Source of the DNA: Vibrio ishigakensis
Lineage (GTDB): Bacteria; Pseudomonadota; Gammaproteobacteria; Enterobacterales; Vibrionaceae
Assembly: GCF_024347675.1 (NCBI RefSeq)
Contig: NZ_AP024881.1
Span: forward strand, 806,001 to 870,000
Reading direction: 5' to 3'
Length of the DNA: 64,000 nucleotides
Below the pieces are notes generated by a model that worked only from the letters and a program-made list of their open reading frames with translations, was not told the DNA's origin and searched no databases. This document shows positions 1 through 64,000 of this stretch, piece after piece (the stretch's first letter is position 1; the number at the start of each line of letters is the position of its first letter). The position numbers and the translations under genes were made by a program.

Positions 1-27
1 CAAACAGATACGTGAGTGGTCCCGCTC

Positions 28-342
28 ATGATAGTTGAACTAAGAGAATATAAGCTAAGACCGGATAAGATTCAGACTTGGCTAGACTGGATGAAGCAGG
101 ACGTAATACCTCATCAGATATCTAAGGGCATGCGCGTGATAGATACCTATATCTATCAAGATGAATCTGGTGATACTTGGTTTGTATGGCTAAGAGAATT
201 TGATAACCAAGAGCAAAAAGCCAAGGTGTATGCCAATACCTATGATGAGTATTGGATTGAACACTACAGGCCTAAGGTATTTCAGCACATCTACCAAGAC
301 TCAATTCGTGTGCGTGAGTTAAGTCCGGCAAATCTAACCTAG
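28..342 (+). CDS. NIPSNAP family protein
   Basis: This 104-residue protein opens with MIVELREYKLRP and continues with a compact alpha/beta ferredoxin-like pattern (WLDWMKQDVIPHQ, TWFVWLREF, YWIEHYRPKV), which matches the NIPSNAP dimeric barrel family. The family has no firmly established biochemical role. An in-frame TGA lies at 13-15, so the start is either GTG at 16 or ATG at 28; I chose the ATG because the family consensus begins there. The 3' end overlaps the convergent NifW-like gene by 4 bp. No signal peptide is visible, so it is predicted to be cytoplasmic. Confidence 0.7.
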   Translation: MIVELREYKLRPDKIQTWLDWMKQDVIPHQISKGMRVIDTYIYQDESGDTWFVWLREFDNQEQKAKVYANTYDEYWIEHYRPKVFQHIYQDSIRVRELSPANLT

Positions 343-614
343 CGCCTCAAGCAAGAGGTGCAGCCTCGACATGCAGAACGGGTGTGAGGGTCGAGACGTC
401 CACGCTGTATCTTGCAATAAGCATTTCTAAGCGCTCTACGGGTGGCAAACCAATCGTCCGGTTTTGCCATCAGCAGATAGCCGTTGAAGCGCTTGGTCAG
501 CGGCTTTCTATATTCGTTCAAGAATTTAGTATCGTAGTCCACCTCAAGAAACTCGAAAACCTGCTCTAGGCTTTCGAGGTGACTTAGATGCTCTTTGATA
601 TAGGGCGTACTCAT
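339..614 (-). CDS. NifW-like small protein
   Basis: This 91-residue protein has the pattern SLEQVFEFLEVDYDTKFLNEYR...LTKRFNGYL, which resembles the NifW (nitrogenase-stabilizing/protective) family: a Phe-rich first helix, a V-x-YD turn and an RF-x-x-YL helix. No nitrogenase genes are present in the window, so the nitrogenase role should not be transferred. The C-terminus carries a C-x-x-C-x-x-C arrangement (CRGCTSC) that could bind metal. It starts one base after the stop of the upstream MFS exporter gene, so it is probably cotranscribed with it and with the MarR regulator. NifW assignment is from memory of the family consensus. Confidence 0.5.
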   Translation of the reverse strand: MSTPYIKEHLSHLESLEQVFEFLEVDYDTKFLNEYRKPLTKRFNGYLLMAKPDDWFATRRALRNAYCKIQRGRLDPHTRSACRGCTSCLRR

Positions 615-615
615 C

Positions 616-1818
616 TTAGACCGCGTTCAGGTTGGCGGTGACGTAATTGCGGTTTTTTACCAGTAGCCACAATCCAAGGCCCACAGCGCCGATACCCATC
701 TGAATCAAACCAAGGTTCTCTATAAGCATCTCAGGTCTAGTCGAAACCAATACCATACCTAGTGAGCCCGCCATCATGCTCGAGAACTGAATAATAGCAA
801 CCGCAGAACCGGTATCTTTTTCTTGCTGATCTAGCATCAAGTTAGTGCCTGGAATACGCGTGGTAATAATGGCCATGGTCACTGGAGCTGCAATTAGAGC
901 AAACAACCAAGGTGATAGGTGACCGACGGTAAAGGTTGCAACACCCAAAAGGGTAATCGCTAGGAAGCATGCGGTAATAATGGTCTTTGATGACACGCGC
1001 TTAGATACCTTCATATAGATAGTCGGGCCGAATGAGGCGAACAATGCATTGAAGGCAAAGGCGTAGCTGAACTCTTGCTCGGTTAGACCAAAGCCATTGA
1101 TATAGATATAAGAACCCGCTGCAAGAAAGGCCATCAAAGCCATAGGAGTGAGCGAGAATATCACCAGCAATGACACAAATCTTGGGTTGTTGAATACGGT
1201 TGCCAGGCGACTCCAGGAGCGCAGCATGGAGCCTTCATATCTGTGCTCTAAGGTTTCGGTATAGCAAAGGGCAATCAAGGTAGCGATAAAGCCAAAAACG
1301 CCCAGAGCAACAAACATCATGTGCCAGTTGGCAATCTTAAGCAAAAATGCGCCAATAACTGGAGCGACCATAGGCGCAATGATTACCAGCGACATGATAG
1401 TCGCCATAATACGCTCGCGTTCTCGACCATCGTAAAGGTCTTTCACGATTGCGGTTGCTACTACGGTAATGGCCGCACCACCAAATGCTTGTAGGGCGCG
1501 AGCACCGATTAAAAACTCGATACTGAATGCCAGTGCACACAATACGCTGGCTACCATGTATAGCCCAAGGCCTGTCAGCAAGATGGGCTTACGTCCAAAC
1601 TTTTCACTCAGAGGTCCCCAGAATAGAAGGCCTATGGCGTAGGTAACAAAATAAACGCTCAAGGTCAGATTCACCATGGCCTGCGTGGTACCTAAGACTT
1701 CAACCATTTGTGGCAGTGCGGGCAGATATAAGTCCGTGGTTAGTGGAGGGAAGGCACTGATGATCACTAAGAAAAATAGGGTACCTTTTTCACCCAATAC
1801 GGCTTGTGGTTTCTTCAA
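616..1818 (-). CDS. Bcr/CflA-type MFS drug exporter
   Basis: This 400-residue inner-membrane protein has about 12 hydrophobic segments and features of the Bcr/CflA group of 12-TM drug:H+ antiporters: an N-terminal FPPLTTDLYLPALPQM stretch in TM1, the MFS motif A-like GPLSEKFGRKPILL after TM2, and a motif C-like region around APVIGAFLL in TM5. The start is a TTG at 1818 preceded by GGAGT seven bases upstream. The gene lies 19 bp downstream of a MarR gene and one base upstream of the NifW-like gene on the same strand. The context suggests an efflux pump derepressed by a ligand of the MarR protein. The substrate cannot be inferred. Confidence 0.85.
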   Translation of the reverse strand: MKKPQAVLGEKGTLFFLVIISAFPPLTTDLYLPALPQMVEVLGTTQAMVNLTLSVYFVTYAIGLLFWGPLSEKFGRKPILLTGLGLYMVASVLCALAFSIEFLIGARALQAFGGAAITVVATAIVKDLYDGRERERIMATIMSLVIIAPMVAPVIGAFLLKIANWHMMFVALGVFGFIATLIALCYTETLEHRYEGSMLRSWSRLATVFNNPRFVSLLVIFSLTPMALMAFLAAGSYIYINGFGLTEQEFSYAFAFNALFASFGPTIYMKVSKRVSSKTIITACFLAITLLGVATFTVGHLSPWLFALIAAPVTMAIITTRIPGTNLMLDQQEKDTGSAVAIIQFSSMMAGSLGMVLVSTRPEMLIENLGLIQMGIGAVGLGLWLLVKNRNYVTANLNAV

Positions 1819-1837
1819 GATATGACTCCAATTTGGG

Positions 1838-2263
1838 TTATTTCAGGTTGTTGTTAAGGCGGCTTAGCAGGTCACACAGGGTTTGGACCTCAGTGGCATC
1901 AAAGCCTTGAAGCATATTCTCGACCATCTCCGACTCCACCTTATCTAGGCTGTTGAGTAGGGTCTCACCATTGTCACTCAAGGTTAGGTTTACTGAGCGT
2001 TTGTCGAATGGGTCAGGGGTTTTAATGATGAGGTCTTGACGGTGCAATCGAGCAATGATCCTCGACACCTGAGTCTTATCCTTCTGCATCGCCTCAACCA
2101 ACATCTGTTGAGAAGCGCCGCCAAGTTCACGGATATTACTCATTGCGACATGCTCAAGAGGAGAGAAGTCCACCTTGTGCCTAGAGACTTCCGCTATCAT
2201 GCGAGAGCGAGTTTTGAGACGAATTTCTCTGAGGGCATAGTTGATGTCGCGATTGGAAGCCAT
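1838..2263 (-). CDS. MarR family transcriptional regulator
   Basis: This 141-residue protein has a winged helix-turn-helix of MarR type: helix ELGGASQQMLVEAMQKDKTQVSRIIARLHRQDLI followed by a wing with DPFDKRSVNLTLSDNGE, including the D-x-R motif of the wing. It is the first gene of a leftward operon with an MFS exporter and a NifW-like gene. I chose the ATG at 2263; a longer frame from TTG at 2293 would place the first residues inside the operator and promoter. Two identical inverted repeats over its promoter suggest autorepression that also silences the exporter. Confidence 0.85.
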   Translation of the reverse strand: MASNRDINYALREIRLKTRSRMIAEVSRHKVDFSPLEHVAMSNIRELGGASQQMLVEAMQKDKTQVSRIIARLHRQDLIIKTPDPFDKRSVNLTLSDNGETLLNSLDKVESEMVENMLQGFDATEVQTLCDLLSRLNNNLK

Positions 2264-2276
2264 CAATAAAAGGGTG

Positions 2277-2327
2277 ATAGTTGACGGAGACAACTATTCT
2301 ATTTATATAGTTGTATGTGTCAACTAT
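2277..2327 (-). promoter_or_regulatory. Promoter with two MarR-type operators
   Basis: Two perfect inverted repeats, ATAGTTG-N7-CAACTAT, lie at 2277-2297 and 2307-2327, exactly 30 bp apart. On the minus strand a near-consensus sigma70 promoter, TTGACA (2318-2323) - 16 bp - TAGAAT (2296-2301), sits between and over them. One repeat covers the -35 box and spacer; the other touches the -10 and likely start site. The geometry is that of an autorepressed MarR promoter. Confidence 0.8.
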
Positions 2328-2340
2328 TTTATGAGCAACT

Positions 2341-2366
2341 ACAAAAAACGGCCCGTAAGGGCCGCG
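2341..2366 (-). terminator. Intrinsic terminator of the lyase/uxaC unit
   Basis: On the minus strand CGGCCC - TTAC - GGGCCG is followed by a run of T. It lies 15 bp beyond the stop codon of the polysaccharide lyase gene. Confidence 0.75.
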
Positions 2367-2379
2367 TTAGGATAGCTCG

Positions 2380-4383
2380 TTAACAGGACAGTTCTAAACA
2401 ACAGCTGTTGAGGTCATATCGATAGTGAGTCTTTTCACCTTGCGATATTAAGGTGAAGCCGACTTGATTGTGTTGCCATTCTATATCACTGATCTGCAGC
2501 GAGTTTTCACAACTCAGGTCATGCAAAACCACACAGTTGAGAGATTTGGCTTTACTGCGTACAAGTGTATAGGCTAGATCTGAGGTGGCTGGGTTATCTG
2601 GTGCATAGCCAGATAAAAGCTCCGCAGGTTCACTTGTCCAGATGCTTTGCTGGAAGTCCGCATCACCTTGGATGTGATAATTAAGCTCAGTAAACTGCTT
2701 AAGCCTTTTGGCTTTCGTGTCTGTCATGCGTGCCAGTGGACCGGTCAATGGGTTAGCCACTTCTTGCCAGTTCGCATCTAAGTCATGCTCGCCACGTACA
2801 TGGTAGGTAAGATCAAGCTGCTGCTGATATGGGTTTTCTACCGAGTTCAACTCAACCACACCATGATCCAACACCAGTAGAATACGGCGGAATAACACAT
2901 CTTTATAAGAGTCGCTGTCCCACTGCTCTATGGTGTGACTATCCACACTTGCTGCTGGCTTACTCCAATCAACAGAAGCATCGATAAGGGTATAGCCTGA
3001 TTCTTTCTGATAACTGTTGAGCTCAGGATTTATTGGCGATTGATTTTGTTGGTTCACTACTAGGGTGTTGTGGGTCGCGGTATTCTTGTAATAGCCGTAG
3101 TGAAGCTCAGCGCCATAGCCTGTGGTGCCAAGGTCCGGCAGTATCTCTTTACCATTGCGAGTCAGCAATAGGCCAAGTCTGTCGTAATGATCGTGTTCGC
3201 CACCGTATGGGGCGTGTTTAAATAGCACGGCATTGTTGGTCTGCTGGTTATATTCAATAGAGATGCCTGCTTGCTCGGTATGAATAGAGTGACAGGTCAA
3301 TGGCTTGGCCTCTGGCAGGGTTTCAACCCCATACAGCAGAGCATCGATATTATCTCGGCTGATGTTTTGATAGATGCTAGCAAGGGCGCTGGCGAACAGA
3401 TCGCAAGGCGCTTCTCGATAGGCAAATTCGAACAGATGCGCGTGTGTGAGCTGCTCTTGCCCTGCAATACAGTCGTTGAGGCGTGGAAAGCTGCCAGTAT
3501 TGAGAACCAGATTCAGTGGGAACTTCAACATCTTCAGGAAGTTAGGATTGCTCATCACTGAGTATGGAGTGCCACAAGCCAGCTTCTCGAAATTAAGCAG
3601 AGCTTGCAGTGCGTAGTAGTGATAATGGATAGAGCCCTCAAACCACATCCCCTCAGGTGTCGCACCATGATTAAGCTGATAGTGGATGCCGTAATCCGTG
3701 TTTAGGGCAAAGTCGAGATAGCTTTGCTCATCCAAGATCATACCGATCACACCTATAGTGGCGTTGATCTTCATCTCATGGTTGTGCAGCTGGTCGGTGC
3801 GATACTCCATTAGGAACTCAGCACCCTCACGTAGCAATTGGTTTTCGATATAGCTTTGCTGTTCTGCACTTAATGCAGAGCGAACAAAATCATAGCCACG
3901 TGCTAAGTCTAGGTGGCAGTTTGCTTCACACAGGGTTTGTGCATTCGCCTTGCCTGGGCCATTGTAAGGGATGCCACCATGCACCTCGTAATCAGGGTAA
4001 TACTTGGCCGATTGCATCAGAATATCGGTGACTTTTTCTAGATATCTATCGTCACCGGTTAGGTGCCACAGCAGACCCAAGTCATAGCATGCCTTGGCGT
4101 TGAGTCCATTCAACCAGCGCCACCATGCGCCGTCATAGGGCTCACCGGTGAACTCTTTGCCATCCACAGGGCAGACATGCGAGGTGGGCTTGTCTCTATC
4201 CCAGGTCAGACGCACCCCATGCTCAGGGCAAAAATAGTAAAGGTTCCAGGTAGCGCGGCCATCTGGTGGCACTAGGGTGTCGGTGTTTAGCACGACGTGG
4301 TTGTTATCGATAAGTGCCTGAATAGTAGATTGTGTAGCGCGCTGTTTGATTGCGCTAATTTCTTGTTCGGAAAACTGTAGCAT
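2380..4383 (-). CDS. Heparinase II/III or alginate-lyase-like polysaccharide lyase
   Basis: This 667-residue protein has the two-part layout of heparinase II/III-fold lyases: an alpha/alpha toroid in about residues 50-330 containing NHEMKINATIG (N201, H202) and then a beta-sandwich domain with GGEHDHYDRLG (H397-Y400) and the typical THNTLVVN loop. In the family Asn/His and Tyr/His residues at such sites neutralise the uronate carboxylate and perform beta-elimination. No signal peptide is visible, so it probably acts in the cytoplasm on imported oligo-uronides, as exo-lyases of PL15/PL17 type do. I chose ATG 4383, 4 bp after the uxaC stop, over the overlapping upstream ATG at 4431. Its exact PL family and substrate (alginate, glucuronan, pectic or glycosaminoglycan oligosaccharides) cannot be settled by eye. 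Confidence 0.75.
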   Translation of the reverse strand: MLQFSEQEISAIKQRATQSTIQALIDNNHVVLNTDTLVPPDGRATWNLYYFCPEHGVRLTWDRDKPTSHVCPVDGKEFTGEPYDGAWWRWLNGLNAKACYDLGLLWHLTGDDRYLEKVTDILMQSAKYYPDYEVHGGIPYNGPGKANAQTLCEANCHLDLARGYDFVRSALSAEQQSYIENQLLREGAEFLMEYRTDQLHNHEMKINATIGVIGMILDEQSYLDFALNTDYGIHYQLNHGATPEGMWFEGSIHYHYYALQALLNFEKLACGTPYSVMSNPNFLKMLKFPLNLVLNTGSFPRLNDCIAGQEQLTHAHLFEFAYREAPCDLFASALASIYQNISRDNIDALLYGVETLPEAKPLTCHSIHTEQAGISIEYNQQTNNAVLFKHAPYGGEHDHYDRLGLLLTRNGKEILPDLGTTGYGAELHYGYYKNTATHNTLVVNQQNQSPINPELNSYQKESGYTLIDASVDWSKPAASVDSHTIEQWDSDSYKDVLFRRILLVLDHGVVELNSVENPYQQQLDLTYHVRGEHDLDANWQEVANPLTGPLARMTDTKAKRLKQFTELNYHIQGDADFQQSIWTSEPAELLSGYAPDNPATSDLAYTLVRSKAKSLNCVVLHDLSCENSLQISDIEWQHNQVGFTLISQGEKTHYRYDLNSCCLELSC

Positions 4384-4387
4384 GGTT

Positions 4388-5791
4388 CTAGCCTTGAGCT
4401 GGGAAGTTGAAGTACGCGTGTGCATTGCCATAGCAGATGTTGTGTATGGTCTGTTTCAGAAGCGCGGTATCGTTTGGGATTTCACCTTGCTCTACCCATT
4501 GGGCGAGTAAGTTGCACAGCACACGACGAAAATATTCGTGACGGGAAAAAGAGAGTACATTGCGAGAGTCGGTCAGCATGCCAACGAATCGACCTAGAGC
4601 CCCAAGATTTTTGAGCGTGGTTAGCTGAGCTTCCATGCCATCTTTATGGTCGTTGAACCACCAAGCTGCGCCAAACTGTATTTTTCCAGCGGCGCTATCG
4701 CTATCTTGGAAAGCCCCAGCGATGCATGCGAGGACAGGGTTATGCGCTGGATTCAGACAGTAGAGCACGGTATTTGGCAGCTCTCGGGTGCAGTCCAATG
4801 AGTCCAATAACTGCACTAGGTTCTCAGCGATCAGCCTGTCATTAAGAACACTAAAACCTGTGCCACCCCCTAGTGCCTGCTTACGTCTTCGGTTGACGTT
4901 TATTAGCACGCCAATATGCAGCTGCAAGGTCCAGCTTTTTGCATGAAACAGGCGACCAAGTTCAGTAAACAGCAGGGTATCTAGCTGGATGGATTCGTTT
5001 TCTGCCAGTGGCTCACCAGCAATGAGCTTTTGTACAAATAGGTTGGCTGTCGCAGACTCGCACTCACAAAATTCGACCTTGGTCAGCCCAAGATCAGCGA
5101 GGCGACAGCCAATATCATGGAAGGCATCGATACGTTGTGAGATAGCGGATAGATAGCTATCAAAGTCAGTGATCTGAATACCAGTGAGTTCTGTCAGCTT
5201 GGCAAATAAATCAGGATTTGGCTTAAAGAGTTCATCGGCACGAAAGGTAGGCAGTACTTGAACCTCAAAATCAGAGTTTGCGAGCTTTTGGTGATAGCTA
5301 AGATCTGAGAGTGGGGAATCTGTAGTACAGAGCGTTTTTACGTCTAGCCCTTTTAATACCGAGCGTGTGCTTATCTCGCCTGTTGCCAGTTTTTGATTGC
5401 AGTGCGTCCAAATAGCTTCGGCGTTATCTGGACAAAGTAGCAGATCACAATCAAAGAAGCGCTTTAGTTCCAGATGAGACCATTGATAAAGCGGGTTGCC
5501 GAGTAGGTAAGGCATGGCCTCACACAACTTATCGAACTTCTCTCTGTCTGATGCATTACCGGTGATGTAGTGCTCATCGATACCATTACTGCGCAATGCT
5601 CGCCAAACGTAATGGTCGCTCTTGAGCCATGCATCTGCAAGATTTTCAAAGCGACTGTCTTCCCAGATATCTTTCGCCTCTAGGTGATTGTGATAGTCGA
5701 TGATGGGCTGTTTCGACGCATAGCTATGAAAAAGCTCCTCAGCAAGTGAAGAGTTCAATAGCAGATTGTCGTGTATGTAATTGTTTGGCAT
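4388..5791 (-). CDS. uxaC: Glucuronate/galacturonate isomerase UxaC
   Basis: This 467-residue protein begins after a short leader with the amidohydrolase-like IIDYHNHLEAKDIWED, the metal-binding His-x-His typical of uronate isomerase, and continues with WRALRSNGIDE and the C-terminal GMLTDSRNVLSFSRHEYFRR signature. Its length matches Escherichia coli UxaC (about 470). It converts D-glucuronate to D-fructuronate or D-galacturonate to D-tagaturonate. The ATG at 5791 has AAGG six bases upstream, better than the ATG at 5797. It is translated just ahead of the lyase gene (4 bp gap), which suggests that the lyase products include a saturated uronate. The later enzymes of that branch (UxuA/B or UxaA/B) are not in this window. 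Confidence 0.92.
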   Translation of the reverse strand: MPNNYIHDNLLLNSSLAEELFHSYASKQPIIDYHNHLEAKDIWEDSRFENLADAWLKSDHYVWRALRSNGIDEHYITGNASDREKFDKLCEAMPYLLGNPLYQWSHLELKRFFDCDLLLCPDNAEAIWTHCNQKLATGEISTRSVLKGLDVKTLCTTDSPLSDLSYHQKLANSDFEVQVLPTFRADELFKPNPDLFAKLTELTGIQITDFDSYLSAISQRIDAFHDIGCRLADLGLTKVEFCECESATANLFVQKLIAGEPLAENESIQLDTLLFTELGRLFHAKSWTLQLHIGVLINVNRRRKQALGGGTGFSVLNDRLIAENLVQLLDSLDCTRELPNTVLYCLNPAHNPVLACIAGAFQDSDSAAGKIQFGAAWWFNDHKDGMEAQLTTLKNLGALGRFVGMLTDSRNVLSFSRHEYFRRVLCNLLAQWVEQGEIPNDTALLKQTIHNICYGNAHAYFNFPAQG

Positions 5792-5814
5792 ATACATCCT
5801 TAAACTTGGAAAAT

Positions 5815-5841
5815 GCTTAGCAAGAGCGGGCCTTGCTGAGC
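5815..5841. repeat. Intergenic hairpin between symporter and uxaC
   Basis: GCTTAGCAAG (5815-5824) pairs with CTTGCTGAGC (5832-5841), one G-T wobble, loop of 7. There is no T-run on either strand, so it is more likely an mRNA processing or stability element within the operon than a terminator. Confidence 0.5.
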
Positions 5842-5880
5842 ACTCTCAGAGGGGCCTGCACAGCAGACCCCGATAGGTTG

Positions 5881-7644
5881 TTACTGGGTTTGAAGGTTCA
5901 GGGCTGGGGTTGCCTTTGCGCTTCGAAGAAGCAGGGCACCCACGGTAAGCACTACCCCGCCACAGAATAGGAAGGCCATGCGTCCCCAGAATGGGTTCGG
6001 GATAAGCACCATGGTGATAACCAGTGCGCCGAATACCAGGATCAGCTTGCCAAGCATGCTGCGTTGCTGACGGTCCACTTCATCTTGACCTGCTGCTTCA
6101 ACCACAGGGGTATCAACGTCGGTCCAGAAGTGCTCAAGCTCAGCCTTACGCTCACCCACTGGCTCTTTGTAGAACTTAGTGGTCAGGCAGAAGAAGCCGC
6201 CAGTGATCACTAGATGACCAATGATGCCGTTCATTACGGTAAGGTCTGCTGCCTCACGGCTGGTAAAGCCATTCTCAAGACCAAGTAGGTTCGCAATCAC
6301 GTCCGGAGTGATAACAAAGCTCACTAGGTAAGAGACAAACATGCCCACAGCTAGGGTTGCCCACGCTGCCCAGTCAGGGGTTTTCTTGATGAACATACCG
6401 AAGAACAGAGGCACTAGGATTGGCATCTGAAGCAGGGTACTCACGTACATCATGGCGTCGAATAGACTTAGGCCACGCAGTGAGTTGATAAACAGAGCGA
6501 CCATGATGATCAGAGCGCCGAATACTACAGTTACGCTTTGGCTCACGCGCATCAGTTTCTTCTCTGATGCTTCCTTGTTGATGATAGGGCTGTAGAAGTT
6601 ACGAACGAATACGCCTGCGTTGCGGTTTAGACCCGAGTCCATAGAAGACATGGTTGCTGCAAATACCGCTGACATAAGAAGGCCAACCATACCTACTGGC
6701 ATCACTCGCTCAACGAATACTAGATAAACTGCGTCTGCTGCTTTTCCGCCAAGGGCATCGGCGTGCGCCATAGCGGCATCAGGATAGATAACTGCGGTTA
6801 CCCAAGGTGGCATAAACCAGATAGCAGGGCCGATAAGCATTAGAACAAATGCAAGTAGAGCAGCCTTACGCGCATTGGTAGAGTCTTTCGCAGTTAGGAA
6901 GCGATAAGAGTCCTGCATGTTGTTGATGTTTTGCAGCTGTTTAACGAACATGAAGATGAACCAAGCCACGAACAGCAATGGATAGTTCATGTTTGGACCC
7001 ATGATGGACTCAGCAGGGAATTGCTCAATCAGGTTGCTTGGACCGCCGATCTTGATGATGGCCGCCACGGCGCACACCACAGTTACCGCCATGATCACAA
7101 CCATCTGTACAAAGTCAGAGGCAACAACACCCCAAGAACCACCGATTACTGAGATAAACAGTACGATAAGGCCGGTTACTACGATAGTGGTCTCGATATC
7201 TATCTTAAATACCGCACTTACAAACAGCGCCAATCCGTTTAGCCAGATACCGGTATAAACGATACTGGTTGGCATGGTTGCCCAAGTGAACACCTGCTCA
7301 TTGGTTGCACCAAAGCGGCGACGTACACCTTCAACCGGTGTTACTACGCGCATCTGACGGAAGCGATATGAGAAGAACAGCCAAGAGAGCAGGAAGCCAA
7401 AGGCGTTCGCCATAAAGATAACCATGATAGGGAAGCCGTCAGTGAACGCCTTGCCAGCTGCACCGGTGAAGGTCCAGGCGCTAAATTGGGTCATAAAGGC
7501 CGTTGAACCTACCATCCACCACAGCATCTTACCGCCCCCTCGGAAGTAGTCGCTGGTGGAGTTACCTGCAAGGCGTTTGAATATGATCCCGACTGCGACC
7601 ATAAAGATGAAGTAGATCCCTACTACCAGAATATCTATGTTCAT
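5881..7644 (-). CDS. Sodium:solute symporter (SSS family), probable oligo-uronide importer
   Basis: This 587-residue inner-membrane protein starts MNIDILVVGIYFIFMVAVGI and has about 13-14 hydrophobic segments. The N-terminal FKRLAGNSTSDYFRGGGKM and WWMVGSTAFMTQFSAWTFTGAAGKA stretches are typical of the sodium:solute symporter family, in which this core holds the Na+ and sugar sites; a soluble linker rich in charged residues precedes the last helices. It is the first gene of the unit with uxaC and the lyase and has two KdgR-like boxes upstream. Related Vibrio symporters import alginate oligosaccharides, so import of oligo-uronides is a reasonable inference here, not shown by the sequence. Confidence 0.85.
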   Translation of the reverse strand: MNIDILVVGIYFIFMVAVGIIFKRLAGNSTSDYFRGGGKMLWWMVGSTAFMTQFSAWTFTGAAGKAFTDGFPIMVIFMANAFGFLLSWLFFSYRFRQMRVVTPVEGVRRRFGATNEQVFTWATMPTSIVYTGIWLNGLALFVSAVFKIDIETTIVVTGLIVLFISVIGGSWGVVASDFVQMVVIMAVTVVCAVAAIIKIGGPSNLIEQFPAESIMGPNMNYPLLFVAWFIFMFVKQLQNINNMQDSYRFLTAKDSTNARKAALLAFVLMLIGPAIWFMPPWVTAVIYPDAAMAHADALGGKAADAVYLVFVERVMPVGMVGLLMSAVFAATMSSMDSGLNRNAGVFVRNFYSPIINKEASEKKLMRVSQSVTVVFGALIIMVALFINSLRGLSLFDAMMYVSTLLQMPILVPLFFGMFIKKTPDWAAWATLAVGMFVSYLVSFVITPDVIANLLGLENGFTSREAADLTVMNGIIGHLVITGGFFCLTTKFYKEPVGERKAELEHFWTDVDTPVVEAAGQDEVDRQQRSMLGKLILVFGALVITMVLIPNPFWGRMAFLFCGGVVLTVGALLLRSAKATPALNLQTQ

Positions 7645-7684
7645 ATTGCTTACTCAGTTAAAAATTGAAGGGTACTAATTTGTT

Positions 7685-7772
7685 TTTGAAATACCGTTTC
7701 ATTATCGATCTGAGTAATGAATAGATCTAACTCTTTTGGGTAAAAATGTGATCTATGAAATAGTGTTTTATT
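7685..7772 (-). promoter_or_regulatory. Two KdgR-like operators upstream of the symporter
   Basis: TGAAA-TACCG-TTTCA (7687-7701) and TGAAA-TAGTG-TTTTA (7756-7770), each flanked by A/T, fit the known KdgR box (roughly TGAAA-N5-TTTCA in an AT-rich frame). They lie 43 and 112 bp upstream of the symporter start. A KdgR gene is encoded 2.2 kb away. Confidence 0.75.
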
Positions 7773-7791
7773 TTTATTGATGTCGCGGTTT

Positions 7792-7842
7792 TATATTTTT
7801 CATTTGTGTTTAAGTTAATGAAAAATATAGGCTTATATTTTT
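7792..7842. repeat. Three-arm AT-rich inverted repeats
   Basis: TATATTTTTCATT (7792-7804) is the perfect complement of AATGAAAAATATA (7817-7829); the last nine bases of that arm also pair with TATATTTTT (7834-7842) around a GGCT loop. The two hairpins are mutually exclusive. They lie between the dhuI-like terminator and the symporter promoter; function unknown. Confidence 0.5.
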
Positions 7843-7932
7843 ATTAGGAGACTATGTCGAGGTTAAGCGTGTGAGTTACTGATTAGATATCGGCGAGCGC
7901 CGATGAAAGAGGGAGAGAGGCAAATTTTAGGC

Positions 7933-7983
7933 GTAAAAAAGCCGAGCCATTGGATGAGTAATCACCCAAATTAGACTCGGCCA
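7933..7983 (-). terminator. Intrinsic terminator of the kduD-kdgF unit
   Basis: On the minus strand GCCGAG and CTCGGC (7976-7981 and 7941-7946) enclose an inner helix formed by TGGGTGA and TCATCCA, followed by TTTTTT. It lies just beyond the stop codon at 7992. Confidence 0.7.
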
Positions 7984-7991
7984 TATCGAGA

Positions 7992-8633
7992 TTAAGCTAG
8001 TACTGTGCGCACGTAGTCTTCGATCTCTGCAACTTGGCAGTTTTCGAAGAAGCACTGCTGGAAGCGCTCGCCGCTTACTGCAGTTTTTACTAGTTCAGGG
8101 TCGATAGCTTTTAGCGTATCTAGGAAGTTTTCCTTAACCACAGCCGCTTTCACATCGTTTAGGATGGCAGCGTTTGCTTGCTGTGGAACGACTCGCTCTA
8201 CTGGGTAACCTTGACCGCGCTCACCGGTAGTGAATGCTTTTTCAAAGATATAGCGAACGTTCAGCTCAGCACCCCAACCAAAGCCTTTAGCAAATGCTAG
8301 AGATAGCGCGTTGCCATTGTTGATTTGGTTAAATAGGAATGCATCCGAAGGATCTAGGCAGTAGCCACAAACCACACCTGGGTGGATGTTAAGCGACATC
8401 ATTGCACCTTGACCAGTACCACAACCCGTCACAACGAAGTCAACTGCTTTAGAGTTGACTAGGATGCTAGCCATGATGCCTAGGTGGATGTAGGTTAGGT
8501 GATGATCGTTTTCGTCACTCATACCTACGTTGAATACTGTGTCACCTTGTGGTGCTACTACTTGCTGAAGCTCGTTTAGAACAACTGCGTTTTTACCCGC
8601 TTGGCTGTTCTCCATCATTAGAGCGATTTTCAT
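7992..8633 (-). CDS. RpiB/LacAB-fold sugar isomerase, probable DhuI-type uronate isomerase
   Basis: This 213-residue protein belongs to the RpiB/LacA/LacB family: MKIALMMENSQAGKNAVVLNEL at the N-terminus, then the anion-binding loop and catalytic Cys region FVVTGCGTGQGAMMSLN with the family's TGCGTGxG motif, and NGNALSLAFAKGFGWGAE. Streptococcal DhuI, an RpiB-fold enzyme, isomerises 4-deoxy-5-threo-hexosulose uronate in place of KduI. Here the gene is third in kduD-kdgF-isomerase and no KduI is encoded in the window, so the same step is the best inference. A ribose- or galactose-6-phosphate isomerase role is the alternative, made less likely by the neighbours. Confidence 0.75.
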   Translation of the reverse strand: MKIALMMENSQAGKNAVVLNELQQVVAPQGDTVFNVGMSDENDHHLTYIHLGIMASILVNSKAVDFVVTGCGTGQGAMMSLNIHPGVVCGYCLDPSDAFLFNQINNGNALSLAFAKGFGWGAELNVRYIFEKAFTTGERGQGYPVERVVPQQANAAILNDVKAAVVKENFLDTLKAIDPELVKTAVSGERFQQCFFENCQVAEIEDYVRTVLA

Positions 8634-8653
8634 AGGAATCTCCGAAATCAGAT

Positions 8654-8977
8654 TTACTCGATAAAGTCTTTACGCATTGGTGTGAAGTTGTCTAGCAACA
8701 CACCTTTCTCTAGGCATTTTGCACCGTGGATGATGTTTGGCTCTTTGTAAAGCGCGTCACCCGCAGAAACGATCTTAGTCTCGTCACCAATAGTGAACTC
8801 GAACTTGCCAGAGATAACATAAGTTAGCTGCTCGTGTGGGTGGCTATGAAGTGCGGCAACAGTGCCTTCTTCAAAGTAAACCTCAACGCTCATCATGTTT
8901 TCGCTGTATGCCAAGATCTTGCGGCTTAGGCCGTTACCCAAATCTTCCAACTCGATGTCTTTGTTGTAATTAAACAT
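8654..8977 (-). CDS. kdgF: KdgF-type cupin, unsaturated uronate linearisation
   Basis: This 107-residue single-domain cupin has the metal-binding motif HSHPHEQLTYVISGKFEF (His, His, Glu/Gln) and the second-motif H in PNIIHGAKC, matching KdgF in length and pattern. KdgF converts 4,5-unsaturated uronate monomers to the linear 5-keto-4-deoxyuronate. The start at ATG 8977 (FNYNKDIELEDLGNG) gives the family length; an upstream in-frame ATG at 9010 would overlap the end of kduD. It is flanked by kduD (17 bp upstream) and the RpiB-fold isomerase (20 bp downstream), which act on the following steps. Confidence 0.88.
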   Translation of the reverse strand: MFNYNKDIELEDLGNGLSRKILAYSENMMSVEVYFEEGTVAALHSHPHEQLTYVISGKFEFTIGDETKIVSAGDALYKEPNIIHGAKCLEKGVLLDNFTPMRKDFIE

Positions 8978-8994
8978 TTGCTTTTTACCCAGTT

Positions 8995-9756
8995 TTAGCG
9001 GGCTAACCAACCGCCATCTACAGCGATGGTGTAGCCATTAATATAGTTAGAGGCAGACGATGCTAGGAACACACATGGTCCCGCTAGATCTTCTGGCGTA
9101 CCCCAGCGGTTGGCTGGAATGCGCTCAAGGATCTCATTGTTACGCTTCTCGTCTGCGCGTAGTGCCGCCGTGTTGTCCGTCGCCATATAACCTGGTGCGA
9201 TAGCATTCACGTTAATACCGTGACTTGCCCACTCGTTAGCCATCAGGCGCGTAATTCCCATTACACCACTCTTTGAAGCAGTGTAAGACGGTACGCGGAT
9301 ACCACCTTGGAAAGACAACATGGATGCGATATTGATGATCTTGCCGCCTTCGCCTTGAGCAATGAATTGCTTAGAAACCGCTTGGGACATAAAGAAAACA
9401 GATTTCACATTGATATCCATTACTTCATCCCAGTCTTTTTCTGAGAACTCGATTGCGTCAGCGCGGCGGATAATCCCCGCGTTGTTCACTAAAACGTCGA
9501 TTCGACCAAACTCAGTTACTGCCTTATCTACGATAGATGGAATGTCATCCATCTTCATTAGGTTAGCGCGAACATCAAGAAACTTGCGGCCTAGTGCCTC
9601 AACCTTCTGTTTTGTCTCTGTTGGCTCGGAGATATTTACGCCAACAATGTCGCAGCCTGCGCTAGCTAGACCAACGGCCATGCCTTGACCTAGACCTGTG
9701 TTGCAACCAGTAACGATAGCGACCTTACCGGCGAGATTGAAAGAGTCGAGCATCAT
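8995..9756 (-). CDS. kduD: 2-dehydro-3-deoxy-D-gluconate 5-dehydrogenase KduD
   Basis: This 253-residue short-chain dehydrogenase has the NAD(P) motif TGCNTGLGQGMA near residues 16-27, the NNAG motif, catalytic Ser in INIASMLSF, and YTASKSG (YxxxK). SFNLAGKVAIVTGCNTGLGQ closely follows the KduD consensus. KduD reduces 3-deoxy-D-glycero-2,5-hexodiulosonate to 2-keto-3-deoxygluconate. The start has AAGGA seven bases upstream. It leads the leftward kduD-kdgF-isomerase unit. KDG kinase and KDPG aldolase, needed to complete the pathway, are not in this window. Confidence 0.9.
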   Translation of the reverse strand: MMLDSFNLAGKVAIVTGCNTGLGQGMAVGLASAGCDIVGVNISEPTETKQKVEALGRKFLDVRANLMKMDDIPSIVDKAVTEFGRIDVLVNNAGIIRRADAIEFSEKDWDEVMDINVKSVFFMSQAVSKQFIAQGEGGKIINIASMLSFQGGIRVPSYTASKSGVMGITRLMANEWASHGINVNAIAPGYMATDNTAALRADEKRNNEILERIPANRWGTPEDLAGPCVFLASSASNYINGYTIAVDGGWLAR

Positions 9757-9796
9757 AGTGATTTCCTTAGTTTACCTGATCGTTATGTAATTTTGT

Positions 9797-9812
9797 ATGA
9801 CTAATGTGTCAT
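9797..9812. repeat. Small palindrome in the kduD promoter region
   Basis: ATGAC-TAATGT-GTCAT lies about 40 bp upstream of the kduD start codon, close to where a -10/+1 region would be. It differs from the KdgR boxes, so a second regulator is possible, but a chance palindrome cannot be excluded. Confidence 0.35.
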
Positions 9813-9858
9813 TTCGTTGATAGCTAATCTATCCAAACTGAATTGCCGAGTCAACTAA

Positions 9859-9954
9859 AATGAAATGATGTTTTAATTTTATTTATTGCGCAGTTTTGAA
9901 AATGAGATCTGTGCCACCTAATTCGGTTCGTATTTTTTGAAAAACCTTTTCAAG
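9859..9954. promoter_or_regulatory. Two KdgR-like operators between kduD and kdgR
   Basis: TGAAA-TGATG-TTTTA (9861-9875) and TGAAA-AACCT-TTTCA (9938-9952) match the same palindrome as the two boxes before the symporter. The first is placed for the leftward kduD unit; the second lies 56 bp before the kdgR start and suggests autoregulation. Confidence 0.72.
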
Positions 9955-10007
9955 ATTTGTCGAGGGTAGGGTTATAATCACCGCGCTAATATGGAGAACA
10001 GATAACT

Positions 10008-10793
10008 ATGGCAGAAAAGAGCACTCAGCCTGAGGCCGTATCCTCGGTACTAAAGGTATTTAAGATTTTGGAGGCCCTTGGCGAGCAAAAGGAGATCGGC
10101 GTTTCAGATCTTTCTCAAAGATTGATGATGTCTAAGGCGACTACTTACCGTTTTCTACAAACAATGAAGACCCTTGGCTATGTGGCTCAAGAGGGTGAAG
10201 CGGATAAATACAGCCTGACACTACGCCTATTTGAGTTGAGTGCTAAGTCTCTAGAGTTTGTTGACCTGATTGAATTGGCTGATCTTGAAATGACTAAGAT
10301 TGGTGAGGAAACGGGTGAAGCCCTTCACCTAGGCGCTCTGGACGAAGATGCCATCATCTATATCCACAAGCTAGACGCGAAATATACCTTGCGTATGCAC
10401 TCTCGTGTGGGGCGTCGTAACCCGTTGTATAGCACTGCCATCGGTAAGGTGCTGCTTGCTCCGCGAGATGAAGAGTTTGTACGCGCTTCACTTGAAGGGG
10501 TGGAATTCCACTGCAATACCAAGAACACACATAAAGATGTGGATTCGCTACTGAAAGAGCTTGAGTTGGTTCGTGAGCAGCACTTTGCTGAAGATAACGA
10601 AGAGCAAGAGCCGGGGCTATATTGTGTGGCTGCACCTATCTATGACAGATTTGGTCACGTGATTGCCGGCGTATCTATGTCTTTCCCAACAGTGCGTTTC
10701 GACGAAGAAAGACGTATGGAATATGTGGCCATGCTACACAAAGCAGGGGCAAACATTTCCTCTAAATTGGGTTTTCATAACTACCCAGCATAA
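10008..10793 (+). CDS. kdgR: IclR family regulator KdgR
   Basis: This 261-residue protein has an N-terminal IclR winged helix (SSVLKVFKILEALGE...LSQRLMMSKATTYRFLQTMKTLGYV, residues about 12-65) and a C-terminal effector domain with the IclR landmarks GRRNPLYSTAIGKVLLA and GLYCVAAPIYD. The overall sequence agrees with KdgR, the repressor of pectin and uronate catabolism whose inducer is 2-keto-3-deoxygluconate. GGAG lies 11 bases before the ATG. The gene is divergent from kduD. Four matching operators within 3 kb support the assignment. Confidence 0.9.
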   Translation: MAEKSTQPEAVSSVLKVFKILEALGEQKEIGVSDLSQRLMMSKATTYRFLQTMKTLGYVAQEGEADKYSLTLRLFELSAKSLEFVDLIELADLEMTKIGEETGEALHLGALDEDAIIYIHKLDAKYTLRMHSRVGRRNPLYSTAIGKVLLAPRDEEFVRASLEGVEFHCNTKNTHKDVDSLLKELELVREQHFAEDNEEQEPGLYCVAAPIYDRFGHVIAGVSMSFPTVRFDEERRMEYVAMLHKAGANISSKLGFHNYPA

Positions 10794-10794
10794 T

Positions 10795-10824
10795 AAAAGG
10801 CGAGCTTAATGCTCGCCTTTTTGT
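10795..10824. terminator. Bidirectional intrinsic terminator
   Basis: AAAAGGCGAGC - TTAAT - GCTCGCCTTTTT separates the convergent kdgR and quinone reductase genes and has T-runs on both strands. Confidence 0.9.
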
Positions 10825-10828
10825 ATGA

Positions 10829-11497
10829 CTAATACTCGCCGACATCTATCTTAGATTCGTTAAAAATGCCCTTGAGTCTAGTGTCAAAACGCTCGAGTTC
10901 TGCCTTGCGTTCCTCGTCACTCATTCTCGCCGGGCCGTAAACCGTGAATGGTTCTAGAACATCGTAGCCATTGAACTCAAAGATGCCGCGATGGATAGGT
11001 CGCAGTATCCCCATCAGGTCGCCATTCCAACCGCCTTTCACATAGATCTCTTCACCGCCACCCATGGTTAGGCTGAGCATGGCTTTTTTACCCTTGAATG
11101 GCCCTGTTTCGTAGATGCGACCACGACCATAGGTGCGCGCCATAGCAAATACTCTGTCTACCCAACCTTTGAGTACCGCTGGCAACCCAAACCACCAAAG
11201 TGGGAACTGGAAGATAACCAAGTCAGCCCATTCCAGTTTTTGCAGTTCGGTTTCGATTTCCGGTGCAAAGCCGTCATTGTCGGTGGCGTGCATCTCTTCA
11301 AGCTGCTGTTTAAAGAACTCTGGGTCATGCACCGTGGTGAAGTTGTGCCTTCCAGAGGTAGGGTTAAACTCCATTGCGTGAAGATCAGAGGTTTTTACCT
11401 GATGACCTCGTGATTTAAGTGATTCCACGGATTGATTAAACAGGGCTGCATTAAAGCTCTTTGGCTCTGGGTGCCAGTAAACAACGAGTACATTCAT
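10829..11497 (-). CDS. NAD(P)H-dependent quinone reductase, flavodoxin-like fold
   Basis: This 222-residue protein starts MNVLVVYWHPEPKSFNAALF, the flavodoxin-like fold with the FMN/FAD phosphate loop, and has DLVIFQFPLWWFGLPAVLKGWVDRVF and LSLTMGGGEEIY, all typical of the NQO1/MdaB/KefF group. Such enzymes perform two-electron reduction of quinones or electrophiles with NAD(P)H. Its start codon overlaps the stop of the ankyrin gene by one base (TAATG), so the two are translationally coupled. A LysR gene lies divergently upstream of the pair and may control it. Confidence 0.85.
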   Translation of the reverse strand: MNVLVVYWHPEPKSFNAALFNQSVESLKSRGHQVKTSDLHAMEFNPTSGRHNFTTVHDPEFFKQQLEEMHATDNDGFAPEIETELQKLEWADLVIFQFPLWWFGLPAVLKGWVDRVFAMARTYGRGRIYETGPFKGKKAMLSLTMGGGEEIYVKGGWNGDLMGILRPIHRGIFEFNGYDVLEPFTVYGPARMSDEERKAELERFDTRLKGIFNESKIDVGEY

Positions 11498-12441
11498 TAC
11501 TTTTTCTCCAACATCTCTACGATTGAGGTGTATTGATATTCTTTAGCTAGCTCTAGCGGAGTTTTCCCGTCGAAGCCTCTTAAATCTGTGCGAGCACCTG
11601 CGTTTATCAGGTTAGCGGCCGCTTGTGTATGACCGTGCCAGATGGCGTCGTGAAGCGGGGTATAACCATTATTTGGACCTTGGGCGTCTAAGGTTTCTTT
11701 AAAACCACCAAAGCGACTTAATAACTCAATGATCTCTGGATGTCCGTTGTAAGCCGCTTTATGCAAAGGAATGGCTTTCATATAGTGGTCCGGAATGGTT
11801 TGGTCGCCACCTAGCTCCATCAAAGCCTTTAGGCTTTCTACTTGACCATCTCTTGCTGCCACCATCACTGCGGTATGTTCATCATTGCCTGATGAGGTGA
11901 TAGGTGACGCTAGATTTAGCGCGCTATGATCTTCAAGTGCCTGAATAGCTTCTGCTTTATCGCTATCACTGCCATTTGAGGTGATTAGGTTAAAGTGCGT
12001 CATCTTGGCTTGGGTATCGGCTAGGCATTTTGCATAGTCGTCAAATAGCGAATGGAACATTTGTGCTTGTTCAAGACCGAAACTGTCGTCGCTAGACGCA
12101 CCGAAATCGATAAGCTGGGTCGCTTTTAGACCAAAGGTAGAGACGATCTCTGTGTTGATATCCGGTTGTGATAGCAGCAGCTTTGTCACCTGCGGCTTAC
12201 GATGCCATACCGAAATCATTAGTGGGGTAACCCCATGCTTAGGGGTCTGTAGATTGATAAACGCCCCAGCCTTTAACAGAGCCTCTACCCACTTGGTCGA
12301 TGTTTGCTGAGCCGCAATGTGCAATGGGGAATTACCCATTACAGGGTCAAGCTGATTGATATCAGCACCTTGTGCAAGTGCTTGGCTGAAGGCATCGAAG
12401 TCGTTATTGATAATGGCTTGTTGTAATACTGGCATTGTCAT
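11497..12441 (-). CDS. Ankyrin repeat protein
   Basis: This 314-residue protein is built of ankyrin repeats: clear copies are NSPLHIAAQQTSTKWVEALLKAGAFIN, VTPLMISVWHRKPQVTKLLL, HTAVMVAARDGQVESLKALMELGGD, AIPLHKAAYNGHPEIIELLSRFGG, YTPLHDAIWHGHTQAAANLINAGARTD and KTPLELAKEYQYTSIVEMLEK. A less regular stretch lies in about residues 110-165. No signal peptide is visible. It precedes the quinone reductase with a one-base stop/start overlap, so a protein-protein role linked to that enzyme is possible, but the sequence does not reveal a partner. Confidence 0.85.
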   Translation of the reverse strand: MTMPVLQQAIINNDFDAFSQALAQGADINQLDPVMGNSPLHIAAQQTSTKWVEALLKAGAFINLQTPKHGVTPLMISVWHRKPQVTKLLLSQPDINTEIVSTFGLKATQLIDFGASSDDSFGLEQAQMFHSLFDDYAKCLADTQAKMTHFNLITSNGSDSDKAEAIQALEDHSALNLASPITSSGNDEHTAVMVAARDGQVESLKALMELGGDQTIPDHYMKAIPLHKAAYNGHPEIIELLSRFGGFKETLDAQGPNNGYTPLHDAIWHGHTQAAANLINAGARTDLRGFDGKTPLELAKEYQYTSIVEMLEKK

Positions 12442-12539
12442 GGTGATTACCCGTTGTGCTGTGGAATGACTATAGTATTGAACAGATATTTATTAACCGG
12501 TAGTGTGTGTTTGATTACTCTTTGGATAACTAAAAGTTT

Positions 12540-13445
12540 ATGAAATCTCTCCCGACCCAATTACCCATCTTTATCCAAGTCGCTAAAACAGGAAGTTTCG
12601 CCAGTGCAGCGCGAGCACTGGGTATATCGCCTCCAGCGGTCAGCAAAGCGATAGGCAAGCTCGAAGAAGAGTGGCAGGTGAAGCTGTTTTTGCGCTCATC
12701 CCACTCACTCAGCTTGACTCAGGTTGGGCAACAGCTGTTTGACAGTTTGACTCCGTCGGTCGAAGCGATACAAAGCACCATAGAGCAGGTGACTGATGAC
12801 TCTAGTAGCGTCACAGGTAAGCTAAAGATCAATCTGCCTGCTAGCTCCATAGGTCAAGAACACATATTGCCCCTTATCTTGGAGTTTATGCAGGAAAACA
12901 CGGAGATCAGCTGCGACCTTCGCTTTGATGACCGAGTAGTGGACCTAGTAGAGCATGGTTTTGACCTAGGTATTGGCACTTCTATCAACCAAGACTCGCG
13001 CCTGATTGCTCGCCCACTGTTTGAGGTGAGTATAGGTATGTATGCCAGTAAGGATTATCTCGCAAGAAAAGGTACGCCGAAAACACTGCAAGAGTTGGAG
13101 CAACACGATTGTATTCCAGTGCGCTCCCTCACCAGTGGTCGATTTCACAGCTGGCGACTAAAAGAGGGTGAGCAGTTTAAGTTGTATGAGCCCAAAGGGC
13201 GCCTTGAGGTGAATCACTTTAAAGCTGCAAAAGAGGCCGCTTTGAAAGGCGCGGGTATTGTTTGTCTGGGCAGTTGGATGTTTGATGATGAGCTAGAAAG
13301 AGGCGAGATAGTACCTATCATGCAGCCCTTCTGGGGCGAGTCTATTCCCGTGTGGCTCTATTATTCCTCTAGAGAGTTTCTGCCAACACGAGTTCGCGCC
13401 TTGATAGATTTTTTAGTGGCGAACATCCACAAGGTGGCTAGCTAA
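12540..13445 (+). CDS. LysR family transcriptional regulator
   Basis: This 301-residue protein has the LysR HTH at residues about 5-62 (FIQVAKTGSFASAARALGISPPAVSKAIGKLEEEWQVKLF) and a periplasmic-binding-like effector domain beginning near GKLKINLPASS. It belongs to the AaeR/DmlR-like group by its RLARPLFEVSIGMYASKDYL pattern. It is divergent from the ankyrin-quinone reductase pair with a 98 bp gap, so control of that pair is the usual expectation. Its 3' end overlaps the next, convergent LysR gene by 8 bp. Confidence 0.88.
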   Translation: MKSLPTQLPIFIQVAKTGSFASAARALGISPPAVSKAIGKLEEEWQVKLFLRSSHSLSLTQVGQQLFDSLTPSVEAIQSTIEQVTDDSSSVTGKLKINLPASSIGQEHILPLILEFMQENTEISCDLRFDDRVVDLVEHGFDLGIGTSINQDSRLIARPLFEVSIGMYASKDYLARKGTPKTLQELEQHDCIPVRSLTSGRFHSWRLKEGEQFKLYEPKGRLEVNHFKAAKEAALKGAGIVCLGSWMFDDELERGEIVPIMQPFWGESIPVWLYYSSREFLPTRVRALIDFLVANIHKVAS

Positions 13446-14355
13446 GGCGCTTATGCCCTCTGGCTTGCGCGTCTTTTAGATAAATCTGCAAACACTTAAA
13501 ACAGAGCTCTCTAAACCAGCGATGGGACAGGTCTTTTTGGTGTTTGGCATGCCACAAAAGATAATAGCTGTGGCTTGGCAGGCGAAAGGGCAGTTTAGCA
13601 ATATGAAGGTCTGGATAGTTGCCCGCGATGTGCAGTGGTGCGGTAATCAGTGCTTTGCTTCGCCTAACCACCTCCATTGCTGAATCGAATGACGGCACCT
13701 TGGCCAGTATTTGGCGCGATTGTTGATGCTCCACAAATACCTGTTTGACCGCCTGCTTCATCTCTTGCATTCCATGGACAGTAATATGTTTGGCATCGAG
13801 ATAATCCGTGATAGCTAGAGGCTTATTCGCGAGCGAGTTATCCTTGTTCATCACTACCACATATTCATCTTGGATAAGCTTTTTACCATGGATATTTTCA
13901 GGAAAGGTATCTAGGGTTGTGGCCAGTAGCTCTACCGAGTCCTCTAGCATTGAGCCAAGGTTTTGCTGTTGCCAAAGTAGACTGTGCAGGCTGGATTTGG
14001 GTGCTTGCTTTTCTAACTCTAAACATATCAAGGGCGCGATATGTTCAGACAGAAATGCGGTGTAGGCTAACCTGAACTCTCTAGTGCACTCCTTTGGTTC
14101 AAATTGCTCTGCCGCATACAGCTTATCCAGACTCTCTATTATCAAAGGCAACTGTTTTAGCAACTCTTCTCCACGTGCAGTCACCACAAAACCTTTCCCT
14201 TGACGCACTAGTATTGGATCTGCAAAGGCTTCTCGGATCTGTGCTAGGGTGCGGCTCATTGCTGATTGGGTGACATTAAGCTTGTGTGCAGACTCGGTAA
14301 GACTTCGAGTCTGCAACAGGATGAGCAGAGGTTTTAGCAGTTTATAGTTATGCAT
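13438..14355 (-). CDS. LysR family transcriptional regulator (LeuO/NodD-like group)
   Basis: This 305-residue protein has the HTH LLILLQTRSLTESAHKLNVTQSAMSRTLAQIREAFADPILVRQGKGFVVTARG, whose ADPILVR wing is typical of the LeuO/NodD/SyrM-like subgroup. I start it at ATG 14355, preceded by AAGGATAGAG and 8 bp after the GNAT stop, rather than the upstream in-frame start at 14385 inside that gene. It is probably cotranscribed with the GNAT gene. Target genes are not evident. Confidence 0.85.
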   Translation of the reverse strand: MHNYKLLKPLLILLQTRSLTESAHKLNVTQSAMSRTLAQIREAFADPILVRQGKGFVVTARGEELLKQLPLIIESLDKLYAAEQFEPKECTREFRLAYTAFLSEHIAPLICLELEKQAPKSSLHSLLWQQQNLGSMLEDSVELLATTLDTFPENIHGKKLIQDEYVVVMNKDNSLANKPLAITDYLDAKHITVHGMQEMKQAVKQVFVEHQQSRQILAKVPSFDSAMEVVRRSKALITAPLHIAGNYPDLHIAKLPFRLPSHSYYLLWHAKHQKDLSHRWFRELCFKCLQIYLKDAQARGHKRLS

Positions 14356-14363
14356 CTCTATCC

Positions 14364-14846
14364 TTAGAGGGTTTTTAGCATCCAAACATCACAGCCATTA
14401 TGCAGTGTCCCTTCAAGGGGCTGAGCTAGGTGTTCAAAGCCGAGCTTCTCATACAGACGAACCGCAGAAGTCATGTTGGATAGGGTATCCAAGTAACATT
14501 GGGTAAAGCCTTGCTGCTTGGCAAACTCAAGACACATTTCAGAGAGTTTCTTGCCCAGTCCAAGGCCTCGGCTCTCTTTGAGCAAGAACAACTTTTTCAG
14601 CTCACAGGTATCTGAACCCGGTTCAAAGGGAGCCAACCCACAACCCCCGACTAACTTGCCATCAAGCAGGGCGACCAGATATAGGCTCTGGTTTTCTGCG
14701 GTGTAAAACTGGCTCATGTTTTCCACTTCTGCATCTGATGGGCCAAAGCCTTCGCCCACTGCGCCATATTCAGCGCCAACGCTTTTTATTACCAGACACA
14801 GATCGGCATCATACTGTTTTGATACTTTGACTATCTCTAAACTCAT
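14364..14846 (-). CDS. GNAT family N-acetyltransferase
   Basis: This 160-residue protein shows the GNAT core: GGCGLAPFEPGSDTCELKKLFLLKESRGLGLGKKL, where RGLGLGK is the acetyl-CoA pyrophosphate loop (R/Q-x-x-G-x-G/A), then CYLDTLSNMTSAVRLYEKLGF (motif B). Single-domain cytoplasmic enzyme; the acceptor is unknown. It lies just before a LysR regulator on the same strand, with GGAATAAGAG upstream of its ATG. Confidence 0.85.
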   Translation of the reverse strand: MSLEIVKVSKQYDADLCLVIKSVGAEYGAVGEGFGPSDAEVENMSQFYTAENQSLYLVALLDGKLVGGCGLAPFEPGSDTCELKKLFLLKESRGLGLGKKLSEMCLEFAKQQGFTQCYLDTLSNMTSAVRLYEKLGFEHLAQPLEGTLHNGCDVWMLKTL

Positions 14847-15053
14847 ACTCTTATTCCATGGGGTTAACGTTTGATAGTCACTCTATCTATTAACGATTTT
14901 AACTAAAAATCACATTAAGTCATTTCAAGCATAATAAAAACTCATGATTGATTTGATAACCTGTCTTTTTTCACGCGAATATCAATATGTAACTGAGTGT
15001 TTCAGTGGGTTAACTCTGGATGCGTTTAAATGCATATTAGGGAGTAATATTTT

Positions 15054-15206
15054 ATGAGCGCACTCAACATTTCCAGTGAAGAATCTGAACTTAGTGAAAT
15101 GTTGTTATCTAATGATAGAAGCTATCTAAAAATCATAAACTGCCTCGAAATGAGGCGTACTTCAGGTTTTGACTATTATCCAATTATTTATGAAAAAAAG
15201 ACTTAA
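15054..15206 (+). CDS. Small ORF overlapping the dacA start
   Basis: This 50-codon reading frame starts at an ATG preceded by GGAG nine bases upstream, a better ribosome-binding site than dacA itself has. The peptide (MSALNISSEESELSEMLLSN...) is acidic in its first half and has no membrane segment or recognisable domain. It ends 17 nt inside dacA in another frame, so its translation could couple to dacA initiation. Whether it is a real protein or a leader ORF is unproven. Confidence 0.45.
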   Translation: MSALNISSEESELSEMLLSNDRSYLKIINCLEMRRTSGFDYYPIIYEKKT

Positions 15207-16347
15207 CGGTTTATCTCTTGCGCTTGCTGCCTCCCTTTCTTTTTCTGTTGCAGCTACGCCAATTGCAGTACCTAATCCGCCGGTATTGTCGGCAAAAGGC
15301 TATGTGCTTTTAGACTATAACTCGGGTGAAGTAATTGCCGAGAGTAATGCACACACACAGCTAAAACCTGCCAGTTTGACCAAACTGATGACCAGCTACA
15401 CTGCAGGACAGGAACTCAACCGTGGCAATATCTCGCAAGACGACAATGTCACCATCAGTCGTGAAGCGTGGGCGAGAAACTTTCCTGATTCATCCAAGAT
15501 GTTTATCGAGGTAGGGAACAGCGTTAAATTTAGCGACCTGCTTCGAGGTCTAATCGTACAGTCGGGTAACGATGCCTCGGTTGCGATTGCAGAGCACGTT
15601 GCTGGTTCTGAAGCGGCCTTTGTTGACCTGATGAACAGCTGGGCAAGACGTCTTGAGCTAAACAACACCTACTTTGCCAACCCGCACGGTTTAGATAACC
15701 CGGATCAAGCGACTACCCCTTACGATATGGCTAAGCTTGGACAAGCACTTATCCGTGATGTGCCAGATCTGTACCCTATTTATAGCGAAGAGTCGTTTAC
15801 CTATAACAACATTACCCAGCACAACCGCAACACCCTGCTTCGTGATCGCAGCATGAATGTGGATGGCATGAAAACCGGCTATACCGCAGGTGCCGGCTAT
15901 AGCCTAGTGAGTTCGGCTACCCAAGGAGATATGCGATTAATCTCAGTGGTCATGGGTACCTCAAGTGCAAACACGCGCGCTGCTGAAAGTAAGCGACTGC
16001 TGAATTATGGCTTCCGCTTCTTTGAAACCATTCAGCCACACCAAGTGGATGCTGAAGTCACTTCAACCCGCATCTGGATGGGTGAAGAGAACCAGCTAAG
16101 CGTAGGCATTGCAGAAGATGTATTTATGTCTGTGCGCCGTGGTGGTGGCAAGGATATCCAAGCGGTTGTTGACCTACCAAGCAAACTGAAAGCGCCAATT
16201 CATAAAGGCGATGAGATAGGCACGGTTAACTATATGGATGCTAATAACGAGGTGATTAAGAGTGCTCCTCTAGTGGCTCTGCATGATGTTGAGCAGGGTG
16301 GCTTCTTTAAGCGCATCATTGATTACATCCGTATGTTGTTTATTTAA
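15190..16347 (+). CDS. dacA: D-alanyl-D-alanine carboxypeptidase (PBP5 type)
   Basis: This 385-residue protein has a Sec signal peptide (MKKRLNGLSLALAASLSFSVAA, cleaved after VAA or ATP) and the three penicillin-binding motifs in order: SLTK (S62-K65), SGN (125-127) and KTG (228-230). A beta-rich domain follows and the C-terminus, GGFFKRIIDYIRMLFI, is the amphipathic helix that anchors PBP5/6 to the outer face of the inner membrane. It removes the terminal D-Ala from peptidoglycan pentapeptides. The start at ATG 15190 gives a proper signal peptide; a TTG at 15169 in frame is unlikely. The local Shine-Dalgarno is weak, which makes coupling to the overlapping small ORF plausible. Vibrio genomes often have more than one PBP5-like gene, so it might be dacC- or dacD-like. 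Confidence 0.9.
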   Translation: MKKRLNGLSLALAASLSFSVAATPIAVPNPPVLSAKGYVLLDYNSGEVIAESNAHTQLKPASLTKLMTSYTAGQELNRGNISQDDNVTISREAWARNFPDSSKMFIEVGNSVKFSDLLRGLIVQSGNDASVAIAEHVAGSEAAFVDLMNSWARRLELNNTYFANPHGLDNPDQATTPYDMAKLGQALIRDVPDLYPIYSEESFTYNNITQHNRNTLLRDRSMNVDGMKTGYTAGAGYSLVSSATQGDMRLISVVMGTSSANTRAAESKRLLNYGFRFFETIQPHQVDAEVTSTRIWMGEENQLSVGIAEDVFMSVRRGGGKDIQAVVDLPSKLKAPIHKGDEIGTVNYMDANNEVIKSAPLVALHDVEQGGFFKRIIDYIRMLFI

Positions 16348-16403
16348 AAGAGTTTTCCAAACTTAGACAGAGAGCAAAGGCGTCCAATAGAGATTTATGC
16401 AAA

Positions 16404-16418
16404 ATACAATCATTCTCA
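16404..16418. promoter_or_regulatory. Fur-like box
   Basis: Read on the minus strand, TGAGAATGATTGTAT agrees with the 7-1-7 Fur core TGATAATNATTATCA at about 11 of 14 fixed positions. It lies 18 bp upstream of the next start codon. Confidence 0.4.
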
Positions 16419-16435
16419 TTTGAAAGGTTGTATAA

Positions 16436-17056
16436 ATGCAAAAGATCGTAATATGGGGCGCAGCCAGCGGCCTGGGCGCCGCTATGGTGGATTATTTTTC
16501 AGCTCAGGGTTTAGAGGCTATCGCGGTGGCTCGTGACCCAAGTAAGAATCCTGCGCTGGAAAACGTCGCTACTTTGACTTGTGATGCTACCAACAAGCAA
16601 CTAGTTGAGGCGGCTGTCGATGCTATCCCGAGTGATGCTTGGGTAGTCTCGAGTATGGGTAGTTTTCAGTCAGATAATCCTGTGGACTATATAGGTCATA
16701 GGCACCTTATCGATGCGCTGCAGGCGAAAGGTGTGAATCGCTTTTTGCTTGTCACTTCTTTAGGCTGTGGTGACAGCTGGCAATATTTGTCAGACCGCGC
16801 CAAGCAGGTATTTGGCAACTCGGTACGCGAGAAATCACTGGCTGAATCTTGGCTTCAAACCAGCAATTTGGATTACACCATCCTTAGGCCGGGCGGTTTG
16901 AAAGATGGTGAGCCGAACCTACAAGGTGAACTGTCTCAGTATCAAGAAGTGCATGGCTCTATCAATCGCGGTGAGGTTGCTCGCTTGGTGCATCAACTTT
17001 TTGACGATGCAGAGAGTGTCGGTCAAATCTATGCCTGTGTAGAAAAGTCCGCTTAA
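16436..17056 (+). CDS. NAD(P)-binding atypical SDR (NmrA/HIM-like)
   Basis: This 206-residue protein begins MQKIVIWGAASGLGAAMVDYF with the Rossmann GxxGxG loop, then has DALQAKGVNRFLLVTSLGCGDSW and LDYTILRPGGLKDGEP, the pattern of atypical short-chain dehydrogenases of the NAD(P)H-binding/NmrA-like group (also flavin or biliverdin reductase-like). AAGG precedes the ATG. The Fur-like site upstream suggests iron control. The reaction is not predictable. Confidence 0.75.
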   Translation: MQKIVIWGAASGLGAAMVDYFSAQGLEAIAVARDPSKNPALENVATLTCDATNKQLVEAAVDAIPSDAWVVSSMGSFQSDNPVDYIGHRHLIDALQAKGVNRFLLVTSLGCGDSWQYLSDRAKQVFGNSVREKSLAESWLQTSNLDYTILRPGGLKDGEPNLQGELSQYQEVHGSINRGEVARLVHQLFDDAESVGQIYACVEKSA

Positions 17057-17164
17057 TCTGTTGTCACCTCATCCACTAATGACGAATACCATCCTGCCTA
17101 GCGCAGTTTGGAGATGACTCGCTCAGCTCTAAAATCCAGCTGTTTTGGATTTTGGAGCATTAAC

Positions 17165-17800
17165 ATGAGCGAACTTATTATTGAGGCCATTACTGTTCTG
17201 GGTACGGCAGCCTTTGCTTTATCTGCAGTTTTAGCGGCACTTAACAAGAGAGTCGATATCTTCTCTGTCATGGTATTGGGGATCGTCACTGCAGTCGGTG
17301 GTGGCACCATACGTGATTGTATTCTAAACGTGTCGGTATTCTGGTCCCAAGAGATCTCTTATATTACCATCGCCTGCATCGCCAGTATCTCGGGGTTTTT
17401 CTTATTTCCCCTTTTAAAGATGAGTTTGATTAACAAGCTCTATCTCTATATCGATGCCCTAGCTATCGCCATGTTCGGCATACAGGGTACAGAAAAGGCG
17501 TGGTCTCTTGGCTTTGGGCTGCCATTGGCGCCAGCCATCTTGGGGGTGATTACCGCCGTCGGTGGCGGTGTAGTGCGAGACAACCTTCTGCAAAGGCCAT
17601 CACTTCTGCTTAGCAAGGAGCTCTATGCCATTCCGGTAGCACTTGGCTGTTTCTTGCATAGCCTGTTCCTATACTTTGCGCCTGAGCACTCTTATGTCAG
17701 TGCGCTCTTGTGTGCAGCGCTGGTGGTATACCTTAGACATCTCTCTATTCAAAAAAACGTCACAGTGCCTCAGTGGGCTATGCTCAATCGTGATGAATAG
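17165..17800 (+). CDS. TRIC-domain cation channel family protein (UPF0126)
   Basis: This 211-residue inner-membrane protein has two tandem copies of the TRIC/UPF0126 unit, each with three hydrophobic helices and the signature glycine loop: VTAVGGGTIRD near residue 40 and ITAVGGGVVRD near residue 128. Prokaryotic TRIC proteins form trimeric K+/Na+ channels. I chose ATG 17165, which has GGAG seven bases upstream; an earlier in-frame start exists at 17108 but adds a non-conserved leader. Terminator follows directly. Confidence 0.85.
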   Translation: MSELIIEAITVLGTAAFALSAVLAALNKRVDIFSVMVLGIVTAVGGGTIRDCILNVSVFWSQEISYITIACIASISGFFLFPLLKMSLINKLYLYIDALAIAMFGIQGTEKAWSLGFGLPLAPAILGVITAVGGGVVRDNLLQRPSLLLSKELYAIPVALGCFLHSLFLYFAPEHSYVSALLCAALVVYLRHLSIQKNVTVPQWAMLNRDE

Positions 17801-17818
17801 CGGTTTGTTTATCTTCAT

Positions 17819-17848
17819 AGGCTCTCAAGAACTTGAGAGCCTTTTTTA
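17819..17848 (+). terminator. Intrinsic terminator
   Basis: GGCTCTCAAG - AA - CTTGAGAGCC followed by TTTTTT, 19 bp after the TRIC gene. Confidence 0.92.
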
Positions 17849-17861
17849 TGTCTGCTTGATT

Positions 17862-17884
17862 TATGACGAACTCTATCCGTCATA
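17862..17884. promoter_or_regulatory. Palindrome TATGACG-N9-CGTCATA, probable LysR operator
   Basis: The perfect inverted repeat lies 72 bp before the Ntn-hydrolase start. The same repeat with the same 9 bp spacer, and the same trailing TCGAA, recurs at 20248-20272 before the outer-membrane barrel gene. The LysR gene between the two targets is the natural candidate regulator. Confidence 0.65.
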
Positions 17885-17955
17885 TCGAATTGTTTGTAGG
17901 GCAATGCCAACACATATACTGGCCTCGATTTAAACAACAGACATCAGAGGTCACC

Positions 17956-19122
17956 ATGACACTTTCTAAACTAAACCAATTTGAAAACGGCACCTTGTTT
18001 GAGACTGAGCAAGAGATGCTTTATGTACTGCAACTAAACGGCAGTTGGTATGAGATGGGCCGCCAATACGGCGCGCTAAGCAAAGAGCCTATGCAGGCGA
18101 TGTACGATAAGATCGTTCAGCCAGAATTTGATAACGGGCTTATCTCCCAAGAAGAGGCGTTTGAGCTATTTGGCCGACGCGTATTTAAGTCTCTTTCTCT
18201 GCGTCGTAAACAGTATTTCCAAGGTGTAGCGGATGGCCTAGGTTGGCCTTTGGAAAAGGTAGTGGTTCTAGACCAAAGTGGTCCAATGGCTATCTATCTT
18301 GGCAAGCTTCACTCTTTCTCTGGCTGTACTTCGCTAACGACCTGGGGCGAGAACACACAACAAGGTCACACCTTAGTAGGTCGTAATATGGATTGGTCTG
18401 AGATCTTCCTAGATTTCCCAATCTTTGTAACCGTGTATAACCCAACCGATGGCTCAAACAGCGTAGTGAACGTGAGCTGGCCAGGTTGGCAGTGGTTGGT
18501 GACTGGCTTTAATGACAAAGGCGTATACACAGACCTTCACGACGGTACCTCTATGGGCGGTAATATTGTCTCCATTGAGAAGCCATCGTTCCTTAATTCA
18601 GTGTTTGATTTTATCTCGGAAAGTGATGATATTCAGGCGCTCAGTGCGCGTTTCCAAGCTGCGAAGACTGATGTTGCTGCCATCTGGATGCTAGCAGACA
18701 AAGGCCATGCGTGTGCTTATGAGAACACCATTCAAGAGAACCGCTTGCGCGTTGCAGACAAAGGCGCACAGTCCTTTATTACGGTGAACACCTTCCTAAA
18801 TCCAGATTGGGGTTTGGGCCGACGTGAAACCCAGAGTTTTTCACTAAAACGCTTCGACAACCTCGCGGCTCGCCATGCTGAAAAGGCTGGAGATCTTAAC
18901 ACTGAGGTGATGCGCGATATCTTTGATATTCCTCTTTACAACCAAGATGGTAGCTTCAAGGAAAATGGCGGCGTAACCAAGCCAACAAACCAAGATGTAG
19001 ATCTGACTAACTATCAGGTTGTGACTGACCTAGACGAGCAGCAGCTTTGGGTAAAACTGCCTGCGCTAGAGGGTGACTGGGCACATATTGATGTGAGAGC
19101 GCTGTTTGAACAGAAGGCTTAA
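17956..19122 (+). CDS. C45/choloylglycine-like Ntn hydrolase
   Basis: This 388-residue protein has the GCTS motif (G123-C124-T-S) followed by TTWGENTQQGHTLVGRNMDWSE, the arrangement of autoproteolytic cysteine Ntn-hydrolases such as isopenicillin-N acyltransferase (peptidase family C45), acid ceramidase-like and choloylglycine hydrolase-like enzymes: cleavage before Cys would expose it as the N-terminal nucleophile. The family hydrolyses linear amides. No signal peptide is visible, so it may act in the cytoplasm. I chose ATG 17956 (AGAGG upstream); a longer frame from 17863 begins inside the palindrome. Substrate unknown; N-acyl amino compounds are possible. Confidence 0.75.
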   Translation: MTLSKLNQFENGTLFETEQEMLYVLQLNGSWYEMGRQYGALSKEPMQAMYDKIVQPEFDNGLISQEEAFELFGRRVFKSLSLRRKQYFQGVADGLGWPLEKVVVLDQSGPMAIYLGKLHSFSGCTSLTTWGENTQQGHTLVGRNMDWSEIFLDFPIFVTVYNPTDGSNSVVNVSWPGWQWLVTGFNDKGVYTDLHDGTSMGGNIVSIEKPSFLNSVFDFISESDDIQALSARFQAAKTDVAAIWMLADKGHACAYENTIQENRLRVADKGAQSFITVNTFLNPDWGLGRRETQSFSLKRFDNLAARHAEKAGDLNTEVMRDIFDIPLYNQDGSFKENGGVTKPTNQDVDLTNYQVVTDLDEQQLWVKLPALEGDWAHIDVRALFEQKA

Positions 19123-19145
19123 TACAGTGGAGGGCATGGAAGCCC

Positions 19146-20057
19146 TTAGTCCACCTGTAGAGAGCGAAAGTGCGCTATATAGTCATCAACCGCTTTAATA
19201 ATTGATTTCTTCACAGTAAGAACCTGCTTTGAATGAGGGTTCCATAGAGCAAAAGAGAACTTGAAGCTCGCCTTCAGCTCCTTGACCTCGATAGGCTCCA
19301 GATGCTCGGTAATATAGGGAGATTCTGACAACACTCTCGGAAGCCAGGCCCACCCGAGATCAGACTGGATAAGTTTGATCGCAAGAGATAGCTGATCCAC
19401 CTCTTCGTTATCAGCAGAAACCACCACCTTTTCTTTTAATCCATCGTGAGTAAACGCCCTAAGCACAAATTGGCGTGTGGTTCGCAGCGCTCGTAATGCT
19501 TCGTCCTCCGGCAAGCCCGATAATGCGCCGCCTTTTTTTACGAAGGGTAAGAACTCCATATGCCCAAGGAAGGTAGAATCCTTGCCATACATACCTTTTC
19601 CTTTATCGATATTAACTAAACCAAAGTGTACATCTCCAGAATCCAATCCTTCTTGTACCTGCGCTTTATTCATCACTAAGAAATTGACCTTCATGTTCGG
19701 AAAATCTTGCGCCAATTGCTCACGAATCAGTGCCAGTAGTCCGTGTGGGGTGACACTTGAATAGCCAATATTGACCCCTTCTAAGGTTCCGTAGGCGAGG
19801 CTTAAAGCAATTTTGTCAAAGATGTTCGATTGGTCGATTACCGACTTGGCGTAGTGATAAAGAAGCTCTCCTTCCTCGGTAGGGATAACCGAGCGACCGA
19901 CGCGATCAAACAGCTCAACAGCGAGGATATCCTCGAGATTGGCAATTACCTGCCCTGTAGTAGTCCTATGTTTATTTAGCTTCGCCGCTGCACGGCTGAA
20001 AGACTGCTCTTCATAGACGGTGACAAATGCAGATAGCTGCTCGATGCTGAAACTCAT
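19146..20057 (-). CDS. LysR family transcriptional regulator
   Basis: This 303-residue protein has a canonical LysR HTH (SIEQLSAFVTVYEEQSFSRAAAKLNKHRTTTGQVIANLEDILAVELFDR) and an effector domain from about residue 90. The recognition helix is unusual in having KHRTTTGQ. It is convergent with the Ntn-hydrolase gene (23 bp) and divergent from the outer-membrane barrel gene. Both of these have the palindrome ATGACG-N9-CGTCAT upstream, so I infer that this protein controls both and perhaps itself. Confidence 0.85.
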   Translation of the reverse strand: MSFSIEQLSAFVTVYEEQSFSRAAAKLNKHRTTTGQVIANLEDILAVELFDRVGRSVIPTEEGELLYHYAKSVIDQSNIFDKIALSLAYGTLEGVNIGYSSVTPHGLLALIREQLAQDFPNMKVNFLVMNKAQVQEGLDSGDVHFGLVNIDKGKGMYGKDSTFLGHMEFLPFVKKGGALSGLPEDEALRALRTTRQFVLRAFTHDGLKEKVVVSADNEEVDQLSLAIKLIQSDLGWAWLPRVLSESPYITEHLEPIEVKELKASFKFSFALWNPHSKQVLTVKKSIIKAVDDYIAHFRSLQVD

Positions 20058-20247
20058 ATTAGATCATCCAACTCATTGATTTTTCGCTCAGTTTTAACAC
20101 TAACACTTATATGTAGAAATGCCAGAACCCGCTCGTTTAACCAGCTAGGTTCCACTTCTATTTGCGTTTTTATTTTAGACTTTTAGATCTCTGATTCACT
20201 CATTTTCGCTTTAGTAATTGTCGTGCTTATTCTTTCAAATTCACTAT

Positions 20248-20272
20248 ATATGACGGATGTGGCTCGTCATAT
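20248..20272. promoter_or_regulatory. Palindrome ATATGACG-N9-CGTCATAT, probable LysR operator
   Basis: An 8 bp perfect inverted repeat with a 9 bp spacer lies in the divergent region between the LysR gene and the barrel gene. Apart from this it adds little else in 20058-20384. See the matching site at 17862-17884. Confidence 0.65.
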
Positions 20273-20384
20273 CGAAGTTCGAGTTTTTTCAGTAGTAGTT
20301 GAGAATGACCGCGTTAAGGAAGCAACAGAACTCAGGTTCATTTGTACAGGGGGTGCAATATACAAACACATATAGGTAATCAAA

Positions 20385-21128
20385 ATGAAAAAACTCACGC
20401 AATTAACGCTGATACTGTCAGCACTTGGGATGGCTACGCCTGCAATGGCTGAAGAGTCAGAACCGAATCCATCAGATCTTACTGAGACTAGCACCTCCGC
20501 ATATTTCGGTTTGAATAATCAGGGCAGCCTAAAGGGCTCTATCTCTGGAGACTTCAACTTTAGTGACAAGCAGACCGGTATGCTGACTATCGAGGGCACT
20601 ATGGACCGTGATGGTCATTACTCTGATAGTCGATTGCAATATTTCCATGTGTTCTCGACCACCAACCGCGTCGTACCAAGGGCGGCAGTATCGTTAGATA
20701 TTATCGACAACGACATGTTTACCTCTGCATCTCTAGGGGGCGTTTTGGCGATTAACCCAGGTGTTGATGGCTTGCAGATCTTTCCTCGAGTGGGTGTACT
20801 TGCAGGTGAATACTCTGACGCATCGGTTACGGCATTCGATGCTCAAGACAGCGAGGCATATGGTGTGTCCGGTGCACTTTATATGATGTACACCATAGGT
20901 AAAGACGGCACCTATATCGGCGCTTGGCCTGAATACAACTACCTCGATGGTGATATAGAAACGTCGCTCTTGAAATCAACCGTCATGATTGCCACTCCAT
21001 TCTCCAAAGATAAGACTCGCTGGGGCCAGCTTAGAATCGATAACACCTCTGGTTACATGAAGACTAGCCAACAATCTTTAGATATCGATGACACCGTGGT
21101 GTGGGCGAACTACAAGTTCTATTTTTAA
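20385..21128 (+). CDS. Putative outer-membrane beta-barrel protein
   Basis: This 247-residue protein has a clear Sec signal peptide (MKKLTQLTLILSALGMATPAMA, then EESEP) and the rest alternates polar and hydrophobic residues in short strands, ending with VVWANYKFYF, a C-terminal Phe typical of BAM substrates. No named family is recognised; LQIFPRVG resembles WQIFPMAG in the barrel protein at 31042-31830, so the two may be distant paralogues. It follows the LysR-associated palindrome and may supply outer-membrane passage for the substrate of the neighbouring hydrolase. Confidence 0.65.
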   Translation: MKKLTQLTLILSALGMATPAMAEESEPNPSDLTETSTSAYFGLNNQGSLKGSISGDFNFSDKQTGMLTIEGTMDRDGHYSDSRLQYFHVFSTTNRVVPRAAVSLDIIDNDMFTSASLGGVLAINPGVDGLQIFPRVGVLAGEYSDASVTAFDAQDSEAYGVSGALYMMYTIGKDGTYIGAWPEYNYLDGDIETSLLKSTVMIATPFSKDKTRWGQLRIDNTSGYMKTSQQSLDIDDTVVWANYKFYF

Positions 21129-21155
21129 GCTTGTAGTTACTACTGGTAGTTGTAA

Positions 21156-21184
21156 AAAAACAGCCGCTGAAGCGGCTGTTTTAC
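21156..21184. terminator. Bidirectional intrinsic terminator
   Basis: AAACAGCCGCT - GA - AGCGGCTGTTT with T-runs on both strands, between convergent genes ending at 21128 and 21187. Confidence 0.9.
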
Positions 21185-21186
21185 TT

Positions 21187-23898
21187 TTACTCTACGCAGT
21201 TCCAGGAACCTGCATCGATTGAGTTGATCCAGTCTCGAATAAGGGCAACCCCTTCTTTATGAACCACATGACGACCTAGCTCTGGCATCATGTTGCCGTT
21301 ATCAACATTGATGCGGTAGTGAAGCACTGAGTTGTCTGCATCTCCCGGTACGATTACGTAAGGTGATGGCCCTTTGTGGAAGGTGATGCCTCGAGCACAG
21401 ATACCCATCTGGTCGATGCCGTCTCTCCAGTATTCAAATTTGAATGGGTTACTGGCTGCTTTACCCTCGGTGCGGTGACAGTGAGCACAGTTAACATCTA
21501 GGTACGCCTTCGCATAATCAAGGAGCTCATCATCGGTTAGATTGCTCGCACCAGACTCCGTGTCAAACACAGGGGTCTTAGGCAGGTTCTCCGGTGTATT
21601 TGGCAGAGCCGCGTTGAATAGGCCTAGGGTTTCCCAGTGGGTCAGTTGGTTGGAACCACTCACTGTTGCTTGTACGCTATTAAGGTTGCGAGTCTTAGGC
21701 CCGATTGGTGAGAAGCCTTTTGGTTGTGTGCTTCCCACAGGGTCAGCAACATCGGCTTCCACCTTGTGGCATAGGGTACATTCGTTACGGCTCGGCACCT
21801 CGTAGGTGAAGCTTAGTGTCTCTCCATCGTGAACAATGCTACGCTCGAACGGAACCGATACTGCAGTTAATTGCGCGTCAGTTTTATCCTCGTTCCATAC
21901 ATAAGGCAGTGCCACCCAACCACTGGTGCGATGGATCAATAGACGAGTCTCGATGAGCTCTTCATTTTGACCGCGAGCGTTGGTGGTATTGCTTGGCAAC
22001 ACAAAGGTTTTGATGAGCACTGTGCCAACAGGGAAATCAAACACCTCTTGTTCACGATAACCCGCAGAAACGCCGTCTGGCATAACTACAAAGCGGTATT
22101 TGCGAGAATAATCCGTAAATAGCTCAACGTTCATCTCATACAAAGTTCCTTTCGCTGACGCATCTAGGTTCAGGTTCTGGGTTGGGTCTTTCGCGTCCTT
22201 GAACAGATTGTAGTGAGACAAACTGGTGCAGTTTTCACCATATGATGCGCTCTCACGGGTAATTGCATCCCAGTTAATGCCGTTTACATCTGTGGTACAC
22301 AGGTCATTACCGACTATGCCGTTAGGGATGTTTGGTGTATTGGAAGCTGAGTCGTCTTGTTCCTCTTGGTTGATGCCATATTCCACTCCATTGATGGTGA
22401 CAGTGTTTGGCTCAAGAGAAACCTTAGAGTCACAGCCTGCAGTGAGCAGTGTTTTTTGCTCTTGTTCAAACAGGAAGTCGGCATTAGCGCTATTCTCGGC
22501 ATAGCGCAGGATTCCCATTGGATCAGTGTTGTCGACGAGAACACCCACACTAGCGCCATTGTTTACCAAGCAGTTGCTGTCTTGTTCGGTGAAGTTAGTC
22601 AGGTAATCCCAGTTGTTGCTTTGGGTCATGCCATTTAAAGCATCACGAAGGGGAGCAAACATCTGAGAGCGAATCAAGGACTCACCCGCGCCGTCGTAGA
22701 ACATGGCAGGGAAGGCTTGATGCTCTAGGGTATAAGCAAGGATCATATCCTCAATCAAAGAGCCGTTAGGGTTGGCTCCGACATTGGTGACCTTGTTGTC
22801 GTGTAGATACATATTGGTTGGAACTGGGTTCCAGCCGTTCATTACTGCGTTGCCCTCAGAAGTACCATTAAGTGGACTGTAGGCCTCAGGGTTATCATTT
22901 ACTAGCAGATAACTAGTCATCGCCAGCGCCATCGAGTCGTGATTTTCTATAGTGTTATTAAAGAACTCACTGTTGCGACCAGAGAGTACAACAATACCCG
23001 TACCCGGTGGCACGATGCCGACCACGCCACAGCCTCCAAGTCCATTTTCACAGGTAGTATCGACATAGTTCACTAGGTTGTTGTCACGAATAACGTTGTC
23101 GAACACGCGCACGTCATCAATCAAACGGCCTATGGTGGTTGCTCCTGGAAGGTCAAACAGCAACACGCCACCTGTGTTACCTATCGCTAGGTTTTGGTAC
23201 ACATCCACATTGGAGCTGTTCTCAATCTCGATACCGGCAATGTTCTTCTCGGCAACGTTTCGGCGAATTACTGCACCTATGGTTTGGCCTACATAGATAC
23301 CCGCATCGGCACTGCCGTAGGACCAAGTATCCTCAATCAAGACATTCTGCGATTTAACCGGATAAATACCATAGGTGCCGCGAAGGTTACCGTTCTCATC
23401 GCGCGCCCGGGGAACCTCCATCCACACCGTTGAGACGTCACGCATTATGATGCCTTCAACGCCATCGGCTTTGATGCCGTTCTTAGAGGCTTCGGCCACC
23501 TGCAGGTCTTCAATTGTGATGTTAGAGCCACCACTGATGGCAATGCCGTCTTTACCGTCGACATTACTAAAGTCGAGATAGGTTTTATCTATGCCCGCAC
23601 CGCGAAGAACTAGGTTGTTTTTGGAGTCGATGGTGAGCTGATTATTCATTTTAAAACAGCCAGCAGGTAGAGTAACTACGCTGTTATCCTCGGCAAGTTC
23701 CACCAGATTCTCAATGGCAGTAACTTCTTCTGGGCTGGCCCATTCTTGGCCATCACCGCACATAACCGGTTCGCCATAGCTGGAGAGCTCATAGCTGGTG
23801 GAGGTATTGGGTTCGTCATAGTCCTCGCTATTACAGGCCACTAGCATTGCGGAGCTGATGGCGGTAGCGATAACCGTTTTGTAAATTCCATTCATCAT
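21187..23898 (-). CDS. Lipoprotein fusing a parallel beta-helix to a diheme cytochrome-like domain
   Basis: This 903-residue protein has a lipoprotein signal (AISSAMLVAC; Cys22 followed by Asn-Ser, so probably outer membrane). Residues about 60-430 are a right-handed parallel beta-helix with repeats such as GSNITIEDLQVAEASKNGIKAD and GAVIRRNVAEKNIAGIEIENSS. The C-terminal half (about 560-903) has two c-type heme motifs, CTLCH (707-711) and CAHCH (804-808). In other bacteria I recall these as two adjacent gene families (TIGR03805 beta-helix and TIGR03806/SO2930-type cytochrome); here they are one reading frame. It is probably cotranscribed with the FadL gene 40 bp upstream. Function unknown; periplasmic or surface oxidation of a hydrophobic or polymeric substrate is only a guess. 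Confidence 0.8.
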   Translation of the reverse strand: MMNGIYKTVIATAISSAMLVACNSEDYDEPNTSTSYELSSYGEPVMCGDGQEWASPEEVTAIENLVELAEDNSVVTLPAGCFKMNNQLTIDSKNNLVLRGAGIDKTYLDFSNVDGKDGIAISGGSNITIEDLQVAEASKNGIKADGVEGIIMRDVSTVWMEVPRARDENGNLRGTYGIYPVKSQNVLIEDTWSYGSADAGIYVGQTIGAVIRRNVAEKNIAGIEIENSSNVDVYQNLAIGNTGGVLLFDLPGATTIGRLIDDVRVFDNVIRDNNLVNYVDTTCENGLGGCGVVGIVPPGTGIVVLSGRNSEFFNNTIENHDSMALAMTSYLLVNDNPEAYSPLNGTSEGNAVMNGWNPVPTNMYLHDNKVTNVGANPNGSLIEDMILAYTLEHQAFPAMFYDGAGESLIRSQMFAPLRDALNGMTQSNNWDYLTNFTEQDSNCLVNNGASVGVLVDNTDPMGILRYAENSANADFLFEQEQKTLLTAGCDSKVSLEPNTVTINGVEYGINQEEQDDSASNTPNIPNGIVGNDLCTTDVNGINWDAITRESASYGENCTSLSHYNLFKDAKDPTQNLNLDASAKGTLYEMNVELFTDYSRKYRFVVMPDGVSAGYREQEVFDFPVGTVLIKTFVLPSNTTNARGQNEELIETRLLIHRTSGWVALPYVWNEDKTDAQLTAVSVPFERSIVHDGETLSFTYEVPSRNECTLCHKVEADVADPVGSTQPKGFSPIGPKTRNLNSVQATVSGSNQLTHWETLGLFNAALPNTPENLPKTPVFDTESGASNLTDDELLDYAKAYLDVNCAHCHRTEGKAASNPFKFEYWRDGIDQMGICARGITFHKGPSPYVIVPGDADNSVLHYRINVDNGNMMPELGRHVVHKEGVALIRDWINSIDAGSWNCVE

Positions 23899-23938
23899 AA
23901 TTCTTCCCTGTAACTAAACTTGATGTCGCTATGAACGG

Positions 23939-25231
23939 CTAAAACGTGTGGTTATATTGGATGCCATATACATAGGCATCACCCTTGGTGCGCAGTGGTA
24001 TGTCCACACCAGGTAAGGAATCCGGCTCTAGTGGTTCAGTGAAGGTATTCTCTTCACCGTTTACGAAGGTAAACCCAAGATCAAGACGGCTGTTTGGAGT
24101 AAAGGCATAGGTTGCCCCCACGCTATAGTTGATGCGGTCTGTATCTGGGAGGCTAATACTTGGGTCATTGACGTTGGGTGTCTCGTCATAAGCGACGCCA
24201 GCACGAAGTGTAAATGCCGAAGTTAGGTTATAGGTAGCGCCGATAGCGTACTTAAACGAGTTGTCGAAGTTCTCGTCTTTTTGCAGCACTTCTTGTCCAT
24301 CAACCGTGGCCTTTAGCTCCTCAAATACATCCCACCCCACCATCATGACGCTGTAGTGAAGGGCGAAACTGTTTGACAGTTGATGGAAACCAGAAAACTC
24401 CGCAATGCTTGGCAGGTTGAGGGTAAGGTCACCAGAGCGAGTTTCCCCAGGCATGATGATGGCGCTAGGTACATCAGAGGTGTAATCGCCATCGAACTCT
24501 ACATCAACCTTGGAGCGATAGCTCAAACCAAATCTGTGGTTCTCATTGATCTCCCAAAGGGCACCGAGGTTGAATCCGTAGCCCCAACCATCGCCACCCA
24601 AAGAGCGAGCGATATCAGAGCGAGCGAAGTTTGTTCCATTCTCAAGGTTGGAGGCATCAGCCAAGATACCTAAGGTGCGCACTACCTTGGCTTTACCATA
24701 GACAACGCTTGCACCAGCGCCGACACTCCACTGATCATTGATTCGATAAGCAATGTTAGGGTTAAAGTTGATGGTCTCGAGAGTGGTTTCTCCACCGATA
24801 GGACCGGCTAAGTAGTCGGCCGGATACTTTGTTGAAAGGCCAAAGTCGGTAAACACAGCCAGCCCCCATGACCAGGATTCATTGATAGGACCTGCCAGAT
24901 AGAAAGAGGGGATGACTACATCATCAACTACATCATTATTGGTTAGCTGATTGTTGAAACTAGCATCAGTAGTGTTACCCGTAGCCTTAACCTCAGCATC
25001 GACATAAGCCGCACCAAGGGATAGCTCATACGAATCGAATCGAGTAATTGCGGCTGCGTTGTGAGCCATAACCGATGAGCCATCGGCTATGGCGGCTTCA
25101 CCGGCATTGGCCCTACCGAGACCAGCGGCTGAATGTTCAGTTAATTGAAACCCAGCAGAGTGAACAGCTGGAGCGCTGAAGGCCATGGTGATGGCCAAAG
25201 AGAGTGCAGTATTTCGTGACTTCAAATCCAC
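23939..25231 (-). CDS. FadL/OmpP1 family outer-membrane transporter
   Basis: This 430-residue protein has a signal peptide ending SAPAVHS and the mature N-terminus AGFQLTEHSAAGLGRANAGEAA, the hallmark of FadL, whose N-terminal hatch plugs a 14-strand barrel for passage of fatty acids and other hydrophobic compounds. The C-terminus ends in YNHTF. I chose GTG 25231, with GGAG seven bases upstream; an earlier in-frame start at 25333 adds residues not expected of a signal peptide. It sits 40 bp upstream of the beta-helix/cytochrome gene and probably forms an operon with it. Confidence 0.88.
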   Translation of the reverse strand: MDLKSRNTALSLAITMAFSAPAVHSAGFQLTEHSAAGLGRANAGEAAIADGSSVMAHNAAAITRFDSYELSLGAAYVDAEVKATGNTTDASFNNQLTNNDVVDDVVIPSFYLAGPINESWSWGLAVFTDFGLSTKYPADYLAGPIGGETTLETINFNPNIAYRINDQWSVGAGASVVYGKAKVVRTLGILADASNLENGTNFARSDIARSLGGDGWGYGFNLGALWEINENHRFGLSYRSKVDVEFDGDYTSDVPSAIIMPGETRSGDLTLNLPSIAEFSGFHQLSNSFALHYSVMMVGWDVFEELKATVDGQEVLQKDENFDNSFKYAIGATYNLTSAFTLRAGVAYDETPNVNDPSISLPDTDRINYSVGATYAFTPNSRLDLGFTFVNGEENTFTEPLEPDSLPGVDIPLRTKGDAYVYGIQYNHTF

Positions 25232-25758
25232 AATGTAACTCCATGTACGACAGTAATGCGTTCTATCCTTAGCGACACTGTTTAAGTGCCCGCACGCCAT
25301 GCTGATTGATGTATCAATAAATATGCGCACCAAGATACATTAGAGTTGTTTAACCTATCTGTAACAAAATGTTCACAAAAGTGTTATGTGAGTCTCATAT
25401 AGATTTGAATGATGTTTTTATGGTTAATTATATGATTTATATGGCTAAATTAGATAAATTAAAACAAGTGTTTATTTTGTAGACCTGTAAACTAATGTGG
25501 TGAAGCACTAGTTTCAAATGTTGCTCATATGTATTCATTGTGTGAATATTTATTATCGAAAGCCCCTGTTTTTATTCGGGATAATAGGTAATTTAGAGTG
25601 ATCCTCCTACCAGTTGTCTATTTTGTATGACAATTGGACGTGATTTATTTCTTCATAGTAAGATGGTGCACCATATAACCATATTATTTTTGTGGTTAAC
25701 TAAGAAGAAAAAGAAAAAAGTTCATCGAAGTGAACACAAGTGTGCCTAGGAGGCTCCC
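25232..25758. promoter_or_regulatory. Divergent control region between fadL-like and formate dehydrogenase genes
   Basis: This 527 bp AT-rich stretch holds no supported gene. Close to the formate dehydrogenase start are a perfect 12 bp palindrome ATGGTGCACCAT (25663-25674) and an inverted repeat TAACCA-N11-TGGTTA (25676-25698). AGGAGG precedes the ATG at 25759. I could not identify a clear FadR, FNR or CRP site. Confidence 0.5.
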
Positions 25759-28700
25759 ATGGTCCAGATTGTGATAGACGGTAAGTATCGAGTAGTGGAA
25801 GAAGGACTGACACTGCTTGAGGCCGCTCAGGTGTGTGGTGTAGAGATCCCCTCTCTTTGCGGCGCAAATAAAACCGACGAGAAAGTTCCCTGTGATCTCT
25901 GCGTTGTAGAGGTTGAAAGTGGCGGTATTCAACGCTCGTGCGAATTAGATGTGTATCAGGGGCTGAGTGTGGTAACTCATTCTGAATATCTTAGCGCACA
26001 TCGAAAGAAAGCCCTCGACCGCATCATGACTGACCACTATGCGGACTGCGAGGCTCCCTGCAAAACGGCGTGTCCAGCTGGTGTCGACATTCAGTCTTAT
26101 CTCTATCACATCTCTCAAAATGATCATCAAAAAGCCATCGAGGTGATCAAACGCACCTTACCTATGCCTCTCTCTATTGGTCGTGTGTGTCCTGCATTCT
26201 GCGAGACAGAATGCCGCCGAGGTTTGGTGGATGACTCGATCGCTATTCGCCAGCTAAAGCGCCATGCAGCGGATGCGGACCTCGAGGCTCAAGAAGCCTA
26301 TATGCCACAGAAAAAAGCCGATAAAAATAAGCACATTGCCATTGTGGGAAGTGGACCGGGTGGATTGACTGCAGGTTATTATCTATCCAATGAGGGCTAT
26401 GAGGTCACTGTATTCGAGTCTATGCCACACGCTGGTGGTTGGCTTCGTTACGGCATCCCTGAATATCGACTGCCTAAGAGCATTCTCGATAAAGAGATAG
26501 AGCTGATGTGCCGTAATGGTATGCAGATCGAGTGTGGCAAAAAGCTGGGGGAGGATATTACTCTTTCTTCGCTCAGTGAGAAGTATGACGCTGTCTGTCT
26601 CGCCGTTGGCGCATCAAAGGCAGTAGAGATGAACTATGCAGGTAGCGACCTAGATGGCTGCTACCTAGGGGTGGATTATCTTAAGGATTATGTCACTGAC
26701 AAAAACTATCTGACCGGTAAAAAGGTCGCAGTCATAGGTGGCGGTAACACGGCGATTGATTGCGCCCGAACTGCAGTACGTGACGGTGCCGATACTACGC
26801 TTATCTATCGACGTACCCGTGCCGAGATGCCCGCGGAAGACTACGAGATTGAAGAGGCAGAGCACGAGGGAGTTAAGTTTCACTTTTTGACTAACCCTGC
26901 GGAGAATATTGCAGGCAGTGATGGCCGCGTCGAGGCGATTCGTCTTGAGAAGATGGAGCTAGGACCTGCGGATGCCTCTGGTCGACGCAGCCCGAAGGCA
27001 ACCGGTGAGTTCTTTACCGAAGCCTTTGATACAGTGATAGCTGCGGTATCACAAAAACCGGATCTTAGCTTTATGCAAGATGAGCCAGTGGAAATCCCGC
27101 TGACTCGCTGGAATACCGCCGATGTAAACCCTGACACCATGCATACTGGTAGTGGCAATATCTTTAGTATTGGCGATTTTAGGCGTGGTCCTGCGACTGC
27201 AGTTGAGGCGGTCGCCGATGGGCGTGTGGTGGCTGAAGCCATAGACAGATTCTTCGATGGGGATATGGAAAACATTCCAGTCACTCCGTTCAATGCGCGC
27301 AAGGGTAAGGCTCTAAAGCAGGTAGACTCGGCTCAGTTTGAAAACATTCAGAAAGTTGCGCGCAAGCTCATGCCTGAGCTGAGCAGTGCTCAGCGTGAGC
27401 AGAGTTTTGCTGAGGTAGAGCTTGGTTTCGACAATGCTGAAGCTATGGCTGAAGCGGCGAGGTGTCTAGAGTGTGGCTGTCAGGCGAATACTAACTGCGA
27501 CCTACGCGATTATTCTACTGAATATGGTGCAAGCCAGACCAATATAGAGATTAAATCTGATTGTGATTGGCAAGCTATCCGCAACAGTGACACTAGACAA
27601 AAATTCAGTGTAGATAACAGCTCAGAGTTTATCGTGTTTGATGCCAACCGCTGTATCAGCTGTGGTCAGTGCGTGCAGGCGTGTCGTGAACAGTCGGTTC
27701 ATGGCGTGCTGAGCTTTATGAGCAATAAAGATGGCAGACCTGGCTCTAGACCTGAGTGTCGTCCTAGTTTTGGTCCGAATCAAACCTTAATGGGGGATTC
27801 AGCTTGTGTGCAGTGCGGTGCTTGTATTCAGGTCTGCCCCACTGGCGCTATGATGGATGGTCGCGACCGTGCCCAAGGTCGCATCGAAAACCTTAAGGTG
27901 GTGGATACCATCTGCACCTACTGCGGAGTGGGCTGTAAGGTCTCTATGCATGTGGATGAAGATGCTAACCAGATCCGCTACGTGAAGGGAGGCGATTCAC
28001 CGGTCAACGAGGGTATGCTGTGTGTTAAAGGTCGCTTTGGCTTTGATTTCATTGGCAGTGACGAGCGCCTTACGACGCCCCTGATCCGCAAAGACGGTTG
28101 GCTTCAGCCGGCTTCTTGGGAAGAGGCGATAGAGCTGGTGGCAAGCAAGTTCACTTCTATCAAACAAAGCTTTGGTGGTAACGCGCTTGCGGGCTTCTCT
28201 TCGGCTAAAACTACTAACGAAGATAACTATGCCTTCCAGAAGTTTGTTCGCCGAGAGCTAGGTACTAACAATGTCGATCACTGCGCTCGTCTTTGTCACG
28301 CTTCAACTGTAACTGGACTTGAAGCGTCGCTAGGTAGCGGTGCTATGACCAATGACATACCGAGTATAAAGCACTCTGATGTCATCTTTGTTATTGGCTC
28401 TGACACCACAGCGGCACACCCGATCATCGCATCACACATTAAGCAAGCGGTTCGCCATCATGGAGCTAGGCTGATTGTTGCTGACCCTAAGCGTATCGAA
28501 CTGGCTGATCATGCAGAGCTTTATATGGCGCAGCGACCTGGAACTGATGTAATGCTGATAAACGGTGTAATGCAGCAGATCATCAAGAACGGTTGGTATG
28601 ACAGGGAGTATATCGAAGAGCGTGTAGACGGCTTCGATACCTTGCTACAAGAGGTGATGTCTCCAAGCTATGCCCTAGATAAGGTTGAGCTAGTTACAGG

Positions 28701-29946
28701 TATCAAGGCAGAAGATATTTTCGCTATGGCGCGCACCATAGGCACCGCAAAACGCACCGCCGTTTATTATGCGATGGGCATTACCCAGCACACTACGGGT
28801 CACGACAATGTACGCTCTATCGCGAACCTGCAAATGCTGTGCGGTAACATCGGCATTGAGGGGGGCGGTATTAACCCACTGCGTGGTCAGTCGAATGTGC
28901 AAGGCGCGTGTGATATGGGAGCCCTACCGAACAATTTCCCTGGCTATCAAAAGGTCTACAACCCTCTAGTGCATCAGAAGTTTGCCATCGAATGGGATGC
29001 GCCAAATCTACCAACAGAAACGGGCTTAACCCTTACTGAGATTATCGATGCCGCCTGCAAGCGTGAAGTACGTGGCTTGTACGTGATGGGGGAGAACCCA
29101 GTATTGAGCGACCCTGATCAGGCGCACGTGCTAGAAGGGCTAGAGGCGCTAGATTTCTTGGTAGTTCAAGATATCTTCCTCACCGAGACGGCTCAATATG
29201 CCGATGTGGTATTACCCTCATGTTCATTTGCTGAAAAGGCAGGACACTTTACCAATACCGAGCGCCGCGTGCAGAGACTCAACCCTGTGGTTAATCCACC
29301 AGGGGAAGCACGCGAGGATTGGATGATCATCCAAGACATCGCTAAGGCAATGGGTAGCGATTGGGGTTATCGACATGTTAGCGAAATCACCAATGAGATC
29401 ACTCGCGTGACACCTCAGTATGCAGGTCTGAGATGGGAAGCGATCCCTGCGCATGGGATGCAGTGGCCAAGCAACAAGAATAACCCGCAGGGCACACGTA
29501 TCATGCACAAGACCCAGTTCACCCGTGGTCGCGGTCAGATGGAAGCGATCCCCTTTAGGTATGCAGCTGAACTCCCGGACGAAGAATATCCGCTAATCCT
29601 AACCACAGGCCGTATCCTAGAGCAGTTCCACACCGGAACCATGACTCGCAAGACCAAAGGCCTAGATAAACTGGCGGGTCCTCGAGCCATGATAAGCGTG
29701 GCAGATGCAGAAGAGCTAGGTATTGGTAATGGTGATATGCTGACGGTTTCAACCCGCAGGGGTAGTATCGATATCGCCGCCTTTGTGACTAAGCGAATTC
29801 AAACTGGTGTGGTGTTTATTCCATTCCACTTTGTGGAATCACCAGTAAACAGACTGACGAATACTGCGAAAGATCCCCATGCCAAGATACCTGAGTTTAA
29901 GGTGGCTGCGGTTAGGGTAGAGCGGAAAGTTGCTGAACAAGTTTAA
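25759..29946 (+). CDS. Multidomain formate dehydrogenase alpha subunit with GltD-like module
   Basis: This 1395-residue protein combines, in order: an N-terminal [2Fe-2S] ferredoxin-like domain (about 1-80; CGANKTDEKVPCDLC); a GltD/DPYD-type Fe-S domain with CKTACPAGVDIQ and CPAFCETECRRG (about 95-160); an FAD/NAD(P) oxidoreductase module with GSGPGG (from residue 195) and GGGNTAIDCA; two [4Fe-4S] motifs CISCGQCVQAC and CVQCGACIQVC; then a molybdopterin oxidoreductase with CTYCGVGC (719-726) and a Mo-bis-MGD binding C-terminus. The active-site ligand is Cys846 (RLCHAS) in place of selenocysteine. It probably couples formate oxidation directly to NAD(P)+ in the cytoplasm, or works in reverse. 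No separate beta/gamma subunit or FdhD lies nearby. The start has a perfect AGGAGG. Confidence 0.88.
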   Translation: MVQIVIDGKYRVVEEGLTLLEAAQVCGVEIPSLCGANKTDEKVPCDLCVVEVESGGIQRSCELDVYQGLSVVTHSEYLSAHRKKALDRIMTDHYADCEAPCKTACPAGVDIQSYLYHISQNDHQKAIEVIKRTLPMPLSIGRVCPAFCETECRRGLVDDSIAIRQLKRHAADADLEAQEAYMPQKKADKNKHIAIVGSGPGGLTAGYYLSNEGYEVTVFESMPHAGGWLRYGIPEYRLPKSILDKEIELMCRNGMQIECGKKLGEDITLSSLSEKYDAVCLAVGASKAVEMNYAGSDLDGCYLGVDYLKDYVTDKNYLTGKKVAVIGGGNTAIDCARTAVRDGADTTLIYRRTRAEMPAEDYEIEEAEHEGVKFHFLTNPAENIAGSDGRVEAIRLEKMELGPADASGRRSPKATGEFFTEAFDTVIAAVSQKPDLSFMQDEPVEIPLTRWNTADVNPDTMHTGSGNIFSIGDFRRGPATAVEAVADGRVVAEAIDRFFDGDMENIPVTPFNARKGKALKQVDSAQFENIQKVARKLMPELSSAQREQSFAEVELGFDNAEAMAEAARCLECGCQANTNCDLRDYSTEYGASQTNIEIKSDCDWQAIRNSDTRQKFSVDNSSEFIVFDANRCISCGQCVQACREQSVHGVLSFMSNKDGRPGSRPECRPSFGPNQTLMGDSACVQCGACIQVCPTGAMMDGRDRAQGRIENLKVVDTICTYCGVGCKVSMHVDEDANQIRYVKGGDSPVNEGMLCVKGRFGFDFIGSDERLTTPLIRKDGWLQPASWEEAIELVASKFTSIKQSFGGNALAGFSSAKTTNEDNYAFQKFVRRELGTNNVDHCARLCHASTVTGLEASLGSGAMTNDIPSIKHSDVIFVIGSDTTAAHPIIASHIKQAVRHHGARLIVADPKRIELADHAELYMAQRPGTDVMLINGVMQQIIKNGWYDREYIEERVDGFDTLLQEVMSPSYALDKVELVTGIKAEDIFAMARTIGTAKRTAVYYAMGITQHTTGHDNVRSIANLQMLCGNIGIEGGGINPLRGQSNVQGACDMGALPNNFPGYQKVYNPLVHQKFAIEWDAPNLPTETGLTLTEIIDAACKREVRGLYVMGENPVLSDPDQAHVLEGLEALDFLVVQDIFLTETAQYADVVLPSCSFAEKAGHFTNTERRVQRLNPVVNPPGEAREDWMIIQDIAKAMGSDWGYRHVSEITNEITRVTPQYAGLRWEAIPAHGMQWPSNKNNPQGTRIMHKTQFTRGRGQMEAIPFRYAAELPDEEYPLILTTGRILEQFHTGTMTRKTKGLDKLAGPRAMISVADAEELGIGNGDMLTVSTRRGSIDIAAFVTKRIQTGVVFIPFHFVESPVNRLTNTAKDPHAKIPEFKVAAVRVERKVAEQV

Positions 29947-29954
29947 ATGTGTAG

Positions 29955-29984
29955 AGCCAGAGTCGAAGGACTCTGGTTTTTTTA
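29955..29984 (+). terminator. Intrinsic terminator
   Basis: CCAGAGTC - GAAG - GACTCTGG followed by seven T, just after the formate dehydrogenase stop. Confidence 0.93.
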
Positions 29985-29987
29985 GTT

Positions 29988-30512
29988 CTAGATGAGTTTC
30001 ATATCGGTAATGCAGGTAAGATCGGTCTTACCGGTTGCCAGTGTTTTTCTGGCTTCTTTTCCCTTGTAATGAATTACGACAGTTAGGTTTTTCTTATCTT
30101 TCGGTAACCAGAGATCCACAAAACCATTTGGGTTAGTGGTCATCATCTTCTGCATTAGTTGTTTATGATTAGACTCGTCATAGACGGTCACGCCTACCTT
30201 TACTCCCTTTAACTCTCGAGTACAGCCTGTAGCGACGTGGAAATCGCAAGGATGGGAGTGATTGATATAGGGGGCGATAGAAATAGGGTGTTTATCTGTA
30301 ATTGGGATATTGGCGTGGCTACCATCGGCAAAATTAGCAGTGATATAGGTTGGGAAGATCTGCACGCTAGCTTGGTTTGAACCATACCACTGGTTGGCTT
30401 GCACAAGTGCCTGCTCAGGCGTAAGTTTTTCAAACTCACTGCCTTGGCTAGCAAGGGCACTGAAACTAGCCAAAAGCATAACCCCAGCGACTAATTTGTT
30501 TATTGCCTTCAT
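29988..30512 (-). CDS. cueP: Periplasmic copper-binding protein CueP
   Basis: This 174-residue protein has a signal peptide (MKAINKLVAGVMLLASFSALA) and the CueP landmarks HPCDFHVATGC (two of the conserved Cys), NPNGFVDLWLPKDKK, and a third Cys near the end (DLTCITDMKL). In Salmonella CueP binds copper in the periplasm and delivers it to SodC. A CueR-type promoter lies directly upstream. No CopA, CueO or CueR gene is in this window, so the regulator must be encoded elsewhere. Confidence 0.88.
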   Translation of the reverse strand: MKAINKLVAGVMLLASFSALASQGSEFEKLTPEQALVQANQWYGSNQASVQIFPTYITANFADGSHANIPITDKHPISIAPYINHSHPCDFHVATGCTRELKGVKVGVTVYDESNHKQLMQKMMTTNPNGFVDLWLPKDKKNLTVVIHYKGKEARKTLATGKTDLTCITDMKLI

Positions 30513-30545
30513 CTTTATTCCTCAATTTCGTATCTGATATTGAGG

Positions 30546-30577
30546 AGCTTAAGACCTATGACCTGCACCTAGGTCAA
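30546..30577 (-). promoter_or_regulatory. CueR-type promoter/operator of cueP
   Basis: On the minus strand: -35 TTGACC (30572-30577), 20 bp spacer, -10 TAAGCT (30546-30551). The spacer holds ACCTA-N11-TAGGT (30554-30574), the same 21 bp ACCT-N13-AGGT frame as the E. coli copA CueR site. The over-long spacer is typical of MerR-family control. Confidence 0.75.
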
Positions 30578-30590
30578 CAATAAATGCCGG

Positions 30591-30926
30591 CTATTTTGCG
30601 ATGGGCTGAACTGGGGTGGGTTCTTCTTGGGTTTTGTCGTCTTCGACTTTTTTAACAATCCAGTGGACTGTTTTTGTTAGATAAAGTTTATTGGTTTCTC
30701 GCTGACACCAGCTTTTCGAGAGTTTACGGCGATTGAACTCACTACCGATAGCGGCTTTGGTTTGGTTGGTGGCACGATTGTAATAGAGGGTGTCACACAG
30801 TTGCAGGTTAGTCATGTACTGTGGATAGACGTTAACCGAAGAGGTATTAACGTTTAATGCCTTTGATTGGTTATGTGTACAGCCGGCTAAAGCCAGAAAA
30901 GACAAAAGAATAGCGCTCTTTTTCAT
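30591..30926 (-). CDS. Small lipoprotein, unknown function
   Basis: This 111-residue protein starts MKKSAILLSFLALAGC, a signal with lipobox LALAGC. The mature part contains QLCDTLYYNRATNQTKAAIGSEFNRRKLSKSWC, a pair of Cys that could form a disulfide, resembling short lipoproteins of gammaproteobacteria with a C-x(n)-R-L-x-C layout. It ends in a Pro/Glu-rich tail. I chose the ATG at 30926 over one at 30953 because it begins the signal sequence directly. No domain is named with confidence. Confidence 0.65.
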   Translation of the reverse strand: MKKSAILLSFLALAGCTHNQSKALNVNTSSVNVYPQYMTNLQLCDTLYYNRATNQTKAAIGSEFNRRKLSKSWCQRETNKLYLTKTVHWIVKKVEDDKTQEEPTPVQPIAK

Positions 30927-31041
30927 TATTAATATCGACAAGGTCGGGAGCAAAAGTGAGCCTATTATAAGCGCTAGAAATGGGTTTGTATGTCAATTTT
31001 GCAACAGGGAGTAACACCGAGCAAAAACTCGGTGTCATCGA

Positions 31042-31830
31042 TTAAATACCAGAGAAGGTGTGGCTATAAGACAGGATAATCTTTTGATCTGAACCATAGT
31101 CGTTATCCATGACCAAACCAAATAAACTAATAGAATCTTTTGGTGTGAAGTTGTAGCCAAGACCGGCACCCAACCAATAGCCAAAATAGTCATCAGAGCC
31201 CATAGATACACCGGCAAAGGTGAGGGTAGTGAACTCTTTGTTGATAGGTTTTAATGCGAAGTAGCCAACGTATCCACCGGTACTGTCGCTAGGATGGAGT
31301 ACATATGGGTTGGACGGGTCGAATTCAGGGTCTCCAGCATCTAGCGGGCGCTCACCATCGGTATAGTTAAAACCAGCCATAGGGAAGATCTGCCAGCCTG
31401 CCGGCTCGAAACCAAACTCAGATAGAGGTACAAAGGTGCCTACGCTGTAGTTGTTGTAGTTGGAGCCGTCGTCGTACTCGCTCTTTCCGAAGTTGAAGTT
31501 GACGATACCAAAATCAAATAGCCAAGAACCACCCAAGCTCCACTCTTGTGTCTCGGGATGATAGCGAGCGTTAATCTTCTGTGCTTCACTTAGACCAATG
31601 GAGCCAGAAATGGCATATCCAAAGTCTTCCGTTTCAAAGTTATAATCGCCACCGATCCCCAACTTGGTCATAACACGTGTGGGGTCGTTCGCATCCTTGT
31701 TCTCGTTATCATAGATATCCCTTTTCTCTGCAGTTTGTTTTTTGTTGTCAGCCATCTCTTCGGCCAACACATGCATAGAGGTTGGGCTCAGAAGTAGTGC
31801 AACAAGGCTTTTAGAAACTAATTTTTGCAT
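31042..31830 (-). CDS. Putative outer-membrane beta-barrel protein
   Basis: This 262-residue protein has a signal peptide (MQKLVSKSLVALLLSPTSMHVLA) followed by an acidic linker (EEMADNKKQTAEKRDIYDNENKDAND) and a barrel-like pattern of alternating strands: DFGYAISGSIGLSE, EWSLGGSWLFDFGIVNFNFGK, LGAGLGYNFTP, QKIILSYSHTF. The barrel is about 10-12 strands by eye. It shares WQIFPMAG with LQIFPRVG of the protein at 20385-21128. Function unknown. A block of overlapping inverted repeats lies upstream of it. Confidence 0.65.
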   Translation of the reverse strand: MQKLVSKSLVALLLSPTSMHVLAEEMADNKKQTAEKRDIYDNENKDANDPTRVMTKLGIGGDYNFETEDFGYAISGSIGLSEAQKINARYHPETQEWSLGGSWLFDFGIVNFNFGKSEYDDGSNYNNYSVGTFVPLSEFGFEPAGWQIFPMAGFNYTDGERPLDAGDPEFDPSNPYVLHPSDSTGGYVGYFALKPINKEFTTLTFAGVSMGSDDYFGYWLGAGLGYNFTPKDSISLFGLVMDNDYGSDQKIILSYSHTFSGI

Positions 31831-31937
31831 TGAGGGATGGACTCCGAATAAAGCACTAAAGGGGAATAGGCATGGGTTTCAGTGAGTAGACTGAGACCGC
31901 AGGGGAGTCTAATGATTGGCGAGATAGAGGTCTATTG

Positions 31938-31990
31938 ACCAATGCTTATATCAGATACAAGCATTGGTTATATCCTAGCTTGTATCTGAT
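31938..31990. repeat. Overlapping, mutually exclusive inverted repeats
   Basis: ATCAGATACAAGC (31950-31962) is the exact complement of GCTTGTATCTGAT (31978-31990). ACCAATGC (31938-31945) is the exact complement of GCATTGGT (31961-31968). The two hairpins share sequence and cannot form together. No T-run follows. They lie between a lipoprotein gene and the downstream barrel gene and could be an mRNA switch or a paired operator. Confidence 0.55.
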
Positions 31991-32029
31991 GTTTGCGTTT
32001 ATACAATTCGCAGACTTTAAGTACTAAAA

Positions 32030-32548
32030 CTACTGGCACTTAGTGAGCAATATAGAATATGGCTCACCGCTGTCTTTGAATTCTAAGCTCCACAGATATT
32101 TACCTGCTTCTTTAATTTCAACTTTTGTGTCCGTGCCGTATCCGCCATAGGTTAGTTTGTTTAATTGGCCAACGGTTAGACTCTTGCCCTCAGCGGTAAA
32201 CTGCGGCTTCCACTGATCAGCAGCATATTGCATTTTATAGTCACCGGCAGCCTCTTCGATGACGATCTGGTAGATGTTATTTCCTTTGTATGCCAATTTC
32301 CGCTCTGCGACATGCTTCCAATTTGCTCTAGGGAAACTACCGACCACATAGATTTCTTTAGACAGTGGACCAGCCTCTGCTGAGTTAGGAAGGCTGCAAT
32401 CGGACATCAATTCCATGTTTGCAGTAGTAAAGGCTGGAGCAGTCATTGCTTCTTCTTGAGTTACGGTCTCATTTGGTGCTGATGAACAAGCGGATAAAAC
32501 AGATACAGCTGCAAGGGTGCAAGCCGTATTTAGAATGATTTTTTTCAC
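32030..32548 (-). CDS. Lipoprotein with a pullulanase/glycogen-binding-like beta-sandwich
   Basis: This 172-residue protein has a lipoprotein signal (MKKIILNTACTLAAVSVLSAC, Cys21 followed by Ser-Ser). The mature part has EIYVVGSFPRANWKHVAERKLAYKGNNIYQIVIEEAAGDYKMQYAADQWKPQ, a pattern like the small immunoglobulin-like or starch-binding-type domains (x-x-V-x-G-x-F-x-x-W) attached to pullulanases. That similarity suggests carbohydrate contact at the outer membrane, but I cannot name the family. Starts at ATG 32548 with AAGGAAATAACG nearby upstream. Confidence 0.6.
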   Translation of the reverse strand: MKKIILNTACTLAAVSVLSACSSAPNETVTQEEAMTAPAFTTANMELMSDCSLPNSAEAGPLSKEIYVVGSFPRANWKHVAERKLAYKGNNIYQIVIEEAAGDYKMQYAADQWKPQFTAEGKSLTVGQLNKLTYGGYGTDTKVEIKEAGKYLWSLEFKDSGEPYSILLTKCQ

Positions 32549-32648
32549 GTTATTTCCTTATTTTATTATTCGATTCAGAACTAATTAAAATTAGAACTGC
32601 ATCTATCATGAGCTTAAAGTGTCGGGAATTTAAATATCTGAACTGTAA

Positions 32649-32769
32649 TATGTGAAAAAGATAACTAAATGTGCAAAAGAGAAACTGAAAGGCCTGACTC
32701 CGATAGAATATCGAAACCAGGCCTTGAAAGTCGCTTAAGAGAAATGTCTAACTTTAAGGGGGCACTTCA
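32649..32769 (+). mobile_element. IS3-family insertion sequence remnant (3' end)
   Basis: A short frame on the plus strand ends KGLTPIEYRNQALKVA followed by TAA at 32727-32729, the C-terminus typical of IS3-family OrfB transposases. It is followed at 32745-32769 by a 25 bp terminus starting TGTCTAACTTTA and ending GGCACTTCA, which closely resembles IS3-group right ends. The frame is closed upstream by a TAA at 32646-32648, and no 5' portion or left end was found, so this is a decayed fragment. It lies next to the tRNA-Ser terminator. Confidence 0.75.
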
Positions 32770-32794
32770 ATATACAGGCAAGGTACCCTAAAAC

Positions 32795-32826
32795 GAAAAA
32801 ACCCTAGCATTTCTGCTAGGGTTTCT
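32795..32826 (-). terminator. Terminator of tRNA-Ser
   Basis: On the minus strand AAACCCTAGCA - GAAA - TGCTAGGGTTT continues into TTTT, immediately after the tRNA 3' end. Confidence 0.9.
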
Positions 32827-32830
32827 AATG

Positions 32831-32921
32831 TGGCGGAGAGATAGGGATTTGAACCCTAGAACCGCTATTAACGGTTGCCGGTTTTCAAGACCGGTGCTTT
32901 CGACCACTCAGCCATCTCTCC
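32831..32921 (-). tRNA. tRNA-Ser (anticodon UGA)
   Basis: A 91 nt class II tRNA with encoded CCA: 5' GGAGAGAT acceptor, D-arm GGCTGAGTGGTC, anticodon loop CTTGAAA (TGA), long variable arm with the stem AACCG/CGGTT, and T-loop GGTTCAAATCC. Lies 133 bp downstream of tRNA-Pro on the same strand; each gene has its own terminator. Confidence 0.95.
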
Positions 32922-33017
32922 GTGTGGGCGCTATAATATAAAGCCCTACCAAACTTGTAAACCCCTAATTTGTTTAAGTGATTACTTTGTAGTCGAACGA
33001 ACGGAAATAGCCTTAAA

Positions 33018-33046
33018 AAAACAAAAGGAGCCAATGGCTCCTTTAT
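33018..33046 (-). terminator. Terminator of tRNA-Pro
   Basis: On the minus strand AAAGGAGCC - ATT - GGCTCCTTT followed by TGTTTTTTT. Confidence 0.88.
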
Positions 33047-33054
33047 AAATTCTA

Positions 33055-33131
33055 TGGTCGGACTGACAGGATTTGAACCTGCGACCCCCCGCCCCCCAGG
33101 CGGATGCGCTACCAAGCTGCGCTACAGTCCG
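33055..33131 (-). tRNA. tRNA-Pro (anticodon GGG)
   Basis: A 77 nt tRNA with encoded CCA: acceptor CGGACTG, D-loop AGCGCAGCTTGGTAGCGC, anticodon loop CTGGGGG (GGG), T-loop GGTTCAAATCC. Its 5' end is only 2 bp downstream of the yejM stop codon on the same strand, so transcription may continue from yejM into the tRNA. Confidence 0.95.
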
Positions 33132-33133
33132 TA

Positions 33134-34930
33134 TTAATGGTTGTCGTAGAAACGCTTAGTTTCAGACAGGCCTTGCATTATAACGGACAGCTTTGGTTTC
33201 GCCTCGCGGTCACGACGATAGTTGTGATCGTAAACCTTGTAGTTGCCATACTTGTCTAGCACAGTGATGTCATTGCTTGAGATAAGCGCGAACTCACGAG
33301 CATCTCCAGCCATGGTCCAGCGACGGCGGCTATCATCAAATAGGTTCTTACCACTACTAAAGTCAACTGGGTTAGAGGTCACACCAAGCAGGTCTTGCAT
33401 CAGGGTTACCGACAAATCGAAGTGGCTGGTCACGTGATCCCATGTGTGTGCTGGCTTGTTCGGCCAATGCACTATCATAGGCACATGTAGCTGATACTTA
33501 CTGTAGTTAGTATTTGCGCCCCAGCTGTTGGTGCGAGTCTCATTAAACTCCCAACCGTGGTCTGAGGTCACCACAACTACGGTGTTATCCATAATGCCTT
33601 TCTGCTCAAGAGTTTGCAGAACTTGCTCGATAGAATCATCTACCTTAGTTGCGCTACTGTCATAGGCAGAGCGGAGGCGATCGCTAGCATTACTGGTCGC
33701 GGAATCAGAAACATTGTCTTCAAAGTCACGCATCTCACTCAGCTGAAGGATGCTAAACCAAGTGCTTTTACGCTTGTTCACCCAGTTTTCCCAGTTAGCT
33801 AATGCGCTGGTATCACTTGGATTCTTGGACTCAAAAACATACTTCTGGAACGGCTCAAGAACCACGTCTTGATAAACCGATGCGTCGAAGTTATCACCGC
33901 TAAAGAAGCCTAGCTTGTAGTTGCGATACTCAAGCTGCTCCATAAAGATCGGCGGCGTCTCGTGGTAACGCATGTTGGCAACATAGGTCGCAGGGATACC
34001 GTAGAAGAGACCGAACGCACCCATGTTGTCGTTACCCGAACTAAAGTGATGGGTAAAGTTTTGGTTTTCAGCTGCGAAGTTGCTGAGGTTTGGCATCACA
34101 TCTTTATTGACCGTATCAGCGCGCAAGTTATCGACCACTAGCACTAACAAGTTGTAATCCTTGCTCTTCTTCTTGTTCACCAGAAGGGTCTCTAGCGGAT
34201 AGGTCAATACCTCGGTATTGGCTTCACCTCTTTCCACACGCTGTTGATACTCTTCTCTATCAAGCCAGCCTTGACGCTCCAAGAAACTTTTCGCCGTCAT
34301 AGGATACGAGAGCGGGAAGTTGGCTCTCTGGCTAGTGATAGGGTTATAGAAGGTTGCATCAGCCCAGATGTAAACAAGGTGACTGAAGATAAAGGCAACA
34401 AAGAATACTCCCGCAATAGGGCGACCGATACGCTTGTGAGAGAGTTTTCTTTGCTTGCGCCAAACCCACTCTGCAAGAGCGAGTTCAACGATAAAGATGA
34501 TAGGAACTAGGACGAACAGATATTGCCATTTAGCATTAATGGCACTCTTGTCGTCACTGAGTAACAACTCCCACACAATAGGGTTCAAGTGAAGATTGAG
34601 TTCTTCGTATGCCTGTGTATCTAGGAGAAGTACGGTTAAGCCAGCGGTAGAGGCAAGCACACCCACGATCCTAAACAGCTTGTAGTTAGGGATCAAAAAG
34701 GTGAGCGGGAAGAGCAGAAGCACATAGAGTGCAAAGATCAGGAAGCCGAAGTGTCCCACCCATGAGGAGAACAAGTAGACTTGACCAACAAAGCTGTCAG
34801 GCCAAGGAGACTCGGCGATATAGCGCGTGCCTATCAACATGGCGATGATGACGTTGAAGAAACTGAACCAGTGTCCCCAACTCACTAGCCTAGAAACGCG
34901 TTCTGCGTATGAGTTACCGCTGTTTACCAT
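33134..34930 (-). CDS. yejM: Inner-membrane sulfatase-like protein YejM/LapC
   Basis: This 598-residue protein has five N-terminal transmembrane helices (residues about 15-200: VSWGHWFSFFNVIIAMLIG, FSSWVGHFGFLIFALYVLL, LFVLVPIIFIVELAL, IAGVFFVAFIFSHLV) followed by a periplasmic alkaline-phosphatase/sulfatase-fold domain with LLVLVVDNLRADTV, FFSGDNFDAS and VVTSDHGWEFNET. YejM (PbgA/LapC) senses lipopolysaccharide and regulates LpxC degradation through LapB. The divalent metal site of true sulfatases appears incomplete, as in YejM. It follows yejL (24 bp gap), and its stop lies 2 bp before tRNA-Pro. Confidence 0.92.
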   Translation of the reverse strand: MVNSGNSYAERVSRLVSWGHWFSFFNVIIAMLIGTRYIAESPWPDSFVGQVYLFSSWVGHFGFLIFALYVLLLFPLTFLIPNYKLFRIVGVLASTAGLTVLLLDTQAYEELNLHLNPIVWELLLSDDKSAINAKWQYLFVLVPIIFIVELALAEWVWRKQRKLSHKRIGRPIAGVFFVAFIFSHLVYIWADATFYNPITSQRANFPLSYPMTAKSFLERQGWLDREEYQQRVERGEANTEVLTYPLETLLVNKKKSKDYNLLVLVVDNLRADTVNKDVMPNLSNFAAENQNFTHHFSSGNDNMGAFGLFYGIPATYVANMRYHETPPIFMEQLEYRNYKLGFFSGDNFDASVYQDVVLEPFQKYVFESKNPSDTSALANWENWVNKRKSTWFSILQLSEMRDFEDNVSDSATSNASDRLRSAYDSSATKVDDSIEQVLQTLEQKGIMDNTVVVVTSDHGWEFNETRTNSWGANTNYSKYQLHVPMIVHWPNKPAHTWDHVTSHFDLSVTLMQDLLGVTSNPVDFSSGKNLFDDSRRRWTMAGDAREFALISSNDITVLDKYGNYKVYDHNYRRDREAKPKLSVIMQGLSETKRFYDNH

Positions 34931-34954
34931 GAAATTCGGTTCTTATATTTCGGC

Positions 34955-35170
34955 TTAGTCTTCTACAGACGCAATCAGCGCGTTAGCAAAAGTTTTTGCG
35001 ATGGCCTTTCTTTGGCCTTTGGCAACGTTTTGATTTAGAACGTTAGTCGCGATATTACCTACCAGCATCAAGCTCAACTCTGGCGTCGACTCGTGCTTGT
35101 CTAGCACGGCTGCGATCTCTGCCAGCATGGTTTCAACTTTTTCGTCACTGTATTTTGATGTAATAGGCAT
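34955..35170 (-). CDS. yejL: YejL family protein (DUF1414)
   Basis: This 71-residue helical protein starts [46 protein letters not shown], matching the YejL family in length and sequence. I chose ATG 35170; the longer in-frame start at 35236 is not conserved. It is divergent from yejK and followed by yejM, the standard gammaproteobacterial arrangement. Its biochemical role is unknown. Confidence 0.9.
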
Positions 35171-35254
35171 AATTACTCTGCTAATGATAGTGGATTCGGC
35201 ATATGATAACCTACTCTCGTTTATAACTGAAAGCACAAGAGATAGAAATCTCCC

Positions 35255-36256
35255 ATGAGTTTACAATTATCTAATGTCATTTTACATCAATTAGTTAAAG
35301 ATGCAGACCAACAACTTGAGGTCAAGTTTCGTGAATCAGCGTTGACTAATGATGCTTCTTCGGAAAGTTTAGTCGCTGAGTTGCACAGAGTGTTCAACGC
35401 AAAGGCGGGCAAGGGTTTTGGCTCATTTGGAGAAGAGAGCGAGTTCCAAGGCTGGCTGAATGAGATGCTTGCACAAGACCTAGGCTTTTACACTTTCTCA
35501 CAAAATAGTGCCAAGCGTTTGGTCTCTGAGATCGCTAAGTACTCTTTCGCGGAAGAAGGCTTTTTGATTCTGGCGCACTATCAATCTTTGGCGACAGACT
35601 ATCTGTTTATTGGTCTACTGCCATCGAATGAGAGCTTAAAGATTACTGAAGGTCTTGAGATTAGCGCTACCGATTATCTAGATATCGCTAAGATGGACAT
35701 TGCTGCCCGCGTTGATCTTTCTACCTATGAAACCGACAGAGAATCAAACCGCTATCTAACCTATGTGAAAGGCCGCGTAGGCCGTAAGGTTGCCGACTTT
35801 TTCTTAGACTTTTTGCAGGCTGAGACTGGTTTAGATACTAAACAGCAAAACCTAGTACTGATGCAGGCGGTAGAGGACTTTGTTTCAGACGCTAAGTTTG
35901 AAAAAGACGAAGCCGACTCTTATCGCAAGCAGGTAGCAGATTACTGCAATGAGCAGATCAAATCGGGCGATGAGGTAGAGGTTGCTGAGCTTTCCGCTGA
36001 ACTTCCAAAGAGCCATGAAGGCACTAGTTTTTCTGAGTTCACAGAGGAACAGGGCTATGAGCTTGAAGAAAGCTTCCCTGGTGATAGAGCTACCGTGCGC
36101 AAGCTAACTAAGTTTGTTGGCGCTGGTGGTGGTCTGAATATCAGCTTTGACTCATTGCTAATGGGCGAGCGTGTCTTCTACGACCCAGAAACTGACACCT
36201 TGACTATCAAAGGTACTCCGCCGAACCTAAGGGACCAACTGACCCGCAAAGGTTAG
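35255..36256 (+). CDS. yejK: Nucleoid-associated protein YejK (NdpA)
   Basis: This 333-residue protein starts [27 protein letters not shown] and continues with features of the YejK/NdpA family, including [21 protein letters not shown]. YejK is a nucleoid-associated protein reported to interact with topoisomerases. It is divergent from yejL-yejM, which is the conserved arrangement. A terminator follows within 35 bp. No unusual features. Confidence 0.92.
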
Positions 36257-36284
36257 TGGAAACTAGTAAAAACAATGGTTTAGA

Positions 36285-36317
36285 CAAACGCAGCCCCTAG
36301 GGTTGCGTTTTTTTTAC
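36285..36317 (+). terminator. Intrinsic terminator of yejK
   Basis: AACGCAGCCC - CTA - GGGTTGCGTT (one G-T pair) followed by TTTTTT. Confidence 0.88.
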
Positions 36318-36438
36318 GCTTAGTGAATAAAATCGCTTGTCATTTGCTGCTCAATTTTTTAAATATGGGGGTACTTAAAATTTTTATGCTAGTGCAGTGG
36401 GTCTGTGTTAGTACACCAAGTACATGGAGTAAATGATG

Positions 36439-37554
36439 ATGCGAGTAGGTTTAGTTGGCTGGCGCGGCATGGTGGGTTCTGTCCTGATGCAGCGTATGGT
36501 AGAAGAGCGTGATTTCGATTTGATCGAGCCTGTATTTTACAGCACCTCTCAAGTGGGTATCCCAGCCCCAGTGTTTATGGGTAAAGATGCAGGTAATCTG
36601 CAAGATGCTTACGACATCGAAAGCCTAAAACAGCTAGACGCTATCATCACCTGTCAGGGTGGCAGCTACACAGAGCGTGTATACCCTGCACTAAAGCAAG
36701 CGGGTTGGAAAGGCTATTGGATTGATGCGGCATCGACTCTGCGTATGGACAAAGACTCCATCATCACCCTAGACCCAGTGAACCTTGCGCAAATTCAGCA
36801 AGGCATTCACTCAGGCACAACTACCTTCGTTGGCGGTAACTGCACAGTGAGCCTGATGCTGATGGCACTTGGCGGCCTATATGAGAAAGGCCTAGTTGAG
36901 TGGATGAGCGCAATGACCTATCAAGCCGCTTCTGGTGCTGGTGCGAAGAACATGCGTGAGCTTATCTCACAAATGGGCGTCATCAAGGAATCAGTAGCGA
37001 CAGAGCTAGCAGACCCAGCAACCTCTATTCTAGATATCGACCGTAAGGTAGCAGAAACCATCCGCGGTGATGGCTTCCCAATCGACCAGTTCGGTGCACC
37101 TCTAGCTGGCTCTCTGATCCCATGGATCGACGTTAAGCGTGAAAACGGCCAGAGTAAAGAAGAGTGGAAAGCGGGCGTTGAAGCGAACAAAATCCTTGGA
37201 TTAGATGGCAACCCAATCGCTATCGATGGTACTTGTGTGCGTATCGGCGCAATGCGTTGTCACGCTCAGGCGCTAACTATCAAGCTGAAGCAAGATGTGC
37301 CTATGGACGAGATTGAAGAGATGATCGGCACTCACAATGACTGGGTTAAGGTTATCCCGAACGAGCGTGACATCACGGCTCAAGAGCTAACTCCAGCTAA
37401 AGTAACTGGCACCATGTCTGTACCTGTAGGTCGTCTTCGTAAGATGGCGATGGGTAATGATTTCCTAAATGCTTTCACCGTAGGAGACCAACTGCTTTGG
37501 GGCGCGGCAGAGCCACTTCGTCGTACCCTACGCATCATCCTTGCTGAGAAGTAA
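36439..37554 (+). CDS. asd: Aspartate-semialdehyde dehydrogenase
   Basis: This 371-residue enzyme begins [20 protein letters not shown] (NADP-binding GxxGxVG) and has the active-site motif [13 protein letters not shown] with Cys at residue 135, the same number as in E. coli. It reduces aspartyl phosphate to aspartate semialdehyde for Lys, Met, Thr and diaminopimelate. Three consecutive ATG codons occur at 36433, 36436 and 36439; the last gives the conserved N-terminus, and GGAG upstream is spaced best for the second or third. It is a single-gene unit ending in a terminator. Confidence 0.95.
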
Positions 37555-37575
37555 TATAAACAGCTATATAAATTT

Positions 37576-37607
37576 AGAAAGCCAGCGCAATGTCGCTGGC
37601 TTTTTCG
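37576..37607 (+). terminator. Intrinsic terminator of asd
   Basis: AAAGCCAGCG - CAATGT - CGCTGGCTTT followed by TTC. Confidence 0.85.
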
Positions 37608-37681
37608 TTTAAATTTAGACACTTATCAGGTGACTAAAGTGTTATCTTAATGCAGTTTTTTTCATAACTCGATGGATTGAG

Positions 37682-38593
37682 ATGCTTAATAAAATCACCA
37701 AACTTTTCCCCTTTTGGGCATTGTTGTTTGCCCTTATCGCCTTCTTCGCCCCAAGCACCTTTGTCGGCTTCAAAACCGCCATAGTTCCTTTGCTTATTAT
37801 TATCATGTTAGCGATGGGACTTACCTTACAACCGAAAGACTTTGTCAACGTGGTAGCTAATCGTAAAGCCGTGACCATCGGCGTTATTTTGCAGTTTACC
37901 ATCATGCCTTTGGTTGCTTTGCTGATAAGTATGATTCTTGGTTTCGATGCCGAACTCACCGTCGGCATGGTGCTGGTGGGCAGCGTTGCTGGTGGCACTT
38001 CCTCTAACGTTATGTGCTATCTAGCTAAAGGTGATGTGGCGCTTTCTATCACTATGACGGCTATCTCGACACTGCTTGGTGTTCTGCTTACCCCACTATT
38101 AGTTGAGTTGCTTGCAGGCAAGTCGGTAGATGTACCTGTTTTAGGTATGTTGATGAGCCTAGTGAAAATAGTATTTGTACCTGTGTCTATCGGTCTTCTA
38201 GTAAATACACTATTCCATAAACAGACCGCCAAACTTGAGCCAGTTCTACCTTTGGTTTCTATGGTGGCTATCGTCATTATTATCGCAACCGTGGTAGCAC
38301 TTAATGCCTCGCAGATTGTATCCATAGGTCCAATCGTTGCGCTAGCCGTGGTGCTGCACAATGGTGCGGGTCTTTTCTTGGGTTATACCGCTTGTCGAAT
38401 GATCGGCTTTGAAGAGAAAGTGTGCCGCACAGTGGCGTTTGAGGTTGGATTACAAAACTCTGGCCTTGCCACGGCATTGGCGATGAAATTCTTTAGTCCT
38501 GCCTCGGCAGTGGCGGGCTCGCTGTTCTCAGTTTGGCACAATATATCAGGCTCCATCTTGGCCGGATATTGGTCCAATAAAAAAGCGAACTAA
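37682..38593 (+). CDS. Bile acid:sodium symporter family transporter
   Basis: This 303-residue protein has nine to ten hydrophobic helices and the SBF/BASS landmarks: LAMGLTLQPKDF after TM2, LVGSVAGGTSSNVMCYLAKGDVALS (the crossover region) and FEVGLQNSGLATALA near the C-terminus. The family imports organic anions such as bile acids, pantoate or 2-keto acids with Na+. The substrate cannot be read from the sequence. It is a single gene between asd and a convergent ion channel. Confidence 0.87.
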   Translation: MLNKITKLFPFWALLFALIAFFAPSTFVGFKTAIVPLLIIIMLAMGLTLQPKDFVNVVANRKAVTIGVILQFTIMPLVALLISMILGFDAELTVGMVLVGSVAGGTSSNVMCYLAKGDVALSITMTAISTLLGVLLTPLLVELLAGKSVDVPVLGMLMSLVKIVFVPVSIGLLVNTLFHKQTAKLEPVLPLVSMVAIVIIIATVVALNASQIVSIGPIVALAVVLHNGAGLFLGYTACRMIGFEEKVCRTVAFEVGLQNSGLATALAMKFFSPASAVAGSLFSVWHNISGSILAGYWSNKKAN

Positions 38594-38595
38594 CG

Positions 38596-38621
38596 AAAAA
38601 GCGCCCAAGGGCGCTTTTTTA
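38596..38621. terminator. Bidirectional intrinsic terminator
   Basis: AAAGCGCCC - AA - GGGCGCTTT with T/A runs on both sides, between the symporter (plus) and ion channel (minus); it slightly overlaps the ion channel 3' end. Confidence 0.88.
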
Positions 38622-39509
38622 GTTGTAGTCGTTATTGTCGGTAACCTTTACCACCCGCTCTTCATGATTGGGCAGTTCACTACCACAGTGTTTACAGTGG
38701 AAGGCATCAGGTTCATGGTCGTTCTTCATGCAGTTAGGGCACATCACCAAATTTCTGTGGTCACGATACTCTTTTTTCTGCTCTTTTAACTCTTGGCTCA
38801 TCTCTGCAGTGATTATGCCTGTTGGCACTGCCAGTATGGAGTAACCCAGTAGCATGGTTAGGGATGCGATGGCTCTGCCAATAGGGGTCACTGGTGAGAT
38901 ATCCCCATACCCAACCGTAGTAATAGTTACAATTGCCCAGTAGATGCTAGTCGGAATGCTGGTAAAACCGTTTTCTGGTCCCTCTATTACGTATAGAAGG
39001 GCACCGAAGATGGTGACCAAGATGGCGACCATACTAAAGAAGACGAAGATCTTGCGTCTTGAGTTCCACAGGGAACGCATAATGACGTTGGAGTCCTGAA
39101 TGAACTTCACCAGTTTCAGGATACGGAAGATACGCATTACCCTCAGCAGACGTACTACACCTAAGAAGTGAGCATCGGCAATCAGAAGCGCAATATAGAA
39201 AGGCAGTATTGCGACTAAGTCGACAATGCCATAGAAGCTCTTGGCGTAGGCCCAAGGCTTTGGAGAACAGTAGAGGCGCAGCAGATACTCTATGGTAAAG
39301 AGTACGGTGAAGGTGAGTTCAATCTTACCAAGCTCAAAGGCATAGTCTTCTGCTATGTGCCCGATCGAACCCATTATAAGAACAAACAAGGATGCGAGTA
39401 TGGTGACGATCAGTGCGATATCGAAGGCGCGCCCTGCGGGCGTGTCGGTACGAAAGATAATAACGTACAGCTTATAGCGTAAGCTTTCTTCTGGGTGTGG
39501 CATAGTCAT
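38619..39509 (-). CDS. Voltage-gated potassium channel with C-terminal zinc ribbon
   Basis: This 296-residue protein has six transmembrane segments, an S4-like helix with regularly spaced Arg (FLGVVRLLRVMRIFRILKLVKF), and the K+ selectivity filter TTVGYGD between the last two helices. The cytoplasmic tail carries CPNC-x12-CKHC, a zinc-ribbon of rubredoxin type. It resembles Kv/Kch-like bacterial ion transporters. Channels of this size are common in Vibrio; the zinc ribbon is an added soluble module of unknown role. The start is ATG 39509 or the ATG two codons later. Confidence 0.87.
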   Translation of the reverse strand: MTMPHPEESLRYKLYVIIFRTDTPAGRAFDIALIVTILASLFVLIMGSIGHIAEDYAFELGKIELTFTVLFTIEYLLRLYCSPKPWAYAKSFYGIVDLVAILPFYIALLIADAHFLGVVRLLRVMRIFRILKLVKFIQDSNVIMRSLWNSRRKIFVFFSMVAILVTIFGALLYVIEGPENGFTSIPTSIYWAIVTITTVGYGDISPVTPIGRAIASLTMLLGYSILAVPTGIITAEMSQELKEQKKEYRDHRNLVMCPNCMKNDHEPDAFHCKHCGSELPNHEERVVKVTDNNDYN

Positions 39510-39581
39510 TGTGATAAGGCTTTTGATATCAAAAGGATAGCATTAGTTAGGCAATAGTCTTTACCTAAATACGCCAAATAC

Positions 39582-39611
39582 AAAAACGGCCAGCACTGAC
39601 GCTGACCGTTT
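39582..39611 (-). terminator. Intrinsic terminator of marC-type gene
   Basis: On the minus strand AAACGGTCAGC - GTCAGT - GCTGGCCGTTT followed by TTG. One G-T wobble. Confidence 0.82.
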
Positions 39612-39635
39612 GTTCCCTCTATATATAGAAGAAGA

Positions 39636-40283
39636 TTAGCCGACGATGACCAATCCAGGGAATAGAGCGCCCAATCCACCCGCAATGAACTCGATACCCA
39701 GTGCACCAAGGATAAGACCCATGATACGGGTAATTACGTTGATCCCGGTTTGACCTAGGAAACGTACGATCAGAGGTGCTGAGCGAAATAGAACCCAACA
39801 ACAGAAAGCAAAAACCATCACTGTAATCGTGATTGCTAGGTAATCGACCGGGCCTGTGTGGTTAGAGCCAAACACAATAGTTGAACTGATAGCGCCTGGA
39901 CCTGCCATCAAAGGCATAGCTAGGGGAACGACACCCACTTGCTCTTTACTGATGCTCTCGGCTTTCTCTTGCTTGTTCTGCTTCTGCTCACCCAATTGAC
40001 CATTCATCATGGCAAATGCAATGGTAAGTAGAAGTAAGCCACCTGCGATTCGAAACGAATCCAGTGAGATGCTAAACATGTCTAGTAGCATTTGACCGGC
40101 AAACAGAGACACAATCAGAATCACAGCAACGGCGATGTTAGCCGTAGACGCGGTCTTGATGCGCTCTTCCGGGGACAGGTGACTGGTGAGCGAAACGAAC
40201 ACCGGCATGATCCCAACTGGGTTTACGATAGCAAACAGGCCTACAAAAAATTGTAGATAGATGGCGATGTCTACACCTTGCAC
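39636..40283 (-). CDS. MarC family integral membrane protein (YchE-like)
   Basis: This 215-residue protein has six hydrophobic helices with the MarC/UPF0056 features LFAIVNPVGIMPVFVSLT in TM1, DSFRIAGGLLLLTIAFAMM and PLAMPLMAGPGAISSTIV. The family has no settled function. In E. coli the homologue ychE is likewise divergent from adhE, which fits the arrangement here. Confidence 0.88.
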   Translation of the reverse strand: MQGVDIAIYLQFFVGLFAIVNPVGIMPVFVSLTSHLSPEERIKTASTANIAVAVILIVSLFAGQMLLDMFSISLDSFRIAGGLLLLTIAFAMMNGQLGEQKQNKQEKAESISKEQVGVVPLAMPLMAGPGAISSTIVFGSNHTGPVDYLAITITVMVFAFCCWVLFRSAPLIVRFLGQTGINVITRIMGLILGALGIEFIAGGLGALFPGLVIVG

Positions 40284-40862
40284 TTAGAGGTCCTCAGGTA
40301 AAAGTAAGGGAGCTTTATAATTGGGCGCTACTTTAATGCACAGTCGACTTTCACTCCAATGAAAATTTTTTGAATAAGCAAGTTCTATGCCCAAGAAAAA
40401 CTAATGTGAGATTTTTAACCAATCCAGTGTTCAAAAGGATTCTTACCCATTTAGTGGTGTGATAATTAATAGTTGGAGTAATGTAATGAAATATTTGTGA
40501 ATTTGATAATTTTAGTGGTGATGTACCTACTTATAGTTATACTAATGTCTGGCACGAGACCTATGGTCCACAATAAGTGAAAATTAGCTACGTATCTTGA
40601 TTAAATTTACGTAAATGTATCGCGCTTTCATTAACAAATAGCTTTCTTGTAGTAATGTATTATTGTCATACAAAACAATGATTTAGACTTAGCTCTTCTA
40701 ATAACCATTTAGGGGTAATTCCTTTCAGGAAAGTGATCTAAGTCAATTTACTTCGGGGTTCGAAATAATATACTCGTTCGTGAAAGCTATTTACTAAGTT
40801 GATTTGTTCACTGACGAAAACTTACTAAAAAGTTTTTAATTTGAAATCTCTAGGAGTTAATT
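40284..40862. promoter_or_regulatory. Long control region upstream of adhE
   Basis: A 579 bp AT-rich region without a supported ORF separates the marC-type gene and adhE. A GTGAT-CTAA-GTCAA element at 40733-40746 agrees with the FNR box TTGAT-N4-ATCAA at 8 of 10 positions (read on the minus strand). AGGAG precedes the adhE ATG by about 5 bases. Long leaders are usual for adhE, which is controlled by anaerobiosis and redox state. Confidence 0.45.
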
Positions 40863-43562
40863 ATGCCTGTAACAAATATGGCTGAACTAGACGCTCTAGT
40901 AGCTCGCGTTAAAGCGGCTCAAGCAGAATTTGCAACCTTCTCTCAAGAGAAAGTTGATGCAATCTTCCGTGCTGCATCTCTAGCAGCTAACCAAGCTCGT
41001 ATTCCTCTAGCACAACAAGCTGTTGAAGAATCTGGCATGGGTATCGTGGAAGACAAGGTAATCAAAAACCACTTCGCTTCTGAATTCATCTACAACAAAT
41101 ACAAAGACGAAAAAACTTGTGGTGTTCTAGAAGAAGACGACAACCTAGGCACTATGACTATCGCTGAGCCTGTAGGCATCATCTGCGGTATCGTACCAAC
41201 TACGAACCCAACTTCAACTGCGATCTTTAAGTCTCTTATCTCACTTAAAACTCGTAACGGCATCATCTTCTCGCCACACCCACGTGCTAAGAACTCTACT
41301 AACGATGCAGCTAAACTAGTTCTAGATGCAGCAGTAGCTGCGGGCGCACCAAAAGACATCATCGGTTGGATCGACCAGCCTTCAGTAGAGCTTTCTAACG
41401 GCCTAATGAAGCACGACGGTATCGCTCTTATCCTTGCAACTGGTGGTCCAGGCATGGTTAAAGCAGCTTACTCTTCTGGTAAGCCAGCAATCGGTGTAGG
41501 TGCAGGTAACGTTCCTGTAGTTATCGATGAAACTGCTGACATCAAGCGTGCAGTAGCTTCTATCCTAATGTCTAAGACTTTCGATAACGGTGTAGTATGT
41601 GCATCTGAGCAGGCTGCAATCGTAGTTGACTCTGTATATGACGAAGTTAAAGAGCGTTTCGCTTCTCACAAAGCATACGTTCTATCTAAAGCAGAAGCTG
41701 AGAAGGTACGTAAAGTTCTTCTAATCGACGGCAACCTGAACGCAAAGATCGTTGGTCAGCCAGCTCCAGCTATCGCTGAAATGGCGGGCGTTAAAGTTCC
41801 TGCTGATACTAAAGTTCTTGTAGGTGAAGGCATTGGTAAAGTGTCTTACGACGACGAGTTCGCTCACGAGAAACTATCTCCAACTCTAGGTCTATTCCGC
41901 GCTGACGACTTCGAAGACGCAGTAGCTCAAGCGGTAACTATGGTTGAAATCGGTGGTATCGGTCACACATCTGGTCTTTACACTAACCAAGACGTAAACG
42001 CTGATCGCATCCGTTACTTCGGTGACAAGATGAAGACTGCACGTATCCTTGTAAACATCCCTACTACTCACGGTGGTATCGGTGACCTTTACAACTTCAA
42101 CGTTGCACCGTCTCTAACTCTAGGTTGTGGTTCTTGGGGTGGTAACTCTATCTCTGAGAACGTAGGTCCTAAGCACCTTATCAACAAGAAAACTGTAGCG
42201 AAGCGAGCTGAAAACATGTTGTGGCACAAACTACCTAAGTCTATCTACTTCCGTCGTGGTAGCCTTCCAATCGCTCTAGGCGACCTAGAAGGTAAGAAGC
42301 GCGCGTTCCTTGTAACTGACCGTTTCCTATTCAACAATGGTTACGCTGATGACGTAGTTCAACTACTGAAAGCTCAAGGTATCGAAGTTCAAACTTTCTT
42401 CGACGTAGAAGCGGATCCAACGCTATCTGTTGTTAAGAAAGGTGCTGCAGCAATGCAAAGCTTCCAGCCAGACGTAATCCTAGCGCTAGGTGGTGGTTCA
42501 CCAATGGATGCTGCTAAGATCATGTGGGTAATGTACGAGCACCCAGAAACTCACTTTGAAGAACTAGCAATGCGCTTTATGGACATCCGTAAACGTATCT
42601 ACAAGTTCCCTAAAATGGGCCAAAAAGCTGACCTTGTATGTATCACTACAACTTCAGGTACTGGTTCAGAAGTTACTCCATTCGCAGTTGTTACAGACGA
42701 CGAGACTGGTGCTAAGTACCCACTAGCTGACTACGAGCTAACTCCTAACATGGCTATCGTTGATGCGAACCTTGTTATGAACATGCCTAAGTCTCTAACA
42801 GCATTCGGTGGTTACGATGCAGTAACTCACGCACTAGAAGCTTACGTTTCTGTTCTTGCGAACGAATACTCTGACGGTCAGGCTCTACAAGCACTTAAGA
42901 TGCTTAAAGAGTACCTACCATCAAGCTACGCGAACGGTGCAAACGACCCAATCGCTCGTGAAAAAGTACACAACGCAGCAACTATCGCTGGTGTAGCATT
43001 TGCGAACGCATTCCTAGGTGTTTGTCACTCTATGGCGCACAAGATTGGTGCTGAGTTCCACTTGCCACACGGCCTTGCGAACGCACTACTAATCTCTAAC
43101 GTTGTTCGTTACAACGCAAACGACAACCCAACTAAGCAGACTGCATTCTCTCAATACGACCGTCCACAAGCACGTCGTCGTTACGCTGAGGTTGCTGACC
43201 ACCTAGGCCTAAGCCAAGAAGGTGACCGTACTGCTCAGAAGATTGAGCGTCTACTAGCGTGGATGGAAGAGCTTAAGCACAACCTAGACATCCCAACGTC
43301 TATCCAAGCAGCTGGTGTTGCTGAAGCAGACTTCGTTGCGAAACTAGATGAGCTAGCGGTTGAAGCGTTCGATGACCAATGTACTGGTGCGAACCCACGT
43401 TACCCTCTAATCTCTGAGCTGAAAGAAGTTCTACTAGCTTCTTACTACGGTAAAGCATTCGTTGAAGGTGAAACTTTCGAAGGCACTACAGTAATCAAGA
43501 AGAAAGCTGACCAGGAAGCAAAACCAGCTCCTAAAGCGAAAAAAGAGAAAGCTTCAGCTTAA
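40863..43562 (+). CDS. adhE: Bifunctional acetaldehyde-CoA/alcohol dehydrogenase AdhE
   Basis: This 899-residue enzyme has an N-terminal aldehyde dehydrogenase domain (about 1-440, catalytic Cys246 in FDNGVVCASEQ) and a C-terminal iron-dependent alcohol dehydrogenase (from about 450, with GGGSPMDAAK and the metal-binding His in VCHSMAHKIGAEFHLPHGLANALL). It converts acetyl-CoA to ethanol in fermentation and forms spirosomes. A Lys/Ala-rich tail (KKKADQEAKPAPKAKKEKASA) follows the catalytic core. Codon use is strongly biased to frequent codons, implying very high expression. A long upstream region and strong Shine-Dalgarno also fit. Confidence 0.97.
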   Translation: MPVTNMAELDALVARVKAAQAEFATFSQEKVDAIFRAASLAANQARIPLAQQAVEESGMGIVEDKVIKNHFASEFIYNKYKDEKTCGVLEEDDNLGTMTIAEPVGIICGIVPTTNPTSTAIFKSLISLKTRNGIIFSPHPRAKNSTNDAAKLVLDAAVAAGAPKDIIGWIDQPSVELSNGLMKHDGIALILATGGPGMVKAAYSSGKPAIGVGAGNVPVVIDETADIKRAVASILMSKTFDNGVVCASEQAAIVVDSVYDEVKERFASHKAYVLSKAEAEKVRKVLLIDGNLNAKIVGQPAPAIAEMAGVKVPADTKVLVGEGIGKVSYDDEFAHEKLSPTLGLFRADDFEDAVAQAVTMVEIGGIGHTSGLYTNQDVNADRIRYFGDKMKTARILVNIPTTHGGIGDLYNFNVAPSLTLGCGSWGGNSISENVGPKHLINKKTVAKRAENMLWHKLPKSIYFRRGSLPIALGDLEGKKRAFLVTDRFLFNNGYADDVVQLLKAQGIEVQTFFDVEADPTLSVVKKGAAAMQSFQPDVILALGGGSPMDAAKIMWVMYEHPETHFEELAMRFMDIRKRIYKFPKMGQKADLVCITTTSGTGSEVTPFAVVTDDETGAKYPLADYELTPNMAIVDANLVMNMPKSLTAFGGYDAVTHALEAYVSVLANEYSDGQALQALKMLKEYLPSSYANGANDPIAREKVHNAATIAGVAFANAFLGVCHSMAHKIGAEFHLPHGLANALLISNVVRYNANDNPTKQTAFSQYDRPQARRRYAEVADHLGLSQEGDRTAQKIERLLAWMEELKHNLDIPTSIQAAGVAEADFVAKLDELAVEAFDDQCTGANPRYPLISELKEVLLASYYGKAFVEGETFEGTTVIKKKADQEAKPAPKAKKEKASA

Positions 43563-43604
43563 TTAAGCTAAGCATGATAGGGGCCTCGGCTCCTATCTCA
43601 GATA

Positions 43605-43636
43605 CTAAAAACCCAGCTAAACAGCTGGGTTTTTTA
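43605..43636 (+). terminator. Intrinsic terminator of adhE
   Basis: AAACCCAGCT - AAAC - AGCTGGGTTTTTT. A second hairpin, GATAGGGGC-CTCG-GCTCCTATC, precedes it at 43575-43596. Confidence 0.92.
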
Positions 43637-43653
43637 ATGCTTATTGAAAAGTG

Positions 43654-44331
43654 CTAGCAGGACATCACCCGACCATTAAATGAATCGTTCTCTATGATGT
43701 ACTCAGTATTTTTTACCAGTTCGTCCTTTATCTGGGCAAAGCTCTGTAGGTAGTCGTCGTGTGGACTATGATGCACGCTTGGAAGTATTCCTCCCACACG
43801 AATATCGAAAGGGCCTAACTCTTTAGCCCAGCTTTTTGTAAGGCCGCTCACCATAGAACTGGCGCTTTCAGTACCTAAAATCTTGTCCACGCACTCATTG
43901 GTAAGAAGATTTACTATAACGCCATGTTTGTGGTACTTACACATCTGCTCCGCACAGGAGTGGCCGAAGCTATACATAGACTGGGCAAGGTCAGAAAACT
44001 GAGAACCAAATTCTTCTCCCGAAGAGGCGCTAATAAGGGTAGGAAGAGGGCGGTTGAGCCAATTATTAATAAGGACATCGACGCTTTGTTCAAAGTGGGA
44101 TTCAATAAAGCTAAACAGCTCGTCTACTGAGCGCTGAGAATAATCTGGGATCGGGTAGGGGTAAACATGATAGCCAGCCTCAATGCATTCTGCATATGTT
44201 TGTTTTAACAGTGCTTTATCGCAATCTGTTACTACTATCTTTCCGCCCATACCAGCAAAGTGCTGGGCTAGATTTCTGCCTAGTATGCTGCCTGCAGAGG
44301 TGATGAGCACCACTGCGCCTTTGATGACCAT
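43654..44331 (-). CDS. SDR-fold protein lacking the catalytic Tyr/Lys
   Basis: This 225-residue protein has the Rossmann framework of short-chain dehydrogenases (VVLITSAGSILGRNLAQHF, GGKIVVTDCDKALL, VDVLINNWLN), but key residues are replaced: the glycine loop reads TSAGSILG in place of TGxxxGIG, NNAG is NNWL, and the active-site stretch ESASSMVSGLTKSW has Glu and Ser where YxxxK is expected. It is therefore likely to be non-catalytic or to have changed function. It is intact, with no frameshift. It is isolated between convergent adhE and sodB. Confidence 0.75.
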   Translation of the reverse strand: MVIKGAVVLITSAGSILGRNLAQHFAGMGGKIVVTDCDKALLKQTYAECIEAGYHVYPYPIPDYSQRSVDELFSFIESHFEQSVDVLINNWLNRPLPTLISASSGEEFGSQFSDLAQSMYSFGHSCAEQMCKYHKHGVIVNLLTNECVDKILGTESASSMVSGLTKSWAKELGPFDIRVGGILPSVHHSPHDDYLQSFAQIKDELVKNTEYIIENDSFNGRVMSC

Positions 44332-44517
44332 GACATTTCCCCAAGTTATTAATAAGCCACTGACTAATATTTATATCGTTATACGGCTCAATATAGTGAA
44401 TAAGATGTGAACAAGTAGGGGATTTGTTGGGGATTGTGATATGCAATTGTTTGAATTTGGTTGTCGATCACATTTGGCAGCTAAATAGGTGCAATAAAAC
44501 CCGTTTGAATTGCATAA

Positions 44518-44542
44518 AAAAAGCCGCCATAGGCGACTTTTT
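44518..44542 (-). terminator. Intrinsic terminator of sodB
   Basis: On the minus strand AAGTCGCC - TAT - GGCGGCTT followed by TTTTT (one U-G wobble). Confidence 0.85.
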
Positions 44543-44564
44543 GAATAAACCGTTAAAACTCGGA

Positions 44565-45149
44565 TTATTTAGCTAGGTTTTCTGCTACGAAGTCCCAGTT
44601 AACTAGAGCCCAGAAACCGTTCATGTAGTCTGGACGAACGTTACGGTAATCGATGTAGTAAGCGTGTTCCCATAGGTCAACAGTTAGAAGTGGAGTAGTA
44701 CCTTCTTCTGTTAGAGGAGTCGCTGCGTTAGAAGTGTTAACGATCTCTAGAGAACCGTCAGCCTTCTTAACAAGCCAAGTCCATGAAGAACCGAAGTTGT
44801 TGATTGCAGAATCAGTGAACTTCGCCTTGAACTCTTCGAAAGAACCGAAAGCAGCATTGATAGCGTCAGCTACCGCGCCTGTTGGTTCGCCACCTGCGTT
44901 TGGCGCTAGGCAGTGCCAGTAGAAAGTGTGGTTCCAGATTTGCGCTGCGTTGTTGAATACACCACCAGTAGAAGTCTTAACGATCTCTTCTAGTGTTTTG
45001 CCTTCAAATTCAGTACCTGGGATCAGGCCGTTTAGCTTAACCACGTAAGTGTTGTGGTGTTTGCCGTGGTGAAAATCTAGAGTTTCAGCAGAGATATGTG
45101 GCTCTAGTGCATCTTTTGCATAAGGAAGAGCTGGTAGTTCAAATGCCAT
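44565..45149 (-). CDS. sodB: Iron superoxide dismutase
   Basis: This 194-residue protein has the Fe/Mn-SOD ligands: His in [13 protein letters not shown] (residue 27 region), His in [11 protein letters not shown], and Asp/His in [40 protein letters not shown] and the FGSSWTWLV stretch favour the Fe form. It converts superoxide to peroxide and oxygen in the cytoplasm. Divergent from grxD with a 331 bp region; sodB is commonly regulated post-transcriptionally by RyhB, but I did not identify the pairing site here. Codon bias is high. Confidence 0.96.
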
Positions 45150-45480
45150 TTGCTCGGTTCTCCATTAAATGTAGGGCTCGTCAGCCCTGAGCTTCCAGTA
45201 TGTGTAATCGCTATTTTTTGACATCTTTACGTGCCAATTAAGTGTACGTGTGTGCACTGTTTTTGATAGCAATCTAATTTTGACTTCGATCGCATTCTAT
45301 CAAGTTTTTTAACGAATAAAAGCGCGAGCAACAAAATTATAATAATTGCTAACGATCTGCATAGAAATAAGCGAATAGTTGCTCAAACATGCAACAATAA
45401 CCATAATGAGTTTATGGTTTTTATTCCTGCCTAGTCAGGTAGAATATTCAGCATTAGTTGTAAAGGATCAGAGGATCGTT
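45150..45480. promoter_or_regulatory. Divergent region between sodB and grxD
   Basis: This 331 bp AT-rich region contains no supported gene. A weak Fur-like stretch (AATTATAATAATT around 45335) matches only about 10 of 14 fixed positions, so I do not call a site. Both promoters should lie here. Confidence 0.4.
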
Positions 45481-45810
45481 ATGGAAACCCTAGACAAAAT
45501 TAAACAGCAGATTGAGCAAAACGCTATTCTTCTTTATATGAAAGGCTCACCTAAGCTTCCAAGCTGTGGTTTTTCTTCTCAAGCGGCTCAAGCGCTGATG
45601 GCATGTGGCGAGAAATTCGCATACGTTGATATCCTACAAAACCCGGATATCCGTGCTGAGCTTCCAGCTTACGCTCAGTGGCCAACCTTCCCACAGCTTT
45701 GGGTCGAAGGCGAGCTGATCGGTGGTTGTGACATCATCATTGAGATGTTCCAGAAAGGTGAACTACAGCCGCTAGTTAAGCAAGCAGCTGAGCGCGCAGC
45801 TAGCGAGTAA
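45481..45810 (+). CDS. grxD: Monothiol glutaredoxin GrxD
   Basis: This 109-residue protein starts METLDKIKQQIEQNAILLYMKGSPKLPSCGFS, with the monothiol active site CGFS (Cys29), then WPTFPQLWVEGELIGGCDIIIEM, which carries the glutathione-binding TxP and GG motifs. It binds and transfers [2Fe-2S] clusters. The start at ATG 45481 gives the usual length (E. coli 115); a longer frame from 45379 adds a poorly conserved leader. It lies divergent from sodB, a conserved Vibrio pairing. Confidence 0.94.
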   Translation: METLDKIKQQIEQNAILLYMKGSPKLPSCGFSSQAAQALMACGEKFAYVDILQNPDIRAELPAYAQWPTFPQLWVEGELIGGCDIIIEMFQKGELQPLVKQAAERAASE

Positions 45811-45828
45811 TTGCTAACACCAGATACT

Positions 45829-45856
45829 GAAAAAGCTCCCAATGGGAGCTTTTTTT
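45829..45856. terminator. Bidirectional intrinsic terminator
   Basis: AAAAGCTCCC - AAT - GGGAGCTTTT with T/A runs, between grxD (plus) and the antiporter gene (minus). Confidence 0.9.
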
Positions 45857-45893
45857 ATGCTTGTAAAAGCCTTCTTGTGGAGGGCTCTAACGA

Positions 45894-47219
45894 TTACAGC
45901 ACCATAGCTGCGATCCAACCGAAAATGATCAGTGGGATGTTGTAGTGGATAAAGGTCGGTACCACTGTCTGCCAGATGTGTTCGTGTTGACCATCTGCGT
46001 TCAGGCCAGACGTTGGGCCTAGGGTTGAGTCAGACGCTGGAGAGCCTGCATCACCCAGAGCTGCCGCTGTACCTACAAGTGCGATAGTTGCCATTGGTGA
46101 GAAACCGAATGCTGCTGCTAGCGGTACATAGATGGTTGCAATGATTGGAATGGTCGAGAAAGACGAACCGATACCCATGGTAACCAGAAGGCCAACAACC
46201 AGCATTAGTAGTGCGGCTAGCGGTTTGTTATCACCGATAGAGGTCGATAGCGCCTCAACTAGGCTTTCAACGCCACCAGTAGATTTCATTACCGCCGCAA
46301 AGCCTGCGGCTGCAATCATGATGAAGCCGATCATCGCCATCATGTGAACGCCACGGGTAAATACATCGTGTGTCTCTTTCCAAGCGATTACGCCACCAGT
46401 GGTGAACACCATGAAGCCCGCAAGAGCACCGATGATCATAGAACCAGTGTATAGCTGAACAGAAAGCGCGGCTACGATACCTAGGATAGCTACAAGAATG
46501 TGCTTCTTATTGATGTGAGTAGGCTCTGCATCGATTTGAGTCATCTCAGTTTCTTTGTACTCGCGTGGCTTGCGATAGCTTACAAAGATAGCCATAACTA
46601 GACCGAAGATCATGCCTGCTGCTGGAAGAAGCATTGCGGTTGGAACGTCGGCAGCAGAGATGTTTTGTAGGCCGTTGTCGTTCAGGTTCTTCAGCAGAAT
46701 GTTGTTTAGGAAGATGCCACCAAAGCCGATTGGAAGAACCATGTATGGTGTTACTAGACCAAAGGTCAGCACACAGGCGATCATACGACGGTCAAGCTTC
46801 AGTTTAGAGAACACAGCCAATAGAGGTGGAATCAAGATTGGAATGAAGGCGATGTGTACTGGGATAACGTTCTGCGATGAGATAGTCACTAGGATAAGCG
46901 CAACTAGAACCATGTACTTAAGGCCAGTGGCAGCAGTATCGTTCTTTTGACCGTTAATACGTTGGATTACAGATTGCGCAAGCAGATCAGTGATACCAGA
47001 TTTTGAGATAGCAACGGCAAAGGTACCCAGCATTGCATAGCTTAGGGCAATAGTGGCGCCGCCACCTAGGCCACCTTCAAAAGCAGAGATGGTGTCGCCA
47101 ATGCTCATGCCAGCGGTCAGGCCACCGATAATGGCACTAAAGGTTAGGGCTACCACCACGTTTACGCGCATCAGTGCTAGCAACAGCATGATGCACACGG
47201 AAATTACTACGGGATTCAT
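45894..47219 (-). CDS. Na+/H+ antiporter family protein (COG2056/NhaC-like)
   Basis: This 441-residue inner-membrane protein has 11-12 hydrophobic helices and sequence features of the NhaC-like group in Vibrio: [25 protein letters not shown] near the N-terminus, [18 protein letters not shown], and the C-terminal [28 protein letters not shown]. The family is predicted to exchange Na+ for H+, or to carry basic or organic substrates; the sequence alone does not decide. It lies 26 bp downstream of rnt on the same strand, so cotranscription is likely. Confidence 0.78.
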
Positions 47220-47245
47220 AAAAATACTCTAGCGTGTGTTTGTGT

Positions 47246-47899
47246 TTATTCTTCGTTATTAGCGTCAACTAACGGCCAGCCACCCAAGGCTTTCCATTGG
47301 TTAACTATTTTGCAGAATAGTTCTGCTGTTTTTTGGGTATCGTAAAGCGCTGAGTGTGCTTCGCGATTATCAAACTCGATGTTTGCTGTCTTACAGGCTT
47401 TGGCTAAAACGGTTTGACCAAAAGCGAGACCACTTAATGTAGCGGTATCAAAGGTAGCAAATGGATGGAATGGCACGCGCTTTAATTTACTGCGCTCATT
47501 GGCCTTAGACACAAATCCATGATCGAATGCGGCGTTATGGGCCACGATAATGGCTCGATTACAACCGGCTTGTTTTTGCTCTTTTCGAACGACTTTATAA
47601 ATCTCTTTTAGTGCTTCCGATTCAGGTACTGCACCACGCAGTGGGCTGAATGGGTCACGCATACCAATAAAGTCGAGTGCCTCCTTTTCTAAATTCGCTC
47701 CCTCAAAAGGCTCCACCTGAAAGTGTATTGTAGTTGCAGGATGGAGATCCCCATTTTCATCCATCGCCAGCGTTATGGCGCAAATCTCAAGTAACGCATC
47801 GGTTGAGGCGTTGAATCCAGCGGTCTCTACATCGATAACCACAGGAAAATACCCTCTAAATCGATTTTTTAGCGTCAAAGCTTCATTTTCTACAGTCAT
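47246..47899 (-). CDS. rnt: Ribonuclease T
   Basis: This 217-residue 3'-5' exoribonuclease has the DEDD exonuclease motifs: [14 protein letters not shown] (Exo I, Asp/Glu), [14 protein letters not shown] (Exo II) and [15 protein letters not shown] (Exo III). It matures the 3' ends of tRNA and other stable RNAs. It lies downstream of gloA after a terminator and upstream of the antiporter gene, an arrangement also found in other Vibrio. N-terminal [18 protein letters not shown] is typical. Confidence 0.95.
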
Positions 47900-47981
47900 A
47901 ACACAAATTTTGGCGAAGTAATGGCTGGCATTATTGCAGATTTGATCACATTTCTAAACAGTTTACAGGGCAAAGGTAAAA

Positions 47982-48013
47982 ATAAAGGCAGTATGTTTCC
48001 ATACTGCCTTTCA
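47982..48013 (-). terminator. Intrinsic terminator of gloA
   Basis: AAAGGCAGTATG - TTTC - CATACTGCCTTT; on the minus strand it continues into ATTTTT. It lies 30 bp beyond gloA. Confidence 0.85.
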
Positions 48014-48041
48014 TTTCATATGTTTAGCTTAATTCAGCGTT

Positions 48042-48458
48042 TTAACCTTTAAGGCCCGCACTTGCGTCTGAGCGTTGAATAAGCTCAACCTTGTAGCCAT
48101 CTGGGTCTTCAACAAAGGCGATATGAGTGCTACCGCCCTTAACTGGACCTGGCTCACGAGTCACCTTGCCACCTGCTGCTTTGATTGCATCACAAGTAGA
48201 ATAGATGTCTTCATAACCGATAGCGATGTGGCCATAACCTGAGCCTAGGTCGTACTCGCTAGTGCCCCAGTTGTAAGTTAGCTCAATCACTGCACCTTGA
48301 GACTCGTCACCGAAGCCAACGAAAGCTAGTGTGTATTTGTACTCTTCGTTATCGTGCTTACGAAGTAGTTCCATACCCATAACCTTGGTATAGAACTCGA
48401 TAGATTTGTCTAGATCTCCAACGCGGAGCATGGTGTGTAGAACGCGACCTTGAGTCAT
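48042..48458 (-). CDS. gloA: Lactoylglutathione lyase (glyoxalase I)
   Basis: This 138-residue protein starts [49 protein letters not shown], and has [24 protein letters not shown] and [15 protein letters not shown], giving the four metal ligands (His8, Glu57-region, His75-region, Glu123-region) of the Ni2+-type short enzyme. It isomerises the methylglyoxal-glutathione hemithioacetal to S-lactoylglutathione. I chose ATG 48458; the longer frame to 48581 runs back into nth. It begins 10 bp after the nth stop and may be cotranscribed with rnf-nth. Confidence 0.95.
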
Positions 48459-48468
48459 GTGATATTCC

Positions 48469-49101
48469 TTACTCTGTTTTTTCTTTAAATTCGCATAGAT
48501 CTTCGATGATGCAACTGCCGCATCGTGGCTTACGTGCGATACAGGTGTAACGACCGTGCAGGATAAGCCAATGGTGTACATCTAGCTTAAACTCTTTTGG
48601 CACTACTTTGAGCAGTTTTTGCTCTACCTCGTCTACGTTTTTACCCATGGCAAACTTAGTACGGTTAGAAACGCGATAGATATGGGTATCTACCGCGATA
48701 GTCGGCCAGCCAAAGGCAGTGTTAAGTACCACGTTTGCGGTTTTACGACCAACGCCCGGCAACGCTTCTAGGGCTTCGCGGTTTTCTGGAACCTCGCCAC
48801 CATGTTGCTCTAGTAGGATACGGCAGGTCTTGATGGTGTTTTCAGCCTTAGAGTTAAAAAGACCTATGGTCTTGATGTACTCTTTTAGACCATCAACGCC
48901 AAGATCTAACAGCCCTTGTGGTGTGTTTGCCACAGGGAATAGCTTGTCGGTCGCCTTGTTAACGCTTACGTCGGTCGCTTGGGCCGAAAGCAGAACTGCG
49001 ATGAGCAGTTCAAAGGGTGAATTCCAGTTAAGTTCTGTCTGCGGGTTTGGGTTATTCTCACGCAGACGCTCTAGTATTAGCTTTCTTTTATCTTTATTCA
49101 T
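48469..49101 (-). CDS. nth: Endonuclease III
   Basis: This 210-residue DNA glycosylase/AP lyase has the helix-hairpin-helix [21 protein letters not shown] with the catalytic Lys, the catalytic Asp in [13 protein letters not shown], and the C-terminal [4Fe-4S] ligands C-x6-C-x2-C-x5-C ([17 protein letters not shown]). It removes oxidised pyrimidines. It follows rnfE by 23 bp, as in E. coli (rsxABCDGE-nth). Confidence 0.97.
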
Positions 49102-49124
49102 TGTTCTTTTTTAATTAAGTCAAC

Positions 49125-49865
49125 TTAGCTGTTGGTCACTCGAGCTCGTTCAATCTTCTGTTTTTCTTGCTTAGGTGCTTTCTGTGCCTGATGGTGATCA
49201 AGCCAGTTTTTAGCCGCAATCAAAAATCCTACACCGATAAAGGCTCCGGGCGGTAGCAGGGCAAGCAGGAAATTGTTCTCAACGTGAAATAGCTCAATAC
49301 GAAGCACGGAAGCCCAATCGCCAAGTAGCAGATCTGCACCGTCAAACAGGGTGCCGTTGCCTAAGATCTCTCGCATAGCACCCAGTACAACCAAGGACGC
49401 TGTCATACCCAAACCCATCCAGAATCCGTCGGCAGCGGCCAGCAGAGGTGTATTACGAGAGGCGTAAGCCTCGGCACGACCTATGATGACGCAGTTGGTC
49501 ACGATAAGTGGGATAAAGATACCCAGTGACAGATATAGGCCATAGGCATAGGCGTTCATCAGTAGTTGAACACAGGTTACTGATGCTGCGATGATCATTA
49601 CAAAGATCGGTAGGCGGATCTCCTGAGGAACATGGTTTCTTAGAAGAGACACAGTCAGGTTAGTGGTCACCAGAACCACTAAGGTCGCGATACCCAAACC
49701 AAGGGCGTTGGTCACAGTAGCGGAAACCGCAAGCAGCGGACACAGACCCAAAAGCTGAACTAGCGCTGGGTTGTTATTCCACAGACCATTCTTTAGAAGC
49801 TGTTTGTGCTCAGCCTTCAGTTCATCATTGTTTGGGGTTGCTTGTTCGCTGGTTACATCTGTCAT
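49125..49865 (-). CDS. rnfE: Rnf complex subunit E
   Basis: This 246-residue inner-membrane protein has six hydrophobic helices and the pattern of the Rnf/Nqr D-E family: [35 protein letters not shown] near the N-terminus, with a Cys (GLCPLLA) that belongs to the membrane-embedded iron site shared with RnfA, and [19 protein letters not shown]. It is the last subunit of the leftward rnfABCDGE unit; its start overlaps the rnfG stop by 1 bp. The cytoplasmic C-terminal tail is basic. Confidence 0.95.
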
Positions 49866-50494
49866 TATTGCACCTCACATTTAGGTGAGTTAGCTAGGAT
49901 GGCATCTTGGTTTTGCTTGAAGTACAGGCCGGCGTTATAAACCGCTTTCACCACTGCACGTGGGGTAATGGTAGCACCAGTGAACTGGTCAAACTGGCCG
50001 CCATCTTTACGAACATGCCATAGGTCGCCATTGTCTTCGCTGATTAGCTTATCAGCAAAGGAGAGGATCCAGTCGGATACGCGAAGGTCGATCTTGTCAC
50101 CTAGCCCTGGGGTTTCTTGGTGGGATAGGACGCGCACGCCTAGGACATTACCATCCAAATCCACACCGATCAGCAGTTTGATAGAGCCGTTATAGCCATC
50201 AGGCGCAATGGCCTCTAGGGCTACCGCTGTAATCTCGCCATTCTGAGTCGCGATATATAAAGGCATAGGTTCGGTCGAGCCAATCTCTTCTGCACTCAGG
50301 GCGACACAATTAGCGTAGAGCTCGTTGTCATGCAGTTGATTTGGGATTACCTGATTAAGTTGACCCTGCAATTGAGCTGTTTGTTGCTCACGAATGGTGT
50401 CTTCGGTGAGCAAATTGGTAATCGCAACCACGCCCGTCGATACAACTGCAAACAGGGCCAAGACCAATCCATTTTTTCTGATAGTTCTTAACAT
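49865..50494 (-). CDS. rnfG: Rnf complex subunit G (flavoprotein)
   Basis: This 209-residue protein has one N-terminal transmembrane helix ([21 protein letters not shown]) and a periplasmic FMN-binding domain with the covalent flavin motif [15 protein letters not shown], in which Thr is modified by ApbE. GLGDKIDL and [15 protein letters not shown] are typical of the NqrC/RnfG domain. I chose ATG 50494, which overlaps the rnfD stop by one base; an earlier start at 50548 would lie deep inside rnfD. Confidence 0.94.
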
Positions 50495-51543
50495 TATTTG
50501 TGTCCGTAGGTGCGAGGTTGAGTGTAGTAGTCGATAAGCGGTACACACATATTGGCGATGATGACTGCAAACGCCACACCATCAGGGAAGCCGCCCCAGG
50601 TGCGAATAATCACGATAAGCGCACCGATGAGTGAACCGAAGATCAAACGGCCTTTGACTGTGGTTGCAGCAGATACCGGATCTGTTGCGATAAAGAAGGC
50701 ACCAAACATGGTTGCGCCAGAGAGCAGATGGAATATCGGCGATGCAATTGAGCCCGGAATTACAAGGTTAAGCAAGGTGCTCATTACCAGTACGCCAGCG
50801 ATAACACCTACAGGGATGTACCACTGAATAAGGCGAAGCTTCAGCATCACTAACCCACCGAGTAAGAAGAATAGGTTTACCCATTCCCAGCCAAGACCTG
50901 CAATACCGGAGAAGATAGGGCTTTGAGTGATCTCAGATAGGGTAAAGCCTTGGCTAAGGCCAATCTTAACTGTGTCTAACGGTGTTGCCATGGTAATACC
51001 ATCAACACCGGTGCGGATTTGCTGCAGGGAGAGGCCATCTATGCTGTAGCCACTGAATATCAGCGATAGGGCGTCGGTGGCGCTCACTGGAATCGGTGAA
51101 ATTGCTGACGGGGTGAGCCAGCTAGTCATCTGCACTGGAAACGAGATCAGTAGAACTACGTAGCCAACCATAGCTGGGTTAAACAGGTTTTGACCTATGC
51201 CACCATACAGATGCTTAGCCACTACTATGGCAAAGAACAGACCGATTACCAGAACCCACCAAGGTGAAAGAGGTGGAATGGCCAGTGCCAATAGCAGTGC
51301 GGTGAGTAGGGCGGTGTTATCACGCAGCGCCACGATTGGAGAGCGCTTGCGCATCAACATCACGATAGATTCAAAGGTCCAAGCAACCAAGATGGCAAAT
51401 ACCACCTGAATCAAGGTACCGAATCCAAAGAAGTAGGTTTGAGCGGCTAGCCCAGGTAGCGCACATAGCGCGACCCACATCATCAAGCTTGGTAGAGAGC
51501 GACGCTTTTGGGTATGTGGTGAACTGGCGATAAAGAATGCCAC
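50494..51543 (-). CDS. rnfD: Rnf complex subunit D
   Basis: This 349-residue inner-membrane protein has eight to nine helices. The FMN attachment motif is [15 protein letters not shown] (Thr modified), and the RnfD/NqrB features [20 protein letters not shown] and [23 protein letters not shown] are present. Start is GTG at 51543, overlapping the rnfC stop (TAG) by one base, a coupling like that at most junctions of this operon. Confidence 0.95.
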
Positions 51544-54140
51544 TAGTTGTTCTCCTTCGAATCTTGTTCTTTTGCTTGCTGCTCAGCTTTGCGTGCTTTG
51601 GCACGGGCAATAGCAGCGGCAACGGCGGCCTTCTTAGGATCCGCTTGCTTGGTTTCTGGCTTTTCTTCTGATTGTGAATCAGTGTTCTGCTCAGCTTCTT
51701 GTGCCTGCTTGCGAGCTTTAGCACGAGCAATGGCAGCGGCTACTGCTGCTTTTTTAGGGTAGGCCTCTTCAGTTTGTGGTTCAGACGCTTGTTCTGTTTC
51801 TTGTGCCTGCTTGCGAGCTTTAGCTCGAGCAACAGCAGCGGCTACTGCTGCTTTTTTAGGGTCGGCCTCTTCAGCTTGAGGTTCAGAAGCTTGTTCAGTT
51901 TCTTGAGCTTGCTTGCGAGCTTTAGCGCGAGCAATGGCAGCAACTACAGCGGCTTTCTTAGGATCGGCTTCTTCAGCTTGAGGCTCAGAACCTTGCTCGG
52001 TTTCTTGAGCCTGCTTGCGAGCTTTAGAACGAGCAATGGCAGCGGCTACTGCAGCTTTCTTCGAATCGCCTTCATTAGCCTGTGGTTCAGAAGCTTGCTC
52101 TGTTTCTTGTGCCTGTTTGCGAGCTTTAGCGCGAGCAATAGCAGCGGCTACTGCAGCTTTCTTCGAATCGCCCTCATCAGCCTCGGTTTCAGTGTTTCCT
52201 TCTGCTTGTTGTGCGGCTTTGCGAGCTTTGGCTCTGGCAACGGCGGCAGCCACAGCAGCATTTTTGTTTTCCGCTGGAGCTTCTTGTCTCTCAGGCGCTG
52301 GTTTTTGCGCGGCTTTACGCGCCTTAGCCCTTGCGATAGCCGCGGCAACTGCGTCTTGCTTAGATTCGGCTTCGGCTGGCTTGTTGTTTAGTTGCTCTTT
52401 CTTAGCCTTAGCGCGGGCAATGGCAGCCGCTACGGCATCTTGCTTATCACCTGATTCAGGCTTCTCAGCACGCTTGGCTCGAGCCTCTTGCTTGCGCTGC
52501 TCTCGAAGCTTGCGCATTTCACTGTTGTCTGGCTCGGTTGCGCCACTCGCTTCTGCCTGTTTTGCCTTAGCGCGCGCTATAGCTGCCGCAACTGCTGGCT
52601 TAGGACCGTCTGTCTGTTTTTGCTTAACGCGAGCAATAGCTGCTGCAATGGCATCTTCTCCACCAGAATCTTTCATCTCTTGGCGACGCTTATCGGCAGC
52701 TGCCTTGTACTTAGCCTCACGCTCTTGCTTGTCTCGCTCTAGGCGTGCTTTGCGCTGTTCAAAGCGCACTTTGGCTCGCTCCGCTGCTTGCTCTTCTGCG
52801 GTTCGAATCTTGATTTCAGCTTTGGATTGTCTGAAATACTGAACCAATGGGATGCTACTCGGGCATACATACGCGCAGATACCACACTCGATACAGTCGT
52901 TGATCTTATACTCTTCGCACTTGTCGAGGTCGTTATCTTTTGAGTACCACAGCATCTGCTGAGGGAGCAGTGAAGCAGGGCAAGCCTCTGCACACTGACC
53001 GCATCGGATACACGCCATCTCCTGCTGATCGAACATCAGCTCACGTTTACCTGGTGCTAGGATGCAGTTGGTGGTTTTGGTCACAGGAACCTGAGTATGC
53101 GGCAGGGTAAAGCCCATCATAGGACCACCCATAATGACTGACTGTTTCTTGGTCGGTGCAAAGTTACCTTGCTGCAATAGATGCTCAACCGGCGTACCGA
53201 TAGGCACCCAGAAGTTGCGTGCAGATTTAACGCTTTTACCCGTCAGTGTTACCACTCGCTCAATCAGAGGTTCACCATTGATTACGGCACGCTTCACTGC
53301 AAAAGCGGAGCCCACGTTGAGCATGGTCATGCCGATATCGGCAGAATAACCAGTACTTGGGATCTCTTTGTTTGTCAGTAGCTTAATAAGCTGTTTCGAA
53401 GCCCCTGATGGATACTTGGTTGGTACGACACGAATTACGATATCGTGATTCTCGCCGGCCGCTGTTAGCGCCTTAATGGCTTCAGGCTTGTTGTCCTCGA
53501 TGCCAATGATTGCGAGTTTAGGCTTAAGGATGTGCTTAAGGACCTCGATACCTTCAATGATCTCCTGTGCATACTCGCGCATTAGAGAGTCATCGGCGGT
53601 GATATACGGCTCACACTCGGCAGCATTGATGATCAAGATATCAACACGCCCTAGACCAGAACGCAGTTTACGTGCCGTTGGGAAGCCTGCTCCACCCATA
53701 CCTGAAATACCCGCTCCTCGAATAATATCCAGCAGATGTTCAGGCTGTTCTTGTGTGTAGTCTTCCACGCCGTGGTGCTCAATCCAAGTATCTTGGTGAT
53801 CGGGTTTAATAACTATCGCCAACTCAGGCAGAGAAGATGGGTGACAGCTAGGGCGCGGTTCAATGGCAATGATCTCACCTGAGGTAGAGGCATGTACGGG
53901 AAGGCTCAGGCTTGTTTGAAAACGAGATAGTGGCTGGCCTTTGAGTACCTTGTCGCCGACTTGGACAAGCAGATCACCCTCTTTACCTATGTGCTGCTTG
54001 ACTGGAATCACTAACTCATCGGCAAGACTCGAGCGACCAATCTTAGAGGTAAGAGATTGGGCTTTATTCTCTGGTGGATGAATACCCCCTGGGAAATCCC
54101 ACAGGTGACCAGAGCGAATTTTTTCAATTAAAGAGAGCAT
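51543..54140 (-). CDS. rnfC: Rnf complex subunit C with expanded Ala/Lys-rich repeat tail
   Basis: This 865-residue protein has the RnfC core in residues about 1-450: NADH/FMN-binding [14 protein letters not shown], then two [4Fe-4S] ferredoxin motifs [12 protein letters not shown] and [12 protein letters not shown]. The rest (about 480-865) is low complexity: about 11 copies of [13 protein letters not shown] separated by acidic Glu/Gln spacers, helical by composition. RnfC transfers electrons between NADH and RnfB on the cytoplasmic face. E. coli RsxC has a similar but often shorter tail. Repeats at nucleotide level are described separately. Confidence 0.95.
51585..52665. repeat. Tandem repeats in the rnfC 3' half
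   Basis: The segment encodes about 11 copies of a 13-residue Ala/Arg/Lys motif. In 51720-52170 the unit is 102 nt (34 codons) and neighbouring copies are nearly identical, for example GCTACTGCTG recurring at 51739 and 51841. Such identity predicts slippage or recombination and copy-number variation. The antisense frames of this region stay open for over 200 codons because of the composition. Confidence 0.85.
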
Positions 54141-54145
54141 GTTCG

Positions 54146-54727
54146 CTACGAGTTTCCGTTAGTGCTGTTTGTGGTCTCAAGGTTAACCACAGGAATAGAG
54201 TTAAGTTGCCATTTCCAAGTATCCGTGGTTGTTTCCACAGGGATCATCTCGATACAGTCAGTGGGGCAGGGTGCGACACAAAGGTCACAACCAGTACACT
54301 GGTCTTTGATGACTGTGTGCATCGCCTTGGTACCGCCGACGATAGCGTCTACAGGACAGGCTTGGATACACTTGGTACAGCCGATACACATATCTTCATG
54401 AATAAAGGCGACTTTTTTGACGTTGTCGTCTATATCGAGGTCTGAATCGGGTACGTCCACACCCATAAGGTCAGCCAGTTTTTGGATGGTTGCTTCACCG
54501 CCCGGAGGACACTTGTTGATCGCGTCGCCATTGGCAATAGCCTCTGCATAAGGCTTACAGCCAGGGTAACCACACTGACCACATTGGGTTTGTGGCAAGA
54601 TGGCGTCGATTTGGTCAACGATAGGGTCTGCACCCACCTTGAAGCGAATTGAAGCAAAGCCCAGCAAGCCCCCGAATAACAGAGCAAGTACACCTAGCGC
54701 TATGATGGCAATAAAGATTGCGTCCAT
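54146..54727 (-). CDS. rnfB: Rnf complex subunit B (polyferredoxin)
   Basis: This 193-residue protein has one N-terminal transmembrane helix ([19 protein letters not shown]), a Fe-S domain with [16 protein letters not shown] (about 49-70), and two [4Fe-4S] motifs, [16 protein letters not shown] and [20 protein letters not shown]. It receives electrons from ferredoxin or RnfC. Its start overlaps the rnfA stop by one base, and rnfC starts 5 bp after it ends. Confidence 0.96.
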
Positions 54728-55308
54728 TATATTTTAACCAACCCTGTGAAGCCCATGAATGCCAGTGCCATTAGTCCTGCGGTGATCATCGCAATAGAAG
54801 CGCCTTTAAATGGCAGAGGTACGTCAGCCGCCGCGATACGTTCACGCATAGAAGCGAATAGAACCAATACGATGGAGAAACCCACTGCTGCGCCAAAACC
54901 ATAGATGATGGATTCGATAAAACTGTGGTTCTCGTTTACGTTCAGAAGCGCTACACCTAGCACGGCGCAGTTGGTGGTGATAAGTGGGATGAAGATACCC
55001 AGCAGGCGATAGAGAGTAGGGCTTGTCTTGTGCACCACCATTTCGGTGAACTGAACTACTACAGCGATTACCAAGATGAAGCTCATGGTTCTTAGGTAAG
55101 CGATACCCAGAGGTTGCAAGATATAGGTTTCTACCAGATAGGCGCAAACAGAAGCTAGGGTAAGTACAAAGGTGGTGGCTAGACTCATGCCGATTGCAGT
55201 TTCCACTTTTTTGGAAACCCCCATGAAGGGACACAGGCCTAAAAATTTAACTAGCACAAAGTTGTTGACCAGCACTGTACCGACCAACAACAGCAAATAT
55301 TCTGTCAT
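54727..55308 (-). CDS. rnfA: Rnf complex subunit A
   Basis: This 193-residue inner-membrane protein has six helices and the features of RnfA/Nqr[41 protein letters not shown], with Cys in GLCPFMG for the membrane Fe-S site shared with RnfE, and [22 protein letters not shown]. It is the first gene of the leftward rnfABCDGE-nth operon, so the promoter should lie in 55309-55440. Confidence 0.96.
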
Positions 55309-55704
55309 ACCTTTACTTACTCACCCGAATCGAGCTGCACATTATCCTGCTTTGTGATGTGTTTAACAACACAACATCTATAGGGATTTACAACAATTGT
55401 AGAAAATATAGTCGCTTATACGCATTAACTCCCAGAATGGAGGTGCTTTATCCAGATGGGAGCGTAGGAATTAGACACAGATAACAAAGTGACCGGGATC
55501 ACGCAAAATTAGATTGTAATAAGAGAGTGCAAAAAACGGGGTTATGAACTGATTGCAGAGCACTGGTTCTCGAGGTAATCCCCCAATCATTCAGTTTTCC
55601 GAAACAGTGAATTAAGTTTTACATTATTTATCCTTGCTTGGTCGAGGCGTAGGCTTGCCCCAACAATCAAAGGATGGAGCACATCGGCTCTATCGGGGGA
55701 AATT
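55309..55704. promoter_or_regulatory. Region between rnfA and small membrane ORF
   Basis: About 400 bp that should hold the divergent promoters of rnf and the 56-codon gene. I see no confident FNR, ArcA or Fur box and no further ORF. A Gly-rich ribosome site, GGGGGA, ends the region. Confidence 0.4.
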
Positions 55705-55875
55705 ATGCTAGTTCAAACACTTTTAAGAGCGCTATACAATCTAGCCTCAACCATTCTATCTGGCCTATTTGTAGCAGTAGGTACTCTGTTCTATGTAGCG
55801 TTTTTGATGCTGAAGATCGCCTCTATGATGTTGAGACTGCATCATAGGAAGCATCACTATCTTTCACATCAATGA
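55705..55875 (+). CDS. Small single-pass membrane protein, 56 aa
   Basis: The ATG is preceded by a GGGGGA Shine-Dalgarno four bases upstream. The 56-residue peptide has one long hydrophobic segment (LASTILSGLFVAVGTLFYVAFLMLKIA) after a short amphipathic start and ends in a basic, His-rich tail (HHRKHHYLSHQ). I do not know the family. Its separate position, good ribosome site and sensible membrane topology argue for a real gene. Confidence 0.6.
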   Translation: MLVQTLLRALYNLASTILSGLFVAVGTLFYVAFLMLKIASMMLRLHHRKHHYLSHQ

Positions 55876-56009
55876 TTGTTTTAAAAATCTAAATAGTTAA
55901 TTCAATTTCTGGCTAATTATTAACTAATATCAAATCAATATACTTGCACCATCAGTCACCTGAAGCCCAGGTGAGACATTTGTCCAAGCACGATGTGAAG
56001 GAAGATTGT

Positions 56010-57104
56010 ATGAGCAAGTTATTTGAGAAAGTGAAATTAGAGTCCCTAGAGTTAAACAACCGAGTGGTGATGGCGCCTATGACAAGGGCGCGCACTACTC
56101 AACCGGGTAATATCCCAAATCAGATGATGGCGGACTATTACAAGCAGCGTGCTAGCGCTGGTCTTATCATCACAGAGGCGACTCAAATATCTGATGACTC
56201 TCAGGGTTACTCCTTCACTCCGGGCGTGTATACTGATGCGCAGGTGGAGGGCTGGAAAGCCGTCACTAGTGAGGCAAAGGCTCAAGGTGCTGCTATTTTC
56301 TGTCAGTTGTGGCATGTAGGTCGAGTATCACATCCTATCTTTCAAAAAGGCGAGCTACCAATGGCTCCCTCAGCCCTAGCACCGGTGGAAACCCAAGTGT
56401 GGATTTCTGATGAAGCAGGCAATGGCAATATGGTTGATTGTGTTCAGCCCCGTGAGATGACGCAAGATGATATCAAGCGTGTGATTCAGGACTTCACCTA
56501 TGCCGCCAAGCGCGCGGTTGAAGCAGGGTTTAATGGTATCGAGATCCACGGTGGTAACGGCTATCTAATCGATCAGTTTCTTCGCACCAACTCTAACCAT
56601 AGAACCGACAATTACGGTGGTTGTCGTCAGAATCGAATTCGCTTCCTGCTAGAAGTGGTTGATGCGGTCATCGCTGAGATTGGTGCAGATAAGGTTGGCG
56701 TGCGACTTGCCCCATTCATTACCTTCAAGGATATGAACTGTCCGGATATCGTGCCGACTATTCTCGAAAGTGCGGCTGAGCTGCAAAAACGCAATATTGC
56801 CTATATTCATCTTTCAGAGGCGGATTGGGACGATGCTCCAACTATTCCAGATGATTTTAGAATCCAGCTTCGCGAGATCTTCAGTAATACCATTATTGTG
56901 GCAGGTCGCTATGACGTAGCGCGTGCTGAAGCAATCATCTCAGAGGAATTGGCAGATTTGGTTGCCTTTGGTCGTCCATTCGTCGCAAATCCGGATTTAG
57001 TGAAGCGTCTAGAATTTGACCTACCGCTAGCCGAGCTAGACCCTAGCACCTTGTTTGGTGGGGTAGAGAAGGGGTATACGGATTATTCGGCGTATCAGGA
57101 ATAA
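56010..57104 (+). CDS. Alkene reductase of the Old Yellow Enzyme family (NemA-like)
   Basis: This 364-residue FMN enzyme has the OYE signatures: NRVVMAPMTRARTTQPGN near residue 20, ATQISDDSQGYSFTPGVYT, LWHVGRVSHP, FNGIEIHGGNGYLIDQFLRTNSNHRTDNYGG with the His-Asn substrate-binding pair, and VAGRYD near the phosphate site. It reduces activated C=C or nitro compounds with NAD(P)H. Start at ATG 56010 with AAGGA upstream; the in-frame start at 55944 adds a weakly supported leader. Single gene. Confidence 0.92.
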   Translation: MSKLFEKVKLESLELNNRVVMAPMTRARTTQPGNIPNQMMADYYKQRASAGLIITEATQISDDSQGYSFTPGVYTDAQVEGWKAVTSEAKAQGAAIFCQLWHVGRVSHPIFQKGELPMAPSALAPVETQVWISDEAGNGNMVDCVQPREMTQDDIKRVIQDFTYAAKRAVEAGFNGIEIHGGNGYLIDQFLRTNSNHRTDNYGGCRQNRIRFLLEVVDAVIAEIGADKVGVRLAPFITFKDMNCPDIVPTILESAAELQKRNIAYIHLSEADWDDAPTIPDDFRIQLREIFSNTIIVAGRYDVARAEAIISEELADLVAFGRPFVANPDLVKRLEFDLPLAELDPSTLFGGVEKGYTDYSAYQE

Positions 57105-57147
57105 AGCTTCTACATCAGAACTCTTTTGGTTTCTGAGGTTGCAGAAC

Positions 57148-57180
57148 GAAAAAGGCCAGTACTTGCGTACTGGCCTTTTC
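57148..57180 (+). terminator. Intrinsic terminator of the OYE gene
   Basis: AAAAGGCCAGTAC - TTGC - GTACTGGCCTTTT, a long perfect stem that also works on the minus strand. Confidence 0.92.
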
Positions 57181-57188
57181 CTATAATT

Positions 57189-57246
57189 TGGCTCGCCTTG
57201 CGGGACTAAACGCGCCGAGCTTCGGCTGCGACATATCTGCTGTTCA
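57189..57246 (-). pseudogene. Decayed tRNA-Asn-like relic
   Basis: TGGCTCGCCTTGCGGGACT and the following GCGACATA match the 3' half of the nearby tRNA-Asn (17 of 19, then 8 of 8), but the T-loop is replaced by a different 20 bp stretch with a small GCCGA-GCT-TCGGC hairpin, and the anticodon arm and 5' half are not recognisable. The surrounding order (AACGAAAAA, hairpin, T-run, AATTTGGCT) occurs twice in 57140-57310, so a tandem duplication that decayed is likely. Confidence 0.65.
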
Positions 57247-57265
57247 CAAAGTTTTGAGCTACAAA

Positions 57266-57299
57266 CGAAAAAACCGCACCCAAGGGTACGGTTTTCTCT
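57266..57299 (-). terminator. Terminator of tRNA-Asn
   Basis: On the minus strand AAAACCGTACCC - TT - GGGTGCGGTTTTTT (one U-G wobble), directly after the tRNA. Confidence 0.88.
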
Positions 57300-57304
57300 A
57301 AATT

Positions 57305-57380
57305 TGGCTCCCCCTGCGGGACTCGAACCTGCGACATACGGATTAACAGTCCGCCGTTCTACCAACTGAACTAAGGGGGA
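57305..57380 (-). tRNA. tRNA-Asn (anticodon GUU)
   Basis: A 76 nt tRNA with encoded CCA: acceptor TCCCCCT, D-arm AGTTCAGTTGGTAGAACG, anticodon loop CTGTTAA (GTT), T-loop GGTTCGAGTCC. Own terminator downstream. Confidence 0.96.
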
Positions 57381-57873
57381 ATTGCTCGAAAGCGAGGCGA
57401 ATCTTACTGGCGATGCATATTAGTGTCAACAGCTGAAAATGAAAAAAACAGCAAAATTTTAACGCCGAAAAAGGGTTGAGTTTTGTCAGGCCAGTGTCAG
57501 CAAGGCTTTACATTAGTTATCCACTAAAGTTGTGGATAAGTGTGTTGATTAGATCGGGGAAACTCTGAGCGAGATTTAACATTTTTAACAAGTGATGTTT
57601 GGAATGGCGTTCTAACTGCTTGTATTGCTTAAATTAATCTGAGTATTCTGCGATTGATTAGCTAGGTGAATAACTGCGAATGCTGAACAAAAGTTAAACA
57701 GTTTTGTCACAAAAAAGAGGTGTTTTGGGGAAAAGCTGTGAGTACTGAAAATGGCAAGGACGCCGAAGAATTTCAGTAGGGTCAAGGAATATAGCAAATG
57801 TTAAAATCGAGTGCTAGCACTTCTAGTGATAAAATTGATATAAATACGTTCTTAGATTTTGTCTGGCAGGTAA
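57381..57873. promoter_or_regulatory. Non-coding region upstream of uvrB
   Basis: About 490 bp without a supported gene. Its clearest feature is a facing pair of DnaA boxes. I looked for a LexA site (CTG-N10-CAG) before uvrB and found no good match; also no Qrr-like sequence. Confidence 0.45.
57517..57539. promoter_or_regulatory. Facing pair of DnaA boxes
   Basis: TTATCCACT (57517-57525) and TGTGGATAA (57531-57539) face each other across 5 bp. The second is a perfect TTATCCACA box on the minus strand; the first has one mismatch. DnaA control has been described upstream of E. coli uvrB. Confidence 0.65.
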
Positions 57874-59925
57874 GTGACTGTGAGTGAAGAAAAAAGTGAA
57901 AAACTGTATGAGTTGGTTTCGGATTATAAACCCTCAGGGGATCAGCCCACAGCCATAGAACAGCTCCTTGAAGGTCTAGACTCAGGCCTCGCACATCAAA
58001 CCCTTCTCGGGGTGACGGGATCTGGTAAGACATTTACTCTAGCTAATGTTATCGCAACCGCACAAAGACCGGCTATCCTGCTCGCGCCGAATAAGACCTT
58101 GGCGGCGCAACTATATGGTGAGATGAAAGCTTTCTTCCCCAATAACGCGGTTGAGTATTTCGTATCCTACTATGACTATTACCAGCCAGAGGCTTATGTT
58201 CCGACGACCGATACCTTTATTGAAAAGGACTCCTCGGTCAATGCACACATTGAGCAGATGCGACTGTCGGCAACTAAGGCACTGTTAGAACGTAAAGATG
58301 CCATAATCGTTGCCTCAGTATCAGCCATCTATGGTCTTGGTGATCCAGAATCTTATCTGAAGATGATGCTTCATGTACGTCGTGGTGACTTTATTAATCA
58401 GCGCGACATTTTGCGTCGTCTGGCAGAGCTTCAATATTCACGCAATGATGTTGCCTTTGAGCGTGGTCAGTTCCGAGTGCGTGGCGAGGTTATCGACATA
58501 TTCCCTGCAGAATCTGAGCAGGATGCCGTTCGCATCGAGATGTTTGACGATGAGATAGAGTGTATCAGCCTGTTCGACCCATTAACCGGCTCATTAGTAC
58601 AGCGAGACCTGCCTCGATTTACCATCTACCCTAAGACCCATTACGTGACCCCTAGGGATAGGATGCTGGAGGCTATTGAAACCATTAAAGAAGAGCTGGC
58701 CGATCGTAAGAAATACCTTTTAGAGAACAACAAGCTTCTGGAAGAGCAGCGCATCAGTCAGCGTACCCAATTTGATATTGAGATGATGAATGAGCTTGGC
58801 TTCTGCTCTGGGGTAGAAAACTATTCTCGTCACTTGAGTGGCCGTGCTGAGGGCGAGCCGCCACCGACCCTATTCGATTACCTTCCTCATGACGGTCTTC
58901 TCATCATTGATGAGTCACACGTTACCGTGCCTCAGATTGGCGCCATGTATAAGGGTGACCGCTCGCGTAAAGAAACGCTGGTGGAGTATGGCTTTCGTTT
59001 GCCATCGGCATTGGATAACCGCCCGCTGAAGTTTGAAGAGTTTGAGGCCCTTGCACCCCAGACTATCTTTGTCTCGGCAACACCGGGCAAATATGAGATA
59101 GAGATGTCCGGTGACGAGATTGCCGATCAGGTGGTTCGTCCAACTGGTCTACTGGACCCAGAGCTTGAGGTCCGCCCTGTCGCTACTCAGGTGGATGATC
59201 TTCTTTCGGAGATACGCATCCGCAGTGCCATCGATGAGCGCGTCTTGGTGACCACACTAACCAAGCGCATGGCCGAAGACTTAACCGAGTATCTGACCGA
59301 GCATGATGTGAAGGTGCGCTATCTGCACTCGGATGTGGACACGGTTGAGCGTGTAGAGATCATTCGAGACCTTCGCTTAGGTGAGTTTGATGTACTGGTG
59401 GGGATCAACCTTCTGCGTGAGGGCTTAGATATGCCAGAGGTATCGCTGGTGGCTATTCTGGATGCCGATAAAGAGGGCTTCCTACGCTCTGAGCGTTCTC
59501 TTATCCAGACCATAGGTCGTGCTGCGCGTAACCTTAAGGGTAAAGCCATCCTATATGCCGATCGCGTTACCGACTCTATGAAGCGCGCCATGGACGAAAC
59601 CAATCGTCGCCGCGAGAAACAGCACGCCTATAACGAGAAGATGGGCATTAAGCCTCAGGCACTGAAACGTAATGTGAAAGATATTATGGAACTGGGCGCG
59701 GCCACTCAAGAGGCTTCGAAACGCAAGTCCAAGGCTGTGCCTTTGTCGAAAGTAGCGGACAATAGTCAAGAATATAAGGCGCTTTCTCCACAAGAGCTTG
59801 AGAAACTGATCTTAGCATTAGAGAATGAGATGTATCAGCACGCGCAGAACCTAGAGTTCGAACAAGCGGCTGCTAAGCGCGATCAGATTGAAGAGTATCG
59901 TAAGCAATTCATCGTCAACAGTTAG
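57874..59925 (+). CDS. uvrB: Excinuclease ABC subunit B
   Basis: This 683-residue DNA repair helicase has Walker [11 protein letters not shown] near residue 50, the beta-hairpin region [18 protein letters not shown] (Walker B), [35 protein letters not shown] and QTIGRAARN, and a C-terminal UvrC-binding coiled coil ([31 protein letters not shown]). It verifies damage with UvrA and recruits UvrC. The start is GTG at 57874 or 57880. LuxO follows only 11 bp downstream, which suggests cotranscription. Confidence 0.97.
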
Positions 59926-59936
59926 AAAGCAATTAG

Positions 59937-61331
59937 ATGTCAGAATCCCTAAGAAAGCGATTATTGATGGTAGAAGACACCTTATCGGTGGCGACCCTGT
60001 ATCAGGCTTATTTAGCATCGCTGGATATCGATATTGAGATAGTCTCTACCGGTCAGCAGGCAATTACCAGTATTCGCAGTCAGGTACCCAACCTGATCTT
60101 ACTGGATCTTAAATTGCCTGATATGACGGGTATGGATGTGCTTAAAAAGGTCCGAACACTGGCGCCCGAGGTGCCGGTGATCTTTATGACTGCACATGGC
60201 TCTATTGATGTAGCTGTCGAGGCAATGCGTGAAGGGGCGTATGACTTTCTGATCAAGCCGTGTGAGGCAGACCGACTGCGCGTCACTATTTCTAAGGCGA
60301 TCCACCAAACTCATAGCAGTAATAAACAGCAGCTATTTGGTGAGAGTAACACCTATCAAGGTTTTATCGGTTCTAGCCCGAGTATGCACAAGGTGTACCG
60401 CACCATAGATTCTGCTGCCAGCAGTAAGGCGAGCATCTTTATCACCGGCGAAAGTGGCACAGGTAAAGAGGTGTGCGCCGAGGCTATTCACTCGGTGAGT
60501 AACCGAAGTGAAGAGCCGTTTATCGCCCTAAACTGTGCTGCTATTCCAAAGGATCTGATCGAGAGTGAGCTGTTTGGTCACGTGAAAGGCGCGTTTACCG
60601 GTGCCTCTACCGACCGTAAAGGTGCGGCAGAATTGGCTGACGGCGGTACTTTGTTTTTGGATGAGCTTTGCGAGATGGAGCTGGATCTTCAGACCAAGCT
60701 ACTGCGCTTTATTCAGACCGGTACCTTCCAGAAGGTAGGCTCCTCTAAACTGAGCCGGGTAGACGTTCGTTTTGTGTGCGCAACCAACAAAGACCCTTGG
60801 CAAGAGGTGCAGAAAGGCCGCTTTCGTGAAGACCTGTATTATCGCTTGTACGTGATTCCTCTGCATCTGCCACCGCTTCGTGAACGGGGCGATGACATCA
60901 TAGAAATCGGTTACTCACTGCTGGGCTTTATGTCCATCGAAGAGAATAAAGCCTTCAATAAATTCTCTCCTGAGGTGTTAAGGCGCTTCTTAGCTTATCC
61001 ATGGCCTGGTAACGTGCGCCAATTGCAGAACGTAATCCGCAATATCGTTGTATTAAACCAAGGTGAAGAGGTGAGCCTAGAAATGTTGCCATCACCGCTT
61101 GATTCGGTAGAGGTCGCAGAGCACTCAGAATCGACAGTGACCAACTTTCTAACACCGTTAACCGAAGAAGATGAGGATGAGATTGTTCCTCTATCCTTGA
61201 TTGAACGTCGCGTTATCGAGCGCGCCATAAAATTATGTGATGGCTCTATTCCAGCGGCTGCAAACAAGCTGGATGTGAGCGCATCGACCATCTATCGTAA
61301 GATTGAGCGTTGGGAGAAAGGGCGTGGCTGA
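59937..61331 (+). CDS. luxO: Quorum-sensing sigma-54 response regulator LuxO
   Basis: This 464-residue protein has a receiver domain with phospho-acceptor Asp in [13 protein letters not shown] (residue 57; 47 if the M in LLMVEDT is the start, as in some numbering), a sigma-54 AAA+ domain with GESGTGKE and GAFTGA, and a C-terminal Fis-type HTH ([21 protein letters not shown]). The linker and receiver closely follow LuxO of Vibrio. Phosphorylated LuxO activates Qrr sRNA genes at low cell density. It follows uvrB by 11 bp and overlaps luxU by 8 bp. Confidence 0.95.
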
Positions 61332-61653
61332 GTCGTATCTTGAGCTGACAAAACTGGAACAACTAAAGGTTCAGGTGGGAGAGGCAATGTTTCCCACTCT
61401 GCTCGGTTTGTTTAAGCAAGAGTTGAACGAATATAGGGATCAGCTTGTAGGTGGTGATGCAGAGCAGATAGGTCGCATATGCCATGCTATTAAGGGCAGT
61501 GCGCCAAGCTTTGGTGCAAAACCCTTAACCCAGTTGGCTACCGAGATGGACTTGCTATTTAAATCGGGAAGAAAAGAGGAGTTGCAGCAACAAGTGCCAC
61601 AACTCCTCGAAATGCTGAGCAATACTGAGCAAGGCGTAAATAAACTACTTTAG
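61324..61653 (+). CDS. luxU: Phosphorelay protein LuxU (HPt)
   Basis: This 109-residue all-helical protein has an HPt motif [15 protein letters not shown] with the phosphorylated His54 followed by the A-x-K-G-S/A core, as in LuxU. It relays phosphate from the hybrid sensor kinases to LuxO. I chose GTG 61324, with GGGAGAAAGG upstream, overlapping the luxO end by 8 bp; an earlier TTG at 61303 is possible. Its 3' end overlaps the convergent yvcK by 9 bp. Confidence 0.92.
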
Positions 61654-62532
61654 CTGCTCTACAATAGCATCACGTAACTTATCTCGGTCATGACGCCAGC
61701 CGCGTGTATATGAAGCTAGATCTCTAGTAACGATATTCCACTCGCCTTCTAGCTCAGGGTGAGGTTCGTGCCCAAGAATAATATCGGGTTTGCGCCCCTG
61801 ACAGGCTCTAGTAATCCAATCGAGCTTTTGTTCAAAATTCATTCGTCCTGCTGGCCCATATTCTGGGCTGATGTTCTCAACAAACACCACCTTGGCCTTT
61901 TGATTAGCCTTTATCGCTCTTCCCACCTCAGGGAGTAGGAGCGGGGGCATGATGCTGGTTAGAAAACTGCCTGGTCCTAAAACAATCAAGTCAGCCTCTT
62001 TTAATGAGGTCACGGCCTCAGAAATAGCCGGTACTTCAGGGTCGAGATCCAATTTTAGAAGCTCTTCTTCCATTTCATCGACACTGGTTTCACCCTTAAC
62101 CCATTTCCCGTTAGTGGAGAGAGCGCGAAGATCTGAAGGATACTCGGACATGGGCAAGATCTTGGTTTTAACCCCAAGCATCTCACGCACTAGGTTGATA
62201 GCCTCTAACGGCCTAATGGCTAGATTGTCCATGGCCGTAAGAATAAGGTTACCTAGGTTATGACCATCGAGCTCACCGGCTCCTTTGAAGCGATACTCGA
62301 ACAGCATAGAGCTTATGGTGGGCTCGGTGATGAGCTGGTTGATACAGTTTCGGGTATCACCCCAAGCGATACCGCCCTGACAATAACGGATTCGGCCCGT
62401 TGAGCCGCCGTTATCTGTGGTGGTGACGATACCGGTAGCATTGGAGCCAAAATCTCGAAGTGCAGCCAGGATTCGTCCTAAGCCGTGACCGCCGCCAACT
62501 GCGACTACTTTGTTATTTTTATATATATCCAT
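61645..62532 (-). CDS. yvcK: YvcK/YbhK family protein, putative gluconeogenesis factor
   Basis: This 295-residue protein starts KVVAVGGGHGLGRILAALRDFGSNATGIVTTTDNGGSTGRIR, the CofD/YvcK-type nucleotide-sugar-binding fold, and has LDGHNLGNLILTAM and LIVLGPGSFLTSIMPPLLLPEV. YvcK binds UDP-GlcNAc in Bacillus; E. coli YbhK is uncharacterised. In Vibrio the gene is commonly located between luxOU and moaA, as here. Convergent with luxU, divergent from moaA. Confidence 0.92.
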   Translation of the reverse strand: MDIYKNNKVVAVGGGHGLGRILAALRDFGSNATGIVTTTDNGGSTGRIRYCQGGIAWGDTRNCINQLITEPTISSMLFEYRFKGAGELDGHNLGNLILTAMDNLAIRPLEAINLVREMLGVKTKILPMSEYPSDLRALSTNGKWVKGETSVDEMEEELLKLDLDPEVPAISEAVTSLKEADLIVLGPGSFLTSIMPPLLLPEVGRAIKANQKAKVVFVENISPEYGPAGRMNFEQKLDWITRACQGRKPDIILGHEPHPELEGEWNIVTRDLASYTRGWRHDRDKLRDAIVEQLK

Positions 62533-62699
62533 GAGTTATGAAGAGTCGTACTCAGATAGCTAAACCCTACTGTAATATTGTGATCCCGCCAAGTTTTTGA
62601 AGTTAAACTATTGAGCCAAGTAGGATATTTGACTTGGCAAAATCGGCCGTATTCCCTTACAATTTAGGGTAATTATGTTGCTTATAAATGTTTTATAAG

Positions 62700-62820
62700 C
62701 GTCGAACTCCGAGCCCTTTAGGCTACGTCGACTCCTTTCAAAGGTGAGATACGCGTAATGGGCCGTGGCATTTGGCCACTGGGTTGCTTTAGAAATGAAG
62801 TAGCCTCCCGGTATTTGGAA
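62700..62820 (+). promoter_or_regulatory. Moco-type RNA motif (riboswitch) upstream of moaA
   Basis: The leader contains ACTCCGAGCC, then GGCTACGTCGACTCC, GGCCACTGGGTTGC, a GAAA-like AGAAATGA loop and TAGCCTCCCGG, in the order of the Moco RNA motif (molybdenum or tungsten cofactor riboswitch) found before E. coli moaA. The motif ends about 10 bases before the GTG start, so ligand binding could mask the ribosome site. Confidence 0.82.
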
Positions 62821-62829
62821 AGGTGTTTT

Positions 62830-63819
62830 GTGACGCAACAATTTGAAGACAGTTACCACCGCAAGTTTTATTACTTGCGCCTGTCGGTGACGGATGTCTG
62901 TAATTTCAAGTGTACCTACTGTCTACCAGACGGTTACCATCCTGAGGGCAATAAGCGCCCTTCGTTTATCACGCTTCCTGAAATCAAGCGCGTTGTAACT
63001 GCGTTCGCCCATTGCGGTACCGATAAGGTGCGCATTACGGGTGGTGAACCGACTCTGCGCCGTGACTTTCTACAGATCGTAGAAACGGTCGCTCAAACCC
63101 CAGGTATCAAGAAAGTCGCCATGACCACCAACGGCTATCGAATGGCCAAGAACGTGGAAGATTGGAAAAAGGCAGGGCTGACTCATATCAACGTCAGTCT
63201 AGATAGCCTAGACCCTAAGCATTTCTATCAGATTACGGGTGAGAATCGCTTTCATGATGTGATGGCAGGTATCGAGCGTGCCTTCGAAGTGGGTTACGAG
63301 CAGGTTAAGGTGAACGTGGTTCTTCTCAAAGACCTCAATAGCCAACAATTCCCTCAATTCCTTAACTGGATCAAGGATAAGCCAATTCAGCTAAGATTCA
63401 TCGAATTGATGAAGACTGGCGAGATGGATGAGCTATTTGAAAATCACCATGTTTCTGGGGTGAGCCTGCGTAATCATTTGATTGCTAATGGCTGGATTCT
63501 AAAACTGCGTGAATCGAACGATGGTCCGGCTCAAGTCTTTGTCCACCCAGAATACAAGGGTGAGATTGGCCTTATCATGCCTTACGAAAAGGGCTTCTGT
63601 TCTACCTGTAATAGACTGCGCGTCTCTTCAAAGGGCAGGTTGCACCTGTGCTTGTTTGGAGAAGAGGGGCTAGATCTAAGAGACCTACTTGAAAGCGACG
63701 ATCAAGAGAAAGAGCTGATCGCGCGTATCAATCAGGGACTGGAACAGAAAGACGTCAGCCATCACCTTCTTGAAGGTAACTCAGGCGCGACACCTCACCT
63801 TGCCTCTATTGGCGGTTAA
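62830..63819 (+). CDS. moaA: GTP 3',8-cyclase MoaA
   Basis: This 329-residue radical SAM enzyme has the N-terminal cluster C24-x3-C28-x2-C31 (CNFKCTYC), [12 protein letters not shown], the C-terminal [4Fe-4S] ligands in [21 protein letters not shown], and the conserved terminal Gly-Gly (SIGG). It performs the first step of molybdopterin synthesis. I chose GTG 62830 (AAGG upstream; same length as E. coli MoaA); an earlier ATG at 62758 lies inside the riboswitch. The formate dehydrogenase in this window needs its product. Confidence 0.96.
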
Positions 63820-63826
63820 TCAAACT

Positions 63827-63857
63827 TTTGCGACTAGGGTTCGGTTCTGGTCGCCTT
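63827..63857 (+). terminator. Hairpin between moaA and moaB
   Basis: GCGACTAG - N9 - CTGGTCGC followed by CTTTCATATTTA. The T-run is poor, so it may only attenuate transcription into moaB. Confidence 0.5.
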
Positions 63858-63896
63858 TCATATTTATATAAAACACAAACATAGGAACATCTTGCT

Positions 63897-64000
63897 ATGG
63901 GACATGCTCAATCTGATTTTCGACCTGCAAATATTGCGGTTTTGACGGTTTCTGACACTCGTAACGAAGAGACAGACACCAGTGGTGGTTATCTGGCAGA
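63897..64000 (+). CDS. moaB: Molybdenum cofactor biosynthesis protein MoaB (5' part)
   Basis: The reading frame starts at ATG 63897 with AGGA ten bases upstream and runs off the window. The first 34 codons read MGHAQSDFRPANIAVLTVSDTRNEETDTSGGYLAE, the MoaB N-terminus with the VSDTR-x-x-x-x-DTSG nucleotide-binding loop. It directly follows moaA, as in other gammaproteobacteria. Confidence 0.9.
   Translation, partial: MGHAQSDFRPANIAVLTVSDTRNEETDTSGGYLA

Follow-up and report, generated by a model that had tools for sequence, protein, structure and literature searches.

Two exact palindromes around a LysR gene

Why does one exact palindrome stand before two different genes on either side of a single LysR-type regulator gene, and does it mark a regulon? 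The locus lies in a stretch of Vibrio ishigakensis DNA that was analysed over 64,000 nucleotides (the window). A sequence-only reading of this DNA had proposed a small regulon with one shared operator, composed of the LysR gene, an outer-membrane barrel, and an Ntn hydrolase. The features concerned are as follows:

17862..17884, + strand, operator 1 (predicted): TATGACGAACTCTATCCGTCATA, exact palindrome 5′ of the hydrolase gene, then TCGAA
17890..17895, + strand, -35-like TTGTTT directly after operator 1, read from the sequence and conserved in the alignment
17915..17920, + strand, -10-like TATACT, +31 from operator 1
17956..19122, + strand, C45-family Ntn hydrolase, 388 aa, nucleophile Cys124; NF040521, 114.8 bits (cut-off, 85)
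19146..20057, − strand, LysR-type regulator with PF00126 and PF03466; recognition helix HRTTTGQV, residues 30–37
20249..20271, + strand, operator 2 (predicted): TATGACGGATGTGGCTCGTCATA, exact palindrome between the LysR and barrel genes, then TCGAA
20301..20306, + strand, -10-like GAGAAT (4/6), +30 from operator 2
20385..21128, + strand, outer-membrane-type barrel of 12 strands, 247 aa; AlphaFold2 pLDDT 91; signal-peptide-like N terminus (read from the sequence)

The palindrome TATGACG-N9-CGTCATA has exactly two exact matches in the whole 4,785,997-bp genome, both in the window, and approximately 0.02 per genome would be expected from base composition. The two sites, their identical half-sites, and the trailing TCGAA are present as the earlier reading had named them. 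Commonness of the palindrome elsewhere had been put forward as a ground for refutation, and the exact form was found at no third place in the 4.79-Mb genome. The gap of 113 bp between operator 2 and the barrel ATG (20385) was also as given before; that between operator 1 and the hydrolase ATG (17956) measured 71 bp rather than 72 bp. The simple N9 palindrome with up to two mismatches was rejected as a genome-wide test, with 11 forward versus 14 reversed-pattern matches and no enrichment; five of its nine two-mismatch places in this genome were retrieved for inspection.

Refined motif and promoter geometry

Through related genomes, the motif was refined to TATGACGGAY-N3-RTCCGTCATA. This dyad spans 23 bp, its two 10-bp arms flanking a centre of 3 bp; past it come an A-x-T element at +5/+7 and, at +30, a -10-like box. 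A -10-like hexamer (at least 4/6) was located exactly at +30 in 18 of the 19 promoters examined, all of them chosen sites, and at other offsets the mean was 1.2 and the highest count 7/19. Because the hexamer stands at this fixed distance, the site is predicted to occupy about -64 to -42, a position estimated from -10-like hexamers. In target promoters, LysR-type recognition sites are expected at about -65 to -50. The geometry of operator 2 likewise fits the barrel promoter. On this arrangement, the palindrome is a predicted operator. Scores of 14–15 out of 20 overlap the maxima (13–15) of 50 base-composition shuffles, and the weaker sites consequently rest on their position and the downstream element.

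Conservation in related genomes

A same-genus set of 196 genomes, including that of V. ishigakensis, was searched; related genomes in the counts below are not independent. The motif also precedes the orthologous hydrolase gene and the LysR-adjacent barrel gene in relatives. The exact palindrome occurred in five of the 196 genomes, at seven places against four for the reversed-pattern control. A search for co-occurrence with the three genes had been suggested earlier, and six of the seven places were indeed regulon promoters, the remaining one lying inside an ORF. With up to two mismatches, the extended motif gave 21 matches across 16 genomes, against 8 for the control; among them were 11 regulon promoters, all in genomes with the LysR clade defined below, six places inside ORFs, and three unassigned or unexamined. 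It was present in 7/13 genomes with this clade versus 9/183 others, six of these nine being matches inside ORFs. The extended matches inside ORFs in G011, G018, G040, G176, G033, and G013 were dropped as targets; the ORF in G176 reads as an acetoacetyl-CoA synthetase. Further sites were noted in G143 and G168 and at G075:C2:708755.

In each of the 14 loci assigned the clade LysR, the C45 promoter scored at least 14/20, with the site 71–95 bp before the ATG. This becomes 14/15 once Shewanella olleyana is counted, which has a C45 gene with an HRTTTGQV LysR elsewhere (61%) and no site before C45 (score 12). Amidohydrolase promoters reached the same score in 10 of 11 cases. A site of at least 14 was found before the barrel in 10 of the 14 clade loci, 102–127 bp from the ATG, and the other four had none at the usual distance. 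G181 carries the clade LysR, yet its scores were 13/20 before the barrel and 10/20 before the choloylglycine-hydrolase-type gene. F. balearica has a 14/20 site, and the sole member of this LysR family detected in its genome falls in another clade. C45 was present in 12 of the 13 genomes with the clade LysR, and that LysR in 12 of the 15 genomes with C45. In G008, the hydrolase ORF is 389 aa long, with TAG as the stop.

The LysR regulator and its operator

The LysR protein consists of an N-terminal HTH_1 domain (PF00126, 61.4 bits) and a C-terminal LysR_substrate domain (PF03466, 40.5 bits), both above cut-off; none of the NCBIfam matches listed (25 of 49) reached its cut-off. Among its sequence relatives in the PDB are 8j4n, BenM, CatM, LrhA, and AceR. 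The protein resembles the LysR-type regulators BenM/CatM, CbnR, AceR, and CutR in its two domains, its divergent target gene, and a predicted site at about -60, but in the alignment the recognition helix of BenM reads Q-P-P-L-S-R where R-T-T-T-G-Q stands here. The LysR gene is separated from the divergent barrel by 328 bp. In the genus, a barrel gene was located within 8 kb of 28 of 86 LysR-family matches and was divergent in 28/28 (45 strongest barrel matches used).

The site is associated with a single LysR clade, whose recognition helix is HR[TS]TTGQV. Sister clades with the helix HRTT[IV].. have a sister motif with different bases at the C-N11-G positions, often T-N11-A. Base 6 of the half-site was C in 20/22 cases in the former clade versus 6/72 in the others (T 34, A 32, C 6). 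The association of base 6 with the helix is that of one clade and may thus reflect a single evolutionary event. The LysR signature T-N11-A is absent from the operator of this clade, which has C-N11-G instead; variants of the form T-n10/12/13-A are known, according to the available part of one source (PMC12609908). A degenerate dyad gave 67 matches, 54 of them outside ORFs, in 64 loci around LysR-family genes, against two for the reversed pattern. In the 40 of these loci that were unseen before the pattern was set, there were 34 matches, of which 27 were outside ORFs in 21 loci, and again two for the reversed pattern. The regulator of the sites is most likely the LysR protein encoded between them.

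Predicted target genes

The earlier assignment of a GCTS-type Ntn hydrolase holds, since the protein is placed in the C45 family above the NF040521 cut-off. Residues C124, R143, N144, and D146 were invariant and G123 at least 90% conserved in 48 aligned sequences, and no signal peptide was seen in the sequence. The predicted fold was nearest to isopenicillin N acyltransferase (2x1e, TMq 0.71), then acid ceramidase (5u84, 0.62) and NAAA (6dxw, 0.60), which share the conserved Gly-Cys and downstream Arg-Asn-x-Asp; it differs from these solved proteins in its low identity (11–15%) and in being bacterial and encoded beside LysR and barrel genes. No Pfam family was matched at 1e-3, AAT (PF03417) not being reached, and PF03417 was matched in some relatives. 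The C45 gene appears rare, because a phylum-wide search (E ≤ 1e-60) found it in one of 398 genomes, its own.

The predicted 12-strand structure also agrees with the outer-membrane barrel proposed before. Pfam and NCBIfam gave no match for this protein, and PDB sequence searches with the barrel and with C45 gave no useful match. KdgM (4fqe, TMq 0.53), NanC (2wjq, 0.59), and CymA (4d51, 0.46) have a similar predicted small-barrel fold but only 6–12% identity and a different regulon.

Three further genes are preceded by predicted sites in this genome, two of them by the motif itself: a secreted choloylglycine-hydrolase-family protein and an M20 amidohydrolase. The third lies in the window:

17078..17100, + strand, weaker operator (predicted): AATGACGAATACCATCCTGCCTA, before the PF03458 gene; score 15/20, shuffle maximum 14
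17165..17800, + strand, PF03458 'Glycine transporter' family membrane protein (Pfam, 8.1e-37)

The four best places for a composite pattern were the C45, M20, choloylglycine-hydrolase-family, and barrel promoters (0–2 mismatches), the pattern having been built with these four sites in view. The weaker site has three mismatches to it, tied with three unassigned places in the same genome; it is 64 bp from the ATG, with a -10-like TAAAAT at +30, and the PF03458 gene was near C45 in 16/21 loci. The choloylglycine-hydrolase-family protein passed PF02275 (107.3 bits) and stayed below the cut-offs of the bile salt hydrolase and PenV amidase models (NF038245, 77.1/350 bits; NF058572, 62/600 bits). No amidohydrolase of the PRK09061 type was found in this genome at 1e-30, and the amidohydrolase in the predicted regulon of relatives is secreted. 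The regulon proposed earlier therefore stands in its three members and shared operator and was incomplete in composition: from its sites, it is probably larger than three genes, biased to amide hydrolases, and inclusive of the PF03458 gene.

Proposed regulon and alternative explanations

We consider it probable that both palindromes are operators of the LysR protein encoded between them, through which it would control the hydrolase, the barrel, and targets in trans. A LysR dimer (or tetramer) would bind TATGACGGAY-N3-RTCCGTCATA immediately 5′ of the -35 region in sigma70-type promoters; once ligand-bound, it would most likely activate them. Its targets would be the neighbouring, presumably cytoplasmic C45 hydrolase and the barrel; in trans, they would be the putatively periplasmic choloylglycine-hydrolase-family amidase, M20, and probably also the gene for the PF03458 transporter. 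The barrel may admit N-acyl amide conjugates, which would be cleaved in the periplasm and cytoplasm, and the freed amino acid would then be moved.

That a mobile or duplicated segment left the two palindromes behind as copies is hardly credible: two near-identical sites do lie 2.4 kb apart, but their spacers differ, the flanks past TCGAA do not match, and sites stand before unrelated genes on both chromosomes, with the arms and -10 spacing kept in relatives. This reading was rejected on the flanks. It is improbable that another regulator, such as AphA or an unlinked TetR-type protein, binds the palindrome and LysR is a mere neighbour. The C-N11-G dyad, the partial site in F. balearica without the clade LysR, and the clade-type LysR of S. 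olleyana without a site speak for such a regulator, whereas the same dyad core adjoins sister-clade LysR genes. AphA is a quorum-sensing regulator of the PadR type. In V. cholerae it is reported to repress a penicillin amidase gene, and its box likewise starts with ATATG, a likeness to the present case of a Vibrio amidase gene and a palindrome-binding regulator; the box itself, ATATGCA-N6-TGCATAT (20 bp), has another sequence and another spacing. Nine Vibrio species are reported to have AphA (target, box, and species from the available part of PMC3440409), whereas the motif tracks the LysR clade. AphA was rejected because both sites differ from this box on inspection.

The LysR protein might instead bind the sites and repress its targets until an inducer lifts repression, which we regard as unlikely. 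Operator 2 is at the same time placed 191 bp upstream of the lysR gene, so autoregulation is possible and would suit repression, but the predicted site upstream of -35 occupies the recognition-site place of LysR-type activators, and the part of the CutR report available describes an IR1 at -60 that is essential for target expression (PMC12609908). A regulon for quorum quenching or antibiotic removal, with acyl-homoserine lactones or penicillins as the substrates of C45 and the choloylglycine-hydrolase-family protein, seems rather doubtful. Gram-negative penicillin V acylases degrade acyl-homoserine lactones, as the accessible portions of two papers state (PMC5474475; PMC8066178), and the fold likeness of C45 is in keeping with this. 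Against it, M20, the PF03458 transporter, and, in relatives, AaeA/FUSC-type exporters with an amidohydrolase suggest conjugate catabolism, and the choloylglycine-hydrolase-family protein is far under the specific cut-offs.

The predicted gene set points to an undescribed pathway for the uptake and cutting of acyl-amide compounds, and the target list narrows the predicted substrate to acyl amides of small amino compounds. The enzymes and barrel are hypothetical or named only to family in databases. Literature searches returned no paper joining Vibrio, LysR, and penicillin V acylase, none on a C45 family acyltransferase in Vibrio or a C45 autoproteolytic hydrolase, and, among the titles listed, none on a LysR/C45/barrel system. 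The result is a testable predicted regulon with a regulator, an operator of exact geometry, and four to five target promoters on two chromosomes. We tentatively raise the possibility that the operator code was rewired in an undescribed LysR subfamily found in Vibrio and its relatives: a single substitution in the recognition helix, from Ile/Val to Thr, would have accompanied the change of the signature base pair from T-N11-A to C-N11-G. A new regulon would thereby have split off, importing and hydrolysing conjugates of N-acyl amino acids (N-acylglycines, perhaps) by means of as many as four different kinds of amidase. The paired LysR clades offer a natural experiment on the reading and changing of a signature base pair. 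For the sister LysR, TamA-like genes were noted as candidate targets.

Occurrence of the putative operator palindrome

Reading of the sequence bore out the claim of the sequence-only reading that two palindromes with identical half-sites lie around one LysR gene; both have identical 7-bp arms and are followed by TCGAA.

17165–17800 (+), PF03458 gene
17862–17884, operator palindrome before the C45 hydrolase gene
17956–19122 (+), C45 hydrolase (Ntn hydrolase)
19146–20057 (−), LysR-family regulator
20249–20271, operator palindrome between LysR and the divergent barrel gene
20385–21128 (+), barrel protein

The palindrome had also been expected not to be common elsewhere, and the two copies at these places were the only exact ones in the window and in the whole 4,785,997-bp genome, where approximately 0.02 are expected from base composition. 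When up to two mismatches were allowed, the bare palindrome was at background level in this genome (11 forward matches vs. 14 for the reversed-pattern control); five of the nine two-mismatch places were fetched. A near-palindrome two mismatches from the operator, TATGATGTTGAGACTGCATCATA, is located at 55824–55846.

A set of 196 same-genus genomes, V. ishigakensis included, contained the exact pattern at seven places in five genomes (control, four places in four genomes). The proposed search of related Vibrio placed six of the seven before regulon-type genes. Three precede C45 (own genome, G001, and G194), two precede a barrel gene with LysR divergent to it (own genome and G008), and one precedes a choloylglycine-hydrolase-family gene (G001). 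In G176, the remaining copy was within an ORF. Letters common to the exact sites extended the motif to TATGACGGAY-N3-RTCCGTCATA, which with up to two mismatches had 21 matches spread over 16 genomes (control, 8). Eleven of these were regulon promoters (seven genomes), one preceded a barrel homologue in G075, six were within ORFs, two were non-coding and unassigned (G143 and G168), and one was at another place. A palindrome in an apparent acetoacetyl-CoA synthetase ORF of four genomes (loci L008, L106, L109, and L111) was taken as a coding coincidence. Named relatives include V. mexicanus, V. splendidus, V. comitans, V. ulleungensis, and Vibrio sp. SCSIO 43135 and, outside Vibrio, Shewanella sp. 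TC10, S. olleyana, and two Ferrimonas.

Predicted targets and encoded proteins

The promoters of a choloylglycine-hydrolase-family gene and an M20 gene were found among the two-mismatch matches of the bare palindrome. With a composite pattern of operator plus downstream element (up to three mismatches), drawn up with these sites already in view, the best places in the genome were those of C45, with 0 mismatches, of M20 and the choloylglycine-hydrolase-family protein, with 1 each, and of the barrel, with 2. Allowing three mismatches added the PF03458 promoter, both palindromes on the other strand, and three unassigned genome positions (C1:2213196, C2:103602, and C2:1317853); control matches numbered one forward and two reverse. 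The M20 protein exceeded the TIGR01891 cut-off (189.8 vs. 153.75), and in both F. marina and F. balearica, C45 has a homologous M20 gene (68%) and PF03458 as neighbors. Of 21 C45 loci, 16 had PF03458 within the fetched flanks, among them those of Ferrimonas and of a gammaproteobacterial MAG whose C45 copy is 41% identical, and AaeA/FUSC-type exporter genes lie directly upstream of C45 in G001 and G194.

The C45 hydrolase matched NF040521 above cut-off, and its Cys124 was invariant in 48 aligned sequences. Its structure model (pLDDT 95) was nearest to IPN acyltransferase, acid ceramidase, and NAAA among solved structures. The barrel model has 12 strands (pLDDT 91) and resembles FapF, KdgM, NanC, and CymA, each weakly. 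Barrel homologues occurred in 44 of 196 genomes (E ≤ 1e-20), and barrel and linked LysR were divergent in 28/28 pairs. Nearby, at 21190–23898 (−) and 23942–25333 (−), a protein that joins a TIGR03805 parallel beta-helix domain to a diheme cytochrome c domain of the SO2930 type (TIGR03806) is encoded next to a FadL homologue. Translation of 25759–29946 (+) gives a 1395-aa ORF, an apparent glutamate-synthase-small-subunit-like and formate-dehydrogenase-like fusion.

Promoter anatomy

Alignment of the hydrolase promoters showed hardly any variation in the right arm, RTCCGTCATA, wherever the clade LysR (recognition helix HR[TS]TTGQV) is present; after this arm come GAATTGTT-like bases and a TATAAT-like box. 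Up to 250 bp upstream was scored against the 20 arm positions, and 50 base-composition shuffles per promoter gave maxima of 13–15. C45 promoters scored 14–19/20, at 71–95 bp before ATG, in 14/14 loci labelled as clade-LysR loci; S. olleyana, labelled as without, scored 12 despite an HRTTTGQV LysR (61%) elsewhere in its genome, so the fair count is 14/15. Scores of at least 14/20 were obtained for 10/11 secreted amidohydrolase promoters (74–103 bp), 10/14 barrel promoters (102–127 bp), and 3/4 choloylglycine-hydrolase-type promoters, one such gene being just 29% like its query. The barrel promoter of G181, where the clade LysR is present, scored only 13/20.

A hexamer at +30 matched TATAAT in at least 4/6 positions in 18 of 19 sites (22 minus three near-copies, G005, G133, and G129, from a set that excluded lower-scoring promoters such as G150 and G106); other offsets gave a mean of 1.2 and a maximum of 7. 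The non-C45 sites alone gave 11/11, with at most 3 elsewhere. The exception is C45 of V. ishigakensis, with a −10-like box at +31. Because this hexamer is fixed at +30, the operator is predicted at −64 to −42.

Association with the LysR regulator

LysR homologues numbered 86 in 61 of 196 genomes (E ≤ 1e-60), and C45 was found in 15 (split in G039, a fragment in G007). The HR[TS]TTGQV-type LysR was present in 13 genomes among those checked, which were all 30 with loci plus G008 and others, low-identity matches without loci being left out. C45 is present in 12 of these 13, and the clade LysR in 12 of the 15 genomes with C45, although these counts come from related and hence non-independent genomes. 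In V. comitans (G106), LysR and C45 are 0.6 Mb apart, yet a 14/20 site is kept. C45 promoters without the clade LysR scored 12 in G052, F. marina, and G039 and 14 in F. balearica. Judged from these sequence comparisons, the predicted LysR-linked regulon is real and conserved. It is new in composition and operator but known in kind, and literature searches, as judged from their listings, returned no earlier description of it.

Possible function

Amide bonds are the common denominator of C45, the choloylglycine-hydrolase family, M20, and, in relatives, a PRK09061-type amidohydrolase. Because these amide-cutting enzyme kinds lie with a barrel and a "glycine transporter" behind one operator, our best guess is that the predicted regulon hydrolyses N-acyl amino-acid conjugates; glycine as the amine part is guessed solely from that Pfam family name. 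Quorum quenching or antibiotic removal is a less likely role; Gram-negative penicillin V acylases have been reported to cleave acyl-homoserine lactones (PMC5474475; PMC8066178).

Sister LysR clades and a possible operator code

The degenerate dyad TWTGAYGGAY-N3-RTCCRTCAWA (at least 17/20) gave 67 matches in 64 loci around LysR-family genes (reversed pattern, 2), and 54 of them were outside ORFs, where 15% of the sequence lies. Forty loci unseen when the pattern was set yielded 34 matches (27 outside ORFs) in 21 loci, against 2 for the reversed pattern. Position 6, left free, was C in 20/22 half-sites of the own clade and T, A, and C in 34, 32, and 6 of 72 half-sites in other clades, counted without locus L075 (helix RTTAS) and with many sites orthologous. 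The own clade was supported in the tree (98/87) and comprised 15 rows with the clade helix plus L075; since those rows form one supported clade, the position-6/helix change may have been a single evolutionary event.

LysR R31-T32-T33-T34-G35-Q36 aligns with BenM Q29-P30-P31-L32-S33-R34. The T of T-n11-A is reported to be read by residue 30 in BenM and CbnR (PMC12609908), and the varying residue of the Vibrio LysR lies two positions beyond it. We infer that this helix residue may have a role in operator base reading.

A second LysR of the family (57%) is encoded on chromosome 2 (locus L079, 4214–5188), with a related motif, TTTGACGGATGAGATCAGTCTAA, nearby at 2558–2580. Loci L082, L085, and L087 carry a sister LysR clade near what we take to be pyridoxal kinase and aspartate aminotransferase/decarboxylase genes. 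A sister-type dyad was read near a TamA-like ORF of V. ishigakensis (locus L206, approximately 1501–1528), and TamA-like genes near the clusters of two relatives have dyads of 13–14/20, and a third 11.
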